A DNA stretch of 64,000 nucleotides from Akkermansia muciniphila (lineage in GTDB: Bacteria > Verrucomicrobiota > Verrucomicrobiia > Verrucomicrobiales > V1-33): assembly GCA_945900785.1 (NCBI GenBank), contig CAMDJM010000003.1:1-64000 (forward strand). Direction: 5' to 3'. Shown in pieces: positions 1 through 64,000 of this stretch (its first letter is position 1; each line of letters begins with the position of its first letter). The notes beneath the pieces were generated by a model. That model saw only the letters and a program-made list of their open reading frames with translations. It had not been told where the DNA came from and made no database searches. A program made the position numbers and the translations under genes.

Positions 1-868
1 AATTGTCTCCCGTGCCTAGTCCCGTGCCGGGGACGAGATAAAACACGGTGCTCATCCCCGGCTTTTTGGAATAATCGGCCACGGTAACGGAATAGGTGAC
101 GGGGGCTCCGGCTCCGACCCAGGAATATTGTGGGGTGGTGGTGCGCAGCGTTTGCCGGTCGTATTGCCCATTCCCACTGGAAATCACATTCAGCCCGGCC
201 ACGGAGGGTTCAATCCTGATGGTGGGCGGCGGCGGCGGGGGCTCGGTGGATGGCAGGGCGATCAGTTTCACGTTATCAATCCAAAATATCTGGGTGCCTG
301 TCATGCCATCACCTCCACCGGACCATATTTTAAAATGAAAATCCCGCAGTTGATCCAGCTTGGGATTCAGCTGGTTGACGTTGACCGAGATTTTTCTCCA
401 TCCTGTAGTGCCCACCGGAGTTTGCACCGTGGCAAAGTAGTATTGGGACCAGTCGGTATGGGCGATGCCCACTTCCATATTCCCGTAATTTGCCCCCTGG
501 GCTACGGAGCTGGGATCGTATTTAATATCGAACTCCAATTTGGCATATTTCGTGCCGTCGACTGGCGTGGTATCCAACTGGCGGCGTGCCGACATTTGAT
601 TGTCGCCTCCCCGCGCCGCAAGATCATAGCCCACGGTTATTTTCAAAGCGCCCGAAGCGGGATCCCCGCCCGAATCCTCGGTCGCATCGTGATCATAGGT
701 TTGAGTGGCTCCGCCCCAAAATTTCACGGTTTTAATGGCTGCGGCAGGGTCAGTGAAATCATCGATCAGAATGTCGTCCGCAGCTACGAGAGGATGGACA
801 AAGGCGAGGGAAAGACCGCAGCACGCCAGAGGCAGCATGCGGTTCAGGGGAAGGGAGGTTGTTATCAT
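1..868 (-). CDS. Secreted beta-sandwich protein, 3' end outside the window
   Basis: The minus strand reads open from an ATG at 868 to the window edge, giving about 289 residues with no stop. Residues 1-25 form a signal peptide (MITTSLPLN, hydrophobic LACCGLSLAFV, then a VAA-type cleavage site). The next about 200 residues look like a carbohydrate-binding or jelly-roll domain (ILIDDFTDP at its start, FWIDNVKLI at its end). A proline run of six residues follows and begins a second beta-rich domain. Function is unknown; an extracellular glycan-binding protein or enzyme is likely. A competing long plus-strand frame here has no signal or domain and was rejected. Confidence 0.8.
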   Translation of the reverse strand, partial: MITTSLPLNRMLPLACCGLSLAFVHPLVAADDILIDDFTDPAAAIKTVKFWGGATQTYDHDATEDSGGDPASGALKITVGYDLAARGGDNQMSARRQLDTTPVDGTKYAKLEFDIKYDPSSVAQGANYGNMEVGIAHTDWSQYYFATVQTPVGTTGWRKISVNVNQLNPKLDQLRDFHFKIWSGGGDGMTGTQIFWIDNVKLIALPSTEPPPPPPTIRIEPSVAGLNVISSGNGQYDRQTLRTTTPQYSWVGAGAPVTYSVTVADYSKKPGMSTVFYLVPGTGLGTGDN

Positions 869-1072
869 GATTCAATGGGTAGGAGGGTTGTGTTATTGCG
901 GGGTGTGGATTCTACAGGTTCGGGGCAGGATTTGGTATGTTGTGCCGAAATCCATGAAGATGTCACGTCATTCCTTTTAATGACACGCTCATGCAGGCCG
1001 CACGACAACATTTTCCGCCCCCCGGAGGGCATTCTTTCTGCGGACTGCGGTTGTCGTGACCGCGGTCCAGAT

Positions 1073-1093
1073 GCCGGTCCGGACCGGACCGGC
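1073..1093. other. Perfect GC hairpin after the GNAT gene
   Basis: A 9-bp stem with a 3-base loop lies six bases beyond the stop codon of the acetyltransferase gene. There is no T run on either side, so it is not a classical intrinsic terminator. It may protect the 3' end of the mRNA. This is inference from position only. Confidence 0.4.
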
Positions 1094-1098
1094 TGGCC

Positions 1099-1704
1099 TC
1101 AGCCGAGCGGTTTCATCCAAAACCTCAGGGTTTTGGCAGAAGGGCTGGACCCGGTCGTTTCCTTCCAGGTGAACTGGGTGCTCAGGGTGGACTTTTTAAA
1201 CCCGCGCCTGGCCCAGAAGGAGTCGAGAGGGACATAGCCGGCGGGGCGTTCAGGATGATCGGCGGGCCGGTCCACGGCACAGAAGGTGGCGAGGGTGATG
1301 CCGGGGAGGCTCCGGGCGTAGCGCTCGCGTTCCTGGAAAAAAGCCACCCCGATGCCCCGGCCCCGGTAGGCGGGGAGCAGGACACTTTCACCAAAGTAAA
1401 AAACATGGTCCGGATCAATGCCTGCTGCGGGAAAGGGGGCTTTCACTTCTTCGGTTTCATCGCGCAGAGGGATGCCGGTGGAGATGCCGACGACCTGGCC
1501 CTGCGTGCTGGCGACAACGAAGAGACTGTCAGGATTTTTACTGTAGGTCAGGAGATAATCGCGCTCATAGGCGTCATCGCCGTCATACAGATAGGGCCAT
1601 TCGCGGAAAACCGAGATACGGAGCCGGGCGGCGTCCGGGATGAAGGGGGCGATGTCAGGGCCGGTGTGGCATTGGATCGTGATGGCAGAGGAGGCGTCCG
1701 GCAT
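1099..1704 (-). CDS. GNAT-family N-acetyltransferase
   Basis: 201 residues, the usual size for a single GNAT domain that transfers an acetyl group from acetyl-CoA to an amine. The acetyl-CoA pyrophosphate-binding motif A is visible as YRGRGIG near residue 114, preceded by the strand FYFGESVLL and followed by the helix FFQERERYA. A beta strand FVVASTQGQVVGIS near residue 62 matches the central sheet. The substrate cannot be told. The gene starts 29 bases after the stop of the ABC permease gene on the same strand and may be its last operon partner. Confidence 0.85.
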   Translation of the reverse strand: MPDASSAITIQCHTGPDIAPFIPDAARLRISVFREWPYLYDGDDAYERDYLLTYSKNPDSLFVVASTQGQVVGISTGIPLRDETEEVKAPFPAAGIDPDHVFYFGESVLLPAYRGRGIGVAFFQERERYARSLPGITLATFCAVDRPADHPERPAGYVPLDSFWARRGFKKSTLSTQFTWKETTGSSPSAKTLRFWMKPLG

Positions 1705-1733
1705 GGGGGAAAGGCAGGAAGGAAAGGGCTGAA

Positions 1734-3353
1734 TTAATCATCCGTCGACAGGGGCTGGGCCCGGATGATGCGGCGGAAGACCATATCCAGACCCCAGGAA
1801 AGGCAAGCCAGTCCCAGCACCCACCAGCCGAACCAACCATCCTTCATGGCAAAATAGGAAACGAAGCCCACGCCCACGGCGGTGCCCATGGACAGGACCA
1901 TGGTGATGCATCCCTGACCCATGCTTTTTCGGTCGGCCTGGGTTTCCGAGAAGGGCACACAGGAGCCGGTGAGGCCAGGCACCATGCCCGCGAGATGTCC
2001 GATCAGGAGGGCGGGGATCAGTAAAACCAACTGGCCCGTCCCGCGGTGGATGAACCCCATGAGCGCGATCCAAAGGAGGACCACCGGAGCAAATACAAAA
2101 AACATGGCGGCTTTCCGTGCGCCGTGAAACAGAGGAGCAGGCGAGCGCAGGGGCATAAACCGGAACAGCTCTGCGCCCCGGTATTCCTCGGAATAGCGGA
2201 GCAGGCTGACGGCAGTGAGGGGGATGGTGCCCAGAAAACCGGCAAGGAAACCACTCATCATGCCGGAGCCGTCATTCCGGCTGCCGATCAGGAAAATCAG
2301 GGGGTAAACTGCAAATTGAGCCACCTGGGGATAGACCCTCAATTTGACATCGCGGGCCCGGGTCAATTGCGCCGCCGCGAGCAGAAAGGCGGCGCGCTCC
2401 ACCGGATCCCGCAGCCACCAGCGCAGCCCGGGCCATTGCGTCAGGCGCTCTGTCCAGCGCTGGCCCCGGGCATTGGAGCGGCCCGGCGAGGCGGTGTGCT
2501 CATTCAAGGTCACCGCCACTTCCTCGTAGGATCCTGCCAGGCGGGAAAAAGCCAGCCACGCCAGCAGCGCAGTGACGCCGATGGCCAGGGCCGAGCCCAG
2601 GAGCAACTCCGGCGCAGGACTCAGGGAGACGACCATGGTATCCAGCGCCCCAAACCACGCGGGAGGCAAGGCCCTCAGCCACGGGCTGGTGGTCCAATTT
2701 CCCACATCCGATTGGCTGATCAGGCGCGGCACCAGTTGCCCGCCCAGCATGGCGGTCATGGCAATGACCACCTGGGAGGCCGTGATCAGGCTATTCAGCC
2801 GTTCCCTGCCAAAAAGCCGCAGGCAAAGGTGAAAGGCCAGAACCACCGCACTAACCACGAAGAGCGCCTCCAGCCCCAGGGTAAACAGGTGAACCGGCAG
2901 ATAACGCCATGAGCCTCCGTCACGCGACATGCCCAGGCAGAGAGCGACCCCATTCAGGGCCACTGCGAGCAGCCAGGCCTGGGTCAGCAGCACCCGCACC
3001 TTGGCCTGCAGGATGAAGGCGACCGGCACAGGCCGGTGCAGCAGGATGTCGGATTCCTGATCGTTGAACAGCAGGGTGCTGCAGGAGGCGGACAAGGTCA
3101 TCCCTATCATGACAAAGGTCATCGCATGCACCAGCGTGGCAAAAATCAGCGGCGGCAGGGAACGGCCGGTAAAAATCAGTATGGTGAAACCCAGCAAACC
3201 AAACACCAGAAGCGGCCCGCCTTTCCTGATGGTGATAGTGGCAGCGGAGGTTTTCCGGTTCCCGGAGGTCTGGCGGCCGCGCCAGAAAAGATCATTAAAC
3301 AGCTGGTAAAGCGCGGCCCGCTGGAGTTTGGCAGGGTCTGCGGGGGCTTTCAT
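1734..3353 (-). CDS. ABC-2-type transporter permease
   Basis: 539 residues with about twelve hydrophobic segments, for example LLVFGLLGFTILIFTG near residue 49 and AMFFVFAPVVLLWIALMGFI near residue 413. The N-terminal part is cytoplasmic and basic. No binding motif of another family is seen. The ATG overlaps the TGA of the upstream ATPase gene by four bases (ATGA), so the two are translationally coupled and very probably form one exporter. The substrate is unknown. The length is near that of large two-bundle permeases rather than the usual 250-400 residue ABC-2 subunit. Confidence 0.85.
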   Translation of the reverse strand: MKAPADPAKLQRAALYQLFNDLFWRGRQTSGNRKTSAATITIRKGGPLLVFGLLGFTILIFTGRSLPPLIFATLVHAMTFVMIGMTLSASCSTLLFNDQESDILLHRPVPVAFILQAKVRVLLTQAWLLAVALNGVALCLGMSRDGGSWRYLPVHLFTLGLEALFVVSAVVLAFHLCLRLFGRERLNSLITASQVVIAMTAMLGGQLVPRLISQSDVGNWTTSPWLRALPPAWFGALDTMVVSLSPAPELLLGSALAIGVTALLAWLAFSRLAGSYEEVAVTLNEHTASPGRSNARGQRWTERLTQWPGLRWWLRDPVERAAFLLAAAQLTRARDVKLRVYPQVAQFAVYPLIFLIGSRNDGSGMMSGFLAGFLGTIPLTAVSLLRYSEEYRGAELFRFMPLRSPAPLFHGARKAAMFFVFAPVVLLWIALMGFIHRGTGQLVLLIPALLIGHLAGMVPGLTGSCVPFSETQADRKSMGQGCITMVLSMGTAVGVGFVSYFAMKDGWFGWWVLGLACLSWGLDMVFRRIIRAQPLSTDD

Positions 3354-4120
3354 GCTTCAAAGGTTTTGGCAAAGGCTTCAGCCCGTTCCTTCAATTGACC
3401 GCCACCTGTCAGGCGGGTGAAGATTTCCTCCAGCGGGATGCCGCCATGGGCGGCGCAGAGGGCCTCGGGAGCGCCATCCAGCACAAGCCGGCCCTGATTG
3501 ATGATGACCACCCGGTCGCAGACGCGCTCCACCACATCCAGGATGTGGGAGCTGTAAACAATGGTGCGTCCCTGTCGGGCGAGGGTTTGGATGAGCGTTT
3601 TGAACCCCACCGCTGCATTGGCGTCCAGACCATCCAGCGGCTCATCGAAGAGGATCACGGGAGGATTGTGCAGGAGGGAGGAAATGATCACCACCTTGCG
3701 GCGCATGCCTTTGCTGTAGGCTCCGAGAAGCTTATCCGTGAGGGTGTCCCAGGTGAGTTCAAAGAACTGGATAAACTCCCGGATGCGGGCATCGGCGGTG
3801 CCCGTTTCCAAGCCATAGAGGGCGGCCACCATGCGGAGGTATTCCAAACCTGTCAGGGATTCATAAAGAGCTCCGCTTTCCGGGACGAATCCGACACTGC
3901 GCTTCACCGCGAGCGGATCCGTGAGGAGATCGTGACCGGCGATGACGGCGGTGCCGGAGGTCGGACGCAGCATGCCGGTTAGCATTTTCAGGGTGGTGGA
4001 CTTGCCCGCACCATTCGGCCCGAGAAATCCGACGATTTGCCCGCCCGGGATTTCAAGGCTCAGACGGTCCACGGCGGTGCTACCGGCAAAGACCTTGGTG
4101 AGTTCATGGAGGGAAATCAT
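3350..4120 (-). CDS. ABC transporter ATP-binding protein
   Basis: 256 residues from the ATG at 4120. That start follows an AAGGA box at a good distance; a longer frame reaches 4156 without such a box. Walker A is GPNGAGKST near residue 38, the signature helix is YSKGM, Walker B is VILFDEPLDGLD, and the switch histidine is in SSHIL. This is the layout of CcmA/NatA-type exporters. It energises the permease encoded directly downstream through a four-base overlap. The stop of the large LTD/CotH gene lies 57 bases upstream, so read-through transcription from that gene is possible. Confidence 0.93.
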   Translation of the reverse strand: MISLHELTKVFAGSTAVDRLSLEIPGGQIVGFLGPNGAGKSTTLKMLTGMLRPTSGTAVIAGHDLLTDPLAVKRSVGFVPESGALYESLTGLEYLRMVAALYGLETGTADARIREFIQFFELTWDTLTDKLLGAYSKGMRRKVVIISSLLHNPPVILFDEPLDGLDANAAVGFKTLIQTLARQGRTIVYSSHILDVVERVCDRVVIINQGRLVLDGAPEALCAAHGGIPLEEIFTRLTGGGQLKERAEAFAKTFEA

Positions 4121-4177
4121 GTCACATTCCTTAACAGACCTCCCGGGGGGACGCAAGGACCCGCGAAGGGGCCGGTG

Positions 4178-7100
4178 TCAGGGATAGCTGCGCGCCCAAA
4201 CCCGGGCGAAGCGGCGGTTGGTCCCCATGGGCATGGTGTCGCGCCAGGTGACTTCCTGCATGCCCTGGCGCAGGAGGACCGGAGTGCCCAATTGCACCGT
4301 GGCCGATTCCCAGAACGCCAGATTGCTGGTGAACTGCACGTCGTAAACCAGATCGATGGCATCCTGCCGGAGGGCAACGGTGGCTGTGGCATAAGTGTCA
4401 GGGCCGATGGTGGTGAATCCGGTCCTGACAACCGGGGCCGCCGGAGCGCGACGGGGATCCTGACCGAAGGCGTATTCGCCAAAATTGCTGAGACCATCCT
4501 GATCCGGATCTGCGTCCGGGCCGGCGATGGCGGGGTTTTCATTGCCATCCGGCAGGGTGACTTCTGCTTCTGTGAAGGACCGCCAACGCCAGCCGGGGAA
4601 AGTGTTGGAGAAATTGGCATCGCCAGTGCCTGGCGAGCCGGAAACGGCACCGCTGATGGCCCAGTGGGTGGGGAATCCATAACCGCTATAGGATGGAGCT
4701 GCATCCCGCACCACGAGGGTGCGCCCCCTGCCGTCCGTGACCGGATACCAGGTGTCGTTGTAGGAAAAATCGAGCACTACTTCACCGGAAGCATCCACCA
4801 GTTCGATGGCTTCCCCGCCGTTATCGAGGCTGCCAAGGAAAGGACCGGCGGGAGTAGCCACGCCCGGATAGCGGAGCTGGAATGCCGGAAGATGGGCCGC
4901 CACCAGGAGGCGGGCTCCGGCCGCCAGGGTGGTGCCGGCGGGAAAGGTGTATTCGATGCCTTTGGTGAAGCGGGCCCCGGCCAGATTCAACGGTGCGGTG
5001 CCGGTATTGAGCAGTTCGAGGTATTCAAAATCATCCGCCACCACACTGCTGATGGCGGCCGTTTCGCCAGGCGACGGATCGACCGGATGATAGTTGAGTT
5101 CCGTGATGCGGAGGAATTGCTGGGCCGGGGTGGGATTGGCAGCGGTGGTGAGGCTGGTCACGGGGTTATTCGCGCTGTCGCGCAGTTCCACCGTTTCCCC
5201 CCGGGAGGAGAGCTGGCCACGGTAGGGACCGACCACGAAACGGGCCTCCCCTTTTTTCGGGCTGGTGGTGCGCAGGCGGAAGGAAGCCTGGCGCGGGGAA
5301 ACGTAAAGAGAACCACCAGCGTTGATCACGGTGCCGCCTTTAAAGGTAAAGCCGACTCCGCCGCTCAGGCTCCAGCCACTGATGTCTGCCGCGAAAGCAT
5401 TCGGATTGGTCAATTGAAGATACTCTTCATTCTGCGTCGTGGAGCCGGCGGGGAAGGCCTCGTAGCTGCTGATCGTGATAGGCACTAACGCAGGCTGCGG
5501 CGCAGCGGGGATGCCGGCGCTTCTGGCATTGGTAATGCCGACGTTCACGGTGGAGGTGTGAGTAGTGAACAGGTGGGTGCGGCGCGGGGTGAGGAAAAGG
5601 TTTTTGAACTGGGTGATGGCATCCGGGAAAGTCTGATTGCCAAAGCCGTAGGGTCCACCATTCGAGGGGCGGCCCCAACGGGCCCGGTCCAGCACGGCGT
5701 CCGGGGTGATGCGGGCAACGTGGGCATCCAACATGGATTCGATGAGGGGATTCACGGTGCCCGGGGGCTGCAAATACCGGTCCATGATGCTGCGCATGCG
5801 CTGCAGCAGCATGGCCCGGGTTTCCGGCACGGAGATGATCGCGTCGTAAAACCGGTTATAAGTGCCTGGATTGTATTCCACGGCGCAGGCCTGATTCCCA
5901 TAGAGAGGATGGCTCTTGTTCCGGTCATTGGCGGCATGGATGACGGAATTAAAGGCCTGATTATCATCGTAGTAGAGCTGCCCCCAGGAGAGGTTGGTAT
6001 CGAAGGGGATGATGCGCCACTCCCCGGTGTTATCACTGTCGCGGTGAATCACCATATTGGCCCAGACGTCATCCCCTTCCTGGGTGATACGGGCCACGGC
6101 GAGGTAGTTGACCACCGCAGGAAGATCAATCTGGTCGAAGACGTTATTCCTCCGGATGGTGGCATTGGTGGAGGTGATGGCATTGACGAAGTTCTGCATG
6201 TCGGCGCTGCTCTCGGCGATCCGGGTTTGTTTTTCCCCGGCGGCACTGGCCATCTGGCCGACGCTGGCATACATGGCCCCATTGGGATCCAGGCCCATGT
6301 TATCCAGCAGCTCAAAGTCCTGGGTTTCCGTGTGGAAGGCGAGCTGCCAGAAGTTGCCATTGATCTGACAACGCACCGGAAAGTGCTCGGGACCGCCCGT
6401 GCCGGAAACGCGGTGCAGCCACATGCTGAGCATTTGGCGGCTGTAACTGGGATCCACGTATTCGGCGTTCAGCGCCAGCTCGCGCAGGCGGCTGCGGCCC
6501 GGTGCCCGGCGGAATTGGTGGTCGCCATTGAAGTCCACCCGGTGGGCGCGCTTGTTCAGGTTGCGGGTGGTGTCGCCTTTGATGCGGATGAAGACGTTAT
6601 CGTAAAGTTCGCCATCATGGAAAAAGGAGGCGCGCCCCCCCACGTTGTCCTGATCGATCACATGGCTATTGTTGTAGGCATAAGTGCCGGAAACAAAAAC
6701 GCGGTAGACGGGAAGCTGCGTAGGAATGGTATCCTGGGCCACGGTGCCATAATATTGGTCCCACCGGGTGGCATTCAGGTAGGGTGGGGAGGTGCCGTTT
6801 ACGGCGGTATTATCCGTCGCGATGATGCGCCACCGCAGCATCTGGCCCGCCATCAGGGTGGAAGTTGGAATGGCGGCGGTGTAGATGCCACCCACGCCAG
6901 GAGTCATCCCGATGAGCACTTCCGGGGTATACATGACCCGCCACGCCAGCTTGACCGGACTGACCGCGGCGAGCGGGCGGAGGCTGGGAGTGACTTTAAC
7001 ACTGATATTGATGTCAGGACTGCCCACGCCACCCGGCGGGCGGGGCGGCAGGGCCAGGCCACCCTCATAAGTCACATCCGTGATGAAAGGGCCGATGGTG

Positions 7101-8887
7101 GTGCGCACCGCAGTGTTGGCCGCTCCGGGGGTATTGGTGGTCAGGTAGTTTCCGGCGGGGTCACCGCTGACGGTTTCCAACGTGGTGAGGGACAGCAAGG
7201 CGGGATCCGCCGGGGCCTCCTTCAGCGCCTGGATCGCGAGGATATTGAGCCCGGTTTTTAAATTGGCATTGGCCGCAGGCACGTCCGTGCGGCGCAGGCG
7301 CCCGGGGTGGGAAGGCCCGGTGGCAATGCTGTTCCAGACAGGCTCCAGCGGCGCATGGTGGGAAGCCACCTGAACTCCATTCACCCAGGCAATGAACCCG
7401 GCGCTGGTGCGGGTGGTGAGGCGCAGGGTTTGCACCTGGGCGGGATTGGTCAGGGCAAAGGCGTAGCGCAAATAGACTCCGGCATTTCCCGCCAGGGCCG
7501 CCGTCAGATCCAGCCCGGCATCGGCGCTCTCCACGCCTGCGTCCACTCCCTGAAAAAGCCGCGCGATCTGCGGGGCGCTGAGGGCGGTATCGTAGAAGCG
7601 CACATCGTCCAGCAGGCCATTGAACTTTTGCCAGTAAGAATCGTGGGAGCGCCCCAGTTCGATCGCCTGGCTGGCAGGCCAGGACCATGCCGCGCTGTGG
7701 GTCACGGAGCCGCTGGGCACGCCATCAATGTAAAAGGCATCCGTGCCGCCCGCCGCCTGATCGTAGACGAAGGCCACGTGGTGCCATTGGTTATCGTCCA
7801 CCCGCGTGGTGGAGTAGAGGGGATCGCTGCCAAGGGGCTGGCTGAGGAGTTTGCCAGGATTGGGGTTGGCTGCGGCAGTCAGCGCGAGGACGGTCCCCTG
7901 GGTGGTGCGGCGGTCCCAGAGGATGGCGGCTTCCGATCCTCCTGCGGCGGTGGCGGTGGCTCCTGAGTTCATCCAAAAGCAAATGGTGCCGCTGGCCGCA
8001 TCGAAGTCAGGATGCGCCGGAATGGTGAGCTGGGAACTGCTGGCGGCAGCGGCGGCGGCGGCGAATTGCAGAGAGCCGGAGCGGACCATCGGCACGGTGG
8101 CCGTATCCTTGGACGATGGCATGAAAATGGTGGTATTGCTGGTGTTGAGCGCATGATGGGCCGCGCCGGAGCTGTCCTCCGTCAGGGTAGCCGCGCTGGC
8201 AGCGGCGAGCCGGAGCTTGAGATTGGCGGCGGCCAGGGGGGGCACTGTGCCGGTGGCCGCAACGCCTTGGATCCCACTGGTCCAGGTGCTGTCGGCAAAG
8301 GGCTCTGCGCCTCCCTGCCAGGACGTTCCAAGGAAAGCGCTGGACGGCACCTGCGCCAGCACTGGCCCATTGGCCGGCACCACCGTGGCCAGGGTATTCA
8401 CGGTTGGCCCGTAGGAGACGTCAGGCACCTGCTTGCGGTAGCCATCGAAAGCGGAAACCACCGTCACCACGCCCGCGCCGGCCTCTTTGGTAAGGGCGAG
8501 ATAGCGGCCTTCATTGGAGGAAATTTTGAAATTGGTGGCCATGCGCGGCTGGATGGCGGTGCCCGTATTATCCTGTCCGGAAACAGACTGGGCGGGCCGG
8601 CGGTCGCGCCCGGAGGCAAAAACGACGAGGCGTTTTCCCGCCCCGAGGGTCCAGCCAGGAAAGGGCCATTTGCGCAGCCGGGTGGCGTCATCCGTCAAAT
8701 ACCACCCGGTCAGAATCACGGGAGCGGCCGAGGTATTTTCGACCTCAATCCAGTCCTCATGCTCATTCACCTCATCGCGCAGACCGGAAACGTTATTGGC
8801 CAGGAATTCGGAAATCCGCAACTGCGCGAGGAGGGGCGTGCCCCAGGCAAGCATGGCAAAAAAGACACCTATTTGAATTCGACTCAT
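4178..8887 (-). CDS. Giant secreted LTD-LamG-CotH protein
   Basis: 1569 residues with a signal peptide (MSRIQIGVFFAMLAWGTPLLA). In order: a lamin-tail domain at about 22-150 (LRISEFLANN, DWIEVENTS), a LamG/concanavalin-like domain at about 220-450 (DVRFYDTALS), a CotH-like kinase domain at about 710-1010 with the acidic motif IPFDTNLSWG near 963, then two more lamin-tail domains at about 1120-1400 (YEAFPAGST, LRITELNYHP). A single thrombospondin-3/EF-like motif follows (DADPDQDGLSN), then a C-terminal beta domain. CotH proteins can phosphorylate secreted proteins in Bacillus; whether this one does is not known. An extracellular or surface location is likely. Confidence 0.85.
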   Translation of the reverse strand: MSRIQIGVFFAMLAWGTPLLAQLRISEFLANNVSGLRDEVNEHEDWIEVENTSAAPVILTGWYLTDDATRLRKWPFPGWTLGAGKRLVVFASGRDRRPAQSVSGQDNTGTAIQPRMATNFKISSNEGRYLALTKEAGAGVVTVVSAFDGYRKQVPDVSYGPTVNTLATVVPANGPVLAQVPSSAFLGTSWQGGAEPFADSTWTSGIQGVAATGTVPPLAAANLKLRLAAASAATLTEDSSGAAHHALNTSNTTIFMPSSKDTATVPMVRSGSLQFAAAAAAASSSQLTIPAHPDFDAASGTICFWMNSGATATAAGGSEAAILWDRRTTQGTVLALTAAANPNPGKLLSQPLGSDPLYSTTRVDDNQWHHVAFVYDQAAGGTDAFYIDGVPSGSVTHSAAWSWPASQAIELGRSHDSYWQKFNGLLDDVRFYDTALSAPQIARLFQGVDAGVESADAGLDLTAALAGNAGVYLRYAFALTNPAQVQTLRLTTRTSAGFIAWVNGVQVASHHAPLEPVWNSIATGPSHPGRLRRTDVPAANANLKTGLNILAIQALKEAPADPALLSLTTLETVSGDPAGNYLTTNTPGAANTAVRTTIGPFITDVTYEGGLALPPRPPGGVGSPDINISVKVTPSLRPLAAVSPVKLAWRVMYTPEVLIGMTPGVGGIYTAAIPTSTLMAGQMLRWRIIATDNTAVNGTSPPYLNATRWDQYYGTVAQDTIPTQLPVYRVFVSGTYAYNNSHVIDQDNVGGRASFFHDGELYDNVFIRIKGDTTRNLNKRAHRVDFNGDHQFRRAPGRSRLRELALNAEYVDPSYSRQMLSMWLHRVSGTGGPEHFPVRCQINGNFWQLAFHTETQDFELLDNMGLDPNGAMYASVGQMASAAGEKQTRIAESSADMQNFVNAITSTNATIRRNNVFDQIDLPAVVNYLAVARITQEGDDVWANMVIHRDSDNTGEWRIIPFDTNLSWGQLYYDDNQAFNSVIHAANDRNKSHPLYGNQACAVEYNPGTYNRFYDAIISVPETRAMLLQRMRSIMDRYLQPPGTVNPLIESMLDAHVARITPDAVLDRARWGRPSNGGPYGFGNQTFPDAITQFKNLFLTPRRTHLFTTHTSTVNVGITNARSAGIPAAPQPALVPITISSYEAFPAGSTTQNEEYLQLTNPNAFAADISGWSLSGGVGFTFKGGTVINAGGSLYVSPRQASFRLRTTSPKKGEARFVVGPYRGQLSSRGETVELRDSANNPVTSLTTAANPTPAQQFLRITELNYHPVDPSPGETAAISSVVADDFEYLELLNTGTAPLNLAGARFTKGIEYTFPAGTTLAAGARLLVAAHLPAFQLRYPGVATPAGPFLGSLDNGGEAIELVDASGEVVLDFSYNDTWYPVTDGRGRTLVVRDAAPSYSGYGFPTHWAISGAVSGSPGTGDANFSNTFPGWRWRSFTEAEVTLPDGNENPAIAGPDADPDQDGLSNFGEYAFGQDPRRAPAAPVVRTGFTTIGPDTYATATVALRQDAIDLVYDVQFTSNLAFWESATVQLGTPVLLRQGMQEVTWRDTMPMGTNRRFARVWARSYP

Positions 8888-9041
8888 GCCATCATCTTAG
8901 GTCCGGGGGGTGAAATTGAAATGAAAATGTGCAGCAGGCTTGGGGGATCCGCCACTATGGACCCCTGGATTGGCATAAAGGGAGCTTGACGTCAGGGGAG
9001 GGACTGGTTTTGATCCAAGGACCTTTGTCTGCGCTTTTTCC

Positions 9042-10292
9042 ATGAATCCGATCCATCTTTCCGTATCCGCAGCCCAGGAATCCGGGGCCCCGCTGCCGCC
9101 GAAACCACCCGGCCGCCTTGCCTCGCTGGATGCCTACCGGGGCCTGGCCATGGTGCTGATGGCCTCCGGCATGCTGGGACTGCCGAACCTCGCGGAACAT
9201 TTCCCGGATCAGCCGTTCTGGCAATGGGTGGGGTTTCATTGGGAACATGTGTCCTGGGCGGGCTGCTCGCTGCATGATCTGATCCAGCCTTCATTCACCT
9301 TTATGGTCGGGGTCGCCCTGCCCTTTTCCCTCGCAGGCCGGCTGGCGCAAAGCCAGAGCCCGGCTTCCCTTTGGCGGCATGTGCTCTGGCGCTCCCTCGT
9401 CCTGGTGCTGTTGGGGGTGGCCCTGCGCTCGGTCAACAAGCCCATCACCAACTGGACGTTTGAGGATACCCTGACGCAAATCGGACTCGGCTATCCCCTG
9501 CTTTATGCCATCTCCGGCTGGGGTAGGCGGGCCCCGTGGGCGGCCCTGGCTGTGATTTTGGCAGGCTACTGGACCGCCTTTGCCGCGTGGCCCTTGCCGC
9601 CGGCTGATTTTCCCTGGGAGGCGTATCAGGGAAAGGCGTGGTTCAGCGGGTTTCAGGCGCATTGGAATCAGAATAGCAATGTGGCCTGGGCCTTTGACCG
9701 TTGGTTTATGAACCTCTTCCCCCGGGTGGATCCCTTCACCGGAAATGGGGGAGGCTACTCCACCCTATCCTTTGTTCCCACTCTGGCAACCATGGTGCTG
9801 GGGCTGGTGGCAGGACGTTGGCTGAAGTCGGATCCACCTCCTGGGGAGGAAGAATTTTACGAGGCCAGCCCCTGGCGCATCATCGGCCTGCTGGTGCTGG
9901 CCGGGGCTTTGTGTCTGGTGGCCGGCTGGGGGCTGGACCGCCTCGGCTGGTGTCCTTCCGTGAAGCGCATTTGGACGCCGGCATGGACGCTGTTCAGCGG
10001 TGGCTGGTGTTTCCTCACCATGGCAGGCTTCTATCTGGTGGCCGATGTCTGGGGCGCAAAACGCCTCTTTTTTCCGCTGATCGTGGTGGGGATGAACTCC
10101 ATCGCCGCCTACGTGATGGCGGAACGGCTCGAAGGCTTTATCGGAGCCATGCTGCACACCCACTTCGGTTCCAAGCCGTTCCAGATCTTGGGGGAAACCT
10201 ACGGCGGACTGCTGCATGGCGGCACCGTGCTGGGGGTGCTCTGGCTGATTCTCTATTGGATGCACCGCCGGAAACTCTATCTGAAAGTCTGA
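9042..10292 (+). CDS. HGSNAT/DUF5009-like membrane acyltransferase
   Basis: 416 residues, polytopic, with about ten membrane segments. The N-terminus carries the family hallmark RLASLDAYRGLAMVLM, followed by HDLIQPSFTFMVGVALPFS. This is the layout of heparan-alpha-glucosaminide N-acetyltransferase relatives (DUF5009), which move acyl groups across the membrane onto amino sugars. In Verrucomicrobia such genes are common near glycan-degradation genes, but none is adjacent here. The upstream neighbour is divergent, with 154 bases between the starts. The exact substrate is inference only. Confidence 0.85.
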   Translation: MNPIHLSVSAAQESGAPLPPKPPGRLASLDAYRGLAMVLMASGMLGLPNLAEHFPDQPFWQWVGFHWEHVSWAGCSLHDLIQPSFTFMVGVALPFSLAGRLAQSQSPASLWRHVLWRSLVLVLLGVALRSVNKPITNWTFEDTLTQIGLGYPLLYAISGWGRRAPWAALAVILAGYWTAFAAWPLPPADFPWEAYQGKAWFSGFQAHWNQNSNVAWAFDRWFMNLFPRVDPFTGNGGGYSTLSFVPTLATMVLGLVAGRWLKSDPPPGEEEFYEASPWRIIGLLVLAGALCLVAGWGLDRLGWCPSVKRIWTPAWTLFSGGWCFLTMAGFYLVADVWGAKRLFFPLIVVGMNSIAAYVMAERLEGFIGAMLHTHFGSKPFQILGETYGGLLHGGTVLGVLWLILYWMHRRKLYLKV

Positions 10293-10384
10293 AGTCCGCC
10301 GCCCGGTCCGGGCCCCCACCAGGCTCCCACCACCGGAGTTCTGGCATAGCCTGTGCTTAACCTATCCTCCAGCCCGAAAATCCC

Positions 10385-11515
10385 ATGCCTTCCCTAACTA
10401 CCCACGTCGACGGCCTCACCCTGCCCAATCCTTTCATCATCGGCTCCGGCCCTCCCGGCACGAATCTCAACGTGATTTACAAGGCCTTCCGGGAAGGCTG
10501 GGGAGCCGTCATCGCCAAAACCGTCAGCCTGGACGCCAGCAAGGTGAAAAATGTCACCCCACGCTACGCCAAGCTCTACTCCGCCGACCGGCAGGAGGTG
10601 ATCGGTTGGGAGAACATCGAGCTAATCAGCGACCGCGCCTTTTCCACCTGGCTGGATGAGTTCAGGAAATGCAAGGACGCCTTCCCGGATGGCTGTCTCA
10701 TTGCCTCCATCATGGAGGAATATAACAAGGACGCCTGGATCGAAATCGTGGAGCGCTGCCAGGACGCCGGGGTGGATGCGTTTGAACTGAACTTTTCCTG
10801 CCCGCACGGCCTGCCGGAGCGGCGCATGGGGGCCGCCATGGGGCAGGATCCGGACCTGCTGGAGGAGGTCTGCGGCTGGGTGATGGGCGCGGCGAAAAAG
10901 CCCGTCTGGGCGAAGATGACGCCGAATATCACCCACATTGAGGAGCCCAGCCGGGCAGCCCTGAGAGCCGGTTGCCAGGGCATCAGCGCCATCAATACCA
11001 TCCGCAGCGTGATGGGGGTGAACCTCGACACCCTGCGCCCGGAGCCCAGTGTGGAAGGCTACACCACCCCAGGCGGCTATTCCTCCAAGGCGGTCAAACC
11101 CATCGCCCTGCGCATGGTCATGGAGATCGCGCAAATGATCCGGGCGGAGTTCCCCGGCCGCAGTTTGTCAGGGATGGGTGGAGTGGAGACCGGTGAGGAT
11201 GCCGCGCAATTCATCCTGCTGGGATCGGACACCGTGCAGGTCTGCACTGGCGTGATGAAATTCGGTTATGAATGCGTGAAGCCCATGTGCGCTCAATTGC
11301 TGGCCTTCATGGAAAAACACCAATTTGAAAGCCTGAGCGACTTCAAGGGCCAGAGCCTCGATTACTTCACCACCCATGCGGATCTGGTCAAACGCCAGAC
11401 GGAACGCAAGGCCGCCGCCAAAGCGGTGGAGGAAGCGAAAAAAATGATCGGATCGGATATCGAGTGGAGCGGGGACGATTTCGTCAGGCAATCCGATGCC
11501 CTGGCGCGGGGTTAG
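10385..11515 (+). CDS. preA: PreA-like dihydropyrimidine dehydrogenase, FMN domain only
   Basis: 376 residues of a dihydroorotate-dehydrogenase-type FMN barrel. The N-terminal LPNPFIIGSGPPGTN and the active-site loop NFSCPHGLPERRMG match the pyrimidine-reducing domain of dihydropyrimidine dehydrogenase, including the conserved Asn and catalytic Cys. SGMGGVETGEDAAQF near residue 260 is the FMN phosphate site. Canonical PreA ends in a two-cluster ferredoxin domain; here the C-terminus is a charged helix with no cysteine motif. PreT is not nearby. It probably reduces uracil or thymine, or a related ring, with an unknown electron donor. Confidence 0.85.
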   Translation: MPSLTTHVDGLTLPNPFIIGSGPPGTNLNVIYKAFREGWGAVIAKTVSLDASKVKNVTPRYAKLYSADRQEVIGWENIELISDRAFSTWLDEFRKCKDAFPDGCLIASIMEEYNKDAWIEIVERCQDAGVDAFELNFSCPHGLPERRMGAAMGQDPDLLEEVCGWVMGAAKKPVWAKMTPNITHIEEPSRAALRAGCQGISAINTIRSVMGVNLDTLRPEPSVEGYTTPGGYSSKAVKPIALRMVMEIAQMIRAEFPGRSLSGMGGVETGEDAAQFILLGSDTVQVCTGVMKFGYECVKPMCAQLLAFMEKHQFESLSDFKGQSLDYFTTHADLVKRQTERKAAAKAVEEAKKMIGSDIEWSGDDFVRQSDALARG

Positions 11516-11630
11516 ATGAGGATTGGACTGGGGAGAAGAATTTTTCAAAGGCCGGTAACCGGTTCCACTGCAGGGCGTCTCCAGTTTCAGAGAGCAGTTC
11601 CCCTGCTCTGCAACAAACACCACACCGACC

Positions 11631-12194
11631 ATGAAACTAACCCACACTCTGCTCCTGTGCACCACCCTCCTGGGCTCCACGGCCATCACCAAGGCTGCTG
11701 ACCGCAAGCCTTTTGGCGACGGCACCCTCCCCGAATTCCTCAAAGTTTACGACGTCAACAATGACGGAAAACTCTCCGTGGAAGAGCGCCAAGCCTACGT
11801 AAAAGCGATGCGTGAGGCCGCCAAGGAAAAAATCAAGGAGCGTAAACTCCTCTGGGATACCAATGATGACGGCGTCGTTTCCGAGGAAGAACGCAAGGCC
11901 GCCATCGAAGCCATGCGCAAGAAAATCGAAGACGAACGCGCCAAGCGTTTCGATGAACTGGACACCAACGATGACGGCAGTCTGAGCGCCGCCGAATTCG
12001 TCCGAGTGCCCAACCTCAAGGAAGAAATCGCCGCCCGCATCCTCGCCCACCTCGATACCGACAAGGACGGACTCATCAGCAAGGACGAATTCCTCAAAGC
12101 CCTGAAGCCGCCGACCGGCCCACGTCCTCCCGCAGGCGGTGGCCACACCCCACCCACTCCTCCCGTTCCCCCCGTGCCTCCCACCTCTCCCTGA
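11631..12194 (+). CDS. Secreted EF-hand calcium-binding protein
   Basis: 187 residues. Residues 1-22 are a signal peptide ending TKAAD. Four canonical EF-hand loops start at about residues 41 (DVNNDGKLSVEE), 76 (DTNDDGVVSEEE), 101 (DTNDDGSLSAAE) and 132 (DTDKDGLISKDE), each with acidic residues at positions 1, 3, 5 and 12. A proline-rich tail of about 30 residues follows. It probably binds calcium outside the cytoplasm. A 7-bp hairpin at 11591-11609 lies 21 bases before the ATG, and no clear Shine-Dalgarno box is seen. An intrinsic terminator follows the gene. Confidence 0.9.
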   Translation: MKLTHTLLLCTTLLGSTAITKAADRKPFGDGTLPEFLKVYDVNNDGKLSVEERQAYVKAMREAAKEKIKERKLLWDTNDDGVVSEEERKAAIEAMRKKIEDERAKRFDELDTNDDGSLSAAEFVRVPNLKEEIAARILAHLDTDKDGLISKDEFLKALKPPTGPRPPAGGGHTPPTPPVPPVPPTSP

Positions 12195-12235
12195 GGCAGG
12201 AGCCGATGACATGGATACTCCCCCCGGTATCCTCT

Positions 12236-12276
12236 GGGCGGTCCGGAAATTTTCCGGGCCGCCCTCTTTGTATTTT
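12236..12276 (+). terminator. Intrinsic terminator of the EF-hand gene
   Basis: A stem GGGCGGTCCGGAAA pairs with the following TTTCCGGGCCGCCC with one mismatch and almost no loop. A T-rich tail (tctttgtatttt) comes next. It starts 42 bases after the stop codon. It also argues against any start of the next gene upstream of this point. Confidence 0.85.
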
Positions 12277-12310
12277 GCTTCAGCCCGTTTTTCTGTTTCA
12301 ATTCATCGTT

Positions 12311-13375
12311 ATGCATGCCCCCGTCCTCTTCCTTTGGTCCGCGCTTCTCACTGCTGCGGCGGCAGGCGACTTTTATGCGACGGGATTTGAAAATTTTACC
12401 GCAGGAGCCGACCGCATCGCTGGTGCGCCGGCCTCCAGGACCAGTCCGGTCATCCCTGCCACCGATTCATGGACCGGCTCCCACGCCGGCCAGGACCGTT
12501 CCGGCATCATGGCGGAAAGCAGCCACGCCCTGCCCGGCCTGGGCAATGCCGCCTATCTGGGCGGAAACACTTCCGCCATCTTTTCCGGGGGATCCATCAT
12601 CTTTGTCCGCCGCAGCCTGAACCGGCAGCCCGCCGTGGAAGGAAATGAGGTGGTAACCATCCGCGCCCTCGTCGGCATCAAGGATTCCTCCGGCCTCACG
12701 CCCCAATTGACCACGAGGGATGATTTCGAAATTCTGATCTACGGGAACAATGCGCTGTCCGGGGGTTCCGGCTCCGCCGTGCTGGGCGGCATCCAGTTGG
12801 ACAACTCCCAGCTCAGCACCACCACCGGCCTGCCCTACAAGGCAATTTACCGCTACTTTTGGAATCCTGCCAAAAATGCCATGGATTACTCCTACACCAG
12901 CGTGGATTTCGTTTATGATACCATGCAATCGTTCGAAATCAGGATCAACTACCGGACCAACAAATGGTCCGCCTATTTCCAAACCGTGCCCCTGTTCAGT
13001 GACCTTGATTTTTACAAGGGCCCCGCTGCCTTGAACCTGGGCAGCATCCTCCTGCAATGCAAGGTCACCAGCCCCTTCCTGCCAGGAAGCAACTATCTGC
13101 TATTTGATGATTTGAGTATCAGCGGGGAAGCGCCGGAGGCCGCCACCGCCCCGGAACTCACTTACCTGGGGGGCACCGGTGTCCAGTTGCGTTGGCTCCA
13201 GGAGGCCGGCTACCGCTACGAAATCCGGCAATCCGACACCCTTGGAAGCTGGCGCACCGCCACCGGTGGAGCCGCCGCCGCGGCCTCCTCCACCGGCTTT
13301 ACCGGACTGCTGACAGACATCAGCGCCACCGGAGTTTCCCGCCGCTATTACCAATTGATCCGCACCTTTCCCTGA
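12311..13375 (+). CDS. Secreted protein of unknown function
   Basis: 354 residues from the ATG at 12311, chosen because it gives a clean signal peptide (MHAPVLFLWSALLTAAAAG) and because an earlier in-frame start at 12206 would lie inside the terminator. The mature protein begins FYATGFENF, a jelly-roll-type opening often seen in verrucomicrobial extracellular proteins. The last 80 residues (LRWLQEAGYRYEIRQS) resemble the small C-terminal beta domain found at the end of several other giant proteins in this window. No enzyme motif is visible. The downstream gene is convergent, 36 bases away. Confidence 0.75.
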   Translation: MHAPVLFLWSALLTAAAAGDFYATGFENFTAGADRIAGAPASRTSPVIPATDSWTGSHAGQDRSGIMAESSHALPGLGNAAYLGGNTSAIFSGGSIIFVRRSLNRQPAVEGNEVVTIRALVGIKDSSGLTPQLTTRDDFEILIYGNNALSGGSGSAVLGGIQLDNSQLSTTTGLPYKAIYRYFWNPAKNAMDYSYTSVDFVYDTMQSFEIRINYRTNKWSAYFQTVPLFSDLDFYKGPAALNLGSILLQCKVTSPFLPGSNYLLFDDLSISGEAPEAATAPELTYLGGTGVQLRWLQEAGYRYEIRQSDTLGSWRTATGGAAAAASSTGFTGLLTDISATGVSRRYYQLIRTFP

Positions 13376-13410
13376 GTGCTGCAAAAGGCTCCGCCCGCTC
13401 ACGCACCCGG

Positions 13411-14133
13411 TCATTCCCTCAGGGCGTATTGCAGCGCTAGGAGTTCGTCATCGATCTGCGCTTCGGTGGGATCGTGGAGGCTATCGGCAATATGATGCCG
13501 GACGGCCCGGCGGAAACGTTCCCGGAGGCGATGCACGGCCTGGCGGACGGCGGGTTTGCTGAGGCCGGTGGTGGCGCTGAGCGCGTCATAGCTGGTGGAG
13601 GAGTCAGCCCCGGCGCTGATGAAGGGACGGAGCAGGAGAAAAAGTTCTGCTTTGCCACTGGCTTCGAATTCCGCAGCGAGTCCCCTGAGGCTGGCCCGGA
13701 TCACCGTCTCAGCCCACTCCTTTTCGAAAAGCCGCAGGGGCTCGGCATTGGCTGCCACGGCGGGCGGGATATGCCGCTCCGCCAGCATGGCATCAAGAGA
13801 GGTGATTCTCCCCGAACCGCGCTTCTGGCGCTGGGCGGCGCGGCGGGCATCGCTGAGGTCATGCTGAAAGGCGGTCAGGAGAAAGGTGCGGAGTTTGCCT
13901 AGAAAGGGCTCGGCGGCGGCGAAGAGATCCTTCCCGATGATAGCGCGGGCGAAGAATTCCTGGGTGCGGTCTTCCGCATCCTCGGCGCTGAAGCCGCTGC
14001 CCCGGGCGAAGGCGTAAAGCGGACGCCAATAGAGCTGGCACAGGTCTTCCAGCGCGGCGCGGCTGCTGCGGGCCGAAAGCACCACACTCCAGCGGGTGGC
14101 AGGAAACGGGGCGGCAGTGGCGCGCTCGGACAT
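13411..14133 (-). CDS. ECF-type RNA polymerase sigma factor
   Basis: 240 residues. Region 2 is visible from about residue 28 (LEDLCQLYWRPLYAFARGSG, then DAEDRTQEFFARAI) and region 4 near residue 180 (YDALSATTGLSKPAVRQAVHRLRERFR). The starting motif FPATRWSVV is typical of the sigma factors that in Planctomycetota and Verrucomicrobiota sit beside Ser/Thr kinases. A divergent kinase gene begins 131 bases away. No anti-sigma factor is nearby, so control by kinase phosphorylation is a reasonable inference. Confidence 0.9.
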   Translation of the reverse strand: MSERATAAPFPATRWSVVLSARSSRAALEDLCQLYWRPLYAFARGSGFSAEDAEDRTQEFFARAIIGKDLFAAAEPFLGKLRTFLLTAFQHDLSDARRAAQRQKRGSGRITSLDAMLAERHIPPAVAANAEPLRLFEKEWAETVIRASLRGLAAEFEASGKAELFLLLRPFISAGADSSTSYDALSATTGLSKPAVRQAVHRLRERFRRAVRHHIADSLHDPTEAQIDDELLALQYALRE

Positions 14134-14264
14134 GGTATGAAATGATGCGGCTGGCGGCTTTGTTGGTCAAGTTCCTTTCAGACCCAGGCGTTCCGCGATA
14201 AATCTTGTCACGGACCGACTGAAATGGCGCATTCATAGTGCATCCATCAGCGGCTGCTTTTCCC

Positions 14265-16691
14265 ATGCCCGAACATCACTCAGAACCAAAAACGCCGGAT
14301 GACCTCAGCGGCCTCGATCTTTCAGGCATGTGGCAGCAGGCGCTGCGTCCGCGTTGCGCCGACTGGACGCCGCCGGCACCGGAGGATCTGACAGGGCAAA
14401 TTCCACACTGTGAACTAACGGGACTGCTGGGACGCGGCGGCATGGGGGCGGTTTACCGGGCGCGGCAGACGGCGCTGGACCGGGAAGTGGCCGTGAAACT
14501 CCTGCCGCCGGAGGCCGATCCCGATGGCGCGATGGCGGTGCGCTTCCGCCGCGAGGGACGGCTGCTGGCGCAACTGAGTCATCCTCACATTGTCACTGTT
14601 TTTGATTCCGGCACCACGCCGGACGGGCAACTCTACATCGTGATGGAACTGGCAACTGGCGGCGACCTTGCCAAAAGCATGAACGACTCGCGGCTGCCCG
14701 TAGACAAGGCGGCCGCCATTCTGCTCCAAGTGGGTGCTGCAGTAGCTGCGGCGCATGAACAAGGGGTGGTGCACCGCGATTTGAAGCCGTCGAATGTGTT
14801 GCTGATGTCCGACGGCTCCGTGAAGGTGGCGGACTTCGGCTTGGCCGTTTCACTGCAGTCGCCGGAAACCGAAAGGCTGACCCGTGAGGACGCCACACTG
14901 GGAACCGCCGAGTATGCCGCGCCGGAGCAGTTTGCGGCGCGGAAAGGCGGGCCGCCGCCGGACTGCCGCTCGGACATCTACAGCCTCGGGGTGCTGGCCT
15001 GTGAACTGTTCACCGGTGCCCTGCCGCGCGGAGTTTTCCGGCTTCCCTCACAAAAATCCCCGTCGCTCGATCCTGCGGTGGATGCGGTAATGCTGAAGGC
15101 GCTGCAAACCGATCCCCAGTCCCGCTTTGCCAGTGCGGGGGAATTCTGCGACGCCTTGACGGCGGCCATGGACCGCCCGAAACAGCAGGCCAAACGCGAG
15201 CGTGCGGAGCGCCTGCTCCTGCGGCGTCGGACCCGGATGGCGTTGGCCTTTGGCAGTCTTGCCCTGGCCGCCATCATCGCGGCGGCCTACGGCTGGTGGC
15301 AGCAGCGCGCGGCGGAGCAGCACGCGGCGGAGGCCAGGGAACAGCGTCACAAGGCAGAGGAACTGATTGATTTTCTCGTCAGCGATCTGCAGGCCAACCT
15401 CCGCCAGACGGGACGCGAATCGCTCCTCCGTGCCCTGTCCCAGCAACTGGAACGCTATTTCGCCGGACAGCCGGAGCGCACCGACACCGCATTCCTCCGG
15501 CGCAAGGCAAATGGCCTGCGCGTCATCGCACTGCACCAGCTCAGCCGCGGCAATCCGGATCCTGGATTCCGGCTCACTGCGGAAGTGTTGAGCCTGCGCC
15601 GGACCATCGCCGCCCGGGAGCCAGACAACGTGGACACGGTCCGGGCCCGCAACAGTGCCATGCTCATGCTGGAGGAAGCCCGCATGGAAAACGGTCAGGC
15701 GGAGCAGGCTTCATTCGGGGAAGTGCTCGCTGCTGCACACGCCGCACACCTGAAATTTCCGGATGACCTGCCCGCGACGCTGCAACTGGCACGGACGCTG
15801 CTCTTTGCCGGATACCACGCATTGGGTGCCGGTGCCCACGCGCCTGCGGAGAAACACTTCCATGCCGTAGAGGAGGTCAGCCGTCCCGTGCTGGAAGGTA
15901 TTCCTGGCAATGGCGACTTCCGCGACCATGTGTGGAACGCCCGGGCCGCGCTGGTCGAACTCCGCCAGGTGCGCGGCGACCTGGCGGGAGCGCTGGCGGA
16001 CAATGAAAAGGTGATCGCTGCTTTTCTCCAGATGCTCGACGAGTGGCCGGATTACGACACCGTGAAGCTGGCCCATGTCAGGAATCTCGAACGCAAGACG
16101 CTGCTGCTTTCCATGCTGGAGCGATTCGAAGAAGCCAGCACCGTATCGCAACAGGCCCTGACTGTGATCCGGGATCAACTCGTGAACGACCCCGCCCACC
16201 GGGCAAAGCTGGACCGCCTAACCACCTTACTGATGCAGCACAGCCGCATCCGCCGCGCGCTGCACGACGATGCGGGGGCGCTCGCCAGCCTGGAAGAGGC
16301 ACGTGAAATCTGCGAACGTGTGCTCACCGTTTCACCTTGGGTTTTCACGCTCTACGCGAGGCGCACCGAAATCCTCGCCTTGCTGGTCCAGCTGCGCCCG
16401 CATGAACATGCCGCCGAAGCGACCTTTCTGCGCCGGTATGCCAAAGAGTTGCTCGTCACCACCGAAGCCGCCCAGGGCGAAAAGGAATACCTGCGCCGGC
16501 TCCTCGGAATCCTGCAGGATACCCGCGCCGCCATCGCCGCAGCAGAGGGCGAACCGGCTGCCACAGCTTGGCGGATGGAACAGGCGACGTATCTGCGCCA
16601 TTTCCTGCCCGGCGGCAGTGAAGCCAAAAATGCGCCTCTGGCCACAGGTGCCCATTGGGACTGGATCCTCGGCGAGATGGAGAAGCCGTAG
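14265..16691 (+). CDS. Membrane-bound Ser/Thr protein kinase with TPR-like C-terminus
   Basis: 808 residues from the ATG at 14265; a GTG at 14238 would add nine residues. The N-terminal cytoplasmic kinase has the glycine loop GRGGMGAVY, the lysine of VAVKLL (about residue 78), HRDLKPSN (Asp about 172), DFGLA (about 190) and APEQF. All catalytic residues are present. One transmembrane helix lies at about 324-345. The remaining 460 residues are helical with TPR-like repeats and probably lie outside the membrane. It is a Hanks-type kinase, divergent from the sigma gene that is likely its target. Confidence 0.93.
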   Translation: MPEHHSEPKTPDDLSGLDLSGMWQQALRPRCADWTPPAPEDLTGQIPHCELTGLLGRGGMGAVYRARQTALDREVAVKLLPPEADPDGAMAVRFRREGRLLAQLSHPHIVTVFDSGTTPDGQLYIVMELATGGDLAKSMNDSRLPVDKAAAILLQVGAAVAAAHEQGVVHRDLKPSNVLLMSDGSVKVADFGLAVSLQSPETERLTREDATLGTAEYAAPEQFAARKGGPPPDCRSDIYSLGVLACELFTGALPRGVFRLPSQKSPSLDPAVDAVMLKALQTDPQSRFASAGEFCDALTAAMDRPKQQAKRERAERLLLRRRTRMALAFGSLALAAIIAAAYGWWQQRAAEQHAAEAREQRHKAEELIDFLVSDLQANLRQTGRESLLRALSQQLERYFAGQPERTDTAFLRRKANGLRVIALHQLSRGNPDPGFRLTAEVLSLRRTIAAREPDNVDTVRARNSAMLMLEEARMENGQAEQASFGEVLAAAHAAHLKFPDDLPATLQLARTLLFAGYHALGAGAHAPAEKHFHAVEEVSRPVLEGIPGNGDFRDHVWNARAALVELRQVRGDLAGALADNEKVIAAFLQMLDEWPDYDTVKLAHVRNLERKTLLLSMLERFEEASTVSQQALTVIRDQLVNDPAHRAKLDRLTTLLMQHSRIRRALHDDAGALASLEEAREICERVLTVSPWVFTLYARRTEILALLVQLRPHEHAAEATFLRRYAKELLVTTEAAQGEKEYLRRLLGILQDTRAAIAAAEGEPAATAWRMEQATYLRHFLPGGSEAKNAPLATGAHWDWILGEMEKP

Positions 16692-17161
16692 CCGCTGCGG
16701 ACTGCGAAGTTACCCCCGCTGCTTCGTTGGCGATTCGCAGCACAGATGGGGCGGGGTCCAATTTCGCGGTCCTGGTGAAATTCTTTGTCACACGGCCAAC
16801 TCGTCATCGGCGCTCCGCAGGTTCTGAACAATGGCGGGCTCATCCGCAGGGATGCCGGCACGGCTGGCGGGGCGGTCACCATCACCGGGAGCCATCTGTT
16901 CGGCGGGGAACTGCATAACGCCGCCACCGTCGCCGTCAGATTTCTGCTGGACAACTGCTTTCCCGATCAGGTCACGCTGCGCGGGCCGATAGTCGCCCGG
17001 GATCAAATGAAAAAAACCCGCCGGCCGGTGGCGGCCCATGTTGTGCCAGTAAAACATGAGGATTGCATGAGAAATATATAGGTGAATCCCCTAAAAATAT
17101 TCTTGCCTTATCCGTCAAGATTCAGGCATAACACGGTTGCGGTGTTAAAATCAGTTCAGTT
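16692..17161. other. Intergenic stretch with a possible gene remnant
   Basis: 470 bases between the kinase gene and the next plus-strand gene. A plus-strand frame at 16785-17081 holds repeats such as VLNNGGLIRR and GGELHNAATV, which resemble the beta-helix strands of autotransporter-like proteins. It has no signal peptide and no membrane part, so it is at most a decayed fragment. A terminator-like hairpin points leftward at 17010-17034. Nothing else was recognised. Confidence 0.3.
17010..17034 (-). terminator. Orphan leftward intrinsic terminator
   Basis: On the minus strand CCGCC pairs with GGCGG over a 7-base loop and is followed by a run of seven T. No minus-strand gene ends here: the region to the right is a plus-strand gene. 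It may be a leftover of a lost gene or may block antisense transcripts. Confidence 0.5.
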
Positions 17162-18067
17162 ATGAAAAACAAAGTTCCCCTCCTCCTGCTGGCGGCTCTG
17201 CTTGGGCCGGTATCCCCTCTCTCCCACCTGACAGCGGCAGAACCCGTCAGGGAAGATTTGACCAAAGTCTACGAGGCGGGACGCAACGCCTTCAATAAAG
17301 GCGACTACGTTAAAGCCAAAGCCGCTTTCGCCAAGGTGCTCAAGGCAAAACCGGGCTTCGATCTCGCTATCATTTATATGGCCCAGATCCGCACTGCGGA
17401 GGCCAAATGGGAAGCCCGTCCCCGCTCCCAAAAAATTGCGGAAAAATCATCCGTCTCCACTGTGACCCTCACCAAAGTCACGCTGGCGGATGCCCTGGAA
17501 GTCGTGCGGCGCGAGCTTGAAAAAGCCGGCGGCGGTGCGGAGGCCGGTGCCATCGCCCTCCTCACAGATCTCCCGGCGGAGGTCCTGGAACGGGAGGTGG
17601 ACTTTTCCGTCAGGAATCTCCCCATGCCGCAATTTGCCGGGATCGTGGGCTTTGCAGGCGGCGTGCACCTGGCATGGCATCAGCAGGGCATCTCTGTCAC
17701 CGCCCATCCCCCTGTCCTGCAGGATGATGACCCGGCCGTGGCAGCCACCAAAGCCATGCAGCAGGCCGCCCGCGATAAAATACTGCCCAGCGTGAAAATG
17801 GATGGTGCCAGTGTTGCTGAAGCCATGGCGTGGCTGAACCGTCAAATCACGCCCGGCACTGGCCCCTTGATCATCGGCCGCGAACCCTTGAGCCGCCGGC
17901 CCATTACGCTCGATCTCCGCCACATTCCGCTCACAGAAGCCCTGAATTCCATTGCCTTGGTCTCCGGGATGGAAGTGTCTTGGCACCCCTGGGGGGCAGG
18001 GCTTTCTCCAAAAACGGAACTGGCCTCCACGGGATCTTCCAGCCAGGATGCAAACCGGAAGCCATAA
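17162..18067 (+). CDS. Secreted TPR/STN-like protein
   Basis: 301 residues. A signal peptide (KVPLLLLAALLG) ends before AAEPV. Residues 35-75 form a TPR-like helix pair (AGRNAFNKGDYVKAKAAFAKVL). Two beta-alpha units follow, each with the pattern of the short N-terminal domain of secretins and TonB receptors: SVSTVTLTKVTLADALEVV near residue 96, and LDLRHIPLTEALNSIALVSG near residue 250. There is no secretin pore domain. It may be a periplasmic partner of a secretion or surface-assembly machine, perhaps for the giant proteins encoded downstream. Confidence 0.75.
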   Translation: MKNKVPLLLLAALLGPVSPLSHLTAAEPVREDLTKVYEAGRNAFNKGDYVKAKAAFAKVLKAKPGFDLAIIYMAQIRTAEAKWEARPRSQKIAEKSSVSTVTLTKVTLADALEVVRRELEKAGGGAEAGAIALLTDLPAEVLEREVDFSVRNLPMPQFAGIVGFAGGVHLAWHQQGISVTAHPPVLQDDDPAVAATKAMQQAARDKILPSVKMDGASVAEAMAWLNRQITPGTGPLIIGREPLSRRPITLDLRHIPLTEALNSIALVSGMEVSWHPWGAGLSPKTELASTGSSSQDANRKP

Positions 18068-18223
18068 CCAACAGGATAGGCTGACTTCAGCGGTAATGCT
18101 TCTCCGGTCACCTTCCGCCAATCCACTCGCCAGATACATTGTTGTTCTATTATTCCGGAAAAATTCATCGTTCCAGGTAGAATTATCTTGTCGATTTCCG
18201 ATCTACTGAATAATTAGAGGATC

Positions 18224-21200
18224 ATGAAAATTATTCAGGTGGCTTTTGTCCTGTCCGCGTGCGCCCTTCTTTCCCATCATGCCTCAGCCGAGACCACGGT
18301 GAACAACGGCTTTGTGTATCCGATCCACGGAGTGGGGGAATTGGATCTCACCGGCGGGTTGATTTATGCGATCAATTTCAGTGCCACGACGACCCCAGTG
18401 GTCAATGGCGTCACGTTTGCACCGGATTATAATCCGCCAGCCGGAGTAACCTTGGCGGGAGCGAACAACATTGATTTCTGGCAGGCTTCCCCAAACTTTG
18501 GATCCACTCCGGATGGTCTCGCATTATCCGAAGTCTACCGCGGCATCCGCTACGCGCTCCCCGCTGCGGGCCAGGCTCTGGAGGCTCACCTGCTAGTGAC
18601 GCCAGGGGAAACTTACAAGATCCAACTCCTCATTTACGAGAATAAAACAGGGAACCGGCGGTGGGACATTCAAGTGGAGGATGTGCTTTCCGTGGATGAA
18701 TTCACCTCCCTGGGGAAAACAACGGTCGACACCTCATTGCGGCCATATCAACCCAACGTGGGGATCGTGTTCACCCAGCAGTTGGTAGCAGGGGACGATT
18801 CATTGGATATTCTCATGGGTGACATCGGTGGGAACAGCGATGGGGGAGACCGGAATCCGATATGTCAGGGGCTGACCGTGGAGCATATTACGACCACTGC
18901 CCCGGACACAGATGGGGATGGGCTGCCAGATGCGTGGGAACAGACCAATTTTGGCAATCTGGCACAAACCTTCAATGGCGACGAAGATAGCGATGCCCTG
19001 AGCAATGGGCTGGAACTGACGCTGGGCATCAATCCGCACCACATGGATTCCGATGGAGATGGACTCAACGATGCGGTGGAACTGGATACGTTAAGCCTAA
19101 ACCCGAAATTGGCGGATACTGATGCCGATGGCCTGACGGACGGGGCCGAGATCAATACCCACCACACCGATCCCCTGCGGGCCGATACGGACTCAGACGG
19201 CTTGAATGATGGCGCGGAGATCATGACACATCTTACCAATCCCCTGGTCACGGACTCGGATGGGGATGACTATCCAGACGGAGTGGAAGTCAGCAATGGC
19301 ACCAATCCGTTGCTCGCCACCAGTTTCCCGCTTCTCAGTAATTTCGTCCAGCCCGTCACGGGTGGGGAAGCGGGGGAGGGGTTGGATCTCACCGGCACCT
19401 TTGTTTATGCCTTCAACGTCGGCTCCGGCACGCCAGCAGGACTGATCCGGGATGCGGACTTCACGACGCAGAACGCACCCGGTATTACCATCGCGGCCAA
19501 TGGAAGCATCGAAAACTGGAGCACGCCTCTCTTCGGGGACACGGTAGAAGACCTGGCCTTGAACACGGTGTTAGCTTCCATCCGCCATGCCGGAGCGAAC
19601 AAAGCGCGAATCACGGTGACCCTGACCGGCCTGACTGCTGGAAGACCTTACAAACTGCAGGTGCTCGCCCTGGAACGATGCTGCAACCGGGGCTTCGATA
19701 TTTATGTGGATAACGTGCTCAAGGTTGATGAATTTGCGCCCTACACGTGGCAGGATAATGTGACCTCCCAAACCATGGGAGGGGTGGCGGTAATAGGCTT
19801 CCTCGCCACCGGCACGTCCACGCAGATTGTCCTGGATGGGGCCACCGTCTCCACGCCAGCCTACACGGACCGGAATCCGATTCTCTCCGGCATCACCCTT
19901 GAGGCGCTCACGGGGGCAGATGCGGATGGGGATGGGTTGCTCGATTTGTGGGAAACGGCCAATTTCGGAAATCTGGCACAGGGACCAACGGGCGATCCTG
20001 ACACCGACGGTTTGAATAATCTGGGGGAATTCACCAACGGCACCAATCCCAATCTTCCGGATACGGACGGAGATGGCCTGAATGACCGGGCAGAGTTGAT
20101 CACACACCTTACCGATCCCAGGGTATCCGACACCGACGGCGATGGCCTCAGCGATGGATCCGAAGTGAACGTTTCCCTCACCAGCCCAATCCTCAAGGAC
20201 ACCGATGGCGACTATTATGCCGATAACGTGGAACTGGCCCAGGGCACCAATCCCAACAGTGCTGCAGTGTATCCCATCTTCACTACGCTCGCCGCTTCGT
20301 TTACCGGCGGAGATCCAGGCGAGGGCCTGGACATGACGGGCAACTTCCTTTATGCCTTCAATGTGGGCACGCCCGGTGCCGCTCCTGGTCCGGTGGGAGA
20401 TGTCAGCTTCACCAGCGATGCAGAGCCGGGTATCACTCTGGCCACCGTCAATGAGATTCCACTTTGGATTACCCCGGAATATGGGGATTCCTCCAATGAC
20501 GACAATCTGGAATTCGTCATGCAGTCCATCCGCTGGACTCCTGCCCCTGGCACGGTGGACCTCGATCTGGCGGGGCTCACGGCGGGCAGGGTTTATAAAT
20601 TGCAGCTGTTCTTTGGCGAAGGCGTGAATCCAACCCGCGGCTTCGATGTGGAGATCGAAGGGCTGCAACGGGTGGATGAGTTCAGCCCTGGCAGTGCCAG
20701 CAGGGGTGCGGTCATCACCCATACCTTCGTCGCCGGCGATGACACGCTGAACCTGGTGCTCAATGGCAACGGTGTGACTACGCTTGGCATTACGGACCAC
20801 AATCCGATCCTGAATGCCGTGACCCTGGAGGAACTCATGCTGCCGGATACAGACAACGATAACCTGCCGGACATCTGGGAGCTGCAGTTCTTCGGCAATC
20901 TGGCCCAGGGGCCGAATGGGAATCCTGACAACGACGGTGTGACCAATGCGCTGGAACTGGCCGCAGGCACCCGGCCCAATGCAGCGGATACCGATCAGGA
21001 TGGCGTCGATGATGGCCAGGAATCTGCCGCAGGCACCAACCCGAACGCTCCCGACACGGACCGGGACGGCCTTGGCGATGGGCAGGAAATCCTGGTCACG
21101 CATACCAATCCGCTGGCAGCCGATACGGATGGCGATGGCTTCATCGATAGCGTGGAGCTGCTGGGCGGTTTCGACCCGAACCAACCCGCCAGCGTTCCGA

Positions 21201-22015
21201 TGCCCACGGTGGGAACTTTCACCGGTGGAGATGTGGGCGAAGGCCTCGATTTGGATGGGACTTTCCTCTATGCCTTCAACGTGGGCACCAACGGCGCTGG
21301 CGGTCTGGCCCGCGATGCCAACATCACCAGCGACAGCGCGCCTGGCATCACGGTCTCTGCGGCCAATCAAATTCCCAACTGGCACAATCCGAATTATGGC
21401 GATACCGCCAATGATGACGTTATCGAAAAAGTCATGCAATCCATGCGCTGGATGCCCGCTCCGGGTATAGTGGGGGTGGATCTGCAGGGAATCGAACCCG
21501 GCAAACGCTACAAGCTGCAACTGCTCTTTGCGGAAACCGGCACGGCGCGTGGATTTGACGTCAACATTGAAGGGGCCACGTTTGTGAACGATTTCTTCCC
21601 AGGCCAGGTGCAGGGAGCAACGAACACCCAGGGTGCAGTCGTCACCCTTGAGTATATTGCCCGTGATACCGTCCTCAACCTTGTCCTCAATGGAAACACC
21701 ACCAGTGCCGGGGATAAAAATCCTATCCTCTCAGCAGTCACCCTGGAACTGGTGCCTCCGGGCGTGCCGTTTACCTTGCAGGTGGTCTCTATCACTCAGG
21801 CGGGCGTCAGCTTTGCGGTAACGGGGGCTCCTGGCAAGACCTATGCATTGGATTACAGTCCCAATTTGCAGTCCTCCACCTGGTCCGAGGAAAATGATGC
21901 CGTGACCTTGAATGCTTCCGGGGTGGGCACGGTGACCGATATTTCTGCTGGCCACCGCAGCGGGGCCACGGGCTTCTGGCGCTTGCGGGATCCGCTCCTG
22001 AAGCCGGCTCCATAG
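18224..22015 (+). CDS. Giant secreted protein with four beta modules and thrombospondin-3 linkers
   Basis: 1263 residues with a signal peptide (MKIIQVAFVLSACALLSHHASA). Four copies of a roughly 190-residue module (GEGLDLTGTFVYAFNVG at its start, DRNPIL near its end) begin at about residues 30, 374, 690 and 995. The first three are followed by an aspartate-rich linker of thrombospondin type-3 repeats (DTDGDGLNDRAE and similar), which bind calcium in known proteins. A short C-terminal beta domain ends the protein. The module looks like a malectin or carbohydrate-binding fold, which is inference. A strong terminator follows the gene. Confidence 0.85.
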   Translation: MKIIQVAFVLSACALLSHHASAETTVNNGFVYPIHGVGELDLTGGLIYAINFSATTTPVVNGVTFAPDYNPPAGVTLAGANNIDFWQASPNFGSTPDGLALSEVYRGIRYALPAAGQALEAHLLVTPGETYKIQLLIYENKTGNRRWDIQVEDVLSVDEFTSLGKTTVDTSLRPYQPNVGIVFTQQLVAGDDSLDILMGDIGGNSDGGDRNPICQGLTVEHITTTAPDTDGDGLPDAWEQTNFGNLAQTFNGDEDSDALSNGLELTLGINPHHMDSDGDGLNDAVELDTLSLNPKLADTDADGLTDGAEINTHHTDPLRADTDSDGLNDGAEIMTHLTNPLVTDSDGDDYPDGVEVSNGTNPLLATSFPLLSNFVQPVTGGEAGEGLDLTGTFVYAFNVGSGTPAGLIRDADFTTQNAPGITIAANGSIENWSTPLFGDTVEDLALNTVLASIRHAGANKARITVTLTGLTAGRPYKLQVLALERCCNRGFDIYVDNVLKVDEFAPYTWQDNVTSQTMGGVAVIGFLATGTSTQIVLDGATVSTPAYTDRNPILSGITLEALTGADADGDGLLDLWETANFGNLAQGPTGDPDTDGLNNLGEFTNGTNPNLPDTDGDGLNDRAELITHLTDPRVSDTDGDGLSDGSEVNVSLTSPILKDTDGDYYADNVELAQGTNPNSAAVYPIFTTLAASFTGGDPGEGLDMTGNFLYAFNVGTPGAAPGPVGDVSFTSDAEPGITLATVNEIPLWITPEYGDSSNDDNLEFVMQSIRWTPAPGTVDLDLAGLTAGRVYKLQLFFGEGVNPTRGFDVEIEGLQRVDEFSPGSASRGAVITHTFVAGDDTLNLVLNGNGVTTLGITDHNPILNAVTLEELMLPDTDNDNLPDIWELQFFGNLAQGPNGNPDNDGVTNALELAAGTRPNAADTDQDGVDDGQESAAGTNPNAPDTDRDGLGDGQEILVTHTNPLAADTDGDGFIDSVELLGGFDPNQPASVPMPTVGTFTGGDVGEGLDLDGTFLYAFNVGTNGAGGLARDANITSDSAPGITVSAANQIPNWHNPNYGDTANDDVIEKVMQSMRWMPAPGIVGVDLQGIEPGKRYKLQLLFAETGTARGFDVNIEGATFVNDFFPGQVQGATNTQGAVVTLEYIARDTVLNLVLNGNTTSAGDKNPILSAVTLELVPPGVPFTLQVVSITQAGVSFAVTGAPGKTYALDYSPNLQSSTWSEENDAVTLNASGVGTVTDISAGHRSGATGFWRLRDPLLKPAP

Positions 22016-22042
22016 CGGCGATCCAGCCGCCTCACTCCCGGT

Positions 22043-22085
22043 GCCGGTGCTGGACGAATCTGTCCGGCACCGGCATTTTTCTTTT
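22043..22085 (+). terminator. Intrinsic terminator after the four-module protein
   Basis: GCCGGTGCTGGAC pairs with GTCCGGCACCGGC (one mismatch) over a 6-base loop, followed by a T-rich tail (attttttcttttc-like). It starts 28 bases after the stop codon. Because it covers an earlier in-frame start of the next gene at 22041, it supports the start at 22098. Confidence 0.9.
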
Positions 22086-22097
22086 CCCTGCCCCCCT

Positions 22098-25000
22098 ATG
22101 TTTTTCCGACGGTTCCTTTGCGTTCTGCTGCTGGTCCTGCTGCACAGCAGCCTGCTGCTACGGGCGAATACCACCGCCCTCCTGGGCAACGTCAGGCAGT
22201 TTTCCGGTCCGGGCGATCCTAATCTTGATCTCCTGGGACGCTTCGATTATGCCATCAACTTCAGCCCGGATGATCCGGTGCGGGTGGTCAATGGAGTGTC
22301 CTTTACTCCGGACAACAAGGTGATTGCCGGCGCGACGTTTATTTCGCCACAAAACATCGCCGGCTGGCAGACCAAGCCAGAATTTGGGGCCACGGCGGAT
22401 GCCAACGCGTTGGAGGAAATCATGTATGACATCCGCTGGGCGGACAACGGCAGTGGCCAAAAGGTCCAGGCGACCTTGAAAGTCACGCCAGGCCTGGCAT
22501 ACAAAATTCAGGTGCTGATCTCGGGCAATGGTCCGGAAAACCGCCGGTGGGATATCCGCTTCAATGGCTTGAATGCGGTGGATGAGATTACTTCGTTGGG
22601 AGCCAGCCCGGGCCAATCCTATGCGCAAAACCGTTCCACCGTCTGGACGTATGAATTCACTCCGGCCGGTTCCCAGATTACCGTGGAAATGGGAAATTTC
22701 TTCGGCGTGAACGACGGGGGAGACCGCAATCCCATCTGGCAGGCCCTCACCTTGGAGCGGGTCGCCATCCCGCCCACGCCGGAAGCGGTTTCCCTGAGTG
22801 CCGATCAATTTTTCCCCACTCAAACCGCTTATATTGGAAAGTTGGCAGTCACCGATGAAAAATTCGGAGCCACCCATGTGATTTCTTTCGTGGGTGGCGT
22901 GGGCGCGGCGGATAATGCGAAATTTTCGCTCAGCGGCTCCCAGCTTCTGCCTGCTCCGTTCAACTTTGCCAGCGCGCCCGCAGGCAGCACCTATGCCATC
23001 CGCCTGCGGGCCACGGATGCGGCGGATCCGGCGCGTTTCATGGAGCAGAATTTCACCGTGACGCTGGTGGCACCGCATGGCCCGGTGGATGTGACCCTTA
23101 ATGTCACTTCCCTGAATCGTGGGCTGATCGCCGGACAGTTAGCTGGTGTGATTAGCGCCGTGGATGCCGATCCGTTTGATCGCCCCCTCTTTTCCCTCGT
23201 CCCGGGTGAGGGCGCAGAGCAGAATTCGCTCTTCACCCTCACCGGCCATGAGCTGCGCCTGGCCGCTGCGCTGCCTGCGGGCATCGCAACAGTAAGCTTG
23301 CGGGTCCGGGCGGTGGATTTGGCAGGACTGGGCATCGAACGCATTCTCCTGCTTCCGCTGGTGGACCCGCAGATTAGCATCAAAGAAGTGCTGGCCGTGG
23401 CGACCAGTGCCTCCCTGCCCTTGGATGAAAATGCGCAACCCGCCGACTGGATTGAACTACACAACGAAAAAGCCCAGGCAGTAAATCTGACCGGCTGGCA
23501 TCTCAGTGATGATCCCGGAAATCCTGGGAAATGGACCTTCCCTGCCCTGACGCTGGAGCCGGATGGCTATCTCCTCATCTTCGCGGATGGCTCCAACGCA
23601 GTGCCTGCCGAGGGGCCAGTCCACACCAACTTCAGCATCAGCCAGGGCGGAGAGCGGCTTGTGCTGGCGCGGCCCGACCTGACCATTGTCAGCGACGTGC
23701 GGGTTCCAGAGCAGTATCCCAACGTCACCTGGGGCGTGGGGGCGGGCGGCCCGGCCACCGGCTATCTCCTCACGGCAACGCCCGGGGCGGCCAATGCCGG
23801 ATTGGCTGCGCCAGGGCGCAATGAGGTCCTGTTCAGCGTGCCGCACGGTTTTGCCACAGCGGCGTTTCCTCTCGTCCTCACCGCCACCGCTGCGGACTCT
23901 GTGATTCACTACACCCTCGACGGCACGGTGCCCACGGCGGCGGCTCCAATTTACCAGGGACCGATCACGATCACGCCGGTGGCCGGCACCGTGCAGTCCG
24001 GCACGCGTATCGTCAGGGCCGTGGCCCGGCATCCCGGGGCGGCTTACACGCCGGTAGCCACCCAGACGTATTTGTTCGTCAATGGAACCACCAGCCCAAC
24101 TATCAACGGCATTGTGGGCCAGAGCAACTTTTACAGTTCCATCCGGAATCATCCCGTTTACAGATCCCAGATCGATGATGGCCTGCTCTCCCTGCCGGTC
24201 GTTTCGATCATCAATAGCGCTGCAGATCTCCCCTATTGCGAGACCGGGTCCAGCCTGGAGCTGTTTGATCCTACCGGCGCAGAAGCGGGCTTTTCCACCA
24301 CGGCTGGCATCACCCGCACCGGCACCACCAGCCTGGGCTATGCCAAAGGCAGCCTGAGCGTGCGCTTCCGGGGGGCGTATGGGGCGGGCCGGTTGAAGTA
24401 TCCGCTTTTCGCCCATCATCCTCACGATGCGCAGGGCGCCGCCAGCGAGTTCCAGGAAATCCGCCTGCGCAGTGGCTCGCATGACACCATGTCCTGGGCC
24501 GGCACCGCTGAAAACCCCGGCGTGCCCTACGGATCGCCTCCGGTCACGCGGAGTGGCGATGCGCAATTTGTGAGGAATATCTGGATTGAGGATCAGCAAC
24601 TGCTCATGGGCCAGCCCGGGAAGCATGGCCGCATGGTCAATCTGTTTGTAAACGGCAACTACCACGGCATCTATCATATTCAGGAACACGCCGACGATGA
24701 CTATATGGGAACCTACTTTCCCGGGCCCACCGGAGACTTTCATTACACCGCAGCCGGGGTCACAGGCAGTCAGCATGGGAACGATTCCTGGAATGCGGCC
24801 TGGTCCCAGATGAAGGCTTCCCTGACGGATTACACGCAGGCCAGGCGGTGGGTCGATGCCCCGAACCTGGCAGATTACATGCTGCTCCATTTTTATATTG
24901 GGAATGACTGGGATTGGTGGACGAACCATAACTGGAGTGCCGCCGGACCACGTTTGCCGGACCAGGGGGGCTGGAAATTTTTTGCCCAGGACCAGGACAT

Positions 25001-27554
25001 CAGTCTGCAGGATGTGAACGCCGACTGCACCGACCAGGCGGCCCCCGATAACATATTTAATCTGCTCATGGCCCATCCGGATTTCCGGGTGCTCTTCCGT
25101 GACCGGGCGTATCACCATCTTTTCCACGACGGGGTGCTCACTCCGGCGAAGGCAGCGGCATCCTACCAACTGCGGACCAATGAAATCAACCTCGCCGTCG
25201 TAGCCGAGACCGCACGATGGCAGCCTGCCAGCAGCGTGGGCCCCTTGCCGTGGGACCGCGATGGGGAATGGACCGTGGAGAAAAACTATTTGATGAACAC
25301 CTGGTTCCCGCAACGCCCGGCCAAGCTCCTGACGCAATTGCGCTCGCGGGGCTGGTATCCCGTTGATGCGCCGGAAATGAGCCAAACGGGAGGGTCGGTG
25401 TCCCCCGGTGCACCGGTTTACCTGACCGGACCAGCCGGAGCCACCATTTACTACACAGTCGATGGCAGCGATCCGCGCCTCCCGGGTGGAGCGGTGAATC
25501 CCACCGCTGAGGCCTACCGCTCCACCCTGACCAATCAGGTCCTCATCCAGCCGTATGACGACATTCCCGGCCAAGGCGCGGTTTGGAGCTTTTTGGTTGG
25601 GGCCCTTGATCCCGGCCCTGATTGGAAGGAGCCGGGCTACGATGCCAGCGCCTGGCCGGCGGGAGCTTCCGAGTTAGGCTATGGCGATGGGGATGAAGTC
25701 ACCAACACGGGCAGCGTGGACACCGATCCGGTGAGCCCAGGTGTGCAAAAAAACATCACCACGTATTTTCGCAGGACGTTCACTATCGGCAATCCAGCTG
25801 CGGTGGCTGGTCTAAACCTGCGTTTAAAAAGAGATGATGGAACGGTGGTCTATCTCAATGGCCGCGAGGTGTTCCGCTCTGCGATACCGAACGGGTCGGT
25901 CGCCTTCAATTCACCAGGCAACCTCGGCGTTAATGTCGCGGATGATGGCAACACCTGGTTCCCCAAAACGCTGGTGCCTGCAGACTACACCCTGAATGCC
26001 GGGAGCAACCTGATCGCGGTGGAGGTCCACAATGCGAGCGCGGGGAGCAGTGATATCAGTTTCGATCTCGAACTGGCTGCCACGGTCGCGGCAGCGGCCC
26101 AGCCTATCGCTATCAATGGCCCCCTGGTCATCAAGGCCCGTGCGCTGGCCGGCGGAGAGTGGTCGGCTCTGAATGCCGCGTCATTTTACCTGACCGGAAC
26201 CCAGGCGGCAGACCCCAGCAACCTCACCCTGACGGAAATCCAATACCATCCGGAAGGCGGCGGGGAGAATAATAATGAGTTCCTGGAATTCACCAATACC
26301 GGCCCTGGTGCGTTGAATCTGAGCGGAGTGCAAATCACCGGAGCAGTCACCTTTACCTTTCCCGCAGGCCTGGTGCCCGTGCCTGGGGAGCGGGTCGTCG
26401 TCATCAAAGACCAGGCCTTGTTTGATGCACGATACCGCACCGTGGGGTCGCCATGGTATCATGCGGGCATCCGCGTCGCCGGGGTCTGGAATGGATCCCT
26501 CGCCAACAGTGGGGAGGAAATCATCATCCAGACTGCTGGTGGGGCTCCGCCCGTCCGCTTCTCCTATGAAGATAGTGGCTCCTGGCCAGGCCGGGCCGAT
26601 GGCAGTGGCAGCTCCCTGGAGTTGGTGGATCCGTCGGCGGCTCCCCTCAATGCCGCAGACAAATCCACCTTTCTTGGCAGCGCGGACCATTGGCGGCCCT
26701 CCTCAGAATTTCATGGCTCTCCCGGCTATGCAGGCCTCGGGCCGGACCGCCGCGTCGTGATCAACGAAGTGCACTCCGCTCCGGCCGCCCCGGAGGTGGA
26801 TTTCATTGAGCTGTTCAACACCAGCGCCAGCCCCCAGAGCCTCGGCGGATGGTTCCTGAGTGATACTTCGGCGAACTACCGGAAATACCGTTTTCCCCCC
26901 GCCACCAGTTTGGCTGCGGGGGACTATGCCCTGCTTACAGAAGCCCAGTTCAACCAACCAGCGGACCCCAACAATCTGGTCCCCTTCAGCCTCAGCAGCA
27001 CCGGCGACGATGTGTTCCTGCTGCAGGCCGACTCCGCAGGAAATCTCCTGCGCTTTGCGGACCGCGTCGAGTTCCGCCAAGCCCCTGGCGCCTTAAGCTA
27101 TGGCCGCTGGCCCGACGGCACGGGTTCCGTCGAACTCCTTTCCCAGCCCACTCCCGGAGCGGTCAACACCGCCGCGATCCCAGCCTACGCCGGGTGGATG
27201 GACACGGCCTTTCCCGCCGGCACCCTGCCGGCGGATCTCAGCCCCGGTGCCGATCCCGATCATGATGGTCTCACAAACTTCATGGAATTCGCTGCCAGGG
27301 GCGATCCCCTTGCCCCCACCATCTCACCCTTGCGGCTAACCAGCAACGCCCCGCTGCAATTTGAGTTCACCCTGCGCCATGACGTCCGCGGGCTCATCCA
27401 GGTCTCGCCCGATCTTTCCCACTGGGACCCCTCCGAGGCCGAAGTGCTGCGCCTCTCGACGGTCAACCATCCTGATGGCACCACCACCGTAACCGGCCAG
27501 CTGACTTCCACCCCTGGAGTAAAGCGCTTCGTGCGCCTTGGAATCTCGTTCTGA
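22098..27554 (+). CDS. Giant secreted CotH/lamin-tail protein
   Basis: 1818 residues from the ATG at 22098, which gives a good signal peptide (MFFRRFLCVLLLVLLHSSL). In order: one copy of the beta module found four times in the preceding gene (about 25-225); a cadherin-like pair (about 230-420); a lamin-tail domain (about 425-540, DWIELHNEKAQAVNLTGWHL); a chitobiase C-terminal-like domain (IHYTLDGTVPT); a CotH-like domain (about 690-1045, GWKFFAQDQDIS); a second chitobiase-like unit (IYYTVDGSDP); a beta sandwich; two more lamin-tail domains (about 1370-1660); and one DADPDHDG-type calcium motif. A surface or extracellular role is likely; the target is unknown. Confidence 0.87.
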   Translation: MFFRRFLCVLLLVLLHSSLLLRANTTALLGNVRQFSGPGDPNLDLLGRFDYAINFSPDDPVRVVNGVSFTPDNKVIAGATFISPQNIAGWQTKPEFGATADANALEEIMYDIRWADNGSGQKVQATLKVTPGLAYKIQVLISGNGPENRRWDIRFNGLNAVDEITSLGASPGQSYAQNRSTVWTYEFTPAGSQITVEMGNFFGVNDGGDRNPIWQALTLERVAIPPTPEAVSLSADQFFPTQTAYIGKLAVTDEKFGATHVISFVGGVGAADNAKFSLSGSQLLPAPFNFASAPAGSTYAIRLRATDAADPARFMEQNFTVTLVAPHGPVDVTLNVTSLNRGLIAGQLAGVISAVDADPFDRPLFSLVPGEGAEQNSLFTLTGHELRLAAALPAGIATVSLRVRAVDLAGLGIERILLLPLVDPQISIKEVLAVATSASLPLDENAQPADWIELHNEKAQAVNLTGWHLSDDPGNPGKWTFPALTLEPDGYLLIFADGSNAVPAEGPVHTNFSISQGGERLVLARPDLTIVSDVRVPEQYPNVTWGVGAGGPATGYLLTATPGAANAGLAAPGRNEVLFSVPHGFATAAFPLVLTATAADSVIHYTLDGTVPTAAAPIYQGPITITPVAGTVQSGTRIVRAVARHPGAAYTPVATQTYLFVNGTTSPTINGIVGQSNFYSSIRNHPVYRSQIDDGLLSLPVVSIINSAADLPYCETGSSLELFDPTGAEAGFSTTAGITRTGTTSLGYAKGSLSVRFRGAYGAGRLKYPLFAHHPHDAQGAASEFQEIRLRSGSHDTMSWAGTAENPGVPYGSPPVTRSGDAQFVRNIWIEDQQLLMGQPGKHGRMVNLFVNGNYHGIYHIQEHADDDYMGTYFPGPTGDFHYTAAGVTGSQHGNDSWNAAWSQMKASLTDYTQARRWVDAPNLADYMLLHFYIGNDWDWWTNHNWSAAGPRLPDQGGWKFFAQDQDISLQDVNADCTDQAAPDNIFNLLMAHPDFRVLFRDRAYHHLFHDGVLTPAKAAASYQLRTNEINLAVVAETARWQPASSVGPLPWDRDGEWTVEKNYLMNTWFPQRPAKLLTQLRSRGWYPVDAPEMSQTGGSVSPGAPVYLTGPAGATIYYTVDGSDPRLPGGAVNPTAEAYRSTLTNQVLIQPYDDIPGQGAVWSFLVGALDPGPDWKEPGYDASAWPAGASELGYGDGDEVTNTGSVDTDPVSPGVQKNITTYFRRTFTIGNPAAVAGLNLRLKRDDGTVVYLNGREVFRSAIPNGSVAFNSPGNLGVNVADDGNTWFPKTLVPADYTLNAGSNLIAVEVHNASAGSSDISFDLELAATVAAAAQPIAINGPLVIKARALAGGEWSALNAASFYLTGTQAADPSNLTLTEIQYHPEGGGENNNEFLEFTNTGPGALNLSGVQITGAVTFTFPAGLVPVPGERVVVIKDQALFDARYRTVGSPWYHAGIRVAGVWNGSLANSGEEIIIQTAGGAPPVRFSYEDSGSWPGRADGSGSSLELVDPSAAPLNAADKSTFLGSADHWRPSSEFHGSPGYAGLGPDRRVVINEVHSAPAAPEVDFIELFNTSASPQSLGGWFLSDTSANYRKYRFPPATSLAAGDYALLTEAQFNQPADPNNLVPFSLSSTGDDVFLLQADSAGNLLRFADRVEFRQAPGALSYGRWPDGTGSVELLSQPTPGAVNTAAIPAYAGWMDTAFPAGTLPADLSPGADPDHDGLTNFMEFAARGDPLAPTISPLRLTSNAPLQFEFTLRHDVRGLIQVSPDLSHWDPSEAEVLRLSTVNHPDGTTTVTGQLTSTPGVKRFVRLGISF

Positions 27555-27682
27555 TAAAGCCGGGGTAATTCCTGACCCGGATATCTTTGACCTTGCGCTA
27601 CCGGATTCCGCCTGCTTTCCACAGCCCGCATCTGCTATCCGGCCGGAACTTGACCTCCGTTCCCTTGACCTGCGATAGCCAG

Positions 27683-28615
27683 CTACTGCCGCTGGCTCTG
27701 GCTCTGGCTCTGGCTTTGGCCCGGCAGCAATCCTGACATTTCCCCCTGGGGGATGACGTCCACCATCACTTTCGGCTGTTGGCCACCGCCGCCGAAGGTC
27801 ACACCGCGCAGCGGGGAGACATCGGAATAATCCCTCCCGCGGGCGAGGCGCAGGTGGCGGTGGCCCGGGATGCAGTTGTTGGTGGGATCAAAATCCACCC
27901 AACCTGCCACGGGACAATAGACGGAGATCCAGGCATGGGAGGCGTCTGCTCCCACCAGCCTTGGCTTGCCGGGAGGCGGGGCGGTTTCCAGATAGCCGCT
28001 GACATAGCGCACCGCCAGCCCGAGCGAGCGCAGGCAACCAATGGCCAAGTGGGCAAAATCCTGACAAACTCCGCGTTTTTGCTTCAGCACCTGTTCCACC
28101 GGGGTGCTGACGGTGGTCGCCAGGGGGTCGAATTTAAAGTCCCGGAAAATGCGCGAGGTCAAATCCCGGGCGGCGGCAAGCAGCGGGCAGCCTGGGGTAA
28201 AGCTAAGCCGGGCATAGTCCGCCAGGGCGTCACTCACCGGCACCTGTATGGTAGGAAAACGGAAGGGCTGTGCCTGCAGGTGCCTTCCGGAAGCATCCTC
28301 TGCCAGCAAATCCACCACCTCCTCCCAGGGGGGCGAGGCATCCAGATTGGTCACCACTCCTGCAGAGGTCTCCACCACGCTGACGGCCTCCACCGTCAGC
28401 ACATCGTAGGCGGCCTGTTGGGCAAAAAAAACAAAGGCATTGCCAAAGGCGTCGACCCGTTCCTCCCGCACGCCGGGGGGCGGAGTGATAGTGAGGGTAT
28501 GCTCCAGGCAACGTTGCCCGCCATCCTCCAGAGGACGCAAGCGCGCTAAATGGTGGGATTCCGCCACCTTGTCCGGGTAATCGTAAACCGTGCGGTGCCT
28601 GACCGTATACTGCAT
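27683..28615 (-). CDS. Transglutaminase-like protein
   Basis: 310 residues from the ATG at 28615, preceded by an AGGGGA box; a GTG at 28630 is possible but lacks one. The N-terminal domain (YTVRHRTVYDY) is the bacterial transglutaminase N-terminal type. The papain-like core has Cys in KRGVCQDFAH, His in ASHAWISV and Asp in WVDFDPTN, so the triad is complete. Such proteins act as cysteine proteases or amide-transfer enzymes, often in the cytoplasm, on unknown substrates. The C-terminus ends in a repetitive Ser-Gln tail encoded by a hexanucleotide repeat. Confidence 0.9.
   Translation of the reverse strand: MQYTVRHRTVYDYPDKVAESHHLARLRPLEDGGQRCLEHTLTITPPPGVREERVDAFGNAFVFFAQQAAYDVLTVEAVSVVETSAGVVTNLDASPPWEEVVDLLAEDASGRHLQAQPFRFPTIQVPVSDALADYARLSFTPGCPLLAAARDLTSRIFRDFKFDPLATTVSTPVEQVLKQKRGVCQDFAHLAIGCLRSLGLAVRYVSGYLETAPPPGKPRLVGADASHAWISVYCPVAGWVDFDPTNNCIPGHRHLRLARGRDYSDVSPLRGVTFGGGGQQPKVMVDVIPQGEMSGLLPGQSQSQSQSQRQ
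27691..27718. repeat. Hexanucleotide microsatellite in the transglutaminase 3' end
   Basis: About four tandem copies of GGCTCT (plus strand) encode the Ser-Gln repeat just before the stop codon. Six-base units keep the reading frame, so copy-number change would only alter tail length. Confidence 0.8.
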
Positions 28616-28654
28616 GATTTTCCCCTGCACCGGAATGCCCCCTGCCGCAAAGCC

Positions 28655-28680
28655 AAAACCACCGGTCAGCGGCCGGGGTG
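28655..28680 (-). terminator. Possible terminator after the SGNH-like gene
   Basis: On the minus strand two CCGG arms can pair across a 7-base loop, with extra CA/TG pairs and a short run of four T after them. The site is 17 bases beyond the stop of the SGNH-like gene and overlaps the leader of the transglutaminase gene. The stem is bulged, so support is moderate. Confidence 0.35.
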
Positions 28681-28696
28681 CTTTGGACGGGGGCTT

Positions 28697-29821
28697 TTAT
28701 TTCTTCTGCGCCTGCAGCACGGGTTCCACCGTGGGCAAAAGTTCCTGGGCGAGACGGGTGGCCCCGGCATCAGTGAGGATCACGTCGCTGAAGAAATATT
28801 TGGTTTCCCGGGGCACCATGCCATTCAGATTGACCCAGGGCAATTTCGAAGACGCGGCAAGGTCGCTGGCGGCGGCGGCATAACGGGTCATTTCAAGCTC
28901 GACCCAGGCGGGCTCCGGCCGGACGACCCGGGCTTGTTGGGAGGTGTCATTTTTTAGAGGCACCAGAGCGAGCAGGTTTTCTTCAAGGCTGAAACTGGCT
29001 TCCGCTCCATGCAGGCTGGCTTCCCCGGTCATGATCAGGGTGGTGCCATGGCGGGAGCATAGCTCCTGAAGGATTTTCCAGCCGTCCAGGTATTCCTGCA
29101 GCGGATCCTTCGCCGGGTCGCGGGGAGGCAGTTGCTGGGCGGTCATTTCGTTGACCTGCTTTTTCATTTTGGTGAAGGTGTCCTTCCAGTAGTTGCTGCG
29201 GCCGATATTATTTTGAATTTGGCTGGCTTCGGTGCGGCGTGTTGACCAACGGAAAAACCGGGCAATCTGACTGACCCGGAGGATGGCCTGCTTCCAACCG
29301 GCGGGACGGGAAGGTTCTGCAAGATTGCGGCCTTTGCCGGGCAGATATTCGTATTCAATGGGTTGGCCGACCACATCATCAAAGCCAAAGTTCCCGATCA
29401 CCACGTCCGGTTTCCAATCCTCCATGATGGCAGCCGCGACGGGAGTGGACGCGACAATTCCGGTGCGGTCCTGCCCCCAGGCAGCCACTTCCACGGGGAT
29501 ACCCTTGGCTTCCAACTGGCGGCCCAACTGCCCCCACCAGGTGTCACTGGCACTTTGCAGCAGGCCGAAAGTGCCGGATCCTCCGAGGCAAAGGATGCGG
29601 AGCCGCCCGGCTGGTTTCGATCCCGGGGCATAGAGATAGCGGGTCAAATTTTTATCAAACTCCAGCCGGACATCAGGTTTCAGCCCGGGCAAATCATTGG
29701 AAAGATTGATTTGTTTCAGCGGCTCGAGGGGAATTCTGATGAAAATCCACAGGATTAACTCCAATCCCAAAAACAGGATCACGGGGATGAGAAGCAGCCG
29801 GGACAGTAGTTTGGAGGACAC
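28697..29821 (-). CDS. Membrane-anchored SGNH-fold protein with degenerate active site
   Basis: 374 residues. An N-terminal membrane helix (LLLIPVILFLGLELILWIFI) is followed by the SGNH block I ILCLGGSGTFG, which keeps the nucleophilic Ser. Block III reads NFGFDD where GxND is usual, so Asn is replaced by Asp. Block V reads FFSDVILTDAGA; the His expected in the DxxH motif is replaced by Ile. By family knowledge this would abolish the normal Asp-His part of the catalytic triad. It may be a non-catalytic binding protein or use another base. It faces outward if the anchor is a signal anchor. Confidence 0.75.
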   Translation of the reverse strand: MSSKLLSRLLLIPVILFLGLELILWIFIRIPLEPLKQINLSNDLPGLKPDVRLEFDKNLTRYLYAPGSKPAGRLRILCLGGSGTFGLLQSASDTWWGQLGRQLEAKGIPVEVAAWGQDRTGIVASTPVAAAIMEDWKPDVVIGNFGFDDVVGQPIEYEYLPGKGRNLAEPSRPAGWKQAILRVSQIARFFRWSTRRTEASQIQNNIGRSNYWKDTFTKMKKQVNEMTAQQLPPRDPAKDPLQEYLDGWKILQELCSRHGTTLIMTGEASLHGAEASFSLEENLLALVPLKNDTSQQARVVRPEPAWVELEMTRYAAAASDLAASSKLPWVNLNGMVPRETKYFFSDVILTDAGATRLAQELLPTVEPVLQAQKK

Positions 29822-30014
29822 TTTGGATAGTTAGGTTGTGACGGAACGCTGACACCAAAGCACAGGCGAGGGATTTTGCCAAGCTGCAAGCCAGAGGGAT
29901 CCACAAAGGATCGCCCAACCCCGACGGCATATCACGCCCCGGCAGAAGCCGCCAGCGCGCGCTGATCCCCAGGGATGCTCTGGACTCCCTGAAAGTTCCT
30001 GTGTATCCTCTGCA

Positions 30015-30710
30015 GTGAGTGTTTTTTTCGCCGGTCTTTTCGGTCAGTTTCTCTACAAGCCTGTCTTGAGCCCAGTGATCCGCATCGTCTGCGGGCTGAT
30101 TGCGATTCCCCTGTTCCGGTTTCTCCTGCGGCGGGTGCTGCGGGTGCAGACCTGTGATGCGGAACTGGAGCGGGATCTGGAATACTGGTTCCGGGGGGCG
30201 ATTTTGCTGCTCGCAGCCACCGCCAACCTGGAAGACTTTTTGTTCGGATGGACCCAGTGGCACCAAAACAGCCAGCCATGGTTGACCATGCTCCTGCGGC
30301 TGCTGCTCGCGATCGGGGTGGTTGAAACGATGCCTGACGAGGATTTGTTCGCCCTGGTCCACCGGGGTCCACCCAAACTCCGGTTTGGCCCCGGTTTTTT
30401 TACCAGCGCCTGGGAAAAAAGGCGGGCTCTCCTGAAGGGCTGCTGCGTGGTGCACCTGAAACGCTCCTCCCCGGTTTTTGTCATCATGTGCGTGGTCTTT
30501 GGCGGGCCAGCCGGCACCCTGGATTTCAAGGTTGGCTGGTGGTGTTATGGATTGGCGGTGGTCCAGTATTTGATCATCGCCCTGATGACCGACCGGGACC
30601 GGGCGGCTCACCTGCTGGAGGCCATCGCGGCGGAGCAGCCCCGCAGTCGTGGCGGGTGCCAAACGGACGCTGCCGGGGAACGCGCCGTGCTTTCAGGCGA
30701 ACGGGATTGA
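30015..30710 (+). CDS. Membrane protein of unknown function
   Basis: 231 residues from a GTG at 30015; no in-frame ATG lies near. Hydrophobic segments are seen at about residues 20-40, 60-78, 90-103, 150-165 and 170-190, so it is probably polytopic. Between them are charged loops (RGPPKLRFGPGFFTSAWEKRR). No known family motif was recognised. The gene stands alone on the plus strand, divergent from the SGNH-like gene (193 bases) and convergent with an ABC ATPase gene. Confidence 0.7.
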   Translation: MSVFFAGLFGQFLYKPVLSPVIRIVCGLIAIPLFRFLLRRVLRVQTCDAELERDLEYWFRGAILLLAATANLEDFLFGWTQWHQNSQPWLTMLLRLLLAIGVVETMPDEDLFALVHRGPPKLRFGPGFFTSAWEKRRALLKGCCVVHLKRSSPVFVIMCVVFGGPAGTLDFKVGWWCYGLAVVQYLIIALMTDRDRAAHLLEAIAAEQPRSRGGCQTDAAGERAVLSGERD

Positions 30711-30782
30711 ACCTGAAAACAGCAATGGGAAACCACGGATTTTGTGTCCTTCCCGACTTTTGGTTCAAATTCCGCTGCCGGC

Positions 30783-31529
30783 TCAGCGGCGTTCGCTGGC
30801 GGCGATGCCTTCCGCCGAGGTCATCATTTCGAGGAAAATTTGCTCCAGTTCCCGTTCGCCATGATGGGAGCGCAGGTCAGCCAGCGTTCCTAACGAAATC
30901 AGTTTTCCGGCTTGGATGATGCCAATCCGGTCTGCCAATTCTTCTGCGATATTCAGCAGGTGGGTGGACATGAAAACCGTGACACCAGCCCGGCTGCGGG
31001 CTTTTAGCTCCTCTTTCACCACCCTGACGTGGACCGGGTCCAATCCCACCATGGGCTCGTCGATAATGATGACTTTGGGATCATGCAGCAGGGCTGCGGC
31101 AATGGCCAGGCGCTGGCGGGTGCCGTGGCTGAGGTGCTCGATCTGTTCGCGGGCATAGGGACGGAGGGAAAATTGCTCAAACAATTCCCCGGTGCGCCGC
31201 ATGGCCAGGGATTCATCCACTTCGAAAAGGTCGGCAATGAATTCCATGAATTCGAGGGCGGTCAGCTTGTCGTAAAAAACGGCGACATCCGGGACAAATC
31301 CGAGCGATTTACGGGCGAGGAGTGGTGCTTCCTGCACGTGGTGCCCACACAGCCACGCGTCCCCCGCCGTCGGGCGCAGCAACCCGGTGATCAGTTTTAT
31401 GGTGGTGGTTTTACCTGCGGCGTTGGCTCCCAGAAAGGCAAAAAATTCCCCGGGTTCAATATCCAAATTCAGATTTTGGAGGGCTTTCAGGCCTCCATAA
31501 TGCATGGTAAGGTCTCGGGTGCGAATCAT
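30783..31529 (-). CDS. ABC transporter ATP-binding protein without adjacent permease
   Basis: 248 residues. Walker A is GANAAGKTTT, where the usual GPNGAGK has two changes but keeps the key GKT. The signature is LSHGTRQR, Walker B is VIIIDEPMVGLD, and the switch His is in STHLL. It resembles the ATPases of ABC-2 exporters. The upstream gene on the same strand overlaps its start by four bases and is not a typical permease. The true membrane partner may be encoded elsewhere, perhaps the ATPase-less permease at 45009-46352; that link is speculation. Confidence 0.9.
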   Translation of the reverse strand: MIRTRDLTMHYGGLKALQNLNLDIEPGEFFAFLGANAAGKTTTIKLITGLLRPTAGDAWLCGHHVQEAPLLARKSLGFVPDVAVFYDKLTALEFMEFIADLFEVDESLAMRRTGELFEQFSLRPYAREQIEHLSHGTRQRLAIAAALLHDPKVIIIDEPMVGLDPVHVRVVKEELKARSRAGVTVFMSTHLLNIAEELADRIGIIQAGKLISLGTLADLRSHHGERELEQIFLEMMTSAEGIAASERR

Positions 31530-32317
31530 GGGGGAGCGGGGGAGGGAGGACGGAGGGATTCCGTCAGCAGGCGATAGGAAGTGGGCGTTTCCACTTGAAC
31601 GATTTCGCCGGAGTTTTCGACACAGAGCCGGAAGCCTGGTTTGCCGGGCGTGCCGATTTTTAGAATATACCCCTGCCGGGTGGTGCCGCCGAGATCGAAT
31701 TCACCCTGCCGTGCCTCAATTTCCACAAGGTCAGTCTGAGCCCTGGCCTGTTGTTGGATGATGCTGAATTCCGACGGGGAAATTCCCAAGGTGCCCAGGA
31801 GCAGGGCAATCATGGGGCTGGATTCGAGCTTGCCTCCGGTCAAGACCGTGGAATCAAAGAGAACGACGTTGTTTTGTTTCAAAAGCACCACGGGTTCCTT
31901 TTCTTTGGCCTTTTGGGAAATCATCAACATGATGCCGGGGTCTCCTGTTTTCAGGTGCAGCTGCATGGCCAGGACATTGCCATCGTGATCCAGGTCCGCC
32001 CAGCTCTCCAGGGTCAGCGTGATCCCGGAAAAGGGGGCCCGGTCCAAATGAATCCGCCCATTCAGACGCAGTTTCATTTTCTTGCGCTGATCCAGTGAGG
32101 TGGCTACCGCCTGCACCGTGAGGCTACCGACGATGCGTTGATCATCATACACGTCCAAAGAGGAAGACTCTCCGCGGGAGGTGATCAGTTGAAAAACAGC
32201 CCCGGGGCTTACCTTGGTGAGCTGGCTGTCCGCCGGAAACCAGATGGACTGCATCAACAGACCCGTCATCACGATCCAAAATCCAAAGATCGAAAGGGTA
32301 AGAATGCGGGGCAGCAC
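31526..32317 (-). CDS. Membrane-anchored protein coupled to an ABC ATPase
   Basis: 263 residues from a GTG start. One N-terminal membrane helix (ILTLSIFGFWIVMTGLLMQS) is followed by a beta-rich domain of about 220 residues (LRLNGRIHLDRAPFSGITLTL). The family was not recognised. The stop codon overlaps the start of the ABC ATPase gene (ATGA), so the two products are made together. A role as a periplasmic or accessory part of a transport complex is an inference from this coupling alone. Confidence 0.75.
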   Translation of the reverse strand: MLPRILTLSIFGFWIVMTGLLMQSIWFPADSQLTKVSPGAVFQLITSRGESSSLDVYDDQRIVGSLTVQAVATSLDQRKKMKLRLNGRIHLDRAPFSGITLTLESWADLDHDGNVLAMQLHLKTGDPGIMLMISQKAKEKEPVVLLKQNNVVLFDSTVLTGGKLESSPMIALLLGTLGISPSEFSIIQQQARAQTDLVEIEARQGEFDLGGTTRQGYILKIGTPGKPGFRLCVENSGEIVQVETPTSYRLLTESLRPPSPAPP

Positions 32318-32401
32318 GGGGTGATTGCGATTGGGGTTGTTCCGGATGCCTGACGTAGACGAAGGAAAGTGGAATTCAGTTCAGCAAAATGAGCAAAAAA
32401 A

Positions 32402-32430
32402 GGGGTGGAGATTGCTCTCCACCCCTTTTT
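32402..32430 (-). terminator. Bidirectional intrinsic terminator
   Basis: A perfect 10-bp stem (GGGGTGGAGA with TCTCCACCCC) closes a 4-base loop. It has a run of A on its left and a run of five T on its right, so it can work in both directions. It lies 15 bases beyond the stop of the minus-strand gene ending at 32445. Confidence 0.92.
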
Positions 32431-32444
32431 CAGAGAATTCGATA

Positions 32445-33224
32445 TTAGCCAACATAAGAGCCTGCTCCAGAGAAGGGAACGACTCTGGTGCGGCTCCCGT
32501 AGACCTTGATCTTGATCTTCTCGGTCACGTTCGGATAATTGTTGGAAACCCCGTCAAAGCGGACGGTGCTTCCTGAGCCGGGAGGATTTCCCACACCCGT
32601 CAGGTTCAAGCCCGTGCTCACATCCCCTGGGACGGCGGGATTGGCAACGTCACGGCGGGGATCCTGGAAATCACCTGTGCTCTTCACGTCGATGACGGTG
32701 GTGACTTCGGTGGCATTGCCAAAGAAAGACATCTGGCCCTTCGCCCGGAACCGGACGGTCTGCTTGCTCTTGGTGATCTTTCCATTCCAAGCGCTGTTGG
32801 CAGCGGCAACATTGGAGCCGGCTGTAGGAGTGCCGTTCTGAACTCCAAAGGAACCACCGCCTGCATTGGTGTAAAGGTTCGTGTAAGAAGCCCGGTTGTT
32901 TGGATCGGTGGAGGATCCGTTGTTGTTCCCATTGGTCACACCACTCACCGTTTTGCTGTCGAAATCGACAAAACCGTAACATTCGCCATAATAAGCCATG
33001 CCGCGATGGTAGACGATGGAGTCACCGAAAGGACTGACGTAAGATTCATTTCCTTGGGAGAATTTGAAAATACCCGAGGTTGCAGAGCCGCGGATGGTGC
33101 CACCAAAGATACCGCCATCAAGGCCGTCGTAGGTGTTGTTGCTGTAGGGACCGCCTACCCATGCGAGGGCAGTGGCTTGGGAGAATAGACCGATGAGGGA
33201 GAGGTAAGCGCCGAATTTTTTCAT
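32445..33224 (-). CDS. Secreted protein of unknown function
   Basis: 259 residues from the ATG at 33224, chosen because it gives a short clean signal peptide (MKKFGAYLSLIGLFSQATALA). Longer in-frame starts exist at 33239 and 33278. The mature part starts AWVGGPYSNNTYDGLDGG and is rich in Gly, Asn, Ser and Thr, with alternating beta pattern. It contains one Cys (GECYGFVDF). It could be an extracellular filament or surface protein. The coding is slightly less GC-rich than its neighbours, and a strong terminator isolates it as a single transcription unit. Confidence 0.8.
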   Translation of the reverse strand: MKKFGAYLSLIGLFSQATALAWVGGPYSNNTYDGLDGGIFGGTIRGSATSGIFKFSQGNESYVSPFGDSIVYHRGMAYYGECYGFVDFDSKTVSGVTNGNNNGSSTDPNNRASYTNLYTNAGGGSFGVQNGTPTAGSNVAAANSAWNGKITKSKQTVRFRAKGQMSFFGNATEVTTVIDVKSTGDFQDPRRDVANPAVPGDVSTGLNLTGVGNPPGSGSTVRFDGVSNNYPNVTEKIKIKVYGSRTRVVPFSGAGSYVG

Positions 33225-33356
33225 AGCTGGGAGAATCATGCGCGGGGTGTGCGCTGCGATCAAGAAAAAAGTTTCCAAATGTAAAATTTATTTCAGAGGC
33301 CGCGACGGGAATGGGGTTCACTGCAAAGTGGAAAATTGTCCATGCAAGGCCATCGC

Positions 33357-33812
33357 TTACCGGCTGAGGTCGTTTTGGCGGAGGATTTTGAAGCCGTGGG
33401 TTTGCATCACGTCGGCTCCGATTTCAATATCCTCAAGGTGCAGGGCGAGGGCGGGCAATCCCCGGCCGCTGACGAGCAGGGGATAGGCAAAATGGATATT
33501 GGTCTCCGCTTGGAGGAAGGCGGTAAGGCAAGTGCTCAGGGCTTCCGCGCCTTCCTTAAGCTGGACCACCAGCAAATCACAGGTGCTGAAGGGGATGCCC
33601 CTTTCGATAAAGAGAGTCTCCACGGTCTCGGGATCGCTGACGATCAGGCGGGCCACCGTGACATCCACGGAGTCCTGCAGGCTGAGTCCCAGCACGAGCA
33701 CATGGGCATCCCCGAGGAGCCGGACCACGCTTAGCAGGGCACCAGCGCGGTTGATAAGGAAAACGGAGAATTGTCTGACGTAGGGGCCGGCTGAGGCAGT
33801 ATCGGTATCCAT
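33357..33812 (-). CDS. ACT-domain protein
   Basis: 151 residues with two ACT-like units. The first begins RQFSVFLINRAGALLSVVRLLGD, the beta-alpha-beta pattern of small-ligand-sensing ACT domains, with the turn glycine in place. The second begins near residue 75 (FSTCDLLVVQLKEGAEALSTCL). There is no attached enzyme. Such stand-alone ACT proteins bind amino acids and regulate partners. The upstream gene on the same strand ends 45 bases away. Confidence 0.82.
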   Translation of the reverse strand: MDTDTASAGPYVRQFSVFLINRAGALLSVVRLLGDAHVLVLGLSLQDSVDVTVARLIVSDPETVETLFIERGIPFSTCDLLVVQLKEGAEALSTCLTAFLQAETNIHFAYPLLVSGRGLPALALHLEDIEIGADVMQTHGFKILRQNDLSR

Positions 33813-33857
33813 GGAATGATTTAAAGGGGTGGGGCGGGAAAAGGGAGTGAAGCTGCA

Positions 33858-34808
33858 CTAGGGCTTGGGTGCAACCATGGCCCCTGGCACCGGGGTGTCT
33901 TCTTCCTGAATCAGTTGCCCGACGGCATCGCCCAAAATTTCCCCGGAACGCCGGAGCCGGGCGGCGGGATTGGAAACACTGCTGGCGCTGCCATCGGCGG
34001 GCCAAAGTTTGGCGAGACCTGCCAAGCGTTTGTGGAGGAGGCGGAGGCAACGGTTGGTTTCCGTCTCCGGTTTGCTCAGGAGAAGCAGGCGGCGGTTCAT
34101 TTCGGCGATGATCTGGGGACTGCCGATGGCCAGCTGGTGGTCCTCCAGGCCACGGGCCAGCACGACGGCGTGGCAGGTTTGAAAGGTGCGCAGCCATTGC
34201 CCGATGTAGGCGAGTTCAGCCAAGGGCCCATCTTTTTGGCTTCGGAAGTAACGGCGTTGGCCGCTGCTGAGTTTTTCGATGCCAATGCCCAACCTGGACC
34301 AGTCTGACTGCTCTGCGGCTCCCAGCACTTCGGTGCGGAAGCCCCCCATGGATTCGGCAATGCCCAGGGTTTTTTCGATGGTTTCCTCATCCTGGAGCAG
34401 ATTGCGGACCTGCTGGCTGTCCCGTGCCTGTGCCGCCAGAAAAAGATCCGCCACCACCGCCCCCAGGGCCATGGCCGCCTGGGGCCGGCCGTTGAGACAG
34501 CGGGTGACGGTGGGACGGTAAAGTTGACGCCACTGGGGGCGGGTGGCATCAGAGAGTTTGTTGTAAAGTTCAGAGGGAAACTCGGGCAATTTACCCGTTC
34601 CCTGGGAAGGGGCCACCGTCGCTGGCTCATCTGATCCTGCCAAGGAGGAACCGGAGCTGGACCTTGGCCCAGGCTGCGCGGTGCCGGCTGGGGATGTTCC
34701 TGCGGTATTACCCGATGTCCCGGCCCCTAAAGGCAACACCCCCAACAGCGCTGGGAGACACAGCAGAAGAGCACGGGAAAGGAGGGAGTGGAGGGGCGGA
34801 TAAAACAT
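33858..34808 (-). CDS. Secreted helical protein of unknown function
   Basis: 316 residues. A signal peptide (LLSRALLLCLPALLGVLPLGAG) is followed by a 50-residue low-complexity linker rich in Gly, Ser, Thr and Pro. The remaining 240 residues are helical with conserved-looking Trp and Arg (RPQWRQLYRPTVTRCLNGR). No family was recognised. It lies between the ACT protein gene and a membrane protein gene on the same strand (178 bases to the latter). Confidence 0.75.
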   Translation of the reverse strand: MFYPPLHSLLSRALLLCLPALLGVLPLGAGTSGNTAGTSPAGTAQPGPRSSSGSSLAGSDEPATVAPSQGTGKLPEFPSELYNKLSDATRPQWRQLYRPTVTRCLNGRPQAAMALGAVVADLFLAAQARDSQQVRNLLQDEETIEKTLGIAESMGGFRTEVLGAAEQSDWSRLGIGIEKLSSGQRRYFRSQKDGPLAELAYIGQWLRTFQTCHAVVLARGLEDHQLAIGSPQIIAEMNRRLLLLSKPETETNRCLRLLHKRLAGLAKLWPADGSASSVSNPAARLRRSGEILGDAVGQLIQEEDTPVPGAMVAPKP

Positions 34809-34986
34809 GAGGACGGGAGTCAGCGCCGGGCCCTGACGGCAATGTGTTGAAATCGTGCAGGGCTTGAGAACGCTTTCCGGAAGCAGATTACACGCGGTTG
34901 GTCAGAACTGCAATTCCTGAAATGCCCCCGCAGACCAAGCTGATCAAGCTGCTGGAAGGCCGGCGCGCTGCTTTTCATAGCACTTT

Positions 34987-36297
34987 TCAGGGTTTCGGAA
35001 CAGGAATCATCCGGGAGCTGTTGATGGCGTCCAGCCAGTTGTTTCCGATCAGATCGGCAATCACAATACTGCCGGGAGCACCCGCATCAGCCTCCCAGAG
35101 CAGGTAAAGATTCGCCGCCCGCCACTCCGCTTCCGGGGTCATGGCGGCCAACCGTTGTCCGGTGCGGGAGGCTTTGGCCACATAGCCGTGGATCAGGTCG
35201 GGACTGTCCCGGTGGGAAATGTCGTAGCACAGATAATCTTCGGCAGGGTATTTTCCGCCATACCCGTTCGAAGGCCTCATCTGCACCCGCATGGATTGCG
35301 GGGATTCCGGTTTTTTGGCCAGAAACTCCTCCCACGCCATGGAGCCATAAGCCACAAAGTTTTCCCAGTCCAACCGCCCCCCTTCGGGGGTATCCTTCAT
35401 CAGAATGCTGGTCAAGGTGCCATTTTTTTCGACACATTGCAGGATAAACCACCATTCATTGCCAGCGCGCTGCGGCGGGCTGACTTCGTAGGACAAAATG
35501 ACAGGATCCTTTTGATGGCGTTCCTCATAATAATCCTTCAAACGGCTTCCGACCCGGTCCGGCTCCAGGACCCAGGGCAATTTCCCCGCAGGATCCCCCG
35601 CTGCCAAAAAAGCATCAAACGATTTGCGGATCGCGGCCTGTCTCTCAGCATCCGGAGCCATTTTCTCCCCGGCAGACACCAGTGCCGCCCGGGTGGAATT
35701 TTGGAAACGCAACACCCCCACGGCAAATTTCCACAACAAAAGCCCCACCGCACAGCAGGTAAGAAAAATAAAAAAACGAATCCCGGCTTTCCCCTTCCCC
35801 TCAAACCACAGAGCCGGGGCATCAGCCTCACCCTGCTTTTTGCCGTTAAGGGGGGGGACATCTGTTCCCCGGGAGGAAATGACGCGCTCCACCGGAGTAT
35901 CGTTTGTGGCCAGCCCCGCCGCCATACTGGTGACTGGCCGGATCACGAGGCGGGTAAATGATTGGGTCCCATTCCATCTTTTCCGTTCCATCGGCACGCG
36001 GTTGCCATGCGGGCCCTTTTGGGGCGTTTCCGTCGTGGAAGCGGCAGGGGGTTCAGAAGAAGCGGAACAAACCGCAGGGGCTGGAGGCCGCTCTATCCTG
36101 ATTCCCTCCCCCTCACTTTGCCATGGAACGGCCTTGCCTCGCCTTACATCGGTTTCGTCCGGTGTTTTCCCTCCATTCCGGTGCAGCAGTTGATGGAAAT
36201 CCACCTCCAAATCCAAATCCCGCCCCATCCCGCCCAGAACTTCTTCCGGCACAGTCAATTTCATCTGTTCGTAGAGGGATGACAAAGGATCAGACAT
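34987..36297 (-). CDS. Single-pass membrane protein of unknown function
   Basis: 436 residues from the ATG at 36297 (MSDPLSSLYEQMKLTVPEEVL). A longer frame to 36543 would overlap the start of the divergent SGNH gene and has no natural N-terminus. The first 200 residues are a disordered cytoplasmic region with many Pro, Arg and Thr. A membrane helix follows (FFIFLTCCAVGLLLWKFAVGVL, about residue 181), then an outer domain of about 235 residues with a LKDYYEERHQKDPVILSYEVS stretch. No enzyme motif was recognised. Confidence 0.75.
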   Translation of the reverse strand: MSDPLSSLYEQMKLTVPEEVLGGMGRDLDLEVDFHQLLHRNGGKTPDETDVRRGKAVPWQSEGEGIRIERPPAPAVCSASSEPPAASTTETPQKGPHGNRVPMERKRWNGTQSFTRLVIRPVTSMAAGLATNDTPVERVISSRGTDVPPLNGKKQGEADAPALWFEGKGKAGIRFFIFLTCCAVGLLLWKFAVGVLRFQNSTRAALVSAGEKMAPDAERQAAIRKSFDAFLAAGDPAGKLPWVLEPDRVGSRLKDYYEERHQKDPVILSYEVSPPQRAGNEWWFILQCVEKNGTLTSILMKDTPEGGRLDWENFVAYGSMAWEEFLAKKPESPQSMRVQMRPSNGYGGKYPAEDYLCYDISHRDSPDLIHGYVAKASRTGQRLAAMTPEAEWRAANLYLLWEADAGAPGSIVIADLIGNNWLDAINSSRMIPVPKP

Positions 36298-36482
36298 CAG
36301 CTGGGAAAAATATCGAAGTGGACCAAAACACAACCACACCGCCTTATAACCCGCGCAAAAAAACGAGCAACCGGGATCCATAGGATAGCGATCCGGGCGG
36401 ATGTTTATCCGTTGCAAGAAAACCGGATGCACGGACGCTCCCCCTGCTGGAATGCGCCAGCCGCGTTTCCTGCTGATCTGCC

Positions 36483-38780
36483 ATGTCTCCCTCCCGATTT
36501 GTCCGCCGTGCCCTCGCTGGCGCCCTGCTGCTGCTGACGGCACTCACCCCGTCCATGGCCTTGGCCGCTGCGGCACGCCTCACTCCGGCTCAGGAAAGCA
36601 ACCTCCGCAAAATTCTCCCCAAAACCTTCGCCAAGCTGGAAAAACGTGAACCGGTTCAGGTCCTTTCCATCGGTGACAGCATCAGCACCTTCTATCAGCC
36701 GCCCGGCTTCCCCCGCTATGATTCCGCCATGGCCTGGCAGGGCCGCCTGCTCAATTTCCTCGGCGGTTACTACTTCTATCACGGCGTCGTGGACGTCGAT
36801 CCCCACCGCGAAATCACTTCGAGCCAAAAGGAAGCCACCGCCGCATGGACCCGCTTCAGTGCCGAATCCGACCTTTGGCAACGCACCAAAAAAGGGGAAG
36901 CTCCCCAGGCCCCGGATGCCCTCCGCTTCCTCGCTGACCAGACTTCCCCTGTGACCATGAGCGTCCCGGAGTTGATCCGCCGCGGCGTTCCCACCGGGCA
37001 ACAAATCGTTCAGGGCACCGCCATCCAAATCCACAACCTCGCCCGCGATGGCTCCCAGGCGGCCCAAGCCCTCGAAGCTCTCGGGCCCGACGCCTTTCCT
37101 CCGCCCCCGGCAGCCAGCCCTGACCTGGTCACCATCTGTTACGGCGTCAATGACGCCGCCGGTTCGCTCCCTCCAGACGCCTTCCGCGCCTTTCTGGAAG
37201 AAGCCGTCACCCTGTGCCAAAGCCGCAAGGCAGAAATCATCCTTGCGGCCCCTCCGCTCAGTTTTGATCCCGCGGACGCCCGGGCTTCCCTCGGCCGCAC
37301 CCGCCCCTATGCCCAAATCGTCAAAGAAGTCGCCACCGCCAGGGGCACTGCCTTTGTCGACCTCGGAGCCGCGCTGCTGGAGGCCCCCTCCGACCTCGCC
37401 AGCCTCACCGCGCCGGACGCTTTTGCCGCCGCCATCGTCCCCCTCGCCCGGGCCTTCTCCTACCGCTCCGACGTTGCCGACACCCTCCACCCCAACGCCA
37501 ACGCCACCCTCCACATGGGCGAACGTGCCGCCCGGCAGCTGCTTAATGGGCCCACCGAAACCACTATCCAACTGACCGGTGCCATCGATATCACCAGCGC
37601 CACCGGGGCCACCGCCCAGCTCCGCCTCTTCAACGCCAGCACCAGCCCCCGCACCGTCGTCCTCAGCCCCCTCTCCTTCACCGGCTGGCAAATTAAACCG
37701 GGCACCCCCGACATCAGCCTCAATCTCGCCCCCGGAAAGGCCCGACGCCTCTCCCTTCCCCTCATTCCCGCTGCCACCGGCCCCTCTCCGGATGCGAATC
37801 TCATCCGTGCCTCCTTCATCCTGACCGATGACGACCTCCAGCAAATCGCCGATGCTGCCCTCCCCACGGTCCCCCTCTCCCTCGCCTGGCCCACCGGCCG
37901 TTACGATGGCCTCTCAGGCGATTTCCTCCTCCCTGCCACCCTCACCAACCAAAGCCCCAATCCCGTGCAGGGCATCGCCCGCCTCCATTGGCTCGGCAAA
38001 ACCTCTGAAATCCCCTTCAAACTCGAGCCCAAAGCTCACATCCCCCTGCCCCTCCGCCTTCCCCTGCCCGACTCCGCCACCACGCCACGGCTTCAGGAAA
38101 CCGCCCGGCTCGAACTCCAACTCCCCGACCGCACCCTCAGCTTCACGCACAATATCAGCGGCCTCCCCTATCTCGGCATCGAAAAACGCCTTCCCCTGAT
38201 CTCCCCCGATCAGCCTACCGCCGAGCCCGATTCCTGGGTCACTCCCTTTGCGGATGCCGGCGGCCTCTACTTCATCATGGATTTCCCCGCCACCTCCAGT
38301 CCCGGGGCCGCCAACACCGCCTGGGGCATCGTCGATCTTCAACTCGATGGCCGCAACGCCAGGGAAAACGGCACCCCCGGCTTTGTCGACCGCCTCACCG
38401 CCACCATCCCGTGGCAGGACGGCCCCGTCGCCCTCCGCAGGATCCGGCCCGCCGTTTTCGGACACACTTATCACTATGATTATCATCCTGATGGCTTCCG
38501 GGTCACCGCCACCACCAAGGCCGACGGCACCCGACGCATCGAATTCAACGTCGCCCGCGTAAATCTTATCCATCACGAGTGGTCGCTCGATGGCTCCGGG
38601 CAAAACACCCTCGGCTGCAACCTCCGCGTCTCCCGCAACGATCCCGCTACCAACCAACCCAGCCCCGCCGCCACCCGCGTCATCGCCCTCCCTGGCTTTG
38701 GCGGCACCGATGCCCGCAGCCTCACCGTCCTGGAACTCTCCCGCACCCCCGCCCACCGCTGGTCCCTGCGGGTTTTCTAG
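36483..38780 (+). CDS. Large secreted SGNH/GDSL hydrolase
   Basis: 765 residues with a signal peptide ending SMALAAA. The SGNH hydrolase domain occupies about 55-360: block I VLSIGDSISTF (Ser nucleophile), block III CYGVNDAAG (Asn), and block V ADTLHPNANA (Asp and His), so all catalytic residues are present. About 400 further residues form beta-sandwich domains, probably for carbohydrate binding. It is likely an extracellular esterase that removes acyl groups from polysaccharides. It is unlike the degenerate SGNH protein at 28697-29821. Confidence 0.88.
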   Translation: MSPSRFVRRALAGALLLLTALTPSMALAAAARLTPAQESNLRKILPKTFAKLEKREPVQVLSIGDSISTFYQPPGFPRYDSAMAWQGRLLNFLGGYYFYHGVVDVDPHREITSSQKEATAAWTRFSAESDLWQRTKKGEAPQAPDALRFLADQTSPVTMSVPELIRRGVPTGQQIVQGTAIQIHNLARDGSQAAQALEALGPDAFPPPPAASPDLVTICYGVNDAAGSLPPDAFRAFLEEAVTLCQSRKAEIILAAPPLSFDPADARASLGRTRPYAQIVKEVATARGTAFVDLGAALLEAPSDLASLTAPDAFAAAIVPLARAFSYRSDVADTLHPNANATLHMGERAARQLLNGPTETTIQLTGAIDITSATGATAQLRLFNASTSPRTVVLSPLSFTGWQIKPGTPDISLNLAPGKARRLSLPLIPAATGPSPDANLIRASFILTDDDLQQIADAALPTVPLSLAWPTGRYDGLSGDFLLPATLTNQSPNPVQGIARLHWLGKTSEIPFKLEPKAHIPLPLRLPLPDSATTPRLQETARLELQLPDRTLSFTHNISGLPYLGIEKRLPLISPDQPTAEPDSWVTPFADAGGLYFIMDFPATSSPGAANTAWGIVDLQLDGRNARENGTPGFVDRLTATIPWQDGPVALRRIRPAVFGHTYHYDYHPDGFRVTATTKADGTRRIEFNVARVNLIHHEWSLDGSGQNTLGCNLRVSRNDPATNQPSPAATRVIALPGFGGTDARSLTVLELSRTPAHRWSLRVF

Positions 38781-38906
38781 AAAAACCGGAAAAATCTCCC
38801 CACCCCCCTCACCGTCCAATCACTCCGTTTGGACTTCCCCACGAAAAACCCTGGACTCCCTACACATTCTCCCTCATTCATCCGTCCCTCCGATCAATCA
38901 ACCTAC

Positions 38907-39905
38907 ATGGAAAAGAAATTTAACCGCCCGCGTCCCCGTCGTCCCCGTGGCCCTTCCGGCCCGCGTCCCGACGGTGCCGACGGCACCGAAACTATGGACA
39001 CCTCATCCAACTCCCCCTCAGGGCACCTTTCTCCCGAAGTCGTGCAGGACATTGCTGAAGCCGCCATGGCCAGCAAAGAAGAAGAAGCCGCTGCCGCCGC
39101 CGCTGCTACTGAATCCGAAGCCCCTCCGGTAGAAAACGAAGCCGCCTCCACCGACTCCGGCCCGCCCGAAGTGCGCATCCTCCCTGGCGAATCCCTCTCC
39201 GGAGACGCCGCCCGCCCCCGCGAAGCCCGCGAACCAAGGGAACCCCGCGAAGCCCGGCCCCGGCCCGACCGATCCGAGCCCCGCCCTCCCCGGGATGACG
39301 CCCGGCCCCCCCGCGAAGACTCCCGCCCGCCCCGCGATCCCCAGGCCCAGCAACTCGCCGCCCAACAGCGCCGCGAAGCCGAACAAGCCCGCCGCGACGC
39401 CGAGCAGGCCCGCCGCGAACAGGAACGCCTACGCCGTGACGAAGACCAACGCCGCCGCCAGGCTGAGCAGCAACGCCGCGAAAACCAGGACCGCGCCCTC
39501 CTGCCCATCGACGACCTTTGCCAAAAAGCCTGGCAAATCTTCCTTGCCGAAGTCGGCGAAGAAGGCGTCGAACTCTTCCCCGACAACGAAGCCCGCGAAC
39601 TCAGCCGCCGCAGCTTCCGCCTCGCCGAAATTTTCATGCAGGAAGAACTGCGCGTCCGCCGGCCCCCAGCCCCGCCCCAGCCCCAGGCCCCGCCCCCGCG
39701 CGAGCCCCGCCAGCAACAAGGCAGCCAAGGACAAAACGGCCAATCCAACCAAGGTGCTGCCGAAAACCCACCTACCGGGAGTCCTGCAGAAGATACTCCG
39801 GCCTCCTCTGATCCGGAAGCCTCCGCAGAACCCGCGCCCGCAACCACCGGGCCCGCTCCTGCCCCTGAAACCACCGAGGCCCCCGCGTCCGAAGCCAACG
39901 AATAA
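38907..39905 (+). CDS. Highly charged disordered protein
   Basis: 332 residues from the ATG at 38907 (MEKKFNRPRPRRPRGPSG). The protein is mostly Arg, Pro, Ala, Glu and Gln. Residues about 95-190 contain long Arg/Pro/Glu tracts and a coiled-coil-like segment with repeats such as REAEQARRDAEQARRE. A compact conserved-looking helical core lies near 195-245 (DLCQKAWQIFLAEVGEEGVE, then LSRRSFRLAEIF). The last 90 residues are Pro/Ala-rich. There is no signal peptide; the basic N-terminus suggests RNA or DNA binding. It has its own terminator. Confidence 0.75.
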   Translation: MEKKFNRPRPRRPRGPSGPRPDGADGTETMDTSSNSPSGHLSPEVVQDIAEAAMASKEEEAAAAAAATESEAPPVENEAASTDSGPPEVRILPGESLSGDAARPREAREPREPREARPRPDRSEPRPPRDDARPPREDSRPPRDPQAQQLAAQQRREAEQARRDAEQARREQERLRRDEDQRRRQAEQQRRENQDRALLPIDDLCQKAWQIFLAEVGEEGVELFPDNEARELSRRSFRLAEIFMQEELRVRRPPAPPQPQAPPPREPRQQQGSQGQNGQSNQGAAENPPTGSPAEDTPASSDPEASAEPAPATTGPAPAPETTEAPASEANE

Positions 39906-39968
39906 GGAACGCCGGCGGTCTCCGGAAAACCCGAAGCGTCCGCTCCCATTTCAACTCCAATCCCAAAA

Positions 39969-39999
39969 CCCGCCCGGTCCGCCGCGGCGGGTTTTTTTT
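39969..39999 (+). terminator. Intrinsic terminator of the charged-protein gene
   Basis: CCCGCC pairs with GGCGGG across an 11-base GC-rich loop and is followed by eight T. It lies 64 bases after the stop codon. Confidence 0.88.
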
Positions 40000-40161
40000 G
40001 CCCTTTACCCGCTAAAAGGTGAGTTTCGAAAGTTGACTGAGAGTTCACGAGCGGCGTTAGAGAGTTTTTACGATAAGCAAAAAGCTGGGAAAACACACCA
40101 CTTTCCTGAAACCCTCAACCCTACCCTTAACCATCAACCATCAACAACTCCCCACTCCACC

Positions 40162-40953
40162 TTACCACAACACATCCACCCAGCCCCACTGCAGTTCCGG
40201 CCCCTCCACCGGCGCGAACTTCAGCTTCAGCAACACCCCACGCAGCACCTCCTCATCCAGTCCCGCCGAAGCCACCAGCGACAGACACGACGTCACCTCC
40301 CCTGCAGCTGAAACGCTCAGCAAAAAAGAACCTGCTCCCTCCTCGGGCCACTCCTCCGCCTGCATCACCGCCGGCCACACCGGCCCTGCCACCAAACCCC
40401 GTCCCACCAGACCCGTCTGGAAACCCAGTTCCGGCAAGGCCCGCTCCACAGCCCCTTTTCGCACCGGTGCTGGCCGTTCCACTTCCGTCACCGGCCAAGG
40501 CGGCAACAGACCAGCGGCACTGCCCAGCGCCGACGGCAAAGCAGCCCCGCCCTCCTGACCGGGCATCGGCTTCAAAGCGGGACGGTGATTTTGCCAAGTC
40601 GGCACATACCCCTTCACCAAGGCTGCCAGAGCCTCCTCATCCCGCGCCATCGGAGGCAGCGCCCGCCCCAGCAACGGCCACTGGTCCTCCAGCCCCTCCA
40701 GCACCCCACGCCCACCCTCCTGCATCCTGGATAAAATAACCGCTTCCCGCACCGGCGGTGCCTGCCGCGGCTCGGATTCCGACACCACCTGGAACAAATA
40801 AAACGCCAGCAAATGTATGACCAGCGCCACCGCCAGCCACAGGGCCAGACGCGTCTTCCTCCACCGCACCGGCCGCCAATCAAATGTCAGCGCAGTATCC
40901 CCCGCCATCACCAAAGGCGACGGCCGCTCACCGGGAGGAACCTCAGGGGACAT
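40162..40953 (-). CDS. TonB-like membrane-anchored protein
   Basis: 263 residues. A basic cytoplasmic start is followed by one membrane helix (LALWLAVALVIHLLAFYLFQVV, about 36-57). A Pro-rich periplasmic stretch comes next. The C-terminal 60 residues (GSFLLSVSAAGEVTSCLSLV, then VLLKLKFAPVEG) match the beta-alpha-beta pattern of TonB C-terminal domains. No ExbB/ExbD genes are nearby. An alternative start at 40908 would shorten the cytoplasmic tail. Energy transduction to an outer-membrane protein is a guess from the layout. Confidence 0.65.
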   Translation of the reverse strand: MSPEVPPGERPSPLVMAGDTALTFDWRPVRWRKTRLALWLAVALVIHLLAFYLFQVVSESEPRQAPPVREAVILSRMQEGGRGVLEGLEDQWPLLGRALPPMARDEEALAALVKGYVPTWQNHRPALKPMPGQEGGAALPSALGSAAGLLPPWPVTEVERPAPVRKGAVERALPELGFQTGLVGRGLVAGPVWPAVMQAEEWPEEGAGSFLLSVSAAGEVTSCLSLVASAGLDEEVLRGVLLKLKFAPVEGPELQWGWVDVLW

Positions 40954-41063
40954 CCCCCATATAGCCAGCCCCCATCCCGCTTGTCAAACCGTAGCCGCAG
41001 CGGAAACCTCCGGCCCCGCCCTCCGCAGCGCCACAACCCGGGTGCAATCACAGCGGCCTTGCG

Positions 41064-41969
41064 GTGGCCTCGCGCCACTCCAGAACCGGTCTGGATTTAA
41101 ACCGCGAATTCTGGTGCGGCTCGAACCAGCCGGAAGTGCGTTGGCTGGAAGCACAATTGCGCACGCAGCGCTATGATGTCATCATTGCGCTGCACGAGGA
41201 CGACACCTCGGATGGGCTTTATGGATTTGTCAGGGGTGCCATTCCCAGTGAACACCTGCTGCAGCCCGCCCTCGCAGCGGCATCCCGGTTTCTCCCCCGC
41301 AATTTAGATGACAGAATTGACGGCTTTGCCGCGGAGGAAGGAATCATCCGGGAAGAATACACCGGGATCCTTAGCGCTCATCCGGAGCAACGCCCCCACG
41401 CCCTTGAAATCGTTTTTGAGACACCGGGTCTGACACCTCCTGAACTGCGCACCCGTTGCGCAGTCCTCGCGGTGCAGACGATCCTTGCAGAATACCGGAA
41501 ACTGCTCACCTACGGGACCAACCTCTACCTCCGGGTCCGGGAACTCTTTGTGCAAAACATCAACTCCCCTGCTCCGGCTCAACCAGACTGGCGGACGCTG
41601 ATCAGGCCAGTGCTTTATATTGATGAACGCTCCTCCCTGACCCAGTTGCTGGCACTGTTCCTCGACCGCTCCGAGATCGCCGCTCTGGTGGTGCTGCGTC
41701 CTTCGGTGCGTTATTGCCGGCAGACGGCGGCGGATTATTATGCGGAGTCATTCCAAGGGAATCCTGACTATTATTCCTCTGATTACCGGGTGTCGGCGGA
41801 GGAGACGCTGAATCTGGAACTGCAGATGCGCATTCAGTTGATCCCGGACAAGCTGGCGCTGGATCTGGGCTATGAACGCTATAAGACCCGGGGCACCGAT
41901 GGGGGCACTTCCCAATCGGCCTATCCGGACGCGCACTCCTTTACCGCAGGTATTCACTATCAGTTTTAA
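41064..41969 (+). pseudogene. Chimeric frame: peptidase M14 fragment fused to DUF3570 C-terminus
   Basis: The frame runs open for 301 codons but joins two unrelated families. Residues 1-145 are the middle and end of an M14 zinc carboxypeptidase: GLDLNREFW, the His of IALHEDD and the catalytic Glu in IVFETPG are present, while the N-terminal HxxE zinc ligands and the signal peptide are missing. Residues about 170-301 are the last part of a DUF3570 outer-membrane barrel (RPSVRYCRQTAADYY, DYYSSDYRVSAEE, final Phe). It starts on a GTG with no leader. It is best read as the scar of a deletion. Confidence 0.75.
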
Positions 41970-41998
41970 TTTATCGGGAGTTCACCGGGAGTTTTTAT

Positions 41999-42420
41999 AT
42001 GACGGCGAGCGGACAAACCCTCCGTGACCGCTATGTGGCGCTGCGCCCGGCAGCGGTGGGCGGGGGGGGGGGTGGCAGTTGAATTTACGGGGCTGGGTTC
42101 GGCCTGCGGCTTGTTTTTTGCCGCACCGGATGAAGCGGCTGCCGTTTCGTGCGGGAAGAATGCCCTGTTATGGCTGGCACGGCTTGAGTCCCGCTGGTCC
42201 CGGTATTTGCCGGATAGCCAGCTCAGGCTGATCAATGCCAAGGCGGGCGGGGACTGGACGAAGACTGATCCGGAGCTGGAAGTGATACTGGATCTTTGCG
42301 CTTACTATCATTTTTCAACCCAGGGGATTTTTGATGCCACCTCGCTGCCGCTGAGCCGGCTTTGGGACTGGCGGCAGCCGGAGCCGCAGGTGCCATCGCC
42401 GCAAGCCGAGGCCGCTGCGC
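41999..42420 (+). pseudogene. ApbE (FAD:protein FMN transferase) N-terminal fragment
   Basis: An ATG at 41999 follows a GGGAG box and lies 29 bases after the DUF3570 stop. This frame meets a run of eleven G at 42062-42072 and stops soon after. The next frame carries clear ApbE sequence (LGSACGLFFAAPDEAAA, LARLESRWSRYLPDSQL, then [15 protein letters not shown]). One fewer G would join the two. The homology ends near 42420, where antisense response-regulator sequence begins, so the metal- and FAD-binding C-terminal half is lost. DUF3570 and ApbE genes are known neighbours in a flavin-transfer gene cluster. Confidence 0.75.
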
Positions 42421-42732
42421 GCAAAGGGCTTGGCCAGATAATCGTCCGCCCCGGCATTCAGTCCATCCACCCGTTCTGTCAGGTGACTCCGGGCTGAAAG
42501 CAGCCGCACCGGCGTCTGCAAGCCCTTCTCCCGCAACACCCGCAGCACGCTCAGGCCATCCCGCCCCGGCAGCATGATGGTCCAGCACGATTCCATCATA
42601 CCCGCCCTCCAGCGCCATCTGCAGCGCCTCATCCCCGCGCAGGGACACCTCCACAGCAAAGCCTTCCGACTGCGACGCCTTCCGCAGGAAATCCGCCACT
42701 TTCACCTCGTCTTCGACAATGAGCACTTTCAT
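42420..42732 (-). pseudogene. Response-regulator receiver-domain fragment, frameshifted
   Basis: From the ATG at 42732 the protein reads [19 protein letters not shown], a typical receiver domain with phosphoacceptor Asp in DGIVLD. One extra base near 42579-42580 then shifts the frame; the sequence continues in another frame with [28 protein letters not shown] and [11 protein letters not shown]. It breaks off at about 42420 where ApbE sequence begins. The DNA-binding domain is missing and no histidine kinase follows. Confidence 0.85.
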
Positions 42733-42771
42733 AATTTTCAGTCCAATAGCATTTTTAAAAATCAAACTTCA

Positions 42772-44844
42772 TCAGGGCCCCGACGGACCGGACGCCGCCA
42801 TCGGCACTGGCGGCGGAGCTGGCGGCTTCACCCGGTAGCGGCGCTGCAGATACAAATCATCCGCCACCCGGAAGAGCGCCTGACCATTCCTGGAAATGGC
42901 CTCGCCAGCCGCATCCAGCGCCTCCATGGGCACCAGATCATCACTTTTCAGCCTCCCGCTGCGATAACCCGTCACCTGCTGGTTCAGCCCGAAAACCACC
43001 AGCCGGTCCGGCTCAAAAATCCCGATGGACCGGTTATGATGCATCAGCACCCGGCCTGGCCCGGTGCCCTCCTTCAGCAGATCCCGGCCAAAAAACATCG
43101 AATCGTAGGGCCGTCCCAGCAGCCCCAGAATCGTGGGCGAAACATCCAACTGGCATCCCAGCTCCGACACCCGCCTGGGCTGCGGCACCACCGCCGGTCC
43201 CAGCACCACCATCGGAATTTCATAACTCTTCAGCGGAATCGCCTGGCTCCCATACACCCGTGCCCCATGGTCCGCCACCACCACAAAAATCGTGTCCTTC
43301 CAGAACGGCTCCTTTTTCACTTTTTCGAAAAAATCGCCTAACGCCCAATCCGTATATTTCACGGCATGCTTCCGGCTATGCGCCTCCGGATCCTCCGCAA
43401 TCCGTCCCGCCGGATAGGTAAAGGGCAGGTGATTCGAGACGGACATAAACGACACCAGAAATGGCTTCCCCGTGGCATGCAGCGCCCGCATTTCCAAAAT
43501 CCCGCGCGCATACAAATCCTCGTTGCACACGCCCCACGCGGTAGTGAAAACCGGGTTCTCAAAGTCCTTCTGTTCGATCAAACGGTCCCAGCCATTTGGC
43601 ACCGTGTAGGACTTGATAAAATCGAAGGTCCCACGCCCGCCATAGAGGAACAACGTTTGATAGTCATCCCGCTTCAGCACCCGGGCCAGGGTCTCCACAT
43701 TCTCCGTCCGGTCCCTCGCCAGGATGGAATCCCCCGGGAGCGGAGGAAAGCTGGAGAACACCCCTTCAAAGCCCCGGATCGTGCGGTTCCCATCCGCGAA
43801 GAGCCGGTCAAACACCATCGCTTCTTCCCTGATTAGCTTATCCATCCGTGGCGTCAGAGTTTCAGGCTTGCCATTCTTTTTCACGCGGCCCAGGGAACCG
43901 AAAAACTCGCTCCCCAGAGCTTCCTCCAACAGGACGCACACATTCAGGTGCGGCTTCGTCACATCCCCGGGGATCCGCCGCTGCAGCGAGGCCCGTGCGG
44001 CATCGAACCACGCCTCATCCGGACCCGCAGCCGGCACCGGGGGAGCCGGCGGAGCGGTGAACTCCCCTCCATTTTTCCCCAACAACTCCCGCGCCAGCCG
44101 GTAGGCCTCATCACGGGGCAGGGTCCTGTAAAAAGCATCATAGGGCAAATTCCGCGTCAGCGCTGCGGACAAGCCGGACACCGCGCCATTCGAACCCAGT
44201 TCATTCACGATCCGCTCCTGGCTGAATTTGATCTCCAGCAAAAACACCGGCACCATCATCACCAGCGCCGCCACCGGCCAGACCGGCACCCGCCGCCAGC
44301 GGCCCGCCACCGGAGCCACCACCGGCCCCGCCCAGCGCAGCGATGCCCAGGTCATGAGCCACCCGAGGCCCACACATGCCAGCACGATCTGCACCAGTGG
44401 ATAACTTTCCCACAGATTCGTCACCACCTCCGTCGGATAAATCAGATAGTCGATGGCCACGGTGTTAAACCGGGAGAGGAACTCATCAAAGAAAAAACCC
44501 TCACTGATGAACAGAAACGCCTGCACCACCCAGCCCAGGCCCACCACACCCATCAGCCACCACCGCGCCTGCCCCGCCCAGGGACGCCGGCGGAACGCAC
44601 ACCAGATGGCCAACGGAGCCACCACGGCCAGCGCCACCACCCCATCCAGCCACAGTCCCATCGCCAATGTCTTCACCATCTCCCCCAGGCCCATCCCTTC
44701 CGGGCGGAAGGCCACCATCAGACCCACCCGCAGTCCCGTCGCCATCACCAGCAGGGCCACCGCATGAAAACACGGGAACACCCACCAGCGGCGGCGGTCC
44801 TTGGCTGCGTCTCCGCTTCCTTCATTCACTTTCAATTCATCCAT
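42772..44844 (-). CDS. LTA-synthase/sulfatase-type membrane enzyme
   Basis: 690 residues from the ATG at 44844, placed seven bases after a GGAGG box; a second ATG lies just before it at 44847. Five or so membrane helices occupy the first 230 residues. The catalytic domain of the alkaline-phosphatase superfamily follows: NVCVLLEEALGSEFF, the likely Thr nucleophile in GNRTIRGFEG, and the metal motif VVADHGARV. Members such as LtaS and OpgB move phosphoglycerol groups; others are phosphoethanolamine transferases. The substrate here is unknown. The gene is divergent from the permease/DUF58/VWA operon. Confidence 0.88.
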   Translation of the reverse strand: MDELKVNEGSGDAAKDRRRWWVFPCFHAVALLVMATGLRVGLMVAFRPEGMGLGEMVKTLAMGLWLDGVVALAVVAPLAIWCAFRRRPWAGQARWWLMGVVGLGWVVQAFLFISEGFFFDEFLSRFNTVAIDYLIYPTEVVTNLWESYPLVQIVLACVGLGWLMTWASLRWAGPVVAPVAGRWRRVPVWPVAALVMMVPVFLLEIKFSQERIVNELGSNGAVSGLSAALTRNLPYDAFYRTLPRDEAYRLARELLGKNGGEFTAPPAPPVPAAGPDEAWFDAARASLQRRIPGDVTKPHLNVCVLLEEALGSEFFGSLGRVKKNGKPETLTPRMDKLIREEAMVFDRLFADGNRTIRGFEGVFSSFPPLPGDSILARDRTENVETLARVLKRDDYQTLFLYGGRGTFDFIKSYTVPNGWDRLIEQKDFENPVFTTAWGVCNEDLYARGILEMRALHATGKPFLVSFMSVSNHLPFTYPAGRIAEDPEAHSRKHAVKYTDWALGDFFEKVKKEPFWKDTIFVVVADHGARVYGSQAIPLKSYEIPMVVLGPAVVPQPRRVSELGCQLDVSPTILGLLGRPYDSMFFGRDLLKEGTGPGRVLMHHNRSIGIFEPDRLVVFGLNQQVTGYRSGRLKSDDLVPMEALDAAGEAISRNGQALFRVADDLYLQRRYRVKPPAPPPVPMAASGPSGP

Positions 44845-45008
44845 CATCCCTCCTCCATAGCCGGGATTCCCCAAAGAACACAACCAGAGCGATGACAATT
44901 GTGTCATTTTTGTTTCCCGCCCCGGACGTGCCGCATTCCCCTTTTCCGCAGGAATCCGCGCCCACGAATCCATTTACAAGCGCCCGGCTCCTGCCAGGGT
45001 GCAGCCAC

Positions 45009-46352
45009 ATGAGCAAAGCCGCAGCCCCTTCCCAGCTGTCCCCGGTGCGGGACTTCCCGGACCGGGTGCCTGCCATGCTGGTGAAGGAACTGCGTCAGGG
45101 CCTGCGGGCGCGGCTCTTTGCCGAAGCCATCGCCGGGTTTCATCTCCTGATCATCGTGCTCATGCTGCCGGTGGTCAGTTTTGCCAGCGGCACGGAATCA
45201 TCCGGGATCCAACGTCTCGTCTGGTGGATTTTCGCCGCCGTGCTGGTGCTGCTGCTGCCCCTGCGTGGACTCTCCTCGCTGATTTCAGAAAGGCGCGATC
45301 ACACGCTGGAGACCCTGCTCCTCACCAATCTGAAAGCCGGCCGCATCGTGCGGGGGAAGTGGCTCGCGATTTCCGCCCAGGTCCTCCTCACCGGACTTTC
45401 GGTGCTCCCTTACATTCTGGTGCTCTATGCCGGTGGTGGCCTTTCCCTGCCCGCCAGCATGCTTACCCTGCTGCGCCTCATCATGGCCGGCCTCCTGCTC
45501 ACCGCCGCTTTTGTTTCCCTCTCATGGAACCCGTCCTGGATGCAACGCGCTGTCCCCGGCCTGATCCTGGGATTTTTCGTCATGAACGAATATGCCTGGC
45601 CAGTGGTGGCCCTGCTTTACGACTCCAATGCGGCCGCTGCCCTGAATGCTCCATGGCGGGGGCCGGCCGAAATGATCGCGGCGGCGGCCCTCATCTGCAT
45701 TCTCCTCTCAGGTGCCGCCCAGCGCCTCGCTCCCGGCGTGGAAAACCACCAGAACCTTCCCCGTCTCATCGCCCTTTTCCTGCCATGGCTCGCCTGGTGT
45801 TTTCCAGATCCTATCCTGATGCAAAGCGCCCTGATCGCCCTGATCCTGGTCTCCCTGACTGCTCTCACGGAAGACTGGCCCCTCGTGCTCCCGCCCGGAA
45901 CCGGCTGGCAGCGGCAGCCGGGGATGGCCGCCGGTTGGCCCCATGGGGTCATCTGGGCCGTCACCGCCTGGGGGACCGCCATGGTGCCATTTCATTGGGG
46001 CGCGGATGCCGGGCTTTTTTCCCCTGCCCTGCGTTGTGCGGCATGGCTCTTCTGTGGACGGCTGCTCCTCTGGTGCGGCCGGAAAAAATGGAGCCGGAGC
46101 CCCTGGTGGCTGGCGGGCACCGCGCTGCTTTTTGCCCTCCTCCAGTCCGCCCTCGTGCTGGGCGGGCAATTGCTGCACCTCGATCTCCTCACCAAACTCT
46201 CCACCGCCATCCCCGTGCCCCTGACTCTTTTCCAGCCGGGCGGCATCTCCCCTGCCCTGCCATGGATCGCCGCTCTTGCTGGCGGTGGCTGCCTGCTCAC
46301 CGCCCTGATCACCCTGGCCCGCCAGGGCCCCTCACCGGAGGAACCCGCATGA
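45009..46352 (+). CDS. ABC-2-like permease without ATPase
   Basis: 447 residues from the ATG at 45009 (MSKAAAPSQLSP). A longer frame back to 44667 runs over the sulfatase start and was rejected. About ten membrane helices are predicted. The cytoplasmic motif GLSSLISERRDHTLETLLLT after the second helix is typical of ABC-2 exporter subunits. Its last codons overlap the DUF58 gene by four bases. No ABC ATPase is in this operon. Confidence 0.8.
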   Translation: MSKAAAPSQLSPVRDFPDRVPAMLVKELRQGLRARLFAEAIAGFHLLIIVLMLPVVSFASGTESSGIQRLVWWIFAAVLVLLLPLRGLSSLISERRDHTLETLLLTNLKAGRIVRGKWLAISAQVLLTGLSVLPYILVLYAGGGLSLPASMLTLLRLIMAGLLLTAAFVSLSWNPSWMQRAVPGLILGFFVMNEYAWPVVALLYDSNAAAALNAPWRGPAEMIAAAALICILLSGAAQRLAPGVENHQNLPRLIALFLPWLAWCFPDPILMQSALIALILVSLTALTEDWPLVLPPGTGWQRQPGMAAGWPHGVIWAVTAWGTAMVPFHWGADAGLFSPALRCAAWLFCGRLLLWCGRKKWSRSPWWLAGTALLFALLQSALVLGGQLLHLDLLTKLSTAIPVPLTLFQPGGISPALPWIAALAGGGCLLTALITLARQGPSPEEPA

Positions 46353-47245
46353 CCCCCGCCTACCTGCCAGATCCCACCACCGTCAAGGAAGCCCACGCCA
46401 AAGCCCGTGCCTGGGCCTCCCTTTTCCGCCTGCCCCTCCGCCAGCAAAACTGGCGCGGCATGACCGGCAACTACAGCGGCATGGGCACCGGCAGTTCCCT
46501 GGATTTCCAGGATCACCGGGCCTATGCCCCAGGCGATGACCCCCGCCATATCAACTGGCAGGCCTACGCCAGGACCGGGAACTACTCCATGAAACTCTTC
46601 CGTGAGGAAGTCCGCCCGGTCATCGATCTCGTCTGGGACGTTTCCCCCTCCATGTGGTTCAATCCTGACAAGGCCACCCGCGCCGCTGAACTCATGGCCT
46701 TCACCGTGGAAGGAGCCCTGCGCGCCGGCACCACCCCGCAGGTCTGGCTTTGTCAGGGCAGCACCCTCCGGCCCGTGCCCCCGGAAGCTGCCGTCGCCGG
46801 ACTCTGGCCCGCCCTCGTCCCCGCGCCCGACCCCGCCGATCCCGGCGGGCTCCCCCTCAACCGCATCCCCTGGCGGGCCCGCTCCCTCCGCCTCATCGTC
46901 AGCGATCTCCTCTTTCCCGGCGGCCCCCAGGGCTCCACCGCCCTGCTGTCAGGACAACAGGCCCGCGGCGTCCTCCTCGTGCCCTTCTCCCCCTCCGAGG
47001 CGGATCCCGGCTGGGATGGCAATATCGATTTCGAGGATGTCGAAAGCGGCCAGCGCCACCCCCGGCGCGTCGAGGCCAGCCTGCTGCGGCGCTACACCAG
47101 TGCCTATGCCAGACACTTCGCCCTCTGGAAGGAAGCCTGCCAGCGGCACGGCATCGCCATGGCCCGCGTGCCCTCCGGCGTCCCCTTCACCCAAGCCCTG
47201 CAACTGGAGGCGCTCCCGTCCGGAGCGGTCGACCCATGGACGTGA
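46349..47245 (+). CDS. DUF58 domain protein
   Basis: 298 residues; the ATG follows GGAGG by seven bases and overlaps the permease stop. The DUF58 hallmark is seen as YAPGDDPRHINWQAYARTG followed by LVWDVSPSMWF, where the DxSxS-like element belongs to a VWA-type fold. DUF58 proteins are made with MoxR AAA ATPases and VWA proteins and are thought to act in protein or enzyme maturation or stress resistance. The MoxR gene is not present in this window. The 3' end overlaps the next gene by ten bases. Confidence 0.9.
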   Translation: MTPAYLPDPTTVKEAHAKARAWASLFRLPLRQQNWRGMTGNYSGMGTGSSLDFQDHRAYAPGDDPRHINWQAYARTGNYSMKLFREEVRPVIDLVWDVSPSMWFNPDKATRAAELMAFTVEGALRAGTTPQVWLCQGSTLRPVPPEAAVAGLWPALVPAPDPADPGGLPLNRIPWRARSLRLIVSDLLFPGGPQGSTALLSGQQARGVLLVPFSPSEADPGWDGNIDFEDVESGQRHPRRVEASLLRRYTSAYARHFALWKEACQRHGIAMARVPSGVPFTQALQLEALPSGAVDPWT

Positions 47246-49017
47246 CCCTCGCCCATCCCTGGGGCCTGCTGGGCCTGCTCGGAGTGCCCGCCCTGCTGGC
47301 CATCCACCTCCTGCAGCGCCGCGCCGTCGTCATCCCCGTCAGCACCCTCTTCCTCCTCGAATCCCTGAACCGTGAAAGCGAAGGCGGCCGCCGGGTGGAA
47401 CGCCTCCGCGCCTCCGTGCCCCTCTGGCTGCAGCTCCTCGCGGTTCTCTTCCTCACCTGGCTCCTGACGGATCCCCGCTGGCTGGACAAAACCAGCGTGC
47501 AGCGCATCGCCCTTGTCCTGGATGGCTCGGCCTCCATGAGCGTGGCCAAACCTTCCCTCCTCGATTCCCTCCCGGACGACCTTTCCACACTGGCCAGGGC
47601 CACTGCCCAATCCGAAATCCACCTCCTCGACACCCGCATGGAAGCCGGTCCCCTCTACCATGGTCCAGCCGGACGCGGCATCCGGGAAGCCCTCACCGCC
47701 TGGCAACCCGCCGGAGGCAGTCACGATCCCCTGCCCGCCCTCCGCCTCGCCCGCAGCCTCGCCGGACGCGATGGCCTGGTGCTTTACGTCACGGATGCCG
47801 AAACGCCCTCCCTGCCCCCCGGCGTGCGCCTCTACGCCAGCGGCCGTCCGATCGACAATGCCGGCATCGCCGGAGTCAGCGTGGAAGACAACAAAGGCCA
47901 GGCCGAATGGCGCGTCACCCTGCGCAACTACAGCACCACCCCTCAAACCCGCGAACTCCTCGTCGCTTCCGGCAAAACTCCCGTAAACCGCGAGTCCATC
48001 ACCCTCCCCGCCCAGGGCCTGATCCAACGTCAGGGCCCCTTCCCCGCCGGCATGGAGGAACTCACTCTCAGCCTCACCCCCGACGCCTTTCCCATGGATG
48101 ACAGCGCCCCGGTGCTGAAACCCCAACCCAAGGAGGTCACCGTTACCCTCCCCGCCGACTCCGGACCTGGGGGCGATCTCTACGCCTCCCTCCTCAACAG
48201 CCTCCCCGCCGTCAAAGTCATCACTGACGCTCCCGCCATGCCCGTGATCGCTTATAATCCCCTGAACCCCGCCATCCCGGACGGTCCTGCCGTGATTTTT
48301 GTCAGGGATCCCAAACCCAGCGCCACCGTGCTCCCCGGAGCCCTGCTCGTCGAGGCGCATCCCCTCACCGATGGACTCGGCTGGCAGGGCCTGATCTGTC
48401 AGGACTCCATCCGCCTCCCCCTGCGGCCTGAGGACGAGCCCCTGATCTGGATCGGCGAACGCGCCGTCGTCTTCCTGCGCACCTCCGGTCAGGCGCGGCA
48501 ATTATGCTTCAATTTTGACCTGCGCAAAAGCAACGCCCGGCGCCTCCCTGCCCTCGTGCTCACCCTGCACCGCTGGATGGAAGACTTCCGCCGCCAACTG
48601 CCCGGCAGCGAAACCACCCTCTCCGAATGCGGTCAAATCCTCTCCGTGGCCGCCCGTCCTGCCCCGGCCCCGGACCTGCTCACCCTGCGTCCCACACCCG
48701 GCCCGGAAACCACCCGCCCGGCCCGCGAAGCCCCCCTGCTCCGCGCCCCCGCCTTTCCAAGCCTCCTCGAAGTCTGGCAAGGCAATGAACGCCTCCTCCG
48801 CACCGCCTCCCACTTTGCCGATATCCGGGAAGCCGACTTCACCAGCAAACTCACCCGCCACGACCTCGCCGGAGCCACCAGCACCGTCACCCTGCAGCAC
48901 AGCCAGGAAGACCCCGCCTGGCGCGCTTGGCTCCTCGCCCTGCTCGCCACCACCGGCCTCACTTGGTGGTGGCTCGCCCGCCCCCGCCAAAAAACCACCC
49001 AGCCGGTAACGGCTTGA
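47236..49017 (+). CDS. BatA/VWA domain membrane protein
   Basis: 593 residues. The N-terminal BatA-type membrane domain is recognised by LAHPWGLLGLLGVPALLAIH and a second helix LWLQLLAVLFLTWLLTD. A von Willebrand A domain follows with the metal-binding motif DGSASMS near residue 96. The rest is a beta-rich periplasmic part and a final membrane helix (WLLALLATTGLTWWWLA). It is the third gene of a tightly overlapping operon with the permease and DUF58 genes. In related bacteria such proteins are involved in aerotolerance or envelope assembly. Confidence 0.9.
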   Translation: MDVTLAHPWGLLGLLGVPALLAIHLLQRRAVVIPVSTLFLLESLNRESEGGRRVERLRASVPLWLQLLAVLFLTWLLTDPRWLDKTSVQRIALVLDGSASMSVAKPSLLDSLPDDLSTLARATAQSEIHLLDTRMEAGPLYHGPAGRGIREALTAWQPAGGSHDPLPALRLARSLAGRDGLVLYVTDAETPSLPPGVRLYASGRPIDNAGIAGVSVEDNKGQAEWRVTLRNYSTTPQTRELLVASGKTPVNRESITLPAQGLIQRQGPFPAGMEELTLSLTPDAFPMDDSAPVLKPQPKEVTVTLPADSGPGGDLYASLLNSLPAVKVITDAPAMPVIAYNPLNPAIPDGPAVIFVRDPKPSATVLPGALLVEAHPLTDGLGWQGLICQDSIRLPLRPEDEPLIWIGERAVVFLRTSGQARQLCFNFDLRKSNARRLPALVLTLHRWMEDFRRQLPGSETTLSECGQILSVAARPAPAPDLLTLRPTPGPETTRPAREAPLLRAPAFPSLLEVWQGNERLLRTASHFADIREADFTSKLTRHDLAGATSTVTLQHSQEDPAWRAWLLALLATTGLTWWWLARPRQKTTQPVTA

Positions 49018-49077
49018 TTCCAGCCCGCTTTGGCCATCAGCCCATCCTCCCTCCCACCTGCCGTTGGCCTCACTCTA

Positions 49078-49117
49078 TTTCAATGTTCAATGTTGGACGT
49101 TCAATGTTCAATGTTAA
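49078..49117. repeat. Short 7-base tandem repeat
   Basis: About five copies of TTCAATG-like units, with one variant unit (TTGGACG) in the middle, lie 61 bases after the VWA gene. The region is AT-rich compared with its surroundings. No function is seen. Confidence 0.7.
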
Positions 49118-49159
49118 CACTTCAACTCTCCCCCATCAACCCTCCCTCATCCCCTTCCC

Positions 49160-49384
49160 TTACTGCTCCGGCACCAGCCGGTGTCTTACCTCGCCCAGCC
49201 AGTCCAATCCAGCCTCACGATCCGCCTTCCGGTCCCGTCTCCCCGACCAGCGCAAAAACGCTTCCGCCGTCTGTCCCACCACCGTGCACTCCTCCGGCGA
49301 TGCCCCCAAAACAACCATCCGCTCCTCTACTTCTGCAAGAGAGCCAGCCGCCATGGTGGCACAAGATTTAAAGACCCGATTCAT
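49160..49384 (-). CDS. Possible small protein
   Basis: 74 residues (or 64 from a second ATG at 49354). The protein is acidic-basic mixed and helical (SLAEVEERMVVLGASPEECT), with no signal or membrane segment. No family was recognised. A GGGG run lies directly before the first ATG, too close for a good Shine-Dalgarno box. It is the only candidate gene between the VWA gene and the cassette cluster and may be real or a chance frame. Confidence 0.35.
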   Translation of the reverse strand: MNRVFKSCATMAAGSLAEVEERMVVLGASPEECTVVGQTAEAFLRWSGRRDRKADREAGLDWLGEVRHRLVPEQ

Positions 49385-49493
49385 CCCCTAAAATTTCAAA
49401 AACTTTCCCGGTCTGCAACTTTTTTTAATTTTCACATCCGTGATAATCAGTGAAGTTTAACCATCCATTGAACCTGAAAACCATTAAAATTTC

Positions 49494-49521
49494 TTGCAAA
49501 TCCTGTTGGGTCGGATATGCT
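49494..49521 (+). promoter_or_regulatory. Candidate sigma70 promoter before the cassette cluster
   Basis: TTGCAA and TATGCT are separated by 16 bases on the plus strand, about 150 bases before the first cassette gene. It would fit a promoter that drives cassette genes, as Pc does in integrons. This is a pattern match only. Confidence 0.3.
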
Positions 49522-49585
49522 GTTCCGCTAGAAACCATATTCATTGGAAATCAAGCACTTAACCCCAACCAACCCGCCAAATGAA

Positions 49586-49641
49586 GCCAATTCCCCAAAT
49601 GGATATCCCACCAGATCTGGTGGCATAATAGACTGTTCGCC
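49586..49641 (+). other. Left boundary of the cassette cluster (degenerate attC or attI-like)
   Basis: The site ends in GTTCGCC at 49635-49641, the same box that ends the next two attC sites. It shares the 14-base string GTTCGCCTAACTCC with the site at 50770. A perfect 16-base palindrome (CCACCAGATCTGGTGG, 49608-49623) lies at its centre. The left arm pairs poorly, so it may be an attI remnant or a decayed attC. Confidence 0.45.
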
Positions 49642-49668
49642 TAACTCCTGAGCGCTTTGAGTGTAGCC

Positions 49669-49995
49669 ATGAATGTTCTACCGGAAGCATCCCAAGCATC
49701 CCCTCGGATGCTCATGATTGCTGCCTCGCTCCTTGGCACCGCATTGGCCATCTGTGCCATGAACTATCCATTCATGGTTTTTGGCACCAGACAGTTGGCC
49801 CAGTTTCTTTGGTTTGCTGGCCTCGCTTCTGCTGCGGGTTCCTCGATCTTCCTGCTTTGCTCGGTTGGTAGATATGCTTGGCTGACGCATCAGGGGCGGT
49901 GCTCCATGCGTCTTCTGGTAGCGTCACTCGTTGTATGCTTCGGATTTGTCGCACTATGGACTTACTACTTCGACTTCATCGCACGAATGCCATGA
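49669..49995 (+). CDS. Cassette gene 1: small membrane protein
   Basis: 108 residues from the ATG at 49669. Three hydrophobic segments are seen: MLMIAASLLGTALAICAMNY, FLWFAGLASAAGSSIFLLCS and LLVASLVVCFGFVALWTYY. No family was recognised. The codon use is less GC-rich than the host genes. The gene lies 27 bases inside the left attC-like boundary and is followed after 22 bases by the next attC site, the usual layout of a mobile integron cassette. Confidence 0.7.
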   Translation: MNVLPEASQASPRMLMIAASLLGTALAICAMNYPFMVFGTRQLAQFLWFAGLASAAGSSIFLLCSVGRYAWLTHQGRCSMRLLVASLVVCFGFVALWTYYFDFIARMP

Positions 49996-50017
49996 ACAGA
50001 ATCCACCTCCAAACAAA

Positions 50018-50086
50018 GGCGAACAAAACGGATGCAGGCAACGGCTCGAAGGCTATCTGTCGTGTCAGCAACGTCTTGCGTTCGCC
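50018..50086 (+). other. attC site 1
   Basis: 69 bases bounded by perfect inverse boxes GGCGAAC (50018-50024) and GTTCGCC (50080-50086), which hold the AAC/GTT core cleaved by integron integrases. Internal arms AAAACGGATG and CAACGTCTTG are partly complementary. The length is within the usual attC range. It lies between two small genes on the same strand. Confidence 0.7.
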
Positions 50087-50116
50087 GTCGCCTGATCCGA
50101 GACGTTCTGCAAAGAA

Positions 50117-50638
50117 ATGAAGAATATCCTCCACCTGCTCATAGCGTTACTACTTTGCTCGTGCGCGTCCGTGCCAGACAATCCAAATGCGGAGTTGGTG
50201 ATGGGGCCTGGGAGCGTTATTGAGGCCACAACATCACAGGGAACCATGCAGATTTCCTACGTTGATCGATACACACGAAGATACATTTGGGATGGTTACG
50301 ACAAGACATTCAGGCATCAGACAAGACAGAAGAGATGGTATGGCAGCCTCGGGATGTATCGGCCTACTGGAGACGGGACGATGCATGCAGTGCTAGAAGA
50401 GGGCCAACAGCATTTCTCCAATTACACGGAAGCGAGAAGTTGGATAACGGAGCAGGAGAGATTCACGGATTGTGTTTGGACGCGGGATGGTCTTGTAGTC
50501 GGTTGGAAGCAAGAAGGAAGGCCGGAAGACGGCTTTCTTGCGCTCCATGTCGACGTCTGGCAGATCTTCATTGGCGGTAAGAAGCCAAGTTTGCCCGGTG
50601 CATCACCAAGCAAAATTCGAAGAACCGCCAACCCATGA
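50117..50638 (+). CDS. Cassette gene 2: lipoprotein of unknown function
   Basis: 173 residues. The start MKNILHLLIALLLCSC is a lipoprotein signal with the lipobox LLCSC, so Cys-16 would be acylated after cleavage. The mature part is rich in aromatic and charged residues (YVDRYTRRYIWDGYDKTF, WKQEGRPEDGF). No family was recognised. The coding is clearly lower in GC than the genes outside the cluster. Small secreted or surface proteins of unknown role are common cargo of integron cassettes. Confidence 0.75.
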   Translation: MKNILHLLIALLLCSCASVPDNPNAELVMGPGSVIEATTSQGTMQISYVDRYTRRYIWDGYDKTFRHQTRQKRWYGSLGMYRPTGDGTMHAVLEEGQQHFSNYTEARSWITEQERFTDCVWTRDGLVVGWKQEGRPEDGFLALHVDVWQIFIGGKKPSLPGASPSKIRRTANP

Positions 50639-50645
50639 ATAAGAA

Positions 50646-50776
50646 GCAGAACAAGGCGCGGCTGGGCAACCCCTACCAGCTCGTTGATTCGTCGGAGTTT
50701 TACCGTAACTTTAACCTCAACCATCGTTTCGACGCTCGCCCCCGCTGGTAGGGTTGCCAGCGCTTTGACGTTCGCC
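50646..50776 (+). other. attC site 2
   Basis: 131 bases, starting 8 bases after the stop of cassette gene 2. It begins with a degenerate box GCAGAAC and ends with GTTCGCC. The long arms GGCTGGGCAACCCCTACCAG (left) and CTGGTAGGGTTGCCAG (right) pair almost perfectly with single-base bulges, typical of attC. Its arms and the inner CCGTAACTTTAACC are shared with attC site 4. Confidence 0.78.
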
Positions 50777-50791
50777 TAACTCCAACCCGCC

Positions 50792-51184
50792 ATGACACCC
50801 GATTTCCATGAGATTGAGTCTGCGCTTGAAGTTAGTTATCCGCCGTCGTTTCATCGCTCTATCCCGTCCTTCTCAGGTTACATGGCAGCCGCCTCATTTG
50901 AGAGACAGTTTGGTTCGAGCAGGCTTCTGATGACGACGACGGAGATTGCAGCCATGCGAAGCTCAGTTCCGATAGATTTCCTGCCATTCATGATCGAGAC
51001 TCATCCATCATGGCCGGACGTTTATGGATTTGACCTGACCACTGCTGGGCCAGAGCATGGGGTAGCGGTATGGAGTGGCCATGCTTTTGTTGCCGATTGG
51101 CCTCATTTCTCCGCCTTCTTTGATTGGGTTCGAACTCGATGCACTTCATCAGAGGATTCTTTTCACAACCGACCTTCGACATGA
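50792..51184 (+). CDS. Cassette gene 3: SMI1/KNR4 (SUKH)-like protein
   Basis: 130 residues. The order of elements fits a SUKH fold: an N-terminal helix (HEIESALEVSYPPSF), a TTTEIAAMRSS segment where SUKH proteins have the LxxxxEI motif, FLPFMIETHPSWPDVYGFDL, and a final VADWPHFSAFFDWV helix. SUKH proteins are often immunity proteins against toxins and are frequent integron cargo. No toxin gene is adjacent. The gene starts 15 bases after one attC site and stops 4 bases before the next. Confidence 0.7.
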   Translation: MTPDFHEIESALEVSYPPSFHRSIPSFSGYMAAASFERQFGSSRLLMTTTEIAAMRSSVPIDFLPFMIETHPSWPDVYGFDLTTAGPEHGVAVWSGHAFVADWPHFSAFFDWVRTRCTSSEDSFHNRPST

Positions 51185-51188
51185 CTTT

Positions 51189-51282
51189 TGCCAACCACAC
51201 CAACGCACCAAGGGCGAATGACCATGGTTATCATCGGGCGAAGCCCCGATGATAACGGTTGTTGAACGATTCGCGGTTGGCC
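51189..51282 (+). other. attC site 3
   Basis: 94 bases starting four bases after the stop of cassette gene 3. Outer boxes are TGCCAAC and GTTGGCC (six of seven pairs). The centre is a perfect 11-bp hairpin (GTTATCATCGG with CCGATGATAAC) closed by a short loop. GCGAAT/ATTCGC forms a second inner pair. The overall plan is that of an attC site although the sequence differs from sites 1 and 2. Confidence 0.65.
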
Positions 51283-51630
51283 TTTGGGCATCGTCCGATT
51301 CAGGACCGGTTTGTGGCCGGGGCGTCAGTGGGCAAAGCTTCCCGGCGCTTCTCCTCACTGAATTCCGGTTTTTGCTTCCATCGGGTCAGGCTGGACGGGA
51401 TGAAGGAGGCTTTGATCGCCGTCGTGACTCCGGGAGCGGGCTCTGTTGGTGCCTGGAAGCAAAGGCTGGGCTTGGACTTCCAGGGCGATAACGCAAAATC
51501 CACGGCTTCGGGGCATGATCCGCCAGTGCCGGGCCTGACGGATTTTGATGGCGTCAGGACCGGCTGGGCGGAAATTAGATTTGCCGGTGACTGCTTCATG
51601 CGGGGATGGCGGTGGCGCAGCAGTTTACCG

Positions 51631-51720
51631 GTGGTGGCGGCAGCGGCGGCAGCGGCAGCGGCAGCGGCAGCGGCGGGGGCAGCGGCGGGGGCCGGGCGCG
51701 GGCGCGGGTGCGGGTGCGCA
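51631..51720. repeat. GGC/CAG-type simple sequence tract
   Basis: About 90 bases built of GGCAGC, GGCGGG and GGGTGC-like units with slight variation. It would encode alanine or glycine runs in some frames but no gene is supported. Confidence 0.8.
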
Positions 51721-51848
51721 GGGCGTGGAAAAAGATCATAACGTGACCGCAGCAGGGACAGAGGATCTCTGCCTTGTCAGAGAGAGACAGCACCACGTCG
51801 CCCGCCCGCAGGAGCTGGCGCACCCGTGCCGGGTAAATTGCCAGTGCC

Positions 51849-52010
51849 GGGGAGAACAGCCGTCCCGGCTGTCCCGCCCGGCATCCTGCCGGGTGCCGGA
51901 GCCATGGGCATTCAATGCACCGGTCCATGGTATCCTTGCAGTGGGTTTCTGCCATGGCACCGGCACCGGGTGGGACACCCGGCGGGACAGGCGGGACGCC
52001 TGTTCTCCCC
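51849..52010. repeat. Inverted pair of palindromic intergenic repeats
   Basis: Copy A (51849-51906) and copy B (51952-52010) are reverse complements with a 45-base spacer. Each contains a 6-bp stem with a 5-base loop (ACAGCC..GGCTGT at 51856-51872 in A; ACAGGC..GCCTGT at 51987-52003 in B). The fifth base pair is C-G in one and G-C in the other, a compensatory change. A second GC hairpin follows in each. The form is that of REP-type or small structured repeats. Confidence 0.7.
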
Positions 52011-52253
52011 TCATGCCGCCGCACGCGGGTGAACCCCCGCGTGTCATCTTTCGCGCCGCGCGGAAGCCTTCTCACCTGTCCGCGAAGCGGCTGATTGATC
52101 CCTTCGCAACGACGGTTGGCGCTATGGCAGAACGTCAGGATTCCATCCGCGCCGCACGATGACTGAAGCGGTGGAGCCTAGAGCGGTCTTGAAGTGAACT
52201 GTGGGGGCACCTCCCGGACGCGCTGGAACTGAAGTGCGGCTGCGCCGGGTGCT

Positions 52254-52304
52254 TTTCAAGTGGAGGGCGGGGGCGCCCTCCACGACACGCGGGGCGCGTG
52301 TGCT
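52254..52304 (+). repeat. Double-hairpin repeat, copy 1
   Basis: 51 bases, 49 identical to the copy at 53394-53444. Stem 1 is GTGGAGGG with CCCTCCAC; stem 2 is ACACGC with GCGTGT. It lies in the gene-poor part of the cassette cluster, 422 bases before the transporter gene. Confidence 0.85.
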
Positions 52305-52530
52305 ACCCGTTGCTGTCGCGCCGCACTCCTTTGAACTGGACCTGACCATTGAAACGGGCTACAGACGGATAAGATATTTTGGAGGCTGGCGGTCTCCCTG
52401 CGGTCGGCTCTTTCAGAGCAGCGGTCGCCCGCAACTCCTTGACTTCCGCTGGTATTTTGGTAGTCATTTTCATGATTTCTGGTTTTCATACAGGGGACTT
52501 GAACCTTATTTGGACTTTGCCCATGCTGGG

Positions 52531-52656
52531 CACACACAAGGCGCGGCTGGACAACCGCCGGGGCTGCTCTGCCGGCCTCGCCTTCCGTAACTTTAACCGC
52601 CATCCCGTTTCCACGCCCACTCCCGCCCCAGCGGTGCCAGCACTTGAACGTTAGGC
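52531..52656 (+). other. attC site 4
   Basis: 126 bases ending in a canonical GTTAGGC box (52650-52656). The left end is degenerate (CACACAC), but the following AAGGCGCGGCTGG, the inner CCGTAACTTTAACC and the right arm TGCCAGCACTTGAACG match attC site 2 closely. The start of the transporter gene is 19 bases after the box. Confidence 0.72.
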
Positions 52657-52675
52657 CATTCTGCGCCCACCTACT

Positions 52676-53365
52676 ATGAGACACACCGAACGCCACCGCA
52701 CTCACCGCATTGGCTGGCTCCGGGCCGCCGTCCTCGGTGCCAACGACGGCATCGTTTCCACGGCCAGTCTGATCGTCGGTGTGGCCGCAGCCGACTCCAG
52801 CCGGGGCAGCATTCTCGTTGCGGGCATTGCCGGCCTGGTAGCAGGCGCGATGTCGATGGCCGCAGGCGAGTATGTCTCCGTCAGTTCCCAATCCGATACG
52901 GAGAATGCGGACATGGAGCGCGAGCGGGAGGAACTGGCGACCGCCGGAGTCCACGAACACGCCGAACTGGCCGCCATCTATGTCGGGCGCGGACTGGAGG
53001 TGGCGCTGGCCGATCAGGTCGCCACCCAACTGATGAAGAAGGACGCCTTGGGCGCTCATGCGCGTGACGAGCTGGGCATTTCCGACACCCTCAGTGCGCG
53101 GCCTGTTCAGGCCGCACTGGCTTCCGCTGCTACCTTTGCGGTCGGTGCGGCCATGCCACTTCTACTCGTCGTCGTCGTTCCTACCTCCGCGCTTGTTTGG
53201 ACGGTTACGGCCAGTTCGTTGTTTTTTCTCGCGCTATTAGGTTCGCTGGCGGCTCGCGCTGGCGGTTCCTCCGTCTTGCGCGCCACCGTGCGCGTCACCT
53301 TTTGGGGCGCACTGGCGATGGCGCTCACGGCGGGAGTCGGCGCTTTGTTTGGGGCGGCTTTATGA
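52676..53365 (+). CDS. VIT1/CCC1-family iron/manganese transporter
   Basis: 229 residues. The family motif GWLRAAVLGANDGIVSTASL opens helix 1, and AAGEYVSVSSQ ends helix 2. The cytoplasmic metal-binding helices follow (residues about 85-135, rich in Glu), then three more helices, for five in all. Such transporters move Fe2+ or Mn2+ out of the cytosol. It sits directly after attC site 4 and could be the last cassette or the first chromosomal gene. A near-identical repeat flanks it on both sides. Confidence 0.92.
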   Translation: MRHTERHRTHRIGWLRAAVLGANDGIVSTASLIVGVAAADSSRGSILVAGIAGLVAGAMSMAAGEYVSVSSQSDTENADMEREREELATAGVHEHAELAAIYVGRGLEVALADQVATQLMKKDALGAHARDELGISDTLSARPVQAALASAATFAVGAAMPLLLVVVVPTSALVWTVTASSLFFLALLGSLAARAGGSSVLRATVRVTFWGALAMALTAGVGALFGAAL

Positions 53366-53393
53366 GACGCTTTTGCGCAAATGCCGGGGTGGA

Positions 53394-53444
53394 TTTCAAG
53401 TGGAGGGCGGGGGCTCCCTCCACGACACGCGGGGCGTGTGTGCT
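53394..53444 (+). repeat. Double-hairpin repeat, copy 2
   Basis: Second copy of the 51-base element, starting 29 bases after the transporter stop. The two differences from copy 1 keep the structure: one is at the edge of loop 1, the other turns a G-C pair of stem 2 into a G-T wobble. Confidence 0.85.
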
Positions 53445-53611
53445 CCCCTTTCAACTCGACATGCCCCGTGAACCGATGGCCTGTGGATAGCCCTCACCCG
53501 GTCTGGGGGGGACATCAAATATTAATTTTTCCCGTAAACCGGGAATTTTCGGGATAAGTCACAATCGGGATAGCATTCCCGCAGACGACGTGATAAACCG
53601 GTGGCGTATCC

Positions 53612-54509
<898 letters not shown>

Positions 54510-54542
54510 CCGTCGGCTATCCCCAGCGTTATTTTGCCCCGG

Positions 54543-54578
54543 GCCCGGAAGTTTGTCCTTCCGGGCTTGTTGCATTTT
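54543..54578 (+). terminator. Intrinsic terminator after the PII gene
   Basis: A perfect 9-bp stem GCCCGGAAG/CTTCCGGGC closes a 6-base loop, followed by a T-rich tail with interruptions (ttgttgcatttt). It lies 34 bases beyond the stop codon. Confidence 0.85.
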
Positions 54579-54681
54579 GCGGGGCCGCTGCGGTCCGGGC
54601 GGTCCGGGCCGCTTTGACCGGCTTGGCACAGTGTTGCCTTTGCGCTGGCGCGGAGCCTGAAATGCCCTCTATCTCCCTGTC

Positions 54682-55758
54682 ATGGATCCTCTTACGCATA
54701 CCGTGCTGGGTGCTGCCTGCGCCATCGCCGGAACCCGGCTGAAAACCTCCCGCCGGGCGGCGGCGCTGGCCGGGATCGCCGGGGGACTGCTGCCGGATGC
54801 CGATGTCGTGCTGCGTTCGGCGTCGGATCCCTTGTTTGCCGTGGAATATCACCGGCATTTCACCCACAGCCTGGCTTTTCTCCCGGTCATTGCGCTGCTG
54901 GGGGCACTGATCGCCAGCGGCTTGCTGCGCCTGGGCCGGCATCCCACGCCCTGGCGGGGGCTGCTGCTGCCGGCCTTCCTCGGGGGGCTGAGCCACCTGT
55001 TTTGTGATAGCTGGACCAGTTACGGGACCCGGCTGTGGTGGCCCCTTGATCAGACCCGGGTCTCGCTGGACTGGATTTCGGTGATCGATCCCCTGTTCAC
55101 TGTGCCACTGGTGGCCTGCATCGCGCTGGCGCTGCGCTATGCCAGCCGGAAGGCGGCCCTGACAGGATTGGGCTGGGCCATGATCTACCTGATCTTCTGC
55201 ACGGTCCAACGCGGGCGGGCCGCCGGGGCGTTGGATGCCTGGCTGGCCACGTCGCCCCTGAAAGCCGTGATCCGCCGGGAGCTGAAACCCTCATTTGGCA
55301 ATGCCATCGTATGGCGCGCCCTGCTGCAGGGGGAGGGGCAATGCCACGTCGTGGCCATCCGCTGTCCCGTTCCGGGTGGGCCCGTGGTTCTGCCCGGCAC
55401 TTCGCAGGTGCTTTTCAGCACGCCAGAGGAAGCGGCCGCCGCGCTGCAGATTCCCCCTCAATCGACCCAGGCCAATGACATCCGCCGGTTCTTCCATTTT
55501 TCCGACGGCTGGGTCGGGCGGCATCCCTTGGATCCGCAGGTGCTGGGCGATCTGCGCTATGCTGCCGTGCCCAACGAAATCAGTCCCCTCTGGGGAATCG
55601 GCCTGAACCCGGCGCAGCCGGACCAACATGTCTCCTTCCGCACCTTCCGGGGCAATATGACCCCCAGCCTGGAACGCCTCTTCCGCCAGATGCAGGGCCG
55701 CAGCGGCCCGGCCCCCGCCTCCTTGCCTCCCGCCCCGCGGCTTTTTCATGAAAATTGA
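54682..55758 (+). CDS. YdjM/DUF457-family membrane metal-dependent hydrolase
   Basis: 358 residues. The start MDPLTHTVLGAACA, the motif LLPDADVVLR and the HRHFTHSLAF histidine cluster are hallmarks of this membrane family; HLFCDSWTSYG supplies further metal ligands. Four or five membrane helices occupy the first 175 residues. The last 180 residues form a soluble domain. The exact reaction is unknown; E. coli YdjM is LexA-regulated. The end overlaps trmD by 11 bases, so the two are co-translated. Confidence 0.85.
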   Translation: MDPLTHTVLGAACAIAGTRLKTSRRAAALAGIAGGLLPDADVVLRSASDPLFAVEYHRHFTHSLAFLPVIALLGALIASGLLRLGRHPTPWRGLLLPAFLGGLSHLFCDSWTSYGTRLWWPLDQTRVSLDWISVIDPLFTVPLVACIALALRYASRKAALTGLGWAMIYLIFCTVQRGRAAGALDAWLATSPLKAVIRRELKPSFGNAIVWRALLQGEGQCHVVAIRCPVPGGPVVLPGTSQVLFSTPEEAAAALQIPPQSTQANDIRRFFHFSDGWVGRHPLDPQVLGDLRYAAVPNEISPLWGIGLNPAQPDQHVSFRTFRGNMTPSLERLFRQMQGRSGPAPASLPPAPRLFHEN

Positions 55759-56437
55759 TATCGTAACGCTCTTCCCTGAAATGTGCCGCATCCCCCTGGG
55801 GGAAAGCATTCTTGGCAAAGCCCAGGCCCGGGGCCTCTGGGAGCTGGGCGTGCATGACATCCGGCAATGGAGCACGGACAAACACCACCGGGTGGACGAC
55901 ACCCCTTTCGGCGGCGGCCAGGGCATGGTGATGCAATGCGGGCCGCTTTTCGCTGCGGTGGAAGCCCTGCGCACGGCGGAAACACGCGTCGTCCTGATGA
56001 CGCCCCAGGGCCGCCGGCTGGACCAGCGGATCGTGGAATCCTTCACCGCCTGCCCGCATCTTATCGTGCTCTGCGGGCACTATGAAGGCATTGATCACCG
56101 CGTGGTCGAAGCGCTGGTGGACGATGAAATCTCGCTGGGCGACTACATCCTGACGAATGGTGCCATCGCGGCCAATATCTTTGCGGATGCGGTGGTGCGC
56201 CTGCTCCCTGGCGTGCTCGGCGATGCCCGTTCACCGGAGGACGAATCCTTCAGCGCCGCCACCGGCCTCCTGGAAGCCCCCTGCTATACAAGGCCGCCGG
56301 ACTTCCGGGGCCTGAAGGTGCCGGAGATCCTGCTGGGCGGGCACCATGCCAAAATCCTTGCCTGGAAAGCCGGACAAAGTCTGATCCGGACCCGGGCCCT
56401 GCGGCCGGATCTCCTGCCAGGCAGCCCGCCGCCATGA
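55748..56437 (+). CDS. trmD: tRNA (guanine-37-N1)-methyltransferase
   Basis: 229 residues, the usual length. It methylates G37 next to the anticodon with S-adenosylmethionine through a trefoil-knot fold. Visible motifs: DDTPFGGGQGMVM, LCGHYEGIDHRV, DEISLGDYILTNGAIAA, RLLPGVLGD and VPEILLGGHH. The usual TGGE of the SAM loop is TNGA here, which I recall from planctomycete and verrucomicrobial TrmD proteins. The usual partners rpsP, rimM and rplS are absent; instead it overlaps a YdjM-like gene. Confidence 0.95.
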   Translation: MKIDIVTLFPEMCRIPLGESILGKAQARGLWELGVHDIRQWSTDKHHRVDDTPFGGGQGMVMQCGPLFAAVEALRTAETRVVLMTPQGRRLDQRIVESFTACPHLIVLCGHYEGIDHRVVEALVDDEISLGDYILTNGAIAANIFADAVVRLLPGVLGDARSPEDESFSAATGLLEAPCYTRPPDFRGLKVPEILLGGHHAKILAWKAGQSLIRTRALRPDLLPGSPPP

Positions 56438-56440
56438 TCC

Positions 56441-58756
56441 TCACTTCCCGCCGGCAGTGACCAGCTTCCCGAGGGCCTGACTGATCCCCTCAGGCTTGGT
56501 GAAGGATTGGCTGACCACGAACTTGCGGCAGAGGTGGACGGTGGTTTGCCCTGGGACGGCCGCAGGGATGCGGGCCAGTTCAGGATTCATTTTTGTCAGC
56601 CATGCCTGGGCCTCACCATCATCCAGGTAAAGAATCACCCGGCCCACCGGCGCGGTGCGGCGGAGTTCATCCAGCATGGCCGCCCGGTCCGGGGCATTGG
56701 CAGGACCGGTGACCACCACTTCGATAAACGGATTGACCATGCCATCATAAGCCTGGAGCAGCCGCAAAAAGGTCGCGGAAACCCGCATCATCAGCCCGCT
56801 ATACAACTCCACGACTTTGTTGGCCTTTTCCAGATAGTCCGCCCGGCCTGTCAGGTGGCCCAGCCGGACCAGATTCATGGTGGACACCGCCACCGGGGCG
56901 AACTCCGTGGTCTCATCCACCGACTTCATCCGGTTGAAGAGCAGGTTCTGCTGGGGCCCGTCAAAGAATCCGCCTTCCTCGGGATCCCAGAGCAATTTGA
57001 TCTGCTGGTCCTGCAGTTCCACCGCCGTGCGCAGCCAGCGCAGCTCTCCCGTGGCCTCATACAGTTCCAGCATGCCCCGGATGAAATGCGCATAATCCTC
57101 TGCATAACCTGGAGCGGAGGACGGACCGTCGAGGAAGGCGTGCCCGAGGGAACCATCCGCGCGTTTCAGCCGCTTCAGCACAAAATCCGCTGCCTTGATG
57201 GCCCGGGCGACAAAGGCGTCATCGTGATAAACCCAACCGGCCCGTGCCAAGGCGGCGATCATGGTGCCGTTCCAGCTCACCAGCACCTTGTCATCCAGCA
57301 AGGGCCGCAGGCGTTTCCCCCGCGCTTCCAACAGTTTTCCCCGGGCCTCCTGCCATACCGCGTCCAAGTCCGCTTCCGGCTGCTTCAACAAGCCTGCCGC
57401 TTCTGCCAGGGAGCGCTCGCGTTTCAGCACATTTGCCTTGGGAAAGCGGGACCGGGCCGGGGAATCAATGGGGATATTCCCCCGCTCATCCAGCCCAAAC
57501 AGAGCCTTCAGCACAGGCATCGCGGCGGATCCGGCAGCCTGCTCCACTGCGGAAAACTGCCACACGTAAAAGGCACCTTCGCTCATCTCCTTTTCCTCCG
57601 CTTGGATGAGGCTGCTGGAGCCTTCCGCGCAGTAAAATCCCCCCTCGGGATGAGCCAGTTCCGCGTCGGTATAACGGAAAATTTCCCGGACGGCCGTTTC
57701 GTAGGCCGGCCGCTCCAGCACCTGCCCGGCATTGACCAGCGTCTCTGCCAAAAATCCCTGGTCGTAGAGCATCTTTTCAAACTGGGGCAGCGCCCAATAG
57801 ATGTCCATGCTGTAACGGTGCACGCCCCCGCCCAACTGATCATACACGCCCCCGCGGAGAATCGCATCCAGTGTCAGCGACAACATCTGCCGGGACTCCT
57901 CCGCACGCCCCACCCGGTCCATCCCCAGTCTCTGCGCATAGCCCAGCAGATAGTTGATGGACTGCGGCTGGGGGAACTTCGGCGGAGGGCTGAAGCCCCC
58001 ATTCACCGGGTCATACACGGCCCGCAGCTTTTCAAAAGCCGCCCCCAGGGCCTCCGGCGTCAGGGGGGCTGCCGGGGACTTCCAATACGCCCGGTAGTTT
58101 TTAAAATAATCCTTGTAGGCAACCTCCGCCTGACGCTTGATGTAAGCCGGATCCCTTAGGAAATTATTGGCCACATTCTCCATGGCCACGCTGAAGGCCA
58201 CAGTCCCATTCTCACTGAGGATGGGGAAATACACCCCGCTGAAAACCGGCAGCCCCTCGGGCGTCAACCACAAGTTCAACGGCCAGCCGGAATTCCGGGA
58301 GGTCGAAAACACGTAGTGGAGGTAACTGTTATTCACATCCGGACGCTCCTCCCGGTCCACCAGCACGTTCACATAATGCCGGTTCATGAATCGTGCGATC
58401 GCCGGATCCCTGAAGGATTCATCCTGCATTTTCTGCGACCACGGACAGCTCGTGTAGCCGATGGAAACAAAGACAATCTTCTGTTCCTTTTTGGCTTTGG
58501 CAAAGGCCTCATCCCCCCAGGGATACCAGTCCACCGGATCCTGGGCATGGTGGCGCATGAAGGCGGACTGCTCATTGATCAGGCGATTCGCGGTCCCCGC
58601 CTCAGGCAGGGGGCCGCTTTCCTTGCCCACGCTCACCTCCAGCTTTGTCGTGCTGGGCGGATCCTTTCTGCTGCAGGAAGTAAAACCCAGCGCCAGCAAA
58701 ACCGACGCAAGGGAAACTGCCGGAAAACCTTTTCGTGAATGATTGAAAAATGACAT
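56441..58756 (-). CDS. DUF255 thioredoxin-like lipoprotein
   Basis: 771 residues from the ATG at 58756 (58777 is an alternative). The N-terminus is a lipoprotein signal with lipobox LGFTSC. Then comes the DUF255 domain (INEQSAFMRHHAQDPVDWYP, DREERPDVNNSYLHY), and an alpha/alpha-barrel of about 500 residues (YDQLGGGVHRYSMD). Related YyaL/SPATA20 proteins have CHWCH at the thioredoxin active site; here it reads SCPWSQK, so the second Cys is lost. Function is unknown. The gene converges with trmD at a distance of three bases. Confidence 0.88.
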   Translation of the reverse strand: MSFFNHSRKGFPAVSLASVLLALGFTSCSRKDPPSTTKLEVSVGKESGPLPEAGTANRLINEQSAFMRHHAQDPVDWYPWGDEAFAKAKKEQKIVFVSIGYTSCPWSQKMQDESFRDPAIARFMNRHYVNVLVDREERPDVNNSYLHYVFSTSRNSGWPLNLWLTPEGLPVFSGVYFPILSENGTVAFSVAMENVANNFLRDPAYIKRQAEVAYKDYFKNYRAYWKSPAAPLTPEALGAAFEKLRAVYDPVNGGFSPPPKFPQPQSINYLLGYAQRLGMDRVGRAEESRQMLSLTLDAILRGGVYDQLGGGVHRYSMDIYWALPQFEKMLYDQGFLAETLVNAGQVLERPAYETAVREIFRYTDAELAHPEGGFYCAEGSSSLIQAEEKEMSEGAFYVWQFSAVEQAAGSAAMPVLKALFGLDERGNIPIDSPARSRFPKANVLKRERSLAEAAGLLKQPEADLDAVWQEARGKLLEARGKRLRPLLDDKVLVSWNGTMIAALARAGWVYHDDAFVARAIKAADFVLKRLKRADGSLGHAFLDGPSSAPGYAEDYAHFIRGMLELYEATGELRWLRTAVELQDQQIKLLWDPEEGGFFDGPQQNLLFNRMKSVDETTEFAPVAVSTMNLVRLGHLTGRADYLEKANKVVELYSGLMMRVSATFLRLLQAYDGMVNPFIEVVVTGPANAPDRAAMLDELRRTAPVGRVILYLDDGEAQAWLTKMNPELARIPAAVPGQTTVHLCRKFVVSQSFTKPEGISQALGKLVTAGGK

Positions 58757-58986
58757 AAAAAAGTAGAAAAGCCCCATTCCATCCGGGGCCGCGAACGAAT
58801 ATCATACCAAGTTCAGTCCGGTGCGCAATCTCTTTCAAGGGTCAACTTTCCCCCTGCCTGGCTCCCTTCCCCCGTTTTAACAACCATCCTCACCCTGCCC
58901 CGGAAACGACCTGCCAGCGCCCAGCAGCGGATTTAAATAAACATGCCCCAACTTGCACATTCCTCCCCCATCGCCCATGATTGGCC

Positions 58987-60018
58987 ATGAAGTATTCATC
59001 CGCTGCCCGTTGCCTGGTTGCCAGCGCCACCTCCCTCCTCCTCGCCTGCTCTGCCCCGGCCCGCCCCGCCCTGCCCGCCAGCGGCTGGACGATCGAACAA
59101 AACGCCCAAACCTGGACTTCGACGGGGTTTGAAGAAAACGAAGACCTCAGCGGCATTGCCTCCCTGGATGGCAAAAACATCCTCGTCGGCAGCGATGAAC
59201 TCATCGCCGCCCAATCCGGGGTTTTGGATAAAACCGCCTTTTCCCTGAAAGCTGGGGACTTGGTTCAGTTAATGCAAAATCCCTCCGGAAAAAAAATGGA
59301 GATTGATATCGAAGGCGTCGCCGCCGCTCCGGAGGAAAATTGTTATTACGTCACCGGCTCCCATGGCACCGGCAAGAAAAAAGGCGATTATGAAGCCTCC
59401 CGCGCCTCCGTTTTTAAAATCCCCACTGACCCCGCCACCGGAGCCATCCTCCCGGCCGGCATCCAGCGCGCCAGCCTTATCCCCTGGGCTGAGCAGAACG
59501 AAACCTTCAGGGAATACACCAAAAAACCGCTCCAACTGAACGGCTTCAACGTCGAAGGCCTCGCCTGGCGCGCCGGAAAACTCTACTTCGGCGTCCGCGG
59601 ACCTAACATTCAAGGCAGCACCTACGTGATCGAAACCACCACCGCCTCCCTCTTCAGCGGCAGCAGCAGCCTTCCCGCCTGCACCGTCCACACTCTGCCC
59701 GTAGGCGAGGCCCGGGGCATCCGCGAACTGCTCTCGATCCGCGATGGCTTCATCATCCTGACCGGCAACGCCAGCGCCGAAGCCACCAAAAAATCCCCCA
59801 CCACCCAGGCCCGGATGGCGGACAAAGTTTTCGATCTCTTCCTCTGGCAGCCTGACAAAACCCCAGCCCTCTCCACCATCGGCGTCGTCCCCCGTCCCGG
59901 TGCCAAAGCCGAAGCCCTCCTCCTCCTTGAAGACACCCCCACCCACGCGGACCTCCTTATCCTCTTCGACGGCACACCCAACGGAGCCCCCCAGTCCTAC
60001 CGGATCAGCAGAAATTAG
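58987..60018 (+). CDS. DUF3616-like secreted protein
   Basis: 343 residues from the ATG at 58987 (a TTG at 58981 is less likely). It has a lipoprotein-like signal (ASATSLLLACSAPARP; possible lipobox LLAC). The body is beta-propeller-like with NEDLSGIASLDGKNILVGSDE, VEGLAWRAGKLYFGVRGP and LLSIRDGFIILTG, matching DUF3616. Such proteins may bind or process an extracellular ligand; no reaction is known. The start lies 230 bases from the divergent DUF255 gene. Confidence 0.85.
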   Translation: MKYSSAARCLVASATSLLLACSAPARPALPASGWTIEQNAQTWTSTGFEENEDLSGIASLDGKNILVGSDELIAAQSGVLDKTAFSLKAGDLVQLMQNPSGKKMEIDIEGVAAAPEENCYYVTGSHGTGKKKGDYEASRASVFKIPTDPATGAILPAGIQRASLIPWAEQNETFREYTKKPLQLNGFNVEGLAWRAGKLYFGVRGPNIQGSTYVIETTTASLFSGSSSLPACTVHTLPVGEARGIRELLSIRDGFIILTGNASAEATKKSPTTQARMADKVFDLFLWQPDKTPALSTIGVVPRPGAKAEALLLLEDTPTHADLLILFDGTPNGAPQSYRISRN

Positions 60019-60057
60019 AAAATTGGAAAATTCAGAAATTGGAACATTGGAAAATCC
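60019..60057. repeat. Short AT-rich repeat after a stop codon
   Basis: Four or so imperfect copies of GAAAATTG-type units begin at the stop codon of the DUF3616 gene. They resemble the repeat at 49078-49117 in position though not in sequence. Confidence 0.6.
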
Positions 60058-60111
60058 TGACCTCTTACCGCTGACTTCTGACCTCTGACCGCTTCCCCAC
60101 CTTTCTCCGGC

Positions 60112-60642
60112 ATGAAACACCTCACCCTGATCCGCCATGCCAAGTCCAACCATGACAACCCGCAGCTCACCGACTTCCAGCGCCCTCTCAGTCCCCGGGG
60201 CCTGCGGGATGCGCCGTTGATCGGCGCTCAGCTCAAGAGCGCCTTTGCGTTCGCTCCCGACACCATCATCACCAGCCCCGCCCTCCGCGCCGCCACTACC
60301 GCCTCCATCGTCATCCGCACCGCAGGCCTCGATCCCACGCTCCTGACCGAAGAACCCCGCATCTACGAAGCCCCCCTCGGCTCCCTCGTCAAGGTCATCC
60401 ACGGCATCTCTGACAAATTTCACCACGCCGCCTGCTTCGGCCACAACCCTGGCTTCGAAATGCTCGCCAACTGGCTCTGCGGCAGCCGCGTGATTGATTC
60501 CCTCCGCACCGGCGGCGTCATCATGCTTTCGCTCGACCTCTCCGCCTGGTCCGCAGCCGACATAAAAACCGCCACTCTCCTTACCTACTTTTACCCCGCC
60601 CAGATTGGAGGCGGCAAGGACGCTCCCGCTGATGCCCCCTGA
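60112..60642 (+). CDS. SixA-like histidine phosphatase
   Basis: 176 residues of the histidine-phosphatase superfamily. The catalytic motif is LIRHAKS at residues 6-12, followed by LSPRGLRDA and TSPALRAATTA; the second catalytic His is in CFGHNPG near 110. SixA removes phosphate from phosphohistidine in phosphorelay proteins. The 3' end overlaps the next gene by 11 bases, so the two are coupled. Confidence 0.88.
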   Translation: MKHLTLIRHAKSNHDNPQLTDFQRPLSPRGLRDAPLIGAQLKSAFAFAPDTIITSPALRAATTASIVIRTAGLDPTLLTEEPRIYEAPLGSLVKVIHGISDKFHHAACFGHNPGFEMLANWLCGSRVIDSLRTGGVIMLSLDLSAWSAADIKTATLLTYFYPAQIGGGKDAPADAP

Positions 60643-61324
60643 CTCCACCCTGGCTCTTGGCGGCCAGACCCTCCAACTCCTTCCCGAACGCTGCGCCTTT
60701 TGGCAGGAAGCACGCACGCTCCTTCTCGCCGATCTCCACCTCGGCAAAGCAGCGCACCTCCGCCACCACGGCCTGCCCATCCCCGAGGGACACACCGCAG
60801 ACGACCTCGCCCGCCTCACCAAGGCTATCCAGCGCACCACTCCCCGCCATGTCATCTTCTGCGGCGATTTTTTCCACGCCCCCACCGCGCAATCCCCCGC
60901 CGTCCTCGAACTCGTCACTGCCTGGCGCGCCACCCATCCTGAGATCACCTTCACCCTCATCACCGGCAACCACGACCGTGACCGCGCCCTCCCCCCGCCC
61001 GCCTGCGGCATCCGACCCGCCGGCCACTTCCTGCACCAGCACCCCTTCCATTTCATCCACGATCCCGCCCACGCCAGCGGTCCACCCGCTATCACCATCA
61101 CCGGTCACCTCCATCCCACCGCCGCTCTGAGCGCCGCCCCCGGCCGGGCCCTCAGCGCCCCCTGCTTCTGGTATCAAACCATCCCGCAAATCCTCGTCCT
61201 CCCTGCCTTCAGCACCTTCACCGCCGGTGTGCCCATCCGACCCGCCTCCCACGATACCATTCACGCCATCCACAGCGGAAAAATCTCCCCGATCCCCCCT
61301 CACCTCTGCCGCAGGAAGACCTGA
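60632..61324 (+). CDS. pdeM: Ligase-associated DNA-repair phosphoesterase PdeM
   Basis: 230 residues from the ATG at 60632. Calcineurin-type metal motifs are all present: LADLHLGK, CGDFFHAP, TGNHDRD and GHLHP. The opening LGGQTLQLLPERCAFW and LHLGKAAHLRHHGLPIP fit the PdeM branch, which is usually encoded with a DNA ligase, an exonuclease and a Lhr helicase. Those genes are not in the window; here it is coupled to a SixA-like gene. The assignment to PdeM rests on recalled motifs. Confidence 0.82.
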   Translation: MPPDSTLALGGQTLQLLPERCAFWQEARTLLLADLHLGKAAHLRHHGLPIPEGHTADDLARLTKAIQRTTPRHVIFCGDFFHAPTAQSPAVLELVTAWRATHPEITFTLITGNHDRDRALPPPACGIRPAGHFLHQHPFHFIHDPAHASGPPAITITGHLHPTAALSAAPGRALSAPCFWYQTIPQILVLPAFSTFTAGVPIRPASHDTIHAIHSGKISPIPPHLCRRKT

Positions 61325-61505
61325 TTCAAACCCGTCAGCTTCCCTTGGCCCACTCTCAACTCCTCCCACAAGCGTATCGCTTATGGAACAATCCGCACAG
61401 GTTGGTCTCAATCCCCCAATCCCTGAAAAACCCACAGCTTGACCGCCGTGTTCTTATGGCGACCATCCCTTCCTCCTCTTCCGTCGCACCCGCGTCCCCT
61501 TTTCC

Positions 61506-63908
61506 ATGCATCTCCCCCTCTCCAGCCTGCCCCTGCTTCTGATCACGGCCCTCCCTGCCGCCGCTGCTCCGGTCGATTTCTCCCATCAAATCGTCCCGAT
61601 CCTTCGCGAGCACTGCTCGGAGTGCCACACAGGCAACAAAAAGAAAGGCGGCCTCAGCATGAACGACCGCGCCAGCTTCCTCGCCGGCAGTGAAAACGGC
61701 CCGATCGTCGAACCCGGCAATGCGGCCAAAAGCCGCCTCATCGAAGTCCTCCATCCGCCTGATCCTGACGATCAAATGCCCCCCAAAGGCGGCCCGCTCC
61801 CTCCTGAAAAAATCGCTCTACTCCGGGCTTGGGTGGACGAAGGCCTCACCTGGGAAGAAGGATTCGCGTTTCAAAAACCCGCCTACGAGCCCCCCCTCCG
61901 TCCCCGCCATGTCGATCTCCCGCCCGCCACGGATGGCCGCGACCACCCGATCGACCGTCTCGTCGACCACTATCTGGCCAAAAACAACATCCCCCGCCCC
62001 GCCGCCCTGGACGATGCCGCCTTTCTCCGCCGCGCCTCGATGGATCTCAATGGTCTTCTGCCCGAGCCAGCTGCTTTCCTAGCCTTTATCGCTGACCCAG
62101 CCCCTGACAAACGCGCCCGTCTGATCCGCAGCCTGTTGGGAAGCGACGTCGCTTACACCGAGCACTGGCTCACCTTCTGGAACGACCTGCTGCGCAACGA
62201 CTACGACGGCACCGGCTTCATTACCGGAGGCCGCAAACAAATCACCCAATGGCTCTACGCCGCCCTGCTGCAGAATAAACCCTACGATCAGTTCGCCCGC
62301 GAACTCATCGCTCCCACCCCGGAAAGCGCCGGCTTCAGCGAAGGCATCAAATGGCGCGGCACCGTCAGCGCCGGCCAGACGACCGAAATCCAATTCGCCC
62401 AGAGCACCAGCCAATCCTTCCTCGGCATCAACATGAAGTGCGCGTCCTGCCACGACAGTTTTATCGACCGCTGGAAGCTCAGTGAAGCCTACGGTCTCGC
62501 TGCCGTCGTCTCTGAAAAACCCCTGGAACTTTTCCGCTGCGACAAAGCCACCGGCAAAATCCAAGGGGCGGCCTGGCTCTTCCCCGAACTTGGTGACATC
62601 GATCCTGCCAAGCCCGTCCACGAGCGCCAGCAGCAGATGGCCGCCCTGATGACGCATCCCGAAAACGGCCGCTTCACCCGCACCCTGGTCAACCGCCTCT
62701 GGCATCAGCTCCTTGGCCGCGGCATCATCTATCCTGTCGACGCCATGTCCACGCCGCCGTGGGATGCCGATCTCCTCGACTGGCTCGCCGTCGAATTCGC
62801 CGCCCAAAAATACGACCTTAAAAAAATGTTGGAGGTGATCTGCCTCTCCCAGGCCTATCAATCCAAATCCCAGACCCTCAGCCAGACCACCGACGCCGCC
62901 GGCTACCACTACGCCGGACCCCGTGCCAAGCGCCTCACCGCCGAGCAGTATGTTGACGCCCTCTGGCAACTTACCGGAGCCGCCCCGCAAAAACCTGACG
63001 CCCGCGTCGTCCGCATGAAAACGTCCACCGCTGCCGCCACCGGCGGACCGGTCCCTGCCAAAACCGCCACATGGATCTGGGGATCCTCCGCCGCGCCCGG
63101 CAACACCCCGCCAGCCAACGAAACCATCAAACTCCGTTACACATTCGAATCCGCTGCAGACCATCCCACCCTCGGGGCCGTCATCAGCTGCGACAATGAA
63201 TTCACCCTGCTGGTAAACGGCAAGGAGGTCAGCCGCAGCGCCGATTGGATGCAGCCCCAGACCCTGCTCCTTCCCAAGCTCATCAAAAAAGGCAAAAACG
63301 AGATCCTCGTCACGGCTAAAAACGGCGGAGATGGCCCCAACCCCGCCGGCTTCTTTTTCCAAGGCCTGATCCAGCCCACGGAAGGCAGTGCCATTCCTAT
63401 CGTTTCCAACGCTGCCTGGGAATGGTCCACCATGATCCCCCTCGAATGGAAGCCCGCCGTCATTGTCCCCACCGTGCCCGCCTGGGCTGAAAAAATCGAC
63501 CAGGCAGCCACCGGCCTGCTGACGGCTGCCTTCGAAAGCGGCAGCCAGATGGTCCGTGCCAGCCTGCTCAAGAGTGACTTTCTGATGCGCACCCTCGGCC
63601 GCCCTAACCGCGATCAAATCGTCAGCCTCCGCCCCAATGACCTCAGCACCCTGGAAGCGATCGACCTCTCCAATGGCAGTATTCTCGCCGGCTATTTGAG
63701 CAAGGGAGCGGAAGCTCTCCTCGCCCGCCCCTGGAAAAACCCTGACGAACTGACCGCCTGGATCTATCAATTCGCCCTTTCCCGCAATCCCACCCCCGCC
63801 GAGCTGTCCACTGTGCGGGACCTGATGCCCAACGGCCCCGACGCCACCTCCCTGCAGGATCTCCTCTGGGCTGTTTGCATGCTCCCCGAATTCCAACTCA
63901 ACCGATAA
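61506..63908 (+). CDS. Planctomycete-type cytochrome c DUF1549/DUF1553 protein
   Basis: 800 residues with a signal peptide ending ALPAAAAPV. A cytochrome-type domain has the haem motif CSECH near residue 37. DUF1549 follows (about 130-350: FLRRASMDLNGLLPEP, second motif CASCH near residue 314), then DUF1553 (RTLVNRLWHQLLGRG, LSQAYQSKS) with an inserted beta-sandwich domain at about 510-640. Such proteins are a mark of Planctomycetota and Verrucomicrobiota and are commonly paired with DUF1501 proteins; their substrates are thought to be polysaccharide-related. The next gene starts 8 bases later. Confidence 0.93.
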   Translation: MHLPLSSLPLLLITALPAAAAPVDFSHQIVPILREHCSECHTGNKKKGGLSMNDRASFLAGSENGPIVEPGNAAKSRLIEVLHPPDPDDQMPPKGGPLPPEKIALLRAWVDEGLTWEEGFAFQKPAYEPPLRPRHVDLPPATDGRDHPIDRLVDHYLAKNNIPRPAALDDAAFLRRASMDLNGLLPEPAAFLAFIADPAPDKRARLIRSLLGSDVAYTEHWLTFWNDLLRNDYDGTGFITGGRKQITQWLYAALLQNKPYDQFARELIAPTPESAGFSEGIKWRGTVSAGQTTEIQFAQSTSQSFLGINMKCASCHDSFIDRWKLSEAYGLAAVVSEKPLELFRCDKATGKIQGAAWLFPELGDIDPAKPVHERQQQMAALMTHPENGRFTRTLVNRLWHQLLGRGIIYPVDAMSTPPWDADLLDWLAVEFAAQKYDLKKMLEVICLSQAYQSKSQTLSQTTDAAGYHYAGPRAKRLTAEQYVDALWQLTGAAPQKPDARVVRMKTSTAAATGGPVPAKTATWIWGSSAAPGNTPPANETIKLRYTFESAADHPTLGAVISCDNEFTLLVNGKEVSRSADWMQPQTLLLPKLIKKGKNEILVTAKNGGDGPNPAGFFFQGLIQPTEGSAIPIVSNAAWEWSTMIPLEWKPAVIVPTVPAWAEKIDQAATGLLTAAFESGSQMVRASLLKSDFLMRTLGRPNRDQIVSLRPNDLSTLEAIDLSNGSILAGYLSKGAEALLARPWKNPDELTAWIYQFALSRNPTPAELSTVRDLMPNGPDATSLQDLLWAVCMLPEFQLNR

Positions 63909-63916
63909 AGCCCCCT

Positions 63917-64000
63917 ATGAGTGCCCTCGACCTTGATCAGCCCGAATCCCTCGCCCGCCGCGACTTCCTCAAGCGCCTCTCCGCCGCCTCCCTGGCCACC
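63917..64000 (+). CDS. DUF1501-type Tat-secreted protein, 5' end only
   Basis: The window ends after 28 codons. The visible sequence has a twin-arginine signal (LARRDFLKRLSAASLA). Position directly after a DUF1549/DUF1553 gene, with the typical short gap, makes a DUF1501 protein the best guess; the catalytic part is not visible. Confidence 0.75.
   Translation, partial: MSALDLDQPESLARRDFLKRLSAASLAT

Follow-up and report, generated by a model that had tools for sequence, protein, structure and literature searches.

The window, the whole stretch of 64,000 nucleotides that was analysed, encodes two adjacent giant proteins, P1 and P2, which share a module of about 190 residues, and the locus raises the question of which family this module belongs to and what it may do.

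Module copies and subtypes

P1 shows 1263 amino acids, with a signal peptide in residues 1-22 and four copies of the module, and P2, which follows on the same strand, shows one copy at its N-terminus, as claimed in the initial annotation. The features of the region are:

18224..22015, + strand: P1, exported protein: signal peptide, four modules joined by TSP3 linkers, C-terminal beta domain
18293..18895, + strand: module copy 1 (P1), subtype B, like the P2 copy
18899..19327, + strand: TSP3 calcium-type linker 1 (P1), with Pfam PF18884 and DxDxDG motifs
19331..19915, + strand: module copy 2 (P1), subtype A
19679..19684, + strand: two adjacent cysteines of copy 2, at the loop corresponding to malectin Y116-F117
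19916..20278, + strand: TSP3 linker 2 (P1)
20279..20842, + strand: module copy 3 (P1), subtype A
20843..21199, + strand: TSP3 linker 3 (P1)
21200..21760, + strand: module copy 4 (P1), subtype A, used for structure prediction
21764..22012, + strand: C-terminal beta-sandwich domain of P1, about 80 residues, related to about 50 places of the genome
22040..22077, + strand: strong terminator-like hairpin of 17 pairs in the P1-P2 interval, with a T-rich tail behind it
22098..27554, + strand: P2, exported giant protein of 1818 amino acids from ATG 22098 (the listed open reading frame starts at GTG 22041)
22167..22769, + strand: module copy 5 (P2), subtype B, at the N-terminus of P2; the full-length orthologues all show it there too
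24606..25280, + strand: CotH kinase-like region of P2

An alignment of the five copies extends over the whole module and shows 30 invariant columns; any two copies are about 28-58% identical. The repeat is far beyond chance, and represents a real repeat of a real family, because a whole-genome search with copy 4 recovered the other window copies at E-values of 8e-56, 1.7e-39, 3.7e-14 and 9e-13. The same genome contains another close copy (57%) at a different site (L002/L047), and a CotH/LTD giant (L048:2523-7316) shows at its N-terminus a very divergent, weakly matching module of the same kind (E about 1e-6). The calcium-type TSP3 linkers proposed between the copies of P1 were found: TSP3_bac (PF18884) matches 12 stretches of P1 (E 1.4e-41, 140.4 bits against a Pfam cut-off of 25), confined to the intervals between copies, and 13 DxDxD motifs lie between residues 228 and 967. 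The motif GEGLDL..YAFNVG, reported for all four copies of P1, is present in copies 2-4. Copy 1 reads GELDL..YAINFS and shares the alternative form ..LDL..YAINFS with the P2 copy.

A tree of 56 rows divides the modules in two types, A and B (98/94). Type B contains all P2 copies and the first copy of P1, and type A contains copies 2-4 of P1 together with modules from related multi-domain proteins. The number of five copies given in the initial annotation is thus right, and its description as four alike and one divergent is replaced by two subtypes, since copy 1 groups with the P2 copy. Four-module homologues of P1 were found in three genomes of the same family (L142-L144), and P1 copies 1, 2 and 3 each cluster with the same position in these homologues (99/99, 100/99 and 98/94, respectively). 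The nearest row to copy 4 is L039 (96/85), and the fourth position of L142-L144 is a weakly supported sister (83/44). Since the tree groups copies by position across L142-L144, the four-head layout of P1 is read as old within the family, with no recent amplification.

Relationship to the malectin family

A 40-row profile of module relatives (A2) was compared by hhalign with true verrucomicrobial malectins (A3, 12 of 16 Pfam-confirmed malectin domains gathered from the same order), giving Prob 97 and E 1.1e-10 over 129 columns. Repeating the comparison with only the six closest malectins gave Prob 95.7; when the columns of their six-row alignment were shuffled, 30 times in all, Prob was never above 1.1. 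Verrucomicrobial sets of CBM6 and CBM35 gave Prob 16.8 and 8.4, respectively, which are near background, and membership of these families was rejected, even if they belong to the same general jelly-roll class. The AlphaFold model of copy 4 (pLDDT 96.2, pTM 0.92) shows the malectin beta jelly-roll; its eight best Foldseek matches in the PDB are the malectin-like ectodomains of FERONIA and ANXUR1/2, at E 1e-5 with moderate TM-scores (0.58-0.67 by query length), followed at lower rank by CBM35s and a domain of Cry proteins. A viral fold search returned only loose jelly-roll matches, largely tail proteins.

Because the profile comparison and the search with the predicted fold both lead to malectin, the module is assigned to a divergent, poorly modelled branch of the malectin family. 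It was earlier thought that it might be a new beta fold, and both lines contradict this suggestion; a genuinely new fold unrelated to malectin is now highly improbable, although single window copies stay at or below 12.1 bits with Pfam Malectin (PF11721, cut-off 23) and a PDB sequence search reaches malectin at E 0.3 only. Fibronectin and MS2 coat matches in the PDB sequence searches are chance-level. Over the whole of P1, Pfam Malectin reaches 23.1 bits summed over the repeats, right at this cut-off, and several P1-type relatives of the same family reach 21.3-23.9 bits. The model matches nine of the 40 family members at E<=1 (best 1.9e-4), and DUF642, also considered, shows weak matches in two of the 40, with too few clear members for a profile. 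No NCBIfam model was found for the module. The remark that the module carries no recognised name is therefore accurate, since no library model names it reliably, and the likeness to malectin, foreseen as one outcome of building a profile and predicting the fold, appears at profile and fold level, with no single window copy reaching the Pfam cut-off.

The match to malectin (PF11721, CAZy CBM57; X. laevis 2k46/2kr2) is collinear and includes the segments VYQTER/QSIRW, HFAE/LFAE, R-x-FD and the final beta-strand. Unlike malectin, the module shows a longer N-terminal segment (GEGLDL...) and an extra stretch of about 20 residues which bears an invariant Trp, and its loop at the position of FAEIYW has no aromatic pair; most members also score under the Pfam domain cut-off. 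FERONIA and ANXUR1/2 resemble the module in the loss of canonical sugar residues of malectin, which in the module concerns the pair Y116-F117. They occur, however, as fixed tandems that share a cleft and belong to a receptor kinase, whereas the modules are single heads separated by TSP3 repeats in exported bacterial proteins.

The genome scan identified 25 module loci, all of them in records titled Verrucomicrobiota or members thereof, so that the term verrucomicrobial, used from the outset, holds for everything searched, and within the searched genomes this malectin branch was found only in Verrucomicrobiota. When 388 genomes from the phylum were sampled, the A2 profile gave a match at E<=0.001 in 33, and many of these matches are weak. 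About 20 of the 25 loci are P2 orthologues, with 46-68% identity in the aligned part. All full-length orthologues recovered show the N-terminal module, in a scan seeded with the module that could miss orthologues devoid of it. Literature on malectin with Verrucomicrobia, CotH with the lamin tail domain, and verrucomicrobial giant adhesins contained no description of the module. These giants also occur in several records under the title 'Akkermansia muciniphila' (L031, L037, L040, L042 and L045). Since L045 is identical at the module to L145, which belongs to a genome of the same genus as the window, these species titles are probably wrong.

The P2 gene and its genomic context

Besides the module, P2 contains LTD domains and Fn3_assoc/CHB_HEX_C, and its CotH region is weak, with 21.7 bits against a Pfam cut-off of 23.8; in its L039 orthologue CotH reaches 42.1 bits. 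It resembles the CotH/LTD giants in these domains and differs from them in the sub-cut-off CotH score and in the N-terminal malectin-type module. The listed start, GTG 22041, lies inside the hairpin, and ATG 22098 opens directly onto a clear signal peptide and is the likelier start. The hairpin also weakens the reading of P1 and P2 as one operon and, because it separates the genes, leaves their co-expression uncertain.

In the window, as in L039, L040 and L146, a P1-type gene immediately precedes P2 or its orthologue; in L043, L046 and L047, the neighbour of the P1-type gene is a different CotH/LTD giant. No CotH-type neighbour was seen in L044, L045, L142-L144 and L149, partly because contigs end, and most P2 orthologues do not adjoin a P1 gene. 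The association of P1 with CotH giants is only suggestive, since such giants are frequent: the 5-Mb genome shows 31 CotH kinase-domain places, 30 of them over the Pfam cut-off and mostly in open frames of more than 1000 amino acids, which is an unusual expansion. Another LamG/CotH/LTD giant of about 1572 amino acids, with no malectin-type module, lies in the window at 4181-8896 on the minus strand.

The C-terminal domain of P1 is also present in P2 (27252-27551), and the approximately 50 places of the genome were matched at E<=0.01. It shows the motif ..YxxDYSxxLxxW....FYRLRDP, has no Pfam name and is predicted as a beta sandwich (pLDDT 92); a fold search of the PDB gave nothing significant, with Fn3-like designs as best match (E 0.085). 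It is perhaps a sorting or anchoring domain. Just upstream of P1 are genes encoding a Ser/Thr protein kinase whose C-terminal extension is long (14238-16691) and a small exported TPR-like protein (17162-18067); for neither of them was a homologue found in the related loci L022-L048.

Ligand loop and proposed function

In X. laevis malectin, the diglucose residues are Y67, Y89, Y116, F117 and D186 (PMC7783096). The PDB alignment, which stops before D186, places a Trp of the module on the column of the tyrosine in malectin QTERY, and residue spacing suggests that this column corresponds to Y89. Among 38 modules compared, it is aromatic or His in all (36 W, one Y and one H). Another Trp, two columns from Y67, and the DxNP motif are invariant. 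The equivalents of Y116-F117 are missing: local malectins read FAEIYW or FAEIFW in this loop, and 36 of the 38 modules have no aromatic residue there, with CC or polar residues instead. The loop reads (F/L)xE-x-CC, with adjacent cysteines, in 16 of 28 type-A modules, and the remaining 12 contain no cysteine at all. Type-A modules never show an odd cysteine count or cysteines without the CC pair, and the adjacent pair is absent from all 28 type-B modules. P1 contains four cysteines in total, two of which form the pair of copy 2 and one of which is in the signal peptide.

This all-or-none occurrence of the pair in an exported, cysteine-poor protein suggests that it forms a vicinal disulfide. Such disulfides are able to pack on a sugar ring at its undecorated face (PMC12102755), and in the type-A heads that carry the pair this bond could act as a sugar-stacking platform. 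The module resembles known vicinal-disulfide sugar sites, such as that of arabinofuranosidase 1wd4 (PMC12102755), in its adjacent cysteines, here at the place of the ligand loop, and is a candidate for such a site in an exported, otherwise cysteine-poor binding module. It differs from 1wd4 in fold and loop context, and both the disulfide and its sugar contact are putative here.

The reading that we favour, if only by a little over even chances, is that P1 is a multivalent extracellular glycan binder with malectin-type heads, adjoining the CotH/LTD giant P2. The signal peptide would export P1, three calcium-stiffened TSP3 rods would space the four heads, and the C-terminal beta domain would close the chain. 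The heads would probably bind glycans through the loop face used by malectin, retaining one of its aromatic positions as a near-invariant Trp, and, with the stacking pair Y116-F117 missing, their ligand would probably be other than diglucose. In many type-A heads, copy 2 included, the cysteine pair in the ligand loop would offer a possible stacking platform, and P2, with its single N-terminal head, may be recruited to the surface or polymer to which P1 binds. A bolder version is tentative and rather doubtful: a vicinal disulfide would have taken the place of the aromatic pair in some heads only, so that one calcium-stiffened array would combine differing specificities, with one head type common to the neighbouring CotH-type giant.

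Sugar binding or adhesion is the best guess for the module, judged from sequence and predicted structure. Against a glycan ligand, 12 type-A modules and all type-B modules have neither the CC pair nor the malectin aromatic pair. Plant malectin-like domains of the same fold also have no canonical sugar residues, and no oligosaccharide binding was detected in the tested members (PMC6038381), so the fold alone does not prove sugar binding. This family, through FERONIA and ANXUR, provides the closest structural matches, and the missing aromatic pair of the module also fits a role of the fold in binding proteins or peptides, as in the CrRLK1L receptors of plants. P1 would then be a matrix or surface scaffold docking other surface proteins, P2 included, with the CotH-type proteins of the genome as possible partners. 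We consider this rather unlikely: the near-invariant Trp residues (W63 and W86) and the Cys-Cys of the ligand loop would suit sugar stacking, and no partner is identifiable from sequence. Still less probable is that the modules are ligand-free spacers which extend surface fibres and are conserved for folding only. They do alternate with rod-like TSP3 repeats, and several invariant residues (G, D, N and P) look structural, but P1 copies 1-3 have each been maintained as a separate orthologous lineage across genomes, and an all-or-none cysteine pair in one loop is unlike mere spacing.

For the favoured reading, a glycan binder, the cysteine pair would represent a new way of building a malectin binding site if it proves to be a sugar-contacting vicinal disulfide. 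For this branch, most of which escapes the current models, the module alignment provides a Pfam-ready profile. The genome encodes dozens of exported CotH/LTD-type giants, and related Verrucomicrobiota encode more; the recurring malectin-type head gives the first testable ligand hypothesis for these proteins.
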